DNA of 27,894 bases from a virus, in the IMG/VR virus record IMGVR_UViG_3300033153_010272, positions 1 through 27,894 of that record; one strand, given 5' to 3'. Under the pieces are notes generated by a model that was given only the letters and a program-made list of their open reading frames with translations, did not search any database and was not told the DNA's origin. This document shows, one piece after another, positions 1 through 27,894 of the stretch (its first letter is position 1; every line of letters starts with the position of its first letter). The position numbers and the translations under genes are program-made.

Positions 1-9
1 TTATCTATA

Positions 10-345
10 ATGGTACTGATTTTGTCATGCGAATTGGAAGAGATAAATACAGGGCCGAAACAAGTTGAATATAAAGTAACTTGCACTACCGGGCTAGTTG
101 ATTTAACTATTGAAAACGAAAATGGTGGTGTTTCACAATTTGATGATATGGCGACACCGTGGAGTTATTCTTTTGAAATTAATAAACCAGTTTATGGATA
201 TGTATTTGTTTATGTATCGGCACAAAATCAGCAGAGTAGCGGCACCGTGACAGCACAGATTTATGTTGATGGAACGTTATTAAAAACCAGTACTTCTACC
301 GGGGCTTATGTTATAGCTACGGCATCCGGTAGCGTTACATGGTAA
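10..345 (+). CDS. MmpS-like small lipoprotein, possibly 5'-incomplete
   Basis: The frame is open to the left edge of the window, so the true start may lie outside; the first ATG is used here. The N-terminus reads as a short hydrophobic segment ending in ILSC, which fits the end of a lipoprotein signal peptide with the Cys as lipidation site. The rest, roughly residues 18-111, is a beta-rich domain with the pattern GTVTAQIYVDGTLLKTSTS followed by GAYVIATASG. This resembles the C-terminal beta-sandwich of MmpS-like membrane and transport-accessory proteins. It would be an envelope-anchored extracytoplasmic protein of unknown role. It is followed by palindromes rather than another gene, so it may belong to a separate transcription unit from the phage genes downstream. 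The family call is by recall of the pattern only. Confidence 0.55.
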   Translation: MVLILSCELEEINTGPKQVEYKVTCTTGLVDLTIENENGGVSQFDDMATPWSYSFEINKPVYGYVFVYVSAQNQQSSGTVTAQIYVDGTLLKTSTSTGAYVIATASGSVTW

Positions 346-346
346 A

Positions 347-373
347 TTAATTGTAAACCGGCTTTACAATTAA
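347..373. repeat. Perfect 11-bp inverted repeat, TTGTAAA-N5-TTTACAA core
   Basis: Directly after the stop codon at 343-345, bases 347-357 and 363-373 form a perfect 11-bp inverted repeat around the 5-nt loop CCGGC. It could be a terminator of the lipoprotein gene, although no T-run follows. It could also be an operator: the same 7-bp arms with a 5-nt spacer occur again at 8715-8733. Confidence 0.5.
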
Positions 374-418
374 AATCGGATAAAAAACCCATATCCGCTT
401 TACAAAGAATCGGATATG
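361..418. repeat. Imperfect direct repeat plus inverted repeat in the non-coding stretch
   Basis: The unit GCTTTACAA...AATCGGATA occurs twice, at about 361-382 and 398-417, differing by a few bases in the middle. The second copy also lies inside an inverted repeat, CATATCCG at 390-397 with CGGATATG at 411-418. Together with the palindrome at 347-373 this makes a compact cluster of symmetric sites in a 200-bp gap between genes. It looks more like a regulatory region than spacer. No function can be assigned from the sequence alone. Confidence 0.4.
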
Positions 419-436
419 TGGTAACATTGCCGAAGA

Positions 437-467
437 TGGACATTTGCTATAAATTAAAGTATAGAAT
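437..467 (+). promoter_or_regulatory. Weak sigma70-like promoter candidate
   Basis: TGGACA at 437-442 and TAGAAT at 462-467 are separated by 19 bases. A start about seven bases downstream would fall at 473-475, exactly at the 5' base of the three-tier hairpin at 473-528. The match is weak and AT-rich DNA gives many such hits, so this is only a candidate. Confidence 0.25.
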
Positions 468-472
468 ATTTA

Positions 473-528
473 GAGCCTCGGCGAGATTGGTATCTTTAGC
501 AGATGTCCAGCCAATTTCAAAGAGGCTC
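473..528 (+). other. Three-tier hairpin: structured leader or small RNA candidate
   Basis: Three nested helices can be drawn: GAGCCTC 473-479 with GAGGCTC 522-528; GAGATTGG 483-490 with CCAATTTC 511-518 (one G-U pair); and ATCT 492-495 with AGAT 501-504 closing a TTAGC loop. The sequence GTTTTATTT follows, then the ribosome site of the ParB-like gene at about 539-543. It may be a terminator or attenuator, or a structured 5' leader of the early operon. It lies between genes, so the pairing is not explained by protein coding. Confidence 0.45.
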
Positions 529-548
529 GTTTTATTTAGGGGGCAGAT

Positions 549-1316
549 ATGAAAATACATAAATTAGCTAAGTATTTCCCTATACTCGAAGGGGAAGAGT
601 TTGACCTGCTTGTTCAGGATATAAAAGATCATGGACAACTTGAACCGATTGTTACTGTAAATGGCGAGATACTTGATGGTGTGAATCGCTATAAAGCTTG
701 TGAGCAGTTAGGGATATTGTCTTTGATGGAAGAGTATAAAGGCGATGATCCTTTAAGCTATGTTATTTCTATGAACATCCGGCGACGACACCTTGATACA
801 AGTCAGCGGGCTATGTTGGCTACTGAGATGTTATCAGAGTTTGAAGAACAATATAAAAAGAGCAAGGCGAAAAAAGTATCTCAATATAGACGTACTGGTG
901 AGGTAGAGGCCAAAGGGCCTCATCCTCGTCAAGCGACTGATGCTGTAGCTAAAGAATTTGGAATATCAGGAAAAAGCGTAAGAAGAGCCAAGCGGGTAAA
1001 AGAACAAGCACCTGAAAGAGTAGAAAAGATTATCAAGGGTGAGGAAACCGTAAGAGCTGTTGATACTGAATTAAGACAGGCGAAAGCCGCCGAATGGGCA
1101 GCAGAGAAAAAAGAAAAAGCGACTGAGAAGGAAGTTAAACGCAATCCGAAATATGCAAAAGAATACTTAGATGCAACCAATAAATATAAAGAAAAGATTC
1201 GCTTTGCTATTGAGTTTGCTAAAAGGGATTTGTTTGCACCAGAGGCAAAACAATTCATCGCAACCAGACACAACCAGATTAAAGAATTAATGATTAAATT
1301 GGAGGAAACAATATGA
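549..1316 (+). CDS. ParB-like N-domain protein with HTH and coiled coil
   Basis: The protein has 255 aa. Residues 1-95 form a ParB/Spo0J N-terminal (ParB-Srx fold) domain: a box-II-like DGVNR at 43-47, where classic ParB proteins have GHRR/GERR, and NIRRRHLD at 76-83, a strongly conserved box-III-like motif. Around residues 125-160 the sequence AVAKEFGISGKSVRRAKRV reads as a helix-turn-helix. The remainder is highly charged and helical. ParB-domain proteins bind DNA and act as CTP-dependent clamps or, in some phage relatives, nucleases; which applies here is not visible. The start is fixed by AGGGGG a few bases upstream. It opens the early operon and overlaps the next gene by ATGA. Confidence 0.85.
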   Translation: MKIHKLAKYFPILEGEEFDLLVQDIKDHGQLEPIVTVNGEILDGVNRYKACEQLGILSLMEEYKGDDPLSYVISMNIRRRHLDTSQRAMLATEMLSEFEEQYKKSKAKKVSQYRRTGEVEAKGPHPRQATDAVAKEFGISGKSVRRAKRVKEQAPERVEKIIKGEETVRAVDTELRQAKAAEWAAEKKEKATEKEVKRNPKYAKEYLDATNKYKEKIRFAIEFAKRDLFAPEAKQFIATRHNQIKELMIKLEETI

Positions 1317-1750
1317 ATGCTAAAGAAACCAGAATGGTAATCGGGGCAGAGATATTAGAAGCTATGCAAAAAAACGAAGACCTTCCCCTGCCTAATGTGC
1401 ATCGTTTAACAAAAACGATGATGGAGTATTTCAAACAAGATGGACATGCGGATGATCTTAAGGAATTGGATTATATCTGGCGCCCGACCAAGGATTATTG
1501 GAGGCGACATATCAGAGAAATTGCTTCCTATTTGGCAAACAAAAGAAAAAAACATTTCTGTTATTACAGAGAATGGGGAAGCTTCAAGGGTATGTGGCAA
1601 TTTTGTACTAAAGCAGAATACAAAGCAACACTAGAGAGAGAATATTCAGATGTCGCAACAAGAACTGGCGGGTATAACCAGCGACTTGATGAAAGTAAAT
1701 GGCAATTAGACATACCACATATTAAAGAAGTTCCATTACTTACGAATTAG
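1313..1750 (+). CDS. Hypothetical early phage protein
   Basis: The protein has 145 aa and is translationally coupled to the ParB-like gene by the overlap ATGA. I do not recognise the family. It is basic and mostly helical, rich in Tyr and Trp in the centre (DYIWRPTKDYWRRHIREIA), and lacks Cys pairs, signal peptide or membrane segments. Its position between a ParB-like gene and the replisome organiser suggests a role in early DNA metabolism or its control, but that is inference from context only. Confidence 0.7.
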   Translation: MNAKETRMVIGAEILEAMQKNEDLPLPNVHRLTKTMMEYFKQDGHADDLKELDYIWRPTKDYWRRHIREIASYLANKRKKHFCYYREWGSFKGMWQFCTKAEYKATLEREYSDVATRTGGYNQRLDESKWQLDIPHIKEVPLLTN

Positions 1751-1758
1751 GAATATTG

Positions 1759-2586
1759 ATGAGCCTATCTTTTATCAAGCTTGATATTAATATCATGAAT
1801 GATACAAAAATAAAGCTGATTCGGAAAATGCCGGACGGTGCAAAAATGTTTGAATTATGGATCGGAATATTATGTTTAGCCATGAAATCGGGCAGATCAG
1901 GAGTATTAGAGATCGGCGATGGAATACCTTTTAATGATGAAACTTTAGCAATAGAACTTGATATAGATTTACCAGTTATAAGAATGGGATTGGAGATATT
2001 TAAAAAATTCAAGATGATAGAATATTTTGAGAATGAAGAAATCTATTTGGTAAACTTTGAAAAACATCAACAGCTTGGGAAAATAGAACGTAATAATCAG
2101 CTTAATAGAGAGAGGGTAGCAAGGCATAGGGAGAAAACAAAGCATGTAATGATTACAGCGCCATTACGTAATGATGAATTAATGCACCAGACTAAGACTA
2201 GAGACAAAGACTTAGACAAAGACAAGAAAGACCGGCTAAAGCCGTATCTTCCTCTTTCTGAACTTCTTTATTATGAACATAAAAAAGTAGATAGCAAATA
2301 TTTAAGAGGTAAGGTTGTTTCCGATGTTTTAAAAAATTGGGCAAACGACATCCGGCTGCTGGTTGAAAGGGATGGCCGGACAATAGAAGAAGTTGAACAG
2401 GTTATAAAATGGGTAAAAACAGAAGGTAACTTTTGGTTTGTAAATATAATGTCGGGCAAAAAGCTAAGATTGCAGTTTCCGAAGCTGCTATTGCAGATGA
2501 AGCAAGAAGGCAAAAAGCCTGGCGGTTTTAAAGGTACCGATAAAGAGCTGCATAGCTATGATGAATTTTTTGGGGGGAGTAAATGA
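1759..2586 (+). CDS. Phage replisome organiser / replication initiation protein
   Basis: The protein has 275 aa from the ATG at 1759; a TTG directly before it is in frame but less likely. Residues 1-120 match the phage replisome organiser N-terminal domain: an opening FIKLDINIMND, then KIKLIRKMPDGAKMFELWIGILCLA and a winged-helix region ending in FEKHQQLGKIERNNQLNRERVARHRE. The C-terminus around WVKTEGNFWFVNIMSGKKLR resembles the C-terminal part of phage O/DnaD-like initiators, which contacts helicase or loader. Such proteins bind the phage origin, often inside their own gene, and recruit the helicase through a DnaC/DnaI-type loader, whose remains lie at 3388-3793. It overlaps the next gene by ATGA. 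Confidence 0.85.
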   Translation: MSLSFIKLDINIMNDTKIKLIRKMPDGAKMFELWIGILCLAMKSGRSGVLEIGDGIPFNDETLAIELDIDLPVIRMGLEIFKKFKMIEYFENEEIYLVNFEKHQQLGKIERNNQLNRERVARHREKTKHVMITAPLRNDELMHQTKTRDKDLDKDKKDRLKPYLPLSELLYYEHKKVDSKYLRGKVVSDVLKNWANDIRLLVERDGRTIEEVEQVIKWVKTEGNFWFVNIMSGKKLRLQFPKLLLQMKQEGKKPGGFKGTDKELHSYDEFFGGSK

Positions 2587-2768
2587 ATAGGTTTAATTTG
2601 AAAAAAAAGAATTGTCATGTATGCGGCAGACCATTAAAACGAAACTTTGAGGATAAAACAGAATGGTGCAATAATGCCAAATGCCAGGTGTATAAGGTTA
2701 TGTTTTCGATACCGTATAAACTAAAGACAAAGTCCGCAGGGGCTATAAGAGATGCGATAAGGAGATAG
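2583..2768 (+). CDS. Small zinc-ribbon protein
   Basis: The protein has 61 aa. One CxxC (CHVCGRPLKR) near residues 11-14 and a C-x4-C (CNNAKC) near 29-34 form a likely four-Cys zinc site; the C-terminal third is basic. It starts inside the stop of the replisome organiser (ATGA) and so is part of the same operon. No specific function is recognised. It is one of about nine short CxxC proteins in this window. Confidence 0.7.
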   Translation: MNRFNLKKKNCHVCGRPLKRNFEDKTEWCNNAKCQVYKVMFSIPYKLKTKSAGAIRDAIRR

Positions 2769-2771
2769 AAT

Positions 2772-3085
2772 ATGGATATTAACAATTTAGTAAAAAAAGC
2801 ACATAAAGCAGCAGTTGATAAAGGATTTTATCCAGAAGGCAAAAATAAAAACATCGGTGAGCTTTTAATGCTAGTTGTATCAGAACTGGGAGAAGCATTA
2901 GAGGCGCATAGAAATAATAATCATACTATAAAACCTGCGAATTTAATAGAATACTTTACGATTGAAAATATAACATTCGATTAGCTGATTTATGCGGATA
3001 TTTAAAATTAGATATTGAGAAACATATCAAAGCGAAACTAGAATATAATAAAACTCGGCCAGAGAAACATGGGAAGGCATATTAA
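2772..3085 (+). pseudogene. MazG-like nucleotide pyrophosphohydrolase, frame-broken
   Basis: The first frame (2772-2984, 70 aa) carries the MazG opening helices and the first metal motif, SELGEALEA. The ORF ends at a TAG at 2982-2984. A second frame from about 2975 to the TAA at 3083-3085 reads IRLADLCGYLKLDIEKHIK, then KLEYNKTRPEKHGKAY, which is the typical C-terminus of phage MazG-like proteins. The stretch between, which should hold the second metal motif (ExxD, usually in an EELADVVIRI context), is missing, so this is more than a one-base slip. As written the product would lack half of its active site. Intact relatives hydrolyse (d)NTPs to monophosphates. Its stop overlaps the next start (TAATG). 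Confidence 0.75.
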
Positions 3086-3387
3086 TGACAATACAAAAAG
3101 CTGCTGAAATTATACCTGAATTACTTATTGATCAAAAAAGATTCGATGACAGGATGCAGCTATCTCTTGATAAATGTTATGAACAAAATATACCACAAGA
3201 GGAAACTGATTTATTATTGCTGGAATGGAGGGGCGGCAAATGTCCTAACTGCGGAACTGAATTCGAAAAGGTAGAAGAGAAAAGTATTATATCAGATTAT
3301 ATTTGGTATCGGGCAAAATGCGAATGTTTATTAAAAGTTGGCGGTGAAACAAAGAAACAACAATACAGAGAAAAGAAAATGGAATGA
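3085..3387 (+). CDS. Zinc-finger N-terminal part of a DnaC-like helicase loader
   Basis: This is a 100-aa ORF with a helical N-terminus (AAEIIPELLIDQKRFDDRM) and a Cys motif CPNCGTEFE followed about 30 residues later by KCEC, a likely zinc finger. It ends at a TGA at 3385-3387. Reading on in the same frame leads straight into a Walker A ATPase domain, so it is best seen as the N-terminal domain of a DnaC/IstB-type helicase loader with a premature stop; zinc-binding N-termini are common in phage DnaC-like loaders. It could also act as a separate small protein. Confidence 0.65.
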   Translation: MTIQKAAEIIPELLIDQKRFDDRMQLSLDKCYEQNIPQEETDLLLLEWRGGKCPNCGTEFEKVEEKSIISDYIWYRAKCECLLKVGGETKKQQYREKKME

Positions 3388-3793
3388 TTTAAAGATTGGG
3401 ATTACGGAGTAAAAGATAAAACAAATGAAGCTTTTAGAAATGTATACGATATTTGCAAGAATGAAGAATATTTAAACAGTGGGATTATTTTATATGGCGA
3501 TGTCGGGACTGGTAAAACGCATTGTGCTATTTCTTTGATGTGGGAAGCAAGTGCTAAACCGCTGGCATTAAAATATATAAATATGTCAGATATAACTTCC
3601 AGATTTATTAACAAACAGGCAGGATAATCTGATTAATGAGCAGAAAATAATAATAGCTACAACAAACTTTTTGAAAGGATCGGATTTTGTTGATAAATTC
3701 GGGCAGGCTATAACCAGCCGGTTGATCTCATATTGTACAATTATTGAATTTAGCGGCGATGATTATAGAAAAAAATTAAAAAATGGAGGATAA
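3388..3793 (+). pseudogene. DnaC/IstB-like helicase loader AAA+ domain, broken
   Basis: The frame in phase with the upstream zinc-finger ORF continues after the TGA with FKDWDYGVKDKTNEAF, then IILYGDVGTGKTH (Walker A) and ends at a TAA at 3625-3627. A second frame from about 3626 to 3793 reads LINEQKIIIATTNFLKG, SRLISYCTIIEFSGDDYRKK, which is the sensor-1 and C-terminal part of DnaC-like ATPases. The Walker B segment expected between them is absent, so there is an internal deletion as well as the stop. Intact members load the replicative helicase with the organiser encoded at 1759-2586. The phage would depend on a host loader if the lesions are real. Confidence 0.75.
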
Positions 3794-3795
3794 AA

Positions 3796-4038
3796 ATGGA
3801 AACGAAAGACAAAGTTTATTGTAAAGATTGTAAATATTTAGAGGAAGGGATCGAGGATTATGAGGGTTGTAAATCTTGTCAAAATCCTGTTTGTTTTACT
3901 ACCATATATGATCCAATTGAAGGGCCGACAAAAACAAGAACATCTGATTGTAAACAAGAAAATAGAGATTGTAATTGTCAATTTTTTGAACAAAAAGAAA
4001 TAAAAACCAAAAAGAAATGGTGGCGGTTTTTTTGCTGA
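3796..4038 (+). CDS. Small Cys-rich protein
   Basis: The protein has 80 aa with many Cys residues: VYCKDCKYL near the start, CKSCQNPVC in the middle, DCNCQFF and a final FFC. The opening (VYCKDCKYLEEG) is reminiscent of short phage proteins that begin with CxxC followed by an aromatic residue. Likely zinc binding, family not recognised. GGAGGA precedes the start by a few bases and overlaps the end of the loader remnant. Confidence 0.6.
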   Translation: METKDKVYCKDCKYLEEGIEDYEGCKSCQNPVCFTTIYDPIEGPTKTRTSDCKQENRDCNCQFFEQKEIKTKKKWWRFFC

Positions 4039-4079
4039 TTACTATTATAGAAAAAACAAAAGGATAGGGGGTAGAGAAA

Positions 4080-4526
4080 ATGAAAGAATATATATTTCGG
4101 GCATGGGATAAAGATGCTGATTGTTTTGCTTATTCCGACCAAGAAAACGATTCTTATATATGGGGATTTGAAGATGGAAAACTTAAAGCATGGGTAATTG
4201 TAGAATCATTTGGGACACAAGATGAACCGGCATATCATAGCTCTGTTGAACTTGCGAAACCAGACCAATATACTAATCTTAATGATAAAGATAATATAAG
4301 ATTATATGAAAATGATATTTTGGAATATGATGGGGATAAATGTCCTCATTGCGGAAAAATATTATATGGAGATCATGATTTATATATTATCGTATGGAAT
4401 GAAAAATCTGCTAGGTTTGAATGCAGAAATTTTGATAATTTTTTATCGTCAGATATTTGGCATACAGACATGAAAAAGATTGGCAATATCTGGAAGAATC
4501 CAAAGCTATTTGAAGGTAGGGGGTAG
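4080..4526 (+). CDS. YopX family phage protein
   Basis: The protein has 148 aa. The opening KEYIFRAWDKD and the central QYTNLNDKDNIRLYENDILEYDG correspond to the YopX signature (usually FRAWD ... QYTGLKDKNGKEIYEGDI). The C-terminus IGNIWKNPKLFE fits the usual IGNIYENPELL. An extra CPHCGK inserted after the EYDGD segment suggests a zinc knuckle not found in all members. YopX proteins are widespread in phages of Firmicutes and others, with unknown function. A second YopX gene lies at 15320. The leader GATAGGGGGTAGAGAAA is close to that of the next gene. Confidence 0.8.
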   Translation: MKEYIFRAWDKDADCFAYSDQENDSYIWGFEDGKLKAWVIVESFGTQDEPAYHSSVELAKPDQYTNLNDKDNIRLYENDILEYDGDKCPHCGKILYGDHDLYIIVWNEKSARFECRNFDNFLSSDIWHTDMKKIGNIWKNPKLFEGRG

Positions 4527-4531
4527 ATAAA

Positions 4532-4729
4532 ATGATAAGCAGATATAATTTGAAACCGTGTCCATTTTGCAATGGTAACGCTTTTACACACAACGACTCA
4601 ATAACAAATAAGCATAGCTGGAAAGTATTTTGTGTTGAGGGATGTGTTGTAATGCCGGGTGACCCGAATGAGTTTTTTACATCGAAAGAAAAGGCAATTG
4701 AAGCATGGAATAAAAGAGTGGAGGTATAA
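4532..4729 (+). CDS. Lar-like restriction-alleviation family protein
   Basis: The protein has 65 aa in the Lar pattern: LKPCPFCNGNAF at the start, KVFCVEGC in the middle, and a C-terminal FFTSKEKAIEAWNKRVE, matching the family's CPFCGG ... C..C ... EAI.AWN.R. Lar of Rac prophage modulates type I restriction, but most short homologues are uncharacterised, so the name marks the family rather than the function. The last Cys pair is spaced differently from the usual CxxC. Confidence 0.75.
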   Translation: MISRYNLKPCPFCNGNAFTHNDSITNKHSWKVFCVEGCVVMPGDPNEFFTSKEKAIEAWNKRVEV

Positions 4730-4730
4730 A

Positions 4731-4961
4731 ATGACACCGTATGTAGCTTATGGTAATGAAGAGTTAAAAAACCAACCCGAAGCTAAAAAGGGGATGGAAA
4801 TTATTTGTCCTCATTGTGGCCAATTACATAAACTTGAATATGGAACAGACGCAAAGACAGGTGAAGAGTCAGATACATTAAGTTTTTATAGTTGTCCTAT
4901 AACAGGTAAGGATTATTTAGCAGGAGTGAATGGAAAATTAATTATAGGATTAAAAAAATGA
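4731..4961 (+). CDS. Small zinc-ribbon protein
   Basis: The protein has 76 aa from the ATG at 4731, which is preceded by GGAGG at about 4719; an in-frame upstream start inside the Lar-like gene is ignored for that reason. It has CPHCGQLHKLEYG near residues 30-42 and a further YSCPITG near residue 54. No family is recognised. It sits one base after the Lar-like gene, so the two are translated together. Confidence 0.65.
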   Translation: MTPYVAYGNEELKNQPEAKKGMEIICPHCGQLHKLEYGTDAKTGEESDTLSFYSCPITGKDYLAGVNGKLIIGLKK

Positions 4962-4985
4962 TTGATTTTAAAAAAGGAGGTAATT

Positions 4986-5381
4986 ATGAACAAAAAAGAA
5001 GCGATAACAAAGCATGTCAAGAAGCGATTTAAACAGCGATTTGATATTGAATGCAATCGGTTTTTAAGGCGAGCTATTGTCAGGGCTATCCAAAATAATG
5101 AATGTGAAAGAATTAGTAAAACATCCTGCGCAAGGAGCGTATATAGAGTCAAGGTCGGCAGCAAAAAAATGAATGTTGTTTATGATAATCGCAGAAGAAA
5201 ATTAATTACAGTTTTATTTATTGAAAACAAACAAAAACAAAAAGAATGCAAACAACATGATTGGGTGGAGATTTCAAAAGAAACGGCAAAAGCGATCGGT
5301 ATTTATCATGCTGGAGCCTGCTATCATGTGCAAGTATGCAAGCTTTGCGGTAAAGACCAGGCTTATGATTCATCAGGATAA
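4986..5381 (+). CDS. Hypothetical phage protein with basic N-domain and CxxC tail
   Basis: The protein has 131 aa from the ATG at 4986, with AAGGAGG just upstream. The N-terminal 80 residues are basic (HVKKRFKQRFDIECNRFLRR) and end in a beta-hairpin-like VYRVKVGSKKMNVVYDNRRRKLITVLF, a layout that recalls small RelE-like RNase folds but without a clear match. The C-terminal 45 residues carry HDWVEIS and VQVCKLCGKDQAYD, a possible zinc site. Function unknown. Confidence 0.65.
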   Translation: MNKKEAITKHVKKRFKQRFDIECNRFLRRAIVRAIQNNECERISKTSCARSVYRVKVGSKKMNVVYDNRRRKLITVLFIENKQKQKECKQHDWVEISKETAKAIGIYHAGACYHVQVCKLCGKDQAYDSSG

Positions 5382-5393
5382 AAGGAGGAAGAT

Positions 5394-5582
5394 ATGAAAA
5401 ATGAAATAACAGTGGAAGTGCAAGGGCAAACAGGTGATGGTTCAACTGGTAGTGAATATGTGAAGTTAAAAATTTGTTCTCATTGGAATTATGATTGTTT
5501 AGTATATATTCATATTGGCAATGAGCAATATACATTTCGTGCAGATGATTTGATTGATGCAATTGAGAGATGTAGCAGATAA
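5394..5582 (+). CDS. Hypothetical small protein
   Basis: The protein has 62 aa, is soluble, and is mostly beta in the first 50 residues with a short C-terminal helix (DDLIDAIERCSR). AAAGGAGGAAG stands six bases before the start. I do not recognise it. It lies in the run of short early genes. Confidence 0.6.
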   Translation: MKNEITVEVQGQTGDGSTGSEYVKLKICSHWNYDCLVYIHIGNEQYTFRADDLIDAIERCSR

Positions 5583-5595
5583 AAGGAGATAAACA

Positions 5596-5892
5596 ATGTT
5601 AATACACTATGTAAAAAGCGAAAGCGGCAAAAAAGTAGGTGTTGTAGTAGCCTTGAGTTCTAAAAAAATCGGCTATAGTTTGTGTAATCCAAAAGATAAA
5701 TTCGATAAAAATTATGGAAAGTTTATTGCTGTAAAGCGAGCAGAAAGCGGAAAGAATTTTATTGTTAAATTGGCTGATATTATAAATCGGCGATGCGAAA
5801 GAGGAAAAATGGTAAGTAATGTTTGCCGGATAGTACAGCCGATGATAAACATGGAAGAGCGAGCGGGCCGATTTTTCGGAGCGGATAAATGA
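5596..5892 (+). CDS. Hypothetical protein
   Basis: The protein has 98 aa. It opens with a beta-rich half (KKVGVVVALSSKKIGYSLCNP) and closes with a basic helical half (IINRRCERGKMVSNVCRIV). No motif allows a family call. AAAGGAGAT precedes the start. It overlaps the next gene by ATGA, so it is co-translated with the S4-domain protein. Confidence 0.65.
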   Translation: MLIHYVKSESGKKVGVVVALSSKKIGYSLCNPKDKFDKNYGKFIAVKRAESGKNFIVKLADIINRRCERGKMVSNVCRIVQPMINMEERAGRFFGADK

Positions 5893-6119
5893 CCGGGGAA
5901 ATGCCGACTGCGATATTAAAAATGGAAGATATAAAAAAGGGCATAGATATCCTGGACTTATTTTGTGAAGCAAAACTATGCACGTCCAGAAATGAAGCAA
6001 GGCGGCTAATGAAGCAAGGGGGAATGTATATCAGAAATAGCAATGGTAAAATGATACGTATATTAGAACCAATGCGATTAATAATAAATGATGGCAAAAA
6101 GTTAAAGAGGCTGAATTGA
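5889..6119 (+). CDS. Stand-alone S4-like RNA-binding domain (TyrRS C-terminal type)
   Basis: The protein has 76 aa. Residues 20-60 read ILDLFCEAKLCTSRNEARRL and MKQGGMYIRNSNGKM, matching the S4 fold as found at the C-terminus of tyrosyl-tRNA synthetase, where SKSEARRLIKQGGVYIN is typical. S4 domains bind structured RNA. No catalytic part is attached. Its 3' end overlaps the first Y-RNA-like element (6105-6165), and a tRNA-mimicking RNA lies 70 bases further on, so a link to the RNA module is an attractive but unproven inference. Similar small S4 proteins may simply be common phage genes. Confidence 0.75.
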   Translation: MTGEMPTAILKMEDIKKGIDILDLFCEAKLCTSRNEARRLMKQGGMYIRNSNGKMIRILEPMRLIINDGKKLKRLN

Positions 6120-6165
6120 AACGGTTATCGGCAATGTGTATCCGTTTCATAAAATCTTGCCTCTT
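6105..6165 (+). ncRNA. Short Y-RNA-like element 1
   Basis: Outer helix AAGAGGC 6105-6111 with GCCTCTT 6159-6165; internal loop TGAAT (6112-6116) opposite TAAAATCTT (6150-6158); inner helix TGAAACGG 6117-6124 with CCGTTTCA 6142-6149; apical loop beginning TTATCG. The arrangement C-TGAA on the 5' strand facing CTT-G on the 3' strand parallels the Ro60-binding site of animal Y RNAs (CCGAA facing CUUG), as far as I recall that consensus. The same elements recur in the two RNAs downstream. It lacks a tRNA-like domain. Its 5' end lies in the last codons of the S4 gene, so it would be processed from the operon transcript or have an internal promoter. Confidence 0.65.
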
Positions 6166-6185
6166 ATTTAGAAAAGGAAAAAGAT

Positions 6186-6327
6186 TAGGAGCTGAAGAGT
6201 AAAACGGTTATCGAATTTTAATCGAGAGGTCATTGGTTCGAATCCAATTCTATTTTTCATTAAGTAGATAGCTCAGTCTGGGAGAGCGCTTGGGGAAACC
6301 CATTCCGTTTCTCATTCCTTGCTCCTA
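6186..6327 (+). ncRNA. yrlA: YrlA-type Y RNA with permuted tRNA-like domain
   Basis: Ro-binding arm: TAGGAGC 6186-6192 with GCTCCTA 6321-6327, loop TGAA facing ATTCCTT, then AAACGG 6202-6207 with CCGTTT 6305-6310, followed by TTATCG. Inside is a tRNA-like module read in permuted order: anticodon-stem-like TCGAG 6222-6226 with CTTGG 6289-6293; variable loop AGGTC 6227-6231; T arm 6232-6248, a perfect 5-bp stem with loop TTCGAAT; acceptor-like 7-bp stem 6249-6255/6262-6268 closed by a hexaloop; TA at tRNA positions 8-9; and D arm GCTC-AGTCTGGGA-GAGC 6271-6287. This is the architecture of bacterial YrlA RNAs, which bind Ro60 and mimic tRNA. The Ro60 gene lies 300 bases downstream, which supports the call. 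Confidence 0.88.
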
Positions 6328-6341
6328 TTATTAAAAAACGA

Positions 6342-6409
6342 TGGAGACTGAATTGTGAAAGGTTATCGTAACTTTGATATGAACTCCTTTTGCTAAAATC
6401 TTGTCTCCA
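6342..6409 (+). ncRNA. Short Y-RNA-like element 3
   Basis: Outer helix TGGAGAC 6342-6348 with GTCTCCA 6403-6409; loop TGAATT facing TAAAATCTT (6394-6402, identical to the 9 bases in element 1); inner helix GTGAAAGG 6355-6362 with CCTTTTGC 6386-6393 through G-U pairs; apical segment beginning TTATCG. Conservation of loop sequences with changed but still paired helices, compared with elements 1 and 2, indicates an RNA under structural selection. It has no tRNA-like domain. Its outer helix is followed by a T-run. Confidence 0.68.
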
Positions 6410-6416
6410 ATTTTTT
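6403..6416 (+). terminator. Possible intrinsic terminator at the end of the Y RNA cluster
   Basis: The 3' strand of the outer helix of the third RNA (GTCTCC) is followed by AA and six T residues at 6411-6416. The whole RNA would act as the terminator hairpin, although the helix is interrupted. The T-run is also close to the AGGAGG ribosome site of the next gene, so read-through would feed the Ro60 gene. Confidence 0.4.
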
Positions 6417-6427
6417 AGGAGGAATAG

Positions 6428-6592
6428 ATGAAAGAAGATGAACGATTACAAGTAATAGAAACATTTAAAAAAATGCAAAAAAAATTATGGAATGCAAATA
6501 AAACCATAAAAGATGTTGCAACACGAATAAATACTTTAGAAAATAAATTAACTGAAAACAATAATAGGAAAAAAAAGAAAAATCATATTTAA
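6428..6592 (+). CDS. Small coiled-coil protein
   Basis: This is a 54-aa ORF starting at ATG 6428 with a perfect AGGAGG at 6417-6422. The sequence is charged and helical, with heptad-like spacing in TIKDVATRINTLENKLTEN and a Lys-rich tail. It lies between the Y RNA cluster and the Ro60 gene, 31 bases before the latter's start. Function unknown; a role as partner in the RNA module is speculation. Confidence 0.6.
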   Translation: MKEDERLQVIETFKKMQKKLWNANKTIKDVATRINTLENKLTENNNRKKKKNHI

Positions 6593-6623
6593 AGAAGGAT
6601 ATTTGATTAGATTGGAGGTAAAA

Positions 6624-7172
6624 GTGGATTATAAATTTATGAATGTGTCTGCACCGCAGAGTAAATTGATTCTTGGAAGAGAAAAGGTAATGGCCAAACT
6701 TTTGGCTGGTGGATTTGCTTTTAAAACGGATCCATTTCAAGCATTAAAAAGATGGCTATTAACCGGCAGCATGGGCAATGCTTTTTATCAAGGCAAACAG
6801 GAAATGACAGAAGAGAATGTTAAAATATTTCTGGAATGTGCCAAAAGCGATCCTGACAAGGTTGGTGATCTTATCCTTTATGCTTCAAAAAAAGGTATTT
6901 CTGTTCATACTCCGATTTATGCCCTGGTTTGGCTATCAACAAGAGGGAAACCAGCATTTAGGAAAATATTCAATGCAGTTATCAGAACTGCTTCTCATTT
7001 ATATGAGTTTTTTTCCTATCTTAAAGGAGTGCGGGGAAAGGGCACTGTTATACATAAAGCGGTTAAGGGTTGGCTAGATAATAAATCTGTACAAGAATTA
7101 GAATATCAATTTTTAAAATATCAGAATCGTTATGGTTTTGCGGCAAGAGACATATTAAGAATTATTTATTGA
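6624..7172 (+). CDS. rsr: Ro60 (TROVE) protein, N-terminal fragment 1 of 3
   Basis: The GTG at 6624 is chosen because GGAGG at 6614-6618 stands five bases before it. The fragment covers the first half of the HEAT-repeat ring of Ro60: SAPQSKLILGREKVM, AGGFAFKTDPFQALKRWLL, GSMGNAFYQGKQEMTEENV and YQNRYGFAARDILRIIY, matching the family's TPQ..PIPGR, AGG..F, LGS.GGTYY and R.GWSHRDLLRL. Ro60 binds misfolded or structured RNA ends in its central hole and Y RNA on its outer face. The frame stops at 7170-7172 where a K-P rich linker and FKW motif are expected; about 30 residues appear to be missing before the next frame resumes. Confidence 0.85.
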   Translation: MDYKFMNVSAPQSKLILGREKVMAKLLAGGFAFKTDPFQALKRWLLTGSMGNAFYQGKQEMTEENVKIFLECAKSDPDKVGDLILYASKKGISVHTPIYALVWLSTRGKPAFRKIFNAVIRTASHLYEFFSYLKGVRGKGTVIHKAVKGWLDNKSVQELEYQFLKYQNRYGFAARDILRIIY

Positions 7173-7684
7173 GAATAAGAGCATACGAACAAATGAAAAC
7201 CGATCTTAATGAAGTCGATGTAATAAAAGCTATTAGTGGTCTCAATTTAACTCATGAAATGATACCGGCAAATATTAAAAGAACCAAGGCAATATGGGAA
7301 GCATTGTTTATTAAAATGCCAGTAGGTGCTGCTATTCGTAATTTAGGCCAATTAACTGAAAAAGGATTATTTAATAAAATAGCGAATATAGAAATATTGC
7401 GAAATAAATTAAAGAGAGAAAATTTGCAAAGGGCTTATATCCATCCTGTTGTTTTAGCATCGGCTTATTATATTTATTCTAATGGCGGGCAACTAGGAAA
7501 AACTAAACTTACATGGAAAGCTGAAGAGGCTATTTGTGATATTTTAGAAACTGCGATTGAGGATTGTTTTGATATTATAGAACCGATTAATAAAAGAATT
7601 TTGCATGGCCTAGATGCTTCTGGTTCTATGTGGTCACAAAATTTACAACCGCTTTGGCTTACTCCTGGAATTATCATAACTTAA
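7169..7684 (+). CDS. rsr: Ro60 (TROVE) protein, middle fragment 2 of 3
   Basis: The frame resumes with AYEQMKTDLNEVDVIKAISG, then LTHEMIPANIKRTKAIWEAL, MPVGAAIRNLGQLTEKGLF, AYIHPVVLASAYYIYSNGG, IEPINKRILHGLDASGSM. These match the second half of the HEAT ring (LTWEMIPT..., MPLTALLRNLGRM, IHP) and the start of the von Willebrand A domain with the MIDAS residues DASGS. After GSMW the reading runs out of family likeness and stops at 7682-7684, while the third frame already carries the continuation. A natural start for this fragment alone is not evident; it should be read as part of one interrupted gene. Confidence 0.85.
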   Translation: MRIRAYEQMKTDLNEVDVIKAISGLNLTHEMIPANIKRTKAIWEALFIKMPVGAAIRNLGQLTEKGLFNKIANIEILRNKLKRENLQRAYIHPVVLASAYYIYSNGGQLGKTKLTWKAEEAICDILETAIEDCFDIIEPINKRILHGLDASGSMWSQNLQPLWLTPGIIIT

Positions 7685-8079
7685 TTGGTTTTGATGGAAG
7701 TTTATATCCGATTTATTTAACTAAAAAAACCGCTTTCAGGAATATATTAAATCCACAATCACTGGTTTATAAAGATGCAACTCATAATGCAACTGATTGT
7801 GCGTTGCCGATAAAATATGCCATGGATACTGAACAAGAATATGATGCTATTATAATGTGGACTGATGGACAATCATGGTATGGAAAAGAGCATGTTTCGG
7901 AAGTAGCAAAAAAATATCAGAAAAAATATCCTAATTGTAAAATAATTATTAACTATTTAGTTCCTTATGGAGAAACCTTGAGTTTGTCTGATCCTGCTAA
8001 TCCGAAGATGTACGATATTATGGGATTTACAGCGGAAACGCCAAAGTTAATAAATATGATTATAAAAGAAGAAATATAA
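7630..8079 (+). CDS. rsr: Ro60 (TROVE) protein, C-terminal fragment 3 of 3
   Basis: This frame gives the rest of the vWA domain: NYHNLIGFDGSLYPI, the conserved ATHNATDCALPIKYAM, YDAIIMWTDGQSWYGKEHVS, then a parallel-sheet end (NCKIIINYLVPYGETL) and the closing MYDIMGFTAETPKLI. The Thr-Asp of TDCALP and the Asp of WTDG complete the metal site begun by DASGS in fragment 2. Several residues of the helix after GSM are missing, so this lesion too is probably more than one base. The stop codon lies in a small hairpin (8076-8092). Confidence 0.85.
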   Translation: MVTKFTTALAYSWNYHNLIGFDGSLYPIYLTKKTAFRNILNPQSLVYKDATHNATDCALPIKYAMDTEQEYDAIIMWTDGQSWYGKEHVSEVAKKYQKKYPNCKIIINYLVPYGETLSLSDPANPKMYDIMGFTAETPKLINMIIKEEI

Positions 8080-8092
8080 GCCGTTGGCTTAT
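8076..8092 (+). terminator. Short hairpin over the Ro60 stop codon
   Basis: ATAAGCC 8076-8082 and GGCTTAT 8086-8092 form a perfect 7-bp stem with a 3-nt loop; TTAAAT follows. The T-run is poor, so it may only weaken transcription between the RNA module and the envelope and transport genes. Confidence 0.35.
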
Positions 8093-8119
8093 TTAAATAA
8101 AAAGAGAAGAGGTATTGAG

Positions 8120-8659
8120 ATGAAGAGGGTTTTACTGTTTTTGATGATACTGCTATTAGCAGTAGGTATTTATGCAGTTGATGTTGGGGGTAGTACTTCC
8201 ACATCTGGGATGCAGGGAGACGAGTATCAAAAAGTTTGGTTTAACCAGGGAGCTTACCTGGAAGTCGGGCCTTTGCGGTTTGATGCAAACGGTGAATATA
8301 ACATTGATCTGGAAGCCGATGAGAAATTTTGGGAATATGATTTTGCTGCTAAGTATTCAGTAGCAGGATTCGTATTCGGTTCCAAAATATATGGAGAGAA
8401 AGATTTAGAGCTGAGAAAAAATAAAAGTTGGGTAGATTTTATCTATGAGAATTTCGGCTTTAATGTTACTACGTGTACTTTACTTGATCCCGAACAGGAA
8501 GATTGGCAGGGTGCGGAATTCTCCGCAACTTATAAACCGGATCCGTTTGAGTTTACCGTAGGCTATTTGTTGACAGATTGCGGAGCCGAGATTGCTGAGG
8601 TGGCACCGTCCGAACCGTTGAATGGCGGTGTCTATGCAAAAGTGTTAGTTAATTATTAG
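8120..8659 (+). CDS. Secreted beta-barrel-like envelope protein
   Basis: The protein has 179 aa from the ATG at 8120, placed after AGAAGAGGT; an upstream in-frame start would put a charged stretch before the signal peptide. Residues 1-19 (KRVLLFLMILLLAVGIYA) are a signal peptide. The mature part shows alternating hydrophobic strands (FDANGEYNIDLEADEKFWEY, AAKYSVAGFVFGSKIYG, EFSATYKPDPFEFTVGYLL) and ends in VYAKVLVNY with a terminal aromatic residue, as in outer-membrane barrels inserted by BAM. It is short for a full porin. It stands just before the sugar-binding protein, so a role in outer-membrane sugar entry is conceivable. No specific family recognised. Confidence 0.65.
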   Translation: MKRVLLFLMILLLAVGIYAVDVGGSTSTSGMQGDEYQKVWFNQGAYLEVGPLRFDANGEYNIDLEADEKFWEYDFAAKYSVAGFVFGSKIYGEKDLELRKNKSWVDFIYENFGFNVTTCTLLDPEQEDWQGAEFSATYKPDPFEFTVGYLLTDCGAEIAEVAPSEPLNGGVYAKVLVNY

Positions 8660-8681
8660 CAAATAGGTAGTGGAAAAAATG

Positions 8682-8713
8682 TATTCCTGGCAGATTAATA
8701 TTTGTCAGGAATA
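8682..8713 (+). terminator. Hairpin between barrel gene and transporter
   Basis: TATTCCTG 8682-8689 and CAGGAATA 8706-8713 form a perfect 8-bp stem with a 16-nt loop, followed by TTTGTAAA. It may end transcription of the barrel gene, or act with the adjacent palindrome as a control site ahead of the binding-protein gene. Confidence 0.4.
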
Positions 8714-8714
8714 T

Positions 8715-8733
8715 TTGTAAAGTGAGTTTACAA
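8715..8733. promoter_or_regulatory. Palindrome TTGTAAA-N5-TTTACAA, operator candidate
   Basis: The 7-bp arms and 5-nt spacing are the same as in the core of the palindrome at 351-369, while the spacer (GTGAG against CCGGC) differs. Two copies with conserved arms and a free centre, both in intergenic regions, fit a dimeric repressor site. This copy lies 28 bases before the binding-protein start. Confidence 0.4.
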
Positions 8734-8760
8734 TTAAATTAAAGAGAAGAGGTAAAAGAA

Positions 8761-8886
8761 TGAAAAGAATTGTTTTAGTTTTAATGGTATTTATGTTGGT
8801 TTTTTCGGTATTTGCCACAGGGAGCAATATCCAAATCGTGATTTTACAGGGTATCTATGGAAAGACAATATTATTCCTAAATTTGA
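8761..8886 (+). pseudogene. Signal peptide of the sugar-binding protein, detached by frameshift
   Basis: The ATG at 8761 follows AGAAGAGGT and starts a clear signal peptide (KRIVLVLMVFMLVFSVFATG) without a lipobox Cys. The frame then loses meaning and stops at 8884-8886. From 8823 a second frame reads EQYPNRDFTGYLWKDNIIP, and from 8882 a third reads FEEETGIKIELRKYSDAI, which together are the normal N-terminal lobe of a family 1 solute-binding protein. The second junction would be healed by one extra A in CCTAATTT; the first probably also lacks residues of the mature N-terminus. Confidence 0.75.
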
Positions 8887-10036
8887 AGAGGAAACAGGAA
8901 TTAAGATAGAATTACGGAAATATTCAGATGCTATAGACAATACTACGAAAAGTCTTGATATGGATTTAGCGAGCGGTGAACCTTCCGATGTTATCTGGAG
9001 TTATGGTGGGCGAGTCAATAAATTTGCCAATGCTGATTTTGGGGTTAATCTTTATGAGGCATTGCCGAAAGAGTTTATTGATCAATTTAAAAAGTCGGCA
9101 TTATCACAATTTGAGCGAGATGGTAAATTGTATGCTTTGCCGATGCCTGGATGGGCTGTTTGTTTAATGGCTAATAGAAATTTATTTGAACAGGCGGGGG
9201 TTGCGGATGTATTACCGGTCGACGATGATCCCGATAGATCATGGACAGTAGCGGAATTTGATCGAGCAGTTAAGGCTATTACTGCCTTGGGCGATGAGTA
9301 CTATGGTTACTATATTATTGCAAAAGAATGCGGCGGTGATTATTGGGTATTGAATATGCTGGGTGGATTTGGCGCTAATCTTTATGAAAACGGCAAGGCG
9401 ATTCTTAATACTCCCGAAGGCATAAAAGGAATGGAATATATTCATTATCTGCATGAAAATGGTTATGTACCTTATGGAGCCTCTGGACTGTATGATGGCG
9501 ATATGGCTATGTTGTTCAATTCCGGCAAATTAGGAATGCGGGGTTACGTTCCTGCTGGTATAGAGGTAGGGAAATATGCCGTAAAAGACGGAGTTGTAGA
9601 GGCGGAATTCGAATGTGTATTAATGGAATATCCGCACGTTGAAGGAGTTGATGGAGTAGCACCATGTTTCGGGCCAGATCTGGCTATGGTTATTGATAAT
9701 GGCGATCCTGTTCAGTTAGAAAAGGCATTAAAGTTTTTACAATATATAACCGGGGCCGAAGTACAGACAATTTTACAAAAAGTCTATTCAAAATTCAGTC
9801 CTTTAAAAACTGCCGGAATGCCGACAAGTTCAGGAACTATTGGCATGGCGATGAAACAGATGTCACAGATTATAAAAGATCGGGGTATTTACGACATGGG
9901 CATAGGGTTTCCGGTATATAATGAGCTGCGCCAAATTTGGTTGGCTGTACTCCAGGGCATGTTAATAAATGAGATTACACCTGCCGAAGCGGCAGCGGAA
10001 TTTGACCGTCGTGCAAATAAGCTTCTTTCAGAATAA
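8882..10036 (+). CDS. ABC sugar transporter, extracellular solute-binding protein
   Basis: This open frame holds nearly the whole mature protein (358 aa from the internal ATG at 8960). Family marks are FEEETGIKIEL, DLASGEPSDVIWSYGGRV, ALPKEFIDQFKKSALSQFER, DGKLYALPMPGWAVCLMANR, LFEQAGV with SWTVAEFDRAVKAI, MEYIHYLHENGYVP, and a C-terminal KALKFLQYITGAEVQ. It is a periplasmic binding protein of the CUT1 type (oligosaccharides or glycosides) that delivers substrate to the permeases encoded next. The ligand cannot be told from the sequence. Its 3' end overlaps the first permease gene. The signal peptide lies in another frame at 8761. Confidence 0.88.
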   Translation, partial: FEEETGIKIELRKYSDAIDNTTKSLDMDLASGEPSDVIWSYGGRVNKFANADFGVNLYEALPKEFIDQFKKSALSQFERDGKLYALPMPGWAVCLMANRNLFEQAGVADVLPVDDDPDRSWTVAEFDRAVKAITALGDEYYGYYIIAKECGGDYWVLNMLGGFGANLYENGKAILNTPEGIKGMEYIHYLHENGYVPYGASGLYDGDMAMLFNSGKLGMRGYVPAGIEVGKYAVKDGVVEAEFECVLMEYPHVEGVDGVAPCFGPDLAMVIDNGDPVQLEKALKFLQYITGAEVQTILQKVYSKFSPLKTAGMPTSSGTIGMAMKQMSQIIKDRGIYDMGIGFPVYNELRQIWLAVLQGMLINEITPAEAAAEFDRRANKLLSE

Positions 10037-10895
10037 AAAAATAAAAAACTATATGGTAGGGTTGGCGTTGATTTCGCCAGCCCTCTTCATATTTATTCTC
10101 TTCACAGCAATCCCTACAATCCAAGGTGTTGCTCTTGCTTTTTTTAAAGCTAATGCCAGAGTGAGTCGATTCATAGGATTTGATAATTTCATCTATTTGA
10201 TAAACGATGACATATTTTGGAAGTCTATGAAAACCACTATAAGCATTGTAGCTTTCAGTGTTCCCTTACTGGTGTTTGTTTCGTTTTTTGTTTCATTGAT
10301 AGCGCATGATATGTCAAGAAAAATGCAATCATTTATACGATTTGCCTATTATGTTCCGCTAATATCGGCGGGGATGATTATTTCAATTACTTGGAGCTGG
10401 ATTTTTAATCCACAGCATGGCTTGCTAAATTATATAATAGGATTAATCGGGATTGAACCAGTGATCTGGACAGGAACTATGCCAGCGGCTTTTTTTTCAA
10501 TTTGCATTGTTATGATAACTTCAGGGATGGGATTAAATGTTATTTTATATATGTCGGCTTTATCGACTATCGATACACAACTATATGATGCCGCTGAATT
10601 AGATGGTTGTAGCGATAGACAAAAAGCTCTCTATATTACAATGCCGTTAATGCTGCCGATAATAGCATTTATTTTAATCATGCAAACAATCGGAGTTATG
10701 ATGATCTGGGAGATACCATATGTATTGACAGGCGGCGGGCCATATTATGCGACAACTACATTGGTATATCAGATTTTTGTACGGGCTTTTCAAAGCGGCA
10801 AATATGGACTGGGAGCGGCAGAAAGCCTGGTGGTATTTACAATAATTATCGCATTAACCGTAATACAGAAAAAAATATTGATTGATAGGAAATAA
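10011..10895 (+). CDS. ABC sugar permease, MalF/UgpA type
   Basis: The reading frame is open from 9969, but family likeness starts with NKKIKNYMVGLALISPALF; the GTG at 10011 (or TTG at 10002) inside the end of the binding-protein gene is the likely start, giving about 294 aa. Six membrane segments can be traced, beginning with LALISPALFIFILFTAIP and ending with LVVFTIIIALTVIQ. The EAA loop that docks the ATPase is intact: AAELDGCSDRQKALYITMPL. It would form the inner-membrane channel with the permease at 11200. The gene overlaps the upstream one, implying coupled translation. Confidence 0.88.
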   Translation: MQISFFQNKKIKNYMVGLALISPALFIFILFTAIPTIQGVALAFFKANARVSRFIGFDNFIYLINDDIFWKSMKTTISIVAFSVPLLVFVSFFVSLIAHDMSRKMQSFIRFAYYVPLISAGMIISITWSWIFNPQHGLLNYIIGLIGIEPVIWTGTMPAAFFSICIVMITSGMGLNVILYMSALSTIDTQLYDAAELDGCSDRQKALYITMPLMLPIIAFILIMQTIGVMMIWEIPYVLTGGGPYYATTTLVYQIFVRAFQSGKYGLGAAESLVVFTIIIALTVIQKKILIDRK

Positions 10896-11022
10896 ATATG
10901 ATTTATATTGTCCTAATTGCGGTATAAAATATTTAAAGAAAATGAATCAAAGGGAATATGAAAACTTTCTTGAGCAAGAAAAAGAAGAAACAATTTTTAC
11001 GGGAGGCACATTATGGGAATAA
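10882..11022 (+). CDS. Short zinc-ribbon ORF between the permeases, maybe 5'-truncated
   Basis: Frame 10882-11022 reads NKYDLYCPNCGIKYLKKMNQ and then an acidic helix ending TGGTLWE. LYCPNCG looks like a phage zinc-ribbon start. The only start is a TTG inside the permease gene without a ribosome site, so it may have lost its 5' end when the permease gene was joined here. It overlaps the start of the 67-aa protein at 11013. Expression is doubtful. Confidence 0.35.
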   Translation: MIGNKYDLYCPNCGIKYLKKMNQREYENFLEQEKEETIFTGGTLWE

Positions 11023-11216
11023 TACCAGGTATTATATTAGGGGCGGGATGTGTGTTTACGTTATTGTCATATTATTATTTTATTTCAGATTGGTATAATA
11101 AAAGAATAAAAGATAAATTTGATAAAATAGTCGGTTTTTATCCTATGGCATATATGATGATTTTAGCATCCAAACAGTTTCACAGTAGAAGAAAAATAGA
11201 TGTTAAAAACAATTAA
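11013..11216 (+). CDS. Small single-pass membrane protein
   Basis: The protein has 67 aa, with ACGGGAGGCAC just upstream of the ATG at 11013. Residues 2-24 (GIIPGIILGAGCVFTLLSYY) form one membrane segment; the rest is basic and could lie in the cytoplasm. No family is recognised. It sits between two permease genes that are normally adjacent, and overlaps the second by 17 bases. Confidence 0.6.
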   Translation: MGIIPGIILGAGCVFTLLSYYYFISDWYNKRIKDKFDKIVGFYPMAYMMILASKQFHSRRKIDVKNN

Positions 11217-12027
11217 TCAAACAATAATAATATTATTAGCACTAATTCTTTTATTTCCAGTCATATGGATGATAAGCGGCTCTTTTAAATCAGCATTGGG
11301 CGCCGTTGCTATGCCGCCGACATTACTACCAAGAAAGCCGACAATCAATAACTATATAACTTTGTTTAAATGGCCGGTTTTAAGATGGACTTTTAATAGT
11401 TTTATTGTATCGGCTGCCGGGGCTTTCGGAGCAACATCATTTAGTATATTAAGTGGATATGCTTTCGCAAAAAAACAAATACCTTACAAAGAAACTATTT
11501 TTATGTTATTTCTAGCTTCCTTAATGGTGCCAATGCAGAGTAAAATGATACCGTTATTTCTAATGATTAAAAAAATGGGACTATATGATTCTTTAGCAGG
11601 AATGGTAATACCAGGATTAGCTTCACCAGTTTATATATTTTTTTATCGGCAATTTTTAAAATCATTTCCGAATGAATTATTAGATATTGCAGAGATCGAT
11701 GGAGCCGGAGAAATAACAAAATTGATAAAAATAGTAATACCTTTATCGATGGCTCCGGCAGCGGCTATGTTTTTAATCGGATTTATAGGCGGATGGAATG
11801 CCTTAATGTGGCAGCTAATAATAGCACAATCAGAAAATATATATACTTTACCGGTCGGCATATTGAAAATAGTAACCAGTGCAGAGATACTTTTTAAATC
11901 CGGGCTTGAGCATTATGGATTGAAAAATGCTTGTGCTACATTCGCTTTTTTACCGCCATTAGTAATATTTGCAATGTTCCAAAAGCATTTTTTAAAGAAT
12001 ATTTTTTCGGGAGTAACAAAGGGGTAA
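11200..12027 (+). CDS. ABC sugar permease, MalG/UgpE type
   Basis: The protein has 275 aa, the usual length for MalG-like permeases. Six membrane segments start with IIILLALILLFPVIWMISG. Hallmarks are SGSFKSALGAVAMPPTLLP, the NYITLF linker, NSFIVSAAGAFGATSFSILS, GYAFAKKQIPYKETIF, and the EAA loop DIAEIDGAGEITKLIKIVIP. It pairs with the MalF-like permease at 10011. No ABC ATPase gene is found anywhere in the window, as is common for CUT1 systems that share one MsmK/UgpC-like ATPase of the cell. It is followed two bases later by a small membrane protein gene. Confidence 0.9.
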   Translation: MLKTINQTIIILLALILLFPVIWMISGSFKSALGAVAMPPTLLPRKPTINNYITLFKWPVLRWTFNSFIVSAAGAFGATSFSILSGYAFAKKQIPYKETIFMLFLASLMVPMQSKMIPLFLMIKKMGLYDSLAGMVIPGLASPVYIFFYRQFLKSFPNELLDIAEIDGAGEITKLIKIVIPLSMAPAAAMFLIGFIGGWNALMWQLIIAQSENIYTLPVGILKIVTSAEILFKSGLEHYGLKNACATFAFLPPLVIFAMFQKHFLKNIFSGVTKG

Positions 12028-12029
12028 TT

Positions 12030-12293
12030 ATGACAGATAAAAAAAATAAAATATCATTAGCTTACCCATTAGTCGCTTGGATATTGTTAGTGCCGATGCC
12101 GATAGCACTGCCATTTATTCTAATTATTGCGATAACAATGATTTTTGTGTGTTTAATAATAACGATACCAAAAGCGATTATAATATTAACAAAAGACGGA
12201 GTTGATTTTATAATAGAATATATAAATTTTAGAAAACAGAGACACAAAATATTAAAAGATTTTGAAAAAAACAAGGGAATAAACAATGGATAA
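12030..12293 (+). CDS. Small membrane protein A of a tandem paralogous pair
   Basis: The protein has 87 aa from the ATG at 12030; the longer open frame upstream lies inside the permease gene. GGGG stands five bases before the start. Two adjacent membrane segments (about residues 12-50) are followed by a cytoplasmic helix ending FRKQRHKILKDFEKNKG. The next protein has the same layout and the same end motif, so the two are paralogues. Function unknown; they may be transporter accessory or phage superinfection or envelope proteins. Confidence 0.65.
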   Translation: MTDKKNKISLAYPLVAWILLVPMPIALPFILIIAITMIFVCLIITIPKAIIILTKDGVDFIIEYINFRKQRHKILKDFEKNKGINNG

Positions 12294-12531
12294 TGAAGAT
12301 AAAAAATTATCTAAAACAGAAGAGATAATAGCCTTTATAATATTATCGCCGTTTTTATTTGTGGGGATGTTTGCGATAGCAATAGGTTTTTTGGCAGTTT
12401 TAATTATGGCAATACCATTTTATTTAATAAAACTGATAATAACTGGTGGAGGTGTTTTAAAAGAATATTTAAACTATAAAAAGCAAGTGCGGAAAATATT
12501 AAAAGATTTTGCAGAGGGGAGAAAGAAATGA
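12286..12531 (+). CDS. Small membrane protein B of a tandem paralogous pair
   Basis: The protein has 81 aa and overlaps protein A by eight bases. A charged N-terminus (DNEDKKLSKTEEI) leads into two membrane segments (about residues 13-51) and a cytoplasmic tail YLNYKKQVRKILKDFAEGRK. The tail matches protein A (EYINFRKQRHKILKDFE) in spacing and sequence. It overlaps the next gene by ATGA, linking this pair to the nucleotidyltransferases. Confidence 0.65.
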   Translation: MDNEDKKLSKTEEIIAFIILSPFLFVGMFAIAIGFLAVLIMAIPFYLIKLIITGGGVLKEYLNYKKQVRKILKDFAEGRKK

Positions 12532-13205
12532 GAATAGGAGCTGTAGTATTAGCAAGGTCTAATTATGGTCGATGGCCGGATAAGATTAAAGCCAAACTGG
12601 GAGGAGTACCAATTATTGAAAGAGTGATTGAAAGATTGGTAAAACTAAAGGGCCTTGATGAAATAATTTTATCAACTACTTATTATCCAGAAGACAAATG
12701 GTTGATGAATCTTGCGGGGCGATATGGAATTCAATATATTACGGGCCCGCCGGATGATCGAGGATTAAGATATTACGAAGCTGTTGTGAAATATGATCTT
12801 GATTATTTTATTCCGATGCCTGCTAATTGGCCATTATTTGAGATAAAAATAATGAACGAAGTGATTCGAGAAATAAGAAAAAAACCAGGGTATGCATATT
12901 ATAGATATGCCTATGTTCATTCGGAGGGCATTATGCATTCTATACCTTCTAGGGAAATAATAGAAGAATATAAAAAGACTGGAACCGATCAAGAACTATG
13001 GTGGCAATCCAAACAATCCAAAAAAGATGGTTTTATTCTGCATGATTGGAAGGAACCTAATTTACGAAATAAATACTTAATAGATTTGAATATCGCTTAT
13101 CCTTTGCATGTTGCAATATTAAATAAAGTAATTGAATATATCGGCCATTATCCAGAAAAATATGAGGAAATAGAAAAAGCATTTATGGAGATGGAAAAAT
13201 TATGA
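12528..13205 (+). CDS. SpsF/NeuA-like nucleotidyltransferase, probably degenerate active site
   Basis: The protein has 225 aa with the fold signature of CMP-sugar synthetases and SpsF-like cytidylyltransferases: VVLARSNYGRWPDKIKAKLG then GVPIIERVIERLVKLKGLDE, IILSTTYYPEDKWL, YGIQYITGPPDDRGLRYYEA. Key acidic residues seen in the paralogue next door are absent: PMPANWPLFE stands where SGDSPFFD is expected, and LNIAYPLHV replaces IDIDYPLEM. It may have lost catalysis and serve as partner subunit, or use another substrate. It overlaps the paralogue by ATGA. Confidence 0.75.
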   Translation: MRIGAVVLARSNYGRWPDKIKAKLGGVPIIERVIERLVKLKGLDEIILSTTYYPEDKWLMNLAGRYGIQYITGPPDDRGLRYYEAVVKYDLDYFIPMPANWPLFEIKIMNEVIREIRKKPGYAYYRYAYVHSEGIMHSIPSREIIEEYKKTGTDQELWWQSKQSKKDGFILHDWKEPNLRNKYLIDLNIAYPLHVAILNKVIEYIGHYPEKYEEIEKAFMEMEKL

Positions 13206-13915
13206 AATTATTTGCATTAATAACAGCACGTTGTTCTTCAGAAAGATTTCCGAATAAGGTTATTTCCATGTTGGGCGGAAAACCGATGTTGGAACAAATA
13301 ATTGTAAAGTGCAAAAATCTTAAAAATCTTGATGGGATAGTTGTGTCAACCTCTTATTTAACTTCAGATGATGTCATTCAAAATATTTGTGATGATAATC
13401 AAGTCGAATGTTACCGGGGTGATGTTCACAATTTGGCAAGTAGACATTTGGAAACTTGGAATGAATATGGCATTACCCATGCTTTAACAGTTTCGGGAGA
13501 TAGCCCTTTTTTTGATTTGGAAATAGCACAAAGACTTATTGATGCAATGAGGAGAGAACCGGACTATTGGACTTATGGTAGTTATAGTCCTTGGGGATCA
13601 CCAATAAGCGGGCATAATACTGGCGGTATAAAAAAAATATATATGGAATCACAAATAGCGGCTATGAAAAAATGTTCCGATCCAGCAAAAATGGAAGAAC
13701 AATATTGGTGTTGCTATGTGCTTAAGGAAGGTGATCCATTAATCAAATTGGTTGATTGTAGTGATATTATGCCGCCGGGAAAAACAGCAATTAAGATTGA
13801 CATTGATTATCCGCTCGAAATGGCAATAATGAATATGGTAATCGATTACTTAGGGTTTTTCCCAGAGAGATATTCCGATATTGAAAGAGCTTACAAAGAG
13901 ATAATTGAAATATGA
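13202..13915 (+). CDS. SpsF/NeuA-like cytidylyltransferase
   Basis: The protein has 237 aa. ALITARCSSERFPNKVISML with GGKPMLEQIIVKC is the nucleotide-binding loop of the family (AR..SSRLPGKVL). VVSTSYLTSDDVI, CYRGDVHNLASRHLE, LTVSGDSPFFDLEIA and KIDIDYPLEMAIMN match the later motifs, with the acidic residues for metal and sugar binding in place. It probably activates an acidic sugar or sugar-like acid with CTP, although the acceptor is unknown. Its neighbours (sugar transporter, hydrolase-like protein) suggest modification of a surface glycan of the host or virion. Confidence 0.8.
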   Translation: MKLFALITARCSSERFPNKVISMLGGKPMLEQIIVKCKNLKNLDGIVVSTSYLTSDDVIQNICDDNQVECYRGDVHNLASRHLETWNEYGITHALTVSGDSPFFDLEIAQRLIDAMRREPDYWTYGSYSPWGSPISGHNTGGIKKIYMESQIAAMKKCSDPAKMEEQYWCCYVLKEGDPLIKLVDCSDIMPPGKTAIKIDIDYPLEMAIMNMVIDYLGFFPERYSDIERAYKEIIEI

Positions 13916-15054
13916 ATATAGTAAATGTATCTTGGGGGGATCATCGCACTTATGGAGGAAATGGAGATGGACAATTAATTACCCTAGATGCTATTGAGCA
14001 GAGAATGGCAATTTGGAAAGAAAGACTGAATGCTGATAAAATATTTTGGCGGGGAACAAGAAAAGCGGAAAACAAATATTTTAATTCAATCTATAATATA
14101 ATCCGTAAAAAGAAAAAAGCCATTCCTATAGATTGGGAAGACCATGAAATACCGGCAATAGCTCATAGGGTGGGAATGAAAATCTATTTGTATGTCCACC
14201 TGTTTGACGAAGGTTGGCCATTGCCGCCGTTAAAAGAACGGAAAGTCAGTTATCATTCTGCTGATACAGCACAATATAATACTCGTATGAGTAGATTCTC
14301 TTATGAACATCCTGAATATGCCAGGGTAGATAGAAGCGGAACGAAAAGACAGTGGGGTGTTTTAAGTTTATCTTATCCGGAAGTCCGCAAATATTTCAGA
14401 GAATATTTTTTAAGCTCAATAGAAAATACGGATTTTGATGGATTGTTTATCTGTTTAAGATCGCAATCAAAACCGGCCGAATTTGCAGATCAGTTTGGAT
14501 TTAATGAGCCAGTAAGAAAAGAATATTATGAGCTTTACGGTAAAGATATCTATATTGACGATTTTGATTTGGTTAGTTGGCGCCGTCTGCTTGGCTCATA
14601 TTTAACCAAATTTATCAAAGAAATAAGACCAGAGCTTAATAAAGCAAATAAATCTTTAGCGATTGGTATTCCTACTGGTGAGATATTGGGGCCGCCAATA
14701 GGTAATACGAAATTAGATTGGCGAAAATGGATAAAGGAAGATTTGGTTGATGATCTAATAATAAATCAAAATTCAATTTATTGTCCTTCTATGTTAAATA
14801 GATTATGGCCGATGCATACTGGATATGGCTATATTGAGAATTATACAACAGGACGTCGTCTGCCAGAATTAAATGATGATATTGAATATGGTTATCTACC
14901 ATGTATAAAAAAAACGTCAACTAAATTATATGTGAGTACACAATGGGATTCTGTACAGCCACATAAAGGAAGAGAATTAAAGCAATCTGATGATTATGGT
15001 TTAGTATACGGTTCTTTTGAATTTGAGAATCCAGGATATAAAGCGAAGGAATAA
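13912..15054 (+). CDS. Glycoside-hydrolase-like TIM-barrel protein
   Basis: The protein has 380 aa and no signal peptide. The sequence follows the pattern of uncharacterised glycosyl-hydrolase-like (GHL10 or alpha-amylase-like) barrels: an opening with NADKIFWRGT, then GMKIYLYVHLFDEGWPLPP, YEHPEYARVDRSGTKRQWG, LSLSYPEVRKYFREYFLSSI, DFDGLFICLRSQSKPAEFAD, QFGFNEPVRKEYYELYGKDI and DFDLVSWRRLLGSYLTKFIK. The set HPEY / SYPEVR / FGFNEPV..EY...YG is typical of such proteins in polysaccharide-using bacteria. Catalytic residues cannot be named with confidence. It overlaps the cytidylyltransferase by ATGA and so belongs to the same cargo operon. A role in processing imported glycans is inference. Confidence 0.65.
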   Translation: MNIVNVSWGDHRTYGGNGDGQLITLDAIEQRMAIWKERLNADKIFWRGTRKAENKYFNSIYNIIRKKKKAIPIDWEDHEIPAIAHRVGMKIYLYVHLFDEGWPLPPLKERKVSYHSADTAQYNTRMSRFSYEHPEYARVDRSGTKRQWGVLSLSYPEVRKYFREYFLSSIENTDFDGLFICLRSQSKPAEFADQFGFNEPVRKEYYELYGKDIYIDDFDLVSWRRLLGSYLTKFIKEIRPELNKANKSLAIGIPTGEILGPPIGNTKLDWRKWIKEDLVDDLIINQNSIYCPSMLNRLWPMHTGYGYIENYTTGRRLPELNDDIEYGYLPCIKKTSTKLYVSTQWDSVQPHKGRELKQSDDYGLVYGSFEFENPGYKAKE

Positions 15055-15333
15055 ATGAAAATTGAATTATTAACAAATCGATTTGTTCCAGAAAATACTA
15101 AAAAAGCTGCACAAATAAAAGTAGAAAGTATAATGATTTTTTTAAAAGATGCCGGTTATAATAATATTGTATTATCTTTAGGAATTGAGCATCCTGACAA
15201 AATAACAGAAAGCGAAGAATTAATGTTTTTATTTTATTCTGAAATGACTATGCGGAGACTTGATGCAACAATAGATCACTTGATAGCTCATAGAATAAAA
15301 GCATACGGAGAGCAAAGGAATGAAAGAGAGTAA
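15055..15333 (+). CDS. Hypothetical small helical protein
   Basis: The protein has 92 aa, starting directly after the stop of the hydrolase-like gene, with GAAGGA before it. It is helical, with no Cys pairs or membrane segment; SEELMFLFYSEMTMRRLDAT in the second half is the most distinctive stretch. I do not recognise it. It overlaps the YopX gene by 14 bases, marking the return from cargo to typical phage genes. Confidence 0.6.
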   Translation: MKIELLTNRFVPENTKKAAQIKVESIMIFLKDAGYNNIVLSLGIEHPDKITESEELMFLFYSEMTMRRLDATIDHLIAHRIKAYGEQRNERE

Positions 15334-15697
15334 GTTTAGGGTATGGAATGATAAACAAAAGCGCTGGGAAACGGATTATGATGATATTTACATAGACCAA
15401 GACGGAGAGGCATGGTGTTTTACTGAATGTGGATATGATCATTATATGCGGGGCATGAATCATCTGGAAATCTCATTCTATACCGGCCTCGAGGACAAGA
15501 ATAGCAAAGAGATATATGAAAAAGATATTGTTAAAGATGTTAATGGAACTATTTATATAGTTGAATGGAGTCCGCCCTATTTTGCCCTATATCGACCAGG
15601 GCCAACAAAAGGAAGTTTTTTGGAAACCATGTTTTATGATTTTTATGGTATTGTTATTGGTAATTTTTATGAAAATCCGGAACTTTTAAAGGATTAA
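15320..15697 (+). CDS. YopX family phage protein
   Basis: The protein has 125 aa with SKFRVWNDKQKRWE at the N-terminus, then FYTGLEDKNSKEIYEKDIVK in the centre and IVIGNFYENPELLKD at the end, all canonical for the YopX family. It lacks the CPHCGK insert of the other YopX gene at 4080. The family is common in phages, often present twice, and has no known biochemical role. GGAG at 15307 sets the start. Confidence 0.85.
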   Translation: MKESKFRVWNDKQKRWETDYDDIYIDQDGEAWCFTECGYDHYMRGMNHLEISFYTGLEDKNSKEIYEKDIVKDVNGTIYIVEWSPPYFALYRPGPTKGSFLETMFYDFYGIVIGNFYENPELLKD

Positions 15698-15699
15698 TC

Positions 15700-16257
15700 A
15701 TGAAAGAGAGCAATCTTAATAGTCTGATAGTAAAGAATTTCAAAGATGCCGGTGGATTTAGTTATAAAATAATCGATCCACAATTTACTAATGATGAAAA
15801 CCAGAGATTTAATCTTAGGCGGCCATTTGATGGAATTGCTGTTGCAAACGGATTTACTTATTTTTATGAAACAAAAATGCTTAAAAATTATCAAGCTTTC
15901 CCATTCCGGAAGTTAAGTGAACATCAAATAACCAATCTATGTCTAATAAATAAAAATTCGGTTTTTACTACACCAATGATAATAGTTGGGATATATTTAT
16001 ATCGGATAGGATTTGATTTGTTTTTTATCCAGCCAAACATGAAGGCATGGGAAATGCGCTGCTCAATATTAAAAAGCCAACTTGAAGAATTAAGGAATGA
16101 AGGATTATATTTACCGTTAAGAAAGCAAAAATTTGAGGTTTTTAAAATACCATCCAGGATCATAGAAGTTCGGCCATATAAACTTAATGGAAAGCCGAGA
16201 GTAGCAATGGTTCTGGATGAAGAGGAGGATGATTATGCAGAATCAATATTGGATTAG
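15700..16257 (+). CDS. RecU-like PD-(D/E)xK nuclease, probable Holliday junction resolvase
   Basis: The protein has 185 aa. The centre reads RRPFDGIAVANGFTYFYETK followed by AFPFRKLSEHQITNLCLI. The Asp of FDG and the E-x-K of YETK are the PD-(D/E)xK catalytic set, and the later F..L.EHQ motif is typical of RecU-type resolvases. Such enzymes cleave branched DNA during phage recombination or before packaging, and genes for them often lie just ahead of the terminase, as here. The C-terminal 60 residues show no known domain. A restriction-type endonuclease of the same fold is the main alternative. Confidence 0.7.
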   Translation: MKESNLNSLIVKNFKDAGGFSYKIIDPQFTNDENQRFNLRRPFDGIAVANGFTYFYETKMLKNYQAFPFRKLSEHQITNLCLINKNSVFTTPMIIVGIYLYRIGFDLFFIQPNMKAWEMRCSILKSQLEELRNEGLYLPLRKQKFEVFKIPSRIIEVRPYKLNGKPRVAMVLDEEEDDYAESILD

Positions 16258-16432
16258 TATATTCGATATAATTATTCGTAAAGGGCACTTTACAATTAAT
16301 TTATTAGAGATTGGCTGGAAAGAGATTGGATATAAATTCCGTATATTTAGATTTCATATAAACGGATTTGTTATAGATTTGCAAATATTAGGAATACCGA
16401 TAGTAATACCGTTAAGACCAAGGGCGAGGTGA
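16235..16432 (+). CDS. Hypothetical small protein
   Basis: The ATG at 16235 is preferred, as AGAGGAGG at 16221-16228 lies at the right distance; in-frame ATGs at 16217 and 16229 overlap or abut that site. The product has 65 aa, rich in Ile and Phe (FDIIIRKGHFTINLLEIGW, YKFRIFRFHINGFVIDLQIL), probably a small beta sheet rather than a membrane protein. Family not recognised. It overlaps the nuclease gene and ends in the start of the methyltransferase (TGATG). Confidence 0.5.
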   Translation: MQNQYWISIFDIIIRKGHFTINLLEIGWKEIGYKFRIFRFHINGFVIDLQILGIPIVIPLRPRAR

Positions 16433-17697
16433 TGGTAAAGGAAATCAAGACAGCTTGTAAAGGAGCTGATTTATTGCCGATTGATAAATTGATAAACTTT
16501 CAGGGCGATCTAAAAAAGATAACTCCTGAGAATATGCAAAAGCTAAAGAATAATATTATCAAAAACAACTTCAGCGCACCGATATTTATTTGGAAAAAAT
16601 CTGATAAAAGTAAGGCATATATTCTTGATGGACATAGTCGAGTCAAGGCATTATTGGAATTGCAGAAGGAAGGATATAAAATACCGGCAAAATTGCCAAT
16701 TGATTATATAAAAGCAATCAATAAAAAAGAAGCAAAAGAAAAACTGTTGGGAATCGCCAGCCAATACGGAATAATAACCGAGGCAGGATTAATGGATTTT
16801 ATTGATGAAGCCGATTTAGATGTAGATTCTTTATTAAATACAGTAGAAATACCTAATGTTGACATTGTGTTTCCAGAAGAAGAAACCGTTGATGACGATG
16901 AAATACCGGAAAAAGTTAAAACAATAACCAAAATGGGTGATTTATGGGAACTTGGGAAACATCGGGTATTATGTGGAGATAGCACCGATGCAAAGCAGAT
17001 TGAAAAGCTAATGGCGAGGCAGAAGGCGGATATGGTATTCACTGATCCGCCTTATGGGATTAATGCTGTAAATGTAAAGACAAAAAAGACAGGCGGAGGT
17101 GGTGAAACAAAATTCAAGGGCAAGATTGGTGGTGTGAATATAGTTGATTCAAAAGAATATTACGAAATAAGAGGAGATGATTCTACAGAAACGACAAAAC
17201 GTTTTTATCAAATCTGTAAAAATCTGAAATATAAAAACATAGTTCTATGGGGCGGGAATTATTATACCGATTTTCTTCCTATCTCCCGATGTTGGTTTAT
17301 CTGGGATAAGGAAATGACCGGTAATTTCTCAGAAGCGGAAATGGCCTGGACTTCTTTTCAAAAGGGCGGGATTAAGGTTTTTAAATATCTCTGGAATGGC
17401 CTCTCCCGTGAAGGAAATAGAACTGATGAACTGTTGAAGAGAGTGCATCCAACTCAAAAACCAGTCGGCCTTTTTGAGAATATTTTCAGACGATTTAATT
17501 CCTATAAAACAATCCTTGATCCTTTCCTCGGTTCAGGCTCCACTCTCATAGCCTGTGAGAAAACCAACCGGATATGTTATGGCATGGAGATCGAGCCGCA
17601 CTATTGCAATGTAACAGTTCAGCGATATAAAGATTGGTGTAAACAAAACAAAAGGGAGATTAATATTAAATTAAATGGTAAAAAATGGAAAGAATAA
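16432..17697 (+). CDS. ParB-domain / DNA adenine or cytosine-N4 methyltransferase fusion
   Basis: The protein has 421 aa from the ATG at 16432. Residues 10-100 are a ParB-like N-domain with YILDGHSRVKALLEL (DGHSR at 66-70). Residues 165-410 are a class beta amino-methyltransferase: VLCGDSTD, then FTDPPYG (DPPY at 205-208), later HPTQKPVGLFE and the SAM-binding ILDPFLGSGSTLIACEKTN. DPPY before FxGxG marks the beta order. It methylates N6-adenine or N4-cytosine in phage DNA, a common anti-restriction device; the target is not visible. No cognate endonuclease is seen, so it is an orphan enzyme. It overlaps the terminase small subunit gene. Confidence 0.9.
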   Translation: MVKEIKTACKGADLLPIDKLINFQGDLKKITPENMQKLKNNIIKNNFSAPIFIWKKSDKSKAYILDGHSRVKALLELQKEGYKIPAKLPIDYIKAINKKEAKEKLLGIASQYGIITEAGLMDFIDEADLDVDSLLNTVEIPNVDIVFPEEETVDDDEIPEKVKTITKMGDLWELGKHRVLCGDSTDAKQIEKLMARQKADMVFTDPPYGINAVNVKTKKTGGGGETKFKGKIGGVNIVDSKEYYEIRGDDSTETTKRFYQICKNLKYKNIVLWGGNYYTDFLPISRCWFIWDKEMTGNFSEAEMAWTSFQKGGIKVFKYLWNGLSREGNRTDELLKRVHPTQKPVGLFENIFRRFNSYKTILDPFLGSGSTLIACEKTNRICYGMEIEPHYCNVTVQRYKDWCKQNKREINIKLNGKKWKE

Positions 17698-18202
17698 AAC
17701 AATCAAATATAAAACTCGTAAAGTATGCTTAACCGAGACTCTATTAAAAGAAATAGACAAATATTGTAAAGTCGGACTTTACGATAAAACAATATATGGT
17801 ACATTAGGAATCCCCCGAAGTACCTGGTATTACTGGAAAACCAAAGCTGAAAATTTAGCTAGTGATCTATCGGAAAAAAGGGAAGTTAAATTTGCGACAT
17901 TAAAAAAGAAACATGAAGCAGAACTGCTTTTAAACTTCCTGGATATTGTAAAAAGGGGTAGGCATGCGGCTATTTTAAGAAATGTATTGCTTATCGAAGA
18001 GGCGGCAAAAACCAACTGGTTTGCTGCCGCATGGTTCCTTGAGAGGATGGAGCCCAAAATATATGGCAAGAGGGAGACTATAAAACAGGATATTGATATG
18101 ACAGTCAAGAAAGCCTCGCCGATAGATGAAATGTTAAATGCCGCCAAAAAGGCTAAAGAGTTAGGATATGTCCCAAAAGACATTATTGCGTCCAATAATT
18201 AA
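17675..18202 (+). CDS. terS: Terminase small subunit
   Basis: The protein has 175 aa and starts inside the 3' end of the methyltransferase gene. Residues 20-55 form a helix-turn-helix (LLKEIDKYCKVGLYDKTIYG then TLGIPRSTWYYW), as used by small terminases to recognise the packaging site. A central helical region (EAELLLNFLDIVKRGRHAAI) and WFAAAWFLERMEPKIYGKRE follow, a sequence typical of this family. Its place directly before the large subunit supports the call. Confidence 0.85.
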   Translation: MVKNGKNKTIKYKTRKVCLTETLLKEIDKYCKVGLYDKTIYGTLGIPRSTWYYWKTKAENLASDLSEKREVKFATLKKKHEAELLLNFLDIVKRGRHAAILRNVLLIEEAAKTNWFAAAWFLERMEPKIYGKRETIKQDIDMTVKKASPIDEMLNAAKKAKELGYVPKDIIASNN

Positions 18203-18812
18203 AGAAGAACAAATTTCCGATACAGCAAAAGCTCAAGCGGATCTAGAATATACCTATTTTCAACATCCTGATTTTTTTATAGAGCATAAACTTGGAATTA
18301 GATTATGGTCTGGAATGCGGATGGCGATAGATGCTGTATGGAATAATAAAAGAGTAAGCATAAGAGCAGCTCACAGTATGAGTAAAACAAAATGTGCAGC
18401 GGCTATTGCTGTGACATATCTTAATCTTCATGAAGATGCGATTGTTGTAACCACAGCCCCAGGTACTCGACAAGTAGAAAAACTTTTATGGAAAGAGATC
18501 AGAGAAATTTATATGCGGGTTGGTAATCAGCTTCGGGGAACCTGCCTTCAGGTAGAAGTAAAATGTAATCCTGAAAGCTATATGATTGGATTTGCTACGG
18601 ATAATGCCACAAGAATAGAAGGTTGGCATAGTGCACATATTCTTTTTATTTTAGATGAAGCAAAGGGAATCCCACAATGGGTTTATGATGCGCTTGAAGG
18701 TAGTATGGGCGGACAGGCTAAAATGCTGGAAATATCATTCGGAAGCATCACACTGATAAAAGAAGAGAATGGAAGTGCATTAATATGTCGGCCTGGGATT
18801 CGCCTTTTATAA
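18168..18812 (+). CDS. terL: Terminase large subunit, ATPase half (fragment 1 of 2)
   Basis: The fragment has 214 aa. The ATPase domain shows RAAHSMSKTKCAAAIAV, in the Walker A position but atypical (SMSKTK), then VVTTAPGTRQVEKLLWKEI and ILFILDEAKGIPQWVYDALE with the Walker B/catalytic DEA. EGSMGGQAKMLEIS is the coupling motif region; family members continue with a T-P-G type turn. Here the frame turns to unrelated sequence after EISFGS and stops at 18810-18812. The nuclease half is in another frame from about 18746. It powers DNA packaging through the portal. Confidence 0.85.
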   Translation: MSQKTLLRPIIKEEQISDTAKAQADLEYTYFQHPDFFIEHKLGIRLWSGMRMAIDAVWNNKRVSIRAAHSMSKTKCAAAIAVTYLNLHEDAIVVTTAPGTRQVEKLLWKEIREIYMRVGNQLRGTCLQVEVKCNPESYMIGFATDNATRIEGWHSAHILFILDEAKGIPQWVYDALEGSMGGQAKMLEISFGSITLIKEENGSALICRPGIRLL

Positions 18813-19693
18813 ATCCTGCTAAAGTCAAAAAAGAATATAAAAAATATCTCAATAAAAAACTGTATGAATATGGCAAGTTTGAAAATAAAGCCGAATGGCC
18901 AGCGGTATTAAAAAAACAAATACAAATAGCCGATGATGAATGGATTAATGGCCGAGAGAAGGCATGGAAAGAAGACCGGCTAGATTTGTGGTCATGTAAG
19001 GTTGTTGGCAATTTTTGGGAGCAAGGTACTGATAATATTATACCATTGGCATGGATAATGTCGGCTGTTAATGCTGAGGTAGATGATATAGGGCCTTGGG
19101 AATTTGGGCAGGATGTAGCTAGATTTGGGGATGATAGAAGCGTGTTGACCGAGTTAAAGGGCAAGACAGTATATCCGCAAAAAGTATGGGGCAAGAAAGA
19201 TACCATGGAGACAGTCGGTATTATTGCTAATGAAATGTTAGAGCGAAATATAACGCCGGATCGGACAGTAGTGCAGGCAGTTATTAAGGTTGATGCAGAT
19301 GGGGTTGGTAGTGGAGTATTTGACAGATTGGCTGAATTGGGATATGCTTGTTATGGATTGATGAGCGCTAAAAACGCTGCAAATAATGAGAGGTTTTATA
19401 ATTTCAGATCGGAAATGTGGTTTCATGCCAGGGCGATATTCAAGCGGCAATTTGAAGAGGGGAATGTTATTTCAATTCCTGATGATGATGAGCTTATAGA
19501 AGAGCTTGGCGGAATGAAATATAAAATTCATAGTGATGGTCGGGAAAAGGCGGAGTTAAAAGAAGATTATAAAAAGCGATTGGGTAGATCACCAGATAAA
19601 GGGGATTCTTTTATATATTGTATTGCGCCGGTAGAGACGTTGATCGAAGAGGATTACGAAGAGGCAAGAGAAGGGGAAGGAGTATTGTTATGA
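18785..19693 (+). CDS. terL: Terminase large subunit, nuclease half (fragment 2 of 2)
   Basis: The open frame actually reaches back to about 18746 with HTDKRREWKCINMSAWDSPF, the normal bridge to the nuclease domain (SAWDSPFINP). The RNase H-like nuclease shows WEFGQDVARFGDDRSVLTEL with the first catalytic Asp, VIKVDADGVGSGVFDRLAEL with the second, and KKRLGRSPDKGDSFIYCI with the third. All three acidic residues are present. Compared with the family about ten residues are missing at the junction, so both a shift and a small deletion are likely. It ends in ATGA with the next gene. Confidence 0.88.
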   Translation: MSAWDSPFINPAKVKKEYKKYLNKKLYEYGKFENKAEWPAVLKKQIQIADDEWINGREKAWKEDRLDLWSCKVVGNFWEQGTDNIIPLAWIMSAVNAEVDDIGPWEFGQDVARFGDDRSVLTELKGKTVYPQKVWGKKDTMETVGIIANEMLERNITPDRTVVQAVIKVDADGVGSGVFDRLAELGYACYGLMSAKNAANNERFYNFRSEMWFHARAIFKRQFEEGNVISIPDDDELIEELGGMKYKIHSDGREKAELKEDYKKRLGRSPDKGDSFIYCIAPVETLIEEDYEEAREGEGVLL

Positions 19694-19905
19694 AAAAAGA
19701 TATAAGAGCAAATAATGAAGATTATTTTCAAGTTCTCTGCCCGTGTTGTGGTGGCAAAAAATATCAATATAATAAATTAACTGGGATAAATATTATTTGT
19801 CCATGTTGTAAGGGATCGGGATTAGATTCGGTGCATAATCCTAAAACGGAATTTGAGATAATTGGCGCATGGGATAAAGAAAATTCAAAAGAGATTAAGG
19901 GGTAA
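19690..19905 (+). CDS. Small DnaJ-type zinc-finger protein
   Basis: The protein has 71 aa from the ATG at 19690, which overlaps the terminase stop (ATGA); GGAAGGAG lies just upstream. Two motifs, LCPCCGGKKY and IICPCCKGSGLD, form a CxxCxG-type zinc site like one half of a DnaJ central domain. The C-terminus IIGAWDKENSKEIKG is reminiscent of short phage proteins. Function unknown. Confidence 0.65.
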   Translation: MKKDIRANNEDYFQVLCPCCGGKKYQYNKLTGINIICPCCKGSGLDSVHNPKTEFEIIGAWDKENSKEIKG

Positions 19906-19908
19906 AAT

Positions 19909-20361
19909 ATGGATATAGTAATAAATATTGAAGAAGGCGAATACCAGGCATTAATAAATGATAAAAGAGATTTTAATAAACAGCCAGGATACCATTTTCA
20001 TGTATGCTATAAACGGCCTAAAAAAACGGCACCAGGAGATAAAATGTATTTCCAACATGATAATAAAATAATGGGCTATTGCGATATATTATCTATTAAG
20101 AAAATTAATGATGAAGTGCAAACACAACTTGTGGGGCAATTATGGCGATATAAAAACAAAATAATAATTACATGGTTAAAATCATGCTGGTATAAAAAGC
20201 CGATAAAATATATTAAAGACATAAAAAAATGGAAGTTTAAATATTTTGATTTACAAAAACTTTTAGGGAATAATAAAGAACCGGCATTAATCGAGATGGA
20301 GATACCATGCAAACAGAAACCAATAAACCAGAAAGAAGCTATCAAAATACTAAAGAAATAA
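19909..20361 (+). CDS. Hypothetical protein, possibly PUA/ASCH-like
   Basis: The protein has 150 aa. The first 90 residues are beta-rich (GDKMYFQHDNKIMGYCDIL then TQLVGQLWRYKNKIIITWLK), which might fit an ASCH/EVE-type PUA-like fold that binds modified nucleotides, but no decisive motif is seen. The rest is basic and ends PINQKEAIKILKK. GGGG stands a few bases before the start. Treat as hypothetical. Confidence 0.6.
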   Translation: MDIVINIEEGEYQALINDKRDFNKQPGYHFHVCYKRPKKTAPGDKMYFQHDNKIMGYCDILSIKKINDEVQTQLVGQLWRYKNKIIITWLKSCWYKKPIKYIKDIKKWKFKYFDLQKLLGNNKEPALIEMEIPCKQKPINQKEAIKILKK

Positions 20362-20494
20362 ATTTACGGGAATATGCTGACCGAAGTTGTAAAAAATGTG
20401 CGCTTGTGTTAAAAGAAATTATCGGGCTGGACGGAAGTATAGCATAACGCCGGAAACTCTGGTTAAGGATATTATAAGGATGGTTAAATCGTAA
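20307..20494 (+). pseudogene. Short protein split between two frames
   Basis: From the ATG at 20307 (GGAG at 20298) a frame reads INLREYADRSCKKCALVLKE and stops at 20445-20447 after IIGLDGSIA. A second frame from about 20432 reads RKYSITPETLVKDIIRMVKS and stops at 20492-20494. Joined, they look like one protein of about 60 aa with a CxxC. The join is inferred from composition only. It overlaps the 3' end of the preceding gene. Confidence 0.4.
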
Positions 20495-20562
20495 AATAAA
20501 TTTATTTATAATAGCTAAGCAGGCAGAGAAACAGACAGACAGAAAATAGATAGGAGATAGAT

Positions 20563-20880
20563 ATGATTTTGAAGATTAAGAATCCAAAATGGAAAAACCG
20601 GTGGGAATATTATGAGAATATTAGCGAAATTGCGGTTGGTAAAGATCAATATTATGTAAATGAGGATGGAGATGTTTTTCATACAACAGGAAAAAAGGAA
20701 TCAAAAGAATCAGGAGAGCGGGTAGAAATAGATATGAATTTTATATCTATTCCTACAGCCAATACTGGTATAACTGTTTGCTTTTGTAAGCGAAATGGAA
20801 TAGAGTTAGCAATAGCATTTGATCCACGAGCAGATGTATATTTACTAAACAACGATGGTAAAATGATAGAAACATTATAA
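20563..20880 (+). CDS. Hypothetical protein
   Basis: The protein has 105 aa, mostly beta strands (DQYYVNEDGDVFHTTGKKE, TGITVCFCKRNGIELAIAFD) with no recognised domain. The DNA before it (20510-20562) is a purine-rich run with CAGACAGACAGA and two copies of ATAGAT, ending in GGAGATAGAT before the start. The stop is part of a small AT hairpin. Confidence 0.6.
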   Translation: MILKIKNPKWKNRWEYYENISEIAVGKDQYYVNEDGDVFHTTGKKESKESGERVEIDMNFISIPTANTGITVCFCKRNGIELAIAFDPRADVYLLNNDGKMIETL

Positions 20881-20902
20881 AAATAGTTTACTTGGCTATT
20901 TT
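20880..20902 (+). terminator. AT-rich hairpin after the gene at 20563
   Basis: AAAATAG 20880-20886 and CTATTTT 20896-20902 form a 7-bp stem with a 9-nt loop, and ATTAAAAG follows. Low GC makes it a weak terminator at most. Confidence 0.25.
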
Positions 20903-20952
20903 ATTAAAAGATAGAAGTGAAAGATGCTAAATCGTAAAGAGGGTTTATAATT

Positions 20953-21144
20953 ATGAAAATGCAAAGTCGTATTGTTTATAGATTGAAATACAGGATTAAT
21001 TCTCACAAAAGAGTGAATAAAATAAAAACGCTTATTCTTTGTTGTAGCGAGTGGTTATTAAACAAATTATGCGGGGTATCAATAGAAATGCACTTAATTA
21101 ATAGTGAATTCGAAAAAGTATTTAATCATAAAGAGGATTTATAA
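20953..21144 (+). CDS. Hypothetical small basic protein
   Basis: The protein has 63 aa and is basic in its first 27 residues (SRIVYRLKYRINSHKRVNK), followed by a hydrophobic-cysteine stretch (TLILCCSEWLLNKLC). GAGGG lies about ten bases before the start. No family recognised. It ends three bases before the next start. Confidence 0.5.
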   Translation: MKMQSRIVYRLKYRINSHKRVNKIKTLILCCSEWLLNKLCGVSIEMHLINSEFEKVFNHKEDL

Positions 21145-21147
21145 ATA

Positions 21148-21312
21148 ATGTGTGATTTATGTGAATTGAAAGGTTGTCCGTTTAAACTAACAATTTGTAG
21201 TACATGCGGGATACCATTAATAGTTTCAACAATTCATAAACCGGAGTTTTCAAATGCAGAAAAAGAATTAATTCAGAAGATATTCGTAGGTAGAAAAATA
21301 CGTTGGGAGTAA
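21148..21312 (+). CDS. Small Cys-rich protein
   Basis: This 54-aa ORF starts at ATG 21148 with AGAGGA about ten bases upstream. It has CDLCELKGCPFKLTICSTCG in the first 22 residues, i.e. five Cys in two CxxC pairs plus one, a likely zinc site. The rest (FSNAEKELIQKIFVGRKIRW) is helical. Unknown function. Confidence 0.5.
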   Translation: MCDLCELKGCPFKLTICSTCGIPLIVSTIHKPEFSNAEKELIQKIFVGRKIRWE

Positions 21313-21343
21313 CGCCAAAACAAAGAACACGCTCATTGTCATA

Positions 21344-21371
21344 TTTTATTATAAAAAGATTTATAATAAAA
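21344..21371 (+). promoter_or_regulatory. 12-bp AT hairpin abutting a strong ribosome site
   Basis: TTTTATTATAAA 21344-21355 and TTTATAATAAAA 21360-21371 are perfect complements around AAGA, and GGAGG follows directly. The right arm contains TATAAT (21362-21367), and TTGTCA lies at 21336-21341, but the 20-base spacing is too long for a good promoter. The hairpin may instead affect translation of the gene at 21383 or act as a weak terminator ahead of the portal cluster. Confidence 0.35.
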
Positions 21372-21382
21372 GGAGGTTGGAG

Positions 21383-21562
21383 ATGAAAAAAAGAATAGGA
21401 TTTAAAAAGCGATTTATAGAATTACTATTAAAACTTTCTATTTTAAATTATAAAGAATTATGTTTAATCGGAGCAAAATTGTTTGAAAAGGAAGCTAAAC
21501 TAAGAGGAGAAAAACCAATCAGAAGAGGAGTTTTAAATGCCGATCCCAACTGTAAGACCTAA
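21383..21562 (+). CDS. Hypothetical small protein
   Basis: The protein has 59 aa from the ATG at 21383; AGGAGG at 21371-21376 sets this start over an upstream TTG. It is basic and helical (KRIGFKKRFIELLLKLSIL). No domain recognised. It overlaps the next gene by 26 bases; the last residues (NADPNCKT) are probably not under strong selection. Confidence 0.5.
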   Translation: MKKRIGFKKRFIELLLKLSILNYKELCLIGAKLFEKEAKLRGEKPIRRGVLNADPNCKT

Positions 21563-21809
21563 TGAACAAGAAAAGAAATTTATTGCCCGTTGTCTATCTG
21601 ATCCTACTATGGTTGCAGAATATGAGCAAAAAGTAAGAGCTGGTATATGTTACAGCCAATGGCGGAAAAGTAAAGGAATAAAAGAAAGTTTAAAACAAGG
21701 TGCAAGCGGTGACATTATTCTTGCCAATACTGGACAATTAATTTCAGATGGATATAGTAAAGAGGTAGCCGAGATAATAGCAGAGTTTTATGCAAATGGT
21801 GAATATTGA
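21537..21809 (+). CDS. Conserved phage head-module protein
   Basis: The protein has 90 aa. The opening IPTVRPNEQEKKFIARCLSD, then TMVAEYEQKVRAGICYSQW, is a pattern common in phage head genes (usually MPIPTPRKGE...FI.RCM....M..EFPD...R.AVC.SQW), seen alone or as the N-terminus of prohead proteases. The C-terminal half (SDGYSKEVAEIIAEFYANG) is helical. The start follows AGAAGAGG. It overlaps the portal start (TGATG). Its biochemical role is unknown. Confidence 0.7.
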   Translation: MPIPTVRPNEQEKKFIARCLSDPTMVAEYEQKVRAGICYSQWRKSKGIKESLKQGASGDIILANTGQLISDGYSKEVAEIIAEFYANGEY

Positions 21810-23293
21810 TGTTTGAAGGATTAAAAAGACGCCGACTTGATCAAATATTAGGAATCAAGCAAACAGAATTAGCAATTAAATATATTGAGCAATTGGAAGC
21901 GGAAACATTAAAATCGCTGGATAGTCTGAAAGACAAAGATGAAGATCAGTGGATCGAATTGGGAGCTTCCAGCGAAAAAGAATTAAGTGAGACAGATAGA
22001 CAAGCTACTAAATTTTATTATAAAGAACCCCATGCAAGAAATATTATTCGATTAATTGAGAAATATGTTGTGGGCCGGGGATTTCAAATATCGCCAATGT
22101 CTACCCTTGAATCGGTGGTTGATGTTTGGAAAGAATTCTGGAAACACAACAGGATGGATTTGCGCAAAAAAGAAATTGTACGACGGCTTATGCGAGATGG
22201 TGAAATATTCATTCGATATTTTGATGATGGTGGGATAATAGCTGTACGCTTTATGAATCCAGATAAAATAAATGATCCCGATAAAGAAGATGGAATAGTT
22301 GGGATTTGTACACATGGGATTGAAACCGATAAAGATGATATTGAGAATGTATTGGCATATTGGTACAAGGGCAACAGGATACCTGCCGAAGAAGTAGATC
22401 ATAATAAAATAATGGTTGATTTTGATGTCAAGCGAGGCCGATCATTTTTAGAAATAATTGCACCATTAGTAAAGATGTATAATGATTGGCTCAAAGATCG
22501 GATGAGATTAAATAAGGTTAGAGCGGCGGTTGGATTAGTAAAAAAAGTAACAGGCACGCCGACACAAGCGGCCAACATAGCAATGGCAGACAGGATTAAA
22601 ACCAGCAAACAGTTGGCACCTGATAAAACATCTTATCATAGAGCACCGGAAGGGGTAAGTGTTTTCACTACAAACAAGGGTGTTGAATATGATATGATGG
22701 CACCTAAATTACAAGCGAGCGATGTGAGATATGATGGTAGGGCTATTTTATTAGCGATAGCCACAGGAGTAGGGATGTCTGAATGTATGATTAGCGCTGA
22801 CAGCTCTAATGCCAATTATGCGAGTTCGCTGATTGCTGAGGGCCCGGCAGTAATGGAGATTGAGGATTGGCAAGATTATTTTTCGATAGTATTTGAAAAT
22901 ATTTTTGAGAGAGTTATTAAACATGCTATAGACAGAGGCAAACTGCCGACCCATGAAATATATAAGAAGAAAATGCCAAAAGAAAAAAACGGCACAACTA
23001 TAACAGTAGAGGAAGAGGTAAGAGAGCCTGTCAGTACAGAATGCAATATAATATTTCCTGAGATTGTAGCCAGGGATATAAAAAAACTATGTGAAGCTTT
23101 GGTGTTGCAAAGAAACGAAGGTTGGATTTCAGACCATACCGCGGCCGCCGATCTTGACCGGGACTATGAAGCAGAACAGGAATTAATCCGGCAAGAAGAA
23201 GAAAACGAAACGGGCGGTGAGGCACCATTACCAGAAGACAAAGAAGATGAGGCATTCAGGAAAGCAGCAAAAGAAGAATTACCAAAAGAATGA
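21809..23293 (+). CDS. Portal protein
   Basis: The protein has 494 aa from the ATG at 21809. Portal marks are FYYKEPHARNIIRLIEKYVV with GRGFQ, RRLMRDGEIFIRYFDDGGII, FMNPDKINDPD, GRSFLEIIAPLVKMYNDWLK followed by DRMRLNKVRAAVG (the long crown and wing helices), and GVGMSECMISADSSNANYAS. The C-terminus is acidic (EEENETGGEAPLPEDKEDE). It forms the dodecameric ring at the capsid vertex through which the terminase pumps DNA. It is intact, unlike its neighbours on both sides. It overlaps the next gene by ATGA. Confidence 0.88.
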   Translation: MFEGLKRRRLDQILGIKQTELAIKYIEQLEAETLKSLDSLKDKDEDQWIELGASSEKELSETDRQATKFYYKEPHARNIIRLIEKYVVGRGFQISPMSTLESVVDVWKEFWKHNRMDLRKKEIVRRLMRDGEIFIRYFDDGGIIAVRFMNPDKINDPDKEDGIVGICTHGIETDKDDIENVLAYWYKGNRIPAEEVDHNKIMVDFDVKRGRSFLEIIAPLVKMYNDWLKDRMRLNKVRAAVGLVKKVTGTPTQAANIAMADRIKTSKQLAPDKTSYHRAPEGVSVFTTNKGVEYDMMAPKLQASDVRYDGRAILLAIATGVGMSECMISADSSNANYASSLIAEGPAVMEIEDWQDYFSIVFENIFERVIKHAIDRGKLPTHEIYKKKMPKEKNGTTITVEEEVREPVSTECNIIFPEIVARDIKKLCEALVLQRNEGWISDHTAAADLDRDYEAEQELIRQEEENETGGEAPLPEDKEDEAFRKAAKEELPKE

Positions 23294-23664
23294 CAATAGA
23301 TGAAGCCGATAAAAAAAATAAAGCCGCTATATTAAAAGGCCGTAAAGTGCATCTATCTTATCAGGAGGTAAGTGAAAAACAATTATGGCGGACATATAAA
23401 AAGGCTGCCGGGAAGATCGGCACTAAAATAATGCTTGAAGAAGCGCCGATACCAAAAGCGAAATTAAGAGTATTATTAAATAGCATAGATAATGAAATAA
23501 AACGGTTAGATAATCGAGTATTAAATTCTATTAATGTTGCAATAAATAAATCGGTTAAAATGGGAATAGATAACTCGATAGATCGGTTATCAGTATACAG
23601 AGATCTACTTTTGTTATTGATCCGACATCTTCAGTATTTAATAGTATTTACCATGATGCAATAA
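23290..23664 (+). CDS. MuF/SPP1 gp7-like head protein, N-terminal fragment
   Basis: The ORF has 124 aa, of which about the first 100 look genuine: a basic N-terminus, then YQEVSEKQLWRTYKKAAGKI and a helical region VLNSINVAINKSVKMGIDNS typical of the F-like minor head proteins. The final residues after SIDRLSVYRD are out-of-frame reading. The true continuation lies in the frame from about 23574. The lesion is therefore between about 23575 and 23620. Confidence 0.7.
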   Translation: MTIDEADKKNKAAILKGRKVHLSYQEVSEKQLWRTYKKAAGKIGTKIMLEEAPIPKAKLRVLLNSIDNEIKRLDNRVLNSINVAINKSVKMGIDNSIDRLSVYRDLLLLLIRHLQYLIVFTMMQ

Positions 23665-24212
23665 GAGCATTATTTCGCAGACCGCTTGATGGTATTGAAT
23701 TAAGTGAAAGAGTATGGGATGTCCATAAAACAACTATAACTCAAATAAGACGATTAATAGCTAAAGGTTATTTATATGGCGAGCCGAGTTATTCTATTGC
23801 GCAACAAGTAAGGCGAATGTTATTAATATCCGATTCGGATATGAGAACAAAAAAATGGAAAGCTTTTTTTAAAGAGCATCCTCCGGGTCGGGGAGTTTAT
23901 AAGTCTGCTTATAAAAATACTGAAAGAATTATGCGGACAGAAACAAATAATGCTTTCAGATTAGCGCAAAGTGAATATGCAAAAAGCCGGGCATGGATTA
24001 CCGGAGTTAAGTGGAATAGAGTAGCCGGGGCAATAGAATGCGGGGAATGCGATACTTACGCATCACAGGATTTATATGGATTGGGAAGCGGTATTTATCC
24101 TGGTGGAGAAATACCAATATCGCATCCTCAGTGCTTATGTTACTTGACCGATGTTATAAGAAGAGATATTTTAAAAAGTGGAGCAACTGTAAATGTTACA
24201 AAAAGCACTTGA
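23574..24212 (+). CDS. MuF/SPP1 gp7-like head protein, C-terminal fragment
   Basis: The frame is open from 23574 and gains sense at STFVIDPTSSVFNSIYHDAI, then GYLYGEPSYSIAQQVRRML. The F-like core follows: YKNTERIMRTETNNAFRLAQ (the conserved R.ART.E helix), VAGAIECGECDTYASQDLYG and ISHPQCLCYLTDV with the final HP.C.C. Such proteins sit on the portal or inside the head and sometimes carry C-terminal toxins; none is attached here. No start is needed if the upstream fragment is joined. Confidence 0.75.
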   Translation, partial: LDRSVISIQRSTFVIDPTSSVFNSIYHDAIRALFRRPLDGIELSERVWDVHKTTITQIRRLIAKGYLYGEPSYSIAQQVRRMLLISDSDMRTKKWKAFFKEHPPGRGVYKSAYKNTERIMRTETNNAFRLAQSEYAKSRAWITGVKWNRVAGAIECGECDTYASQDLYGLGSGIYPGGEIPISHPQCLCYLTDVIRRDILKSGATVNVTKST

Positions 24213-24224
24213 CAAAAATATAAT
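24196..24224 (+). promoter_or_regulatory. Sigma70-like promoter candidate before the scaffold/capsid genes
   Basis: TTACAA at 24196-24201 and a perfect TATAAT at 24219-24224 are 17 bases apart. A TTGACA at 24209-24214 overlaps but has no box at the right distance (TATATA at 24237 is 22 bases on). The 48-base gap to the gene at 24261 is one of the few gaps in the head module, and capsid genes often need their own strong promoter. Confidence 0.4.
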
Positions 24225-24260
24225 AAATAGAAAGACTATATATAGTAAGGAGTTTTTATA

Positions 24261-24707
24261 ATGGGAAAAACCACTACGAAAGAAATGGGTAGGGTTAAAG
24301 TTGAACAAAAATATGTTAATCATATTGAACAAGGGTTATCTCTATCTGGTGGCGTGATGATGAATGAACTGGGAGCTAATCTTGCATTAAAGTTTGGCGG
24401 TTGGAAAAAGGCCATGGATGATGCAGGGAATCTTGATTCAGACACAAAGGTCAGGATTAGTGAAAAAAGATTAGTTGGAGAAGAACAGATTAAGGCGGCT
24501 TTATTAAAAGCAAGAAATGCACGCAAAGATGCGGAAGAATTAAGAAGAAAAGAAAACCATAAATATTTGAAAATTGTAATTGCTTACATAAAAGAAAATT
24601 ATGGTGAAGAACGGCGGGAAATCATAAATGAACCAAATAGCAGATTAGTTGGTTATGGAGACCGGATAGAGATAGATAAAAACAGGCATCTGCATAAATT
24701 ATGGTAA
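24261..24707 (+). CDS. Hypothetical head-module protein
   Basis: The protein has 148 aa with AAGGAG eight bases before the ATG. It starts with a beta-like or extended part (GLSLSGGVMMNELGANLALK) and continues with a charged helix (EEQIKAALLKARNARKDAEE) and EERREIINEPNSRLVGYGDR. No family recognised; position between the MuF-like protein and the protease suggests a head role. Confidence 0.6.
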   Translation: MGKTTTKEMGRVKVEQKYVNHIEQGLSLSGGVMMNELGANLALKFGGWKKAMDDAGNLDSDTKVRISEKRLVGEEQIKAALLKARNARKDAEELRRKENHKYLKIVIAYIKENYGEERREIINEPNSRLVGYGDRIEIDKNRHLHKLW

Positions 24708-25745
24708 GTGGATAAAGTAACAAATAATGTTTTATATGCTGTTTATTTAGACCAGCAAGTTCAGAAAATATTAGAACAAGACTCAAGTCAGCGAGCATGG
24801 GCTGATGTAGATAAAAGTAAACTACCTAGATCGTGCTTTCTGTGGATAGAAGACCCTAATAAAAAAGCAACATGGCATTTACCGTATCGGGAAGGCACGG
24901 GCGGACTAGATCCCGATACAAAAATGTATCGCAGCGCAGGGCCGGTTAACCTTGGCGCTCTACGAGCTATTGCTGCTGCTTTGGGCGGGGCAAGAACCGG
25001 CACGCCAATGAAAGTACCTTCTGAAATAAGATCAAAAATCAAGAAATTACTCCAAAGATATAATATAGGCGAATACAAAGAAAACAAGCAGGGGGATAAA
25101 GTGGATATTGAAATTAGAGAAGCTATAATTGATAGACAGTTTGTAGAAAACAGTATTGATAAAGAAGCACGAATAATAAAAAATGTTGCTATCTTACGGC
25201 CAACATCTTCTAACACATATATTAAGGGTACTAAAGGCACAAAATTTTCAGAACAGGCATTAAAAGATATTGCAAAATTGATAACTGGAAAGAAATTTTA
25301 TATAGATCATGCGAGTGAAAGTGAGGATCGAGATAATAGAGGCGTTCGGAAAACAAGCGATTTAGCTGGATATTTTGAAAATGGCCGATTAGAAAACAAT
25401 GTTGTAAGAGCTGATATTCATTATTTAAAAACAAATGCAGAAAGGCTTGAAGATCTAGTTGACAACATGGCCGATAAAGTGGGATTATCAATACATGCTT
25501 TCGGGCCGATGAGTATAGATCGAGATAATAATGTTGGCGTTACGGAAAGCATTAGCAAATTAGCATCCGCCGATCTTGTAACCGAGACAGGATCAACAAT
25601 AAATCTATTTGAATCTAAACATGGAGAGGAAGAGATTGAGGAAATGGATTATACAAAAATCGAATTAAAAGAGCTAAAAGAATCACGGCCTGATATTATA
25701 GAGGCTGTGCAGAGCGAGGTAAAAGAGAATATGCAGAAAATCTAA
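24708..25745 (+). CDS. Prohead protease-scaffold protein, N-terminal fragment
   Basis: The GTG at 24708 directly follows the previous stop; no good ribosome site is seen, so coupling is likely. Residues 30-120 carry the phage domain WADVDKSKLPRSCFLWIEDP, KKATWHLPYREGTGGLDPDT and LGALRAIAAALGGARTGTPM, common at the N-terminus of prohead proteins. Residues 140-310 (VAILRPTSSNTYIKGTKGTK, KFYIDHASESEDRDN, DKVGLSIHAFGPMSID) read as a capsid maturation protease-like domain; H of YIDHAS and S of GLSIHA are candidate catalytic residues. The acidic coiled coil that follows is cut at a TAA (25743-25745) by what looks like one extra A. Confidence 0.7.
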   Translation: MDKVTNNVLYAVYLDQQVQKILEQDSSQRAWADVDKSKLPRSCFLWIEDPNKKATWHLPYREGTGGLDPDTKMYRSAGPVNLGALRAIAAALGGARTGTPMKVPSEIRSKIKKLLQRYNIGEYKENKQGDKVDIEIREAIIDRQFVENSIDKEARIIKNVAILRPTSSNTYIKGTKGTKFSEQALKDIAKLITGKKFYIDHASESEDRDNRGVRKTSDLAGYFENGRLENNVVRADIHYLKTNAERLEDLVDNMADKVGLSIHAFGPMSIDRDNNVGVTESISKLASADLVTETGSTINLFESKHGEEEIEEMDYTKIELKELKESRPDIIEAVQSEVKENMQKI

Positions 25746-26085
25746 TGAAACTTTAACCAAAGAAAATATCGACTTGAAAAAAAAGGTTGATGAAGCCGAG
25801 GTTAAAGAAGCTGCCAGAAATCGAGAGGTGAAAATTCTTGAATTTATCGAGGTGTCAAAGCTAAAAGATAATAAAGAATTTGTAACACCAAGGTTTATGG
25901 AATCTTTGAGAGATGGAAAAGATGAGGCGGATATAAAGGCTCTCATCGAGGATCGAGTAAAATTGATCGAAAAGTCACGAGAAGGCGTCAATGGCATGGG
26001 CGATGAAACCAATACTGATGGTGAGCAGACCCAAGAAGTCCTTGAGGCAAAAAAGAAAGAGTACGAGGCAGTTATAAATGAGTAA
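25741..26085 (+). CDS. Prohead protease-scaffold protein, C-terminal scaffold part
   Basis: The frame from 25741 reads SNETLTKENIDLKKKVDEAE, then VKEAARNREVKILEFIEVSK, ADIKALIEDRVKLIEKSREG and ends EVLEAKKKEYEAVINE. This charged coiled coil is the usual C-terminus of scaffold domains. Reading AGAAAATCT as AGAAATCT joins it to the upstream frame as ...ENMQKSNETLTKEN, so a single-base difference separates the two. It overlaps the decoration protein start by eight bases. Confidence 0.7.
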   Translation, partial: SNETLTKENIDLKKKVDEAEVKEAARNREVKILEFIEVSKLKDNKEFVTPRFMESLRDGKDEADIKALIEDRVKLIEKSREGVNGMGDETNTDGEQTQEVLEAKKKEYEAVINE

Positions 26086-26533
26086 CAAAATGCGATACAG
26101 ATGGGGCCCGCTTGTTTTGAAGTGGGTTGATAAATCTGCAACTGTAGATGTTGAACAGGGCGATATGCTGAAATGGGTTGCTGGTGGAACAGTAACTCCA
26201 TGTACTACATCTGCTGATTCAAAAAATCTGGTTGGGATTGCTATGAGTGCATCCCCGACAAGTGATGCGAGTGGCCAGAGTGTAAGAATGGCAGAAATCG
26301 GGCATGGTACGGTTTTTGAAATGACCGTTGACGATAGTTCAACATATACTGTTGGCACATATTTTAAAATTACCGGAAATCAGACGCTTGATTCGATGGG
26401 AGAAATGACTACCATTTCTTCTTCAGCGACTAATGCGGTGGCGGTAAGCATCCAGGAATTGGGAACAGCAGGAACAGAGGTTCTAGTGCAGTTCTTACCT
26501 GGAAAATTCCAGGCTGAAATATTGGCGTTATAA
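26078..26533 (+). CDS. Head decoration / capsid stabilising protein
   Basis: The protein has 151 aa of mainly beta strands and Thr/Ser-rich loops: ATVDVEQGDMLKWVAGGTVT, NLVGIAMSASPTSD, VRMAEIGHGTVFEMTVDDSS, YTVGTYFKITGNQTLDSMGE. The pattern of 'V.QGD..KW' followed by 'LVGIA' and 'G.VFE' is that of DUF2190-like or cement proteins that lie between the protease and the major capsid protein in many siphoviruses. It likely binds the mature shell. Confidence 0.65.
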   Translation: MSNKMRYRWGPLVLKWVDKSATVDVEQGDMLKWVAGGTVTPCTTSADSKNLVGIAMSASPTSDASGQSVRMAEIGHGTVFEMTVDDSSTYTVGTYFKITGNQTLDSMGEMTTISSSATNAVAVSIQELGTAGTEVLVQFLPGKFQAEILAL

Positions 26534-26543
26534 GGATTATCTA

Positions 26544-27689
26544 ATGAATTATACAAGACTTAAAGAATTATACGAGAGCGACGGAGAAAAAAGGTTCGCT
26601 GTCAATATGCTTAACATGATCCATGAGGGGAAACTCAACGCCGAGAATTTTTCACTCAAGGGACTGTGGGAAGCAATGGGAAGACCGGATTTTGCAAGAG
26701 ATAGAAACATCTTAGACAGAGCGGTAACCGAGGCAGAATTTAAAGAGGCCGTGGATAGCTCGACTTTCCCGAAAATAACTGGAGCACTAATTAACAAAGT
26801 GGTGCAGGAAGCCTATGATCTGGAATATGGCATAGGTTTTCAGTTGGTTACAAAAATACCATCTACTCAAAAAGATGATGTTATTGTCGGTTTTGCTGAC
26901 GATGATACCATGCAAGAAGTGCCGGAACTGATGCCTTATCAGGAAGGTTCGGTTACTGAGAAATATCATAAAGTTAAAAACAGAAAATGGGGTCGGATTA
27001 TTTCGGTGTCTGAAGAAATGGTAAAATTCGACAAGACACACCAGATTGTAAACAGAGCAAGGCGTGTTGGGGAAATGGCAAAAGCGAAACAAGAGGAAAT
27101 CATCATAAGTGCAGTTACGGAATATGTTTCTACTGGTGAATATGCCTCATGGCGGCCGGGCGGAACAGCAACTACATTATATAATTCAGCATCAGCTGAT
27201 CCCTATACCAGCGATACGCTAAACAACTTGGGAACCAATACGCTTGCCGATGAAACCGATCTTGATGCAGCAACTGCGGCTATGGCTAGTTATACGGATG
27301 AGAATGGAACTTTACTGGCATTAGTACCGAAAGTTTTATTTACTTCGATGGCCCTTATGGGTGTCGGAAGGACAATTACCAGATCGAAACAGAATGTTAT
27401 ATTGACTGCGCCTGCGGGCAATTTCAATGTGTATTCTCAAGAAATGGGAATTAAGCATCTTTACAGTCCGTATGTGGATAGTCTGAAGGGTGCTAAATAT
27501 TGGTATTATGGCGATCCAAAAAAACAATTTGTTTATACTGAAGTATTTCCTCTTAGGACTTTTCAGGCTAAGAAAGGGAATGATCAGGAATTCGAGAGAG
27601 ATGTTCTTTTTCGCTTTAAAGCCCGGTTCATGGGCGGCTGCGGAGCGATAACAAATCGCTATGTGTTTGCCTCCACCGGCGCGAGTTAA
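26544..27689 (+). CDS. Major capsid protein, HK97-fold type
   Basis: The protein has 381 aa. After a helical N-terminus come FKEAVDSSTFPKITGALINK, VQEAYDLEYGIGFQLVTKIP, KVKNRKWGRIISVSEEMVKF (a beta hairpin of the E-loop/P-domain type), then RVGEMAKAKQEEIIISAVTE (the spine helix). The A-domain part includes TLLALVPKVLFTSMALMGVG and YYGDPKKQFVYTEVFPLRTF, ending VLFRFKARFMGGCGAITNRY. The order (protease, decoration, capsid) and length fit. AAGGAT lies upstream of the ATG. The gene is intact. Confidence 0.85.
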   Translation: MNYTRLKELYESDGEKRFAVNMLNMIHEGKLNAENFSLKGLWEAMGRPDFARDRNILDRAVTEAEFKEAVDSSTFPKITGALINKVVQEAYDLEYGIGFQLVTKIPSTQKDDVIVGFADDDTMQEVPELMPYQEGSVTEKYHKVKNRKWGRIISVSEEMVKFDKTHQIVNRARRVGEMAKAKQEEIIISAVTEYVSTGEYASWRPGGTATTLYNSASADPYTSDTLNNLGTNTLADETDLDAATAAMASYTDENGTLLALVPKVLFTSMALMGVGRTITRSKQNVILTAPAGNFNVYSQEMGIKHLYSPYVDSLKGAKYWYYGDPKKQFVYTEVFPLRTFQAKKGNDQEFERDVLFRFKARFMGGCGAITNRYVFASTGAS

Positions 27690-27699
27690 GAGGTTATAA

Positions 27700-27894
27700 A
27701 TGAGTACTGTAACTGATATGCTGGCTACTCTTGATGCAAAAATTGCTACTATTATAGCAAGTCCTAATGACATTGCATCTTATAAATTGGGCCAGAAATC
27801 GGTTAATAAAAGCGAGATTTTAAATACTTTACTGAAGGCAAGGGCTCAATATCAGGCCCTTGCCGAGGTAGAGCCGTATGAAGACATCCGGCAT
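27700..27894 (+). CDS. Head-completion-like protein, 3'-incomplete
   Basis: The ORF starts at ATG 27700, with GAGG ahead of it, and is open to the right edge (65 codons). It reads VTDMLATLDAKIATIIASPN, IASYKLGQKSVNKSEILNTL and AQYQALAEVEPYEDIRH. Short proteins of the form '..I..I....SY.(I/L)G...V.....L...L..R..Y...' often follow the capsid gene in tailed phages. An inverted repeat (GGCAAGGGC 27837-27845, GCCCTTGCC 27856-27864) lies within it. Confidence 0.6.
   Translation, partial: MSTVTDMLATLDAKIATIIASPNDIASYKLGQKSVNKSEILNTLLKARAQYQALAEVEPYEDIRH

Follow-up and report, generated by a model that had tools for sequence, protein, structure and literature searches.

The importer block and its neighbourhood

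The stretch of DNA analysed here (the window) makes up the whole of IMG/VR record IMGVR_UViG_3300033153_010272 and is 27,894 bases long. It encodes a sugar-type solute-binding protein (SBP) and two permeases of the MalF and MalG kinds, accompanied by a secreted protein and small membrane proteins. The block extends beyond position 12531 through two cytidylyltransferase-like genes and a GHL10-like gene (12528-15054). The features are as follows.

6603-8079 (minus strand in the intact copy of contig G001, described below, at L028:12723-14321): TROVE plus Ro60 vWA-domain protein; three ORFs in the window
8120..8659, plus strand: secreted protein of 179 aa, with signal peptide MKRVLLFLMILLLAVGIYA, a beta-rich look and a C-terminal Tyr
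8760..10036, plus strand: sugar-type solute-binding protein (SBP_bac_1), its frame broken in the window by a 55-bp deletion after 8821
10030..10100, plus strand: RNA hairpin at the SBP/MalF junction (-24.7 kcal/mol, z = -6.0), covering the likely MalF start codon
10053..10895, plus strand: MalF/UgpA-like permease, open from 9969 with an uncertain start; about six transmembrane segments, EAA loop YDAAELDGCSDRQKALYITMP
11013..11216, plus strand: small membrane protein of 67 aa with an N-terminal hydrophobic stretch
11200..12027, plus strand: MalG/UgpE-like permease (BPD_transp_1), EAA loop LDIAEIDGAGEITKLIKIVIP
12030..12293, plus strand: small membrane protein with a hydrophobic segment
12286..12531, plus strand: small membrane protein, in layout resembling its upstream neighbour
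12528..13205, plus strand: cytidylyltransferase-like protein (KdsB/SpsF-like); CTP_transf_3 1.3e-9 (Pfam), KdsB-type 8.7e-9 (NCBIfam)
13202..13915, plus strand: second cytidylyltransferase-like protein; CTP_transf_3 9.7e-19 (Pfam), cytidylyltransferase 6oew in the PDB 4.2e-10
13912..15054, plus strand: GHL10-like protein without signal peptide; weak match to PF02638 (1.3e-5, below cut-off)

To the left of the block, profile searches identified genes for a ParB-like protein, a DnaD-like replisome organizer and TROVE/Ro60; to its right lie genes for a DNA methyltransferase, TerS, TerL, portal, head morphogenesis and capsid proteins. Phage genes are thus found on both sides, which is the genomic location asked of auxiliary metabolic genes. 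An earlier note on this DNA had placed importer genes between early and packaging genes on a single strand, and both the Pfam matches and the flanking phage genes bear this out. The transporter genes use codons much as the other phage genes do (z -0.5 to +1.3). Among the matches listed for TerL in phage records, none reaches 31% identity, and the portal protein has no relatives in these records. The TROVE/Ro60 gene stands directly upstream of the transporter block. A search with Rfam gave no match, and no Rfam RNA was found near this gene; matches in a promoter scan were at chance level.

A circular genome and a probably faulty record

The whole window is matched by a contig of 58,011 bp from another record (IMGVR 3300033141_002284, here G001), which carries a 50-bp direct terminal repeat. 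In the contig alignment the window runs across both ends of G001; this overlap and the terminal repeat together close G001 to a circle of 57,961 bp. The window lacks 12 pieces of 10-113 bp that G001 has; apart from these deletions and one 17-bp patch (11083-11099), the two sequences are identical. The patch holds the only four substitutions between them, at each of which the window has T and G001 has G.

The deletions lie at 2974, 3385, 3625, 6094, 7165, 7675, 8821, 18737, 20399, 21999, 23604 and 25738. They are private to the window record and cut the TROVE gene into three ORFs and TerL into two, while the binding protein is frameshifted after 8821; the G001 copies are intact at 532, 518 and 443 aa, respectively. 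Because many of the deletions are not multiples of three and several strike essential genes such as TerL, they are most likely assembly faults. Breaking TROVE, SBP, TerL and other genes, they would mislead gene calling on the window record. Decay of the binding protein was considered and rejected, the break in its frame being one of these 12 private deletions.

A second phage and the age of the block

When a viral contig carries transporter genes, host contamination is a common suspicion. Are those described here phage genes, or has host DNA been joined to a phage contig? The second contig that carries the block, G002 (IMGVR_UViG_3300028610_001021, 25,730 bp), comes from a different metagenome than G001. 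As in G001, its genes run in the order secreted protein, SBP, MalF, MalG, two cytidylyltransferases, GHL10-like protein, methyltransferase, TerS, TerL, portal and capsid. The locus L035 confirms this order from the second cytidylyltransferase to TerL. The DNA identity between G001 and G002 is about 72-74% in the structural genes and 82-87% in the transporter genes. In IMG/VR only these two contigs were found to carry the importer block, by pattern-based searches whose reach is limited to close relatives; the block is thus known from two phage lineages only.

Between G001 and G002, 26 orthologous gene pairs were compared; with two sequences and saturated dS, the dN/dS ratios are approximate and the ranking rests on nonsynonymous divergence (pN). 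The three lowest values of the 26 belong to MalG (0.028), SBP (0.067) and MalF (0.084). The next is 0.113, and TerL (0.126), portal (0.165) and capsid (0.182) are higher still. Under random ranking, three named genes would take the top three of 26 places with a chance of 1 in 2600. The approximate dN/dS is 0.03-0.07 for the three transporter genes, 0.10 for TerL and 0.12 for capsid. Since dS is as high in the transporter genes as in the others, their low nonsynonymous divergence indicates that they have diverged along with the phages and have been kept functional, which points to selective maintenance in the phages.

The idea that host DNA was misjoined into a phage contig, or that the genes are decaying cargo, draws on the 12 internal deletions of the window, one of which breaks SBP. 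However, three contigs from separate records agree and one of them is circular, both of the diverged phages have unbroken and strongly conserved copies of the genes, and codon usage is phage-like. The presence of the same genes in the same order in G002 excludes a misjoin, and misjoin or contamination was rejected on contig agreement, the second phage and selection; together with decay it is very improbable. The earlier note had asked for a search for a chimeric junction, and none was found. It had also held that the same locus in bacteria without phage genes would speak against its reading; no close bacterial copy came to light, the best cellular permease found being about 42% identical. Judged by these sequence comparisons, the transporter genes are old, functional phage genes and not host contamination. 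The circular genome, the second diverged phage and the signature of selection suggest that this phage line has long kept a sugar-type importer, and under tighter constraint than its terminase and capsid.

The note's mention of a lysogen is unsupported: no tyrosine integrase (PF00589, the type searched for) was found in G001 or G002, and G001 is almost wholly one-directional.

The binding protein and the permeases

The ORF at 8960-10036 matches SBP_bac_1 (1.7e-16, Pfam), and the intact copy in G001 places the true start at 8760, correcting the first reading of this frame. The 443-aa protein of G001 has a signal peptide without a lipobox Cys. Because this Cys is lacking, a diderm host seems probable, and the protein fits a soluble periplasmic one. 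Its leader, FAxGQxE, presumably resembles those of spirochaete binding proteins. The signal peptide is intact in both G001 and G002, so that both phages encode a family-1 SBP with an export signal, as CUT1 importers have. The G002 protein is 87.6% identical (dN/dS 0.051). Sugar-binding proteins are matched in the PDB (up to 1.4e-8). The known relatives are distant, at about 25-30% identity, too far to give a substrate, and no SBP relative was found in the 50,697 phage records searched.

Both permease ORFs match BPD_transp_1 in Pfam (9969-10895 at 9.9e-7; 11200-12027 at 3.4e-13). The first is nearest to UgpA/GlcT/MalF (UgpA 2.5e-27) and the second to UgpE/GlcU/MalG (UgpE 1.7e-37); all NCBIfam scores are below the equivalog cut-offs, and the permeases are therefore described as CUT1-like without a named substrate. 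In the PDB, the MalG-like protein matches SugB (1.1e-19). Between the two phages the MalF-like permease has a dN/dS of 0.058-0.066, and the MalG-like permease is 94.9% identical with a dN/dS of 0.032. Two different permeases of this family, each with an EAA loop that can be read directly from the protein, are characteristic of CUT1 systems; the EAA loop is the docking site for the ATPase.

The closest cellular relative found is a MalG about 42% identical, which lies in an SBP-MalF-MalG cluster; no ATPase was found within the 16 kb examined around it, and a likely glycosidase adjoins. Among the matches listed in phage records, those to MalF and MalG are below 36% and are mostly unannotated induced-prophage or faecal fragments resembling host DNA, with two Salmonella host scaffolds.

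The MalF-like ORF has no good start. Its likely start is ATG 10053, which lies within the strong hairpin at the junction; none of 200 shuffled sequences was as stable as the hairpin. The start is buried in this way and no clear ribosome site precedes MalF in G001; both features count against a functional importer. In bacterial sugar operons, intercistronic hairpins raise the output of the binding protein over that of the permeases, and by analogy the junction hairpin might lift SBP output above permease output. Between MalF and MalG, G002 carries a small gene for a CxxC-type protein of 78 aa (L003:5307-5543), which appears truncated in the window (10896-11013) and in G001.

The secreted protein is encoded from ATG 8120 with ribosome site AGAGAAGAGG. 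It is 78.5% identical in G002 (dN/dS 0.083), had no match in family profile searches and is modelled by AF2 with a pLDDT of 32, too low to confirm a barrel. Outer-membrane barrels often end in Tyr, and the protein is a possible outer-membrane protein; the signal peptide and this Tyr are the features that would suit a transmembrane beta-barrel. The small membrane protein at 12286..12531 is 50.6% identical in G002 (dN/dS 0.44).

What could power the importer?

The earlier note had described an importer without an ATPase, and this holds for the window and for the closed genome alike: ABC_tran (PF00005) was found in neither of them nor in G002, whereas all 14 control genomes were positive. A Walker A motif occurs just once, in a DnaC-like protein. 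A CUT1 system includes a cognate MalK-type ATPase, which is lacking here, and the block is accordingly classed as an incomplete, CUT1-like importer. Thus, of the claim that a full CUT1 importer travels as phage cargo, the cargo part stands, since a CUT1-like importer lies in a true phage genome, with a second phage and purifying selection behind it; the word 'full' does not, as the ATPase is missing. Many bacterial CUT1 clusters also have no ATPase gene (PMC7658222). Bacterial sugar importers of this kind share one ATPase, and such ATPases are exchangeable between species (PMC7658222).

Because no ABC ATPase was found, the block is best explained by the borrowing of a shared ATPase from the host. 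The favoured reading, with a probability of roughly 0.68, is that the block has long resided in the phage and encodes a CUT1-like carbohydrate importer which, lacking an ATPase of its own, would be powered by a shared host ATPase during infection; we infer transport activity and ATPase borrowing from the sequences. The binding protein would be secreted into the periplasm of a diderm host and the two permeases would form a channel in the inner membrane. Docked on the intact EAA loops, a shared ATPase from the host, of the MsmK/MsmX/UgpC/MalK kind, would drive the uptake of a sugar or a similar molecule in the infected cell. The proposed purpose would be to bring in food or building blocks while the infection lasts; the gain might be carbon, energy or a glycan precursor, and the earlier note had also named a change of the surface. 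A more tentative extension, held at somewhat less than even odds, is that the line of uptake across the envelope is all viral (a secreted, possibly outer-membrane protein, the SBP and the channel), with the host giving only the ATPase.

Might the importer instead feed the synthesis of glycans or nucleotide sugars, the cytidylyltransferase-like proteins activating a sugar that decorates the virion or the host surface? Two CTP_transf_3 proteins and the GHL10-like protein follow the permeases in both phages, and an MptE/Maf-like protein (PF01973) is encoded near the tail genes of G001. However, the cytidylyltransferase and GHL10-like genes are changing far more rapidly than those of the importer (dN/dS 0.14-0.21 versus 0.03-0.07), so that they need not belong to one pathway with it, and a complete nucleotide-sugar pathway is not seen. 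CUT1 substrates are, moreover, usually catabolic, and such a role is unlikely. Rather less likely still, the permeases or the secreted protein could act as decoys that compete for the host ATPase or mask a receptor, blocking host transport or superinfection and importing nothing. The missing ATPase suits a competitor as well as an importer, and small membrane proteins and a secreted protein stand alongside; yet a decoy would need no binding protein conserved about as strongly as the permeases (dN/dS 0.05).

Comparison with known systems

Bacterial CUT1 importers with a shared ATPase, such as AraNPQ and GanSPQ with MsmX or those of S. pneumoniae with MsmK, resemble the phage block in the order SBP-MalF-MalG, in their EAA loops and in having no ATPase gene in the cluster. 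The present block differs in being carried by a phage and in the distance of the closest cellular permease found (about 42% identity).

Precedents for viral transport genes are known from the open-licence literature, from which this comparison is drawn. The PstS of cyanophages is likewise a phage-supplied part of an ABC importer that relies on host parts (PMC3429862). It is, however, a phosphate-binding protein, whereas the present block has a sugar-type SBP and both channel proteins, so that only the ATPase is left to the host. Other transporter genes in viral genomes include the sodium/glucose cotransporters of phages (Greiner et al. 2018, PMC6163359). ABC transporters appear in the same survey for mimiviruses, related giant viruses and entomopoxviruses alone, and for no phage (PMC6163359). 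If the more tentative extension, in which the line of uptake is all viral, is true, this would be a phage ABC importer of which all substrate-specific parts are viral, and one host ATPase would be redirected to a nutrient chosen by the virus. A direct test becomes possible of whether phages borrow a shared host ATPase to steer nutrient import.

Accessory genes and a TIGR-TasH locus

The GHL10-like protein, which has no relative in the PDB, is a possible cytosolic glycosidase. The MptE/Maf-like protein lies among the tail genes of G001 (L027:7479-8636, minus strand) and could be a sugar transferase linked to the cytidylyltransferases.

The G002 phage carries, between its SBP and MalF genes, one further feature:

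L003:2997-4425: TIGR-TasH locus, with the TasH ORF at 3306-4277 and arrays at 2997-3252 and 4278-4425

The protein is of the HNH-Nop type and matches the solved TasH in the PDB (1.4e-81); the NCBIfam score (1e-21) is below cut-off. It has an N-terminal HNH domain and a Nop domain and is flanked on both sides by arrays of 36-nt dual repeats, the features by which TIGR-Tas systems are recognised. The same architecture has been described for TIGR-TasH (PMC12045711). For the spacers, an exact paired target was found neither in G001 nor elsewhere in G002. The locus occupies the same SBP/MalF junction at which the hairpin lies in the window and in G001.
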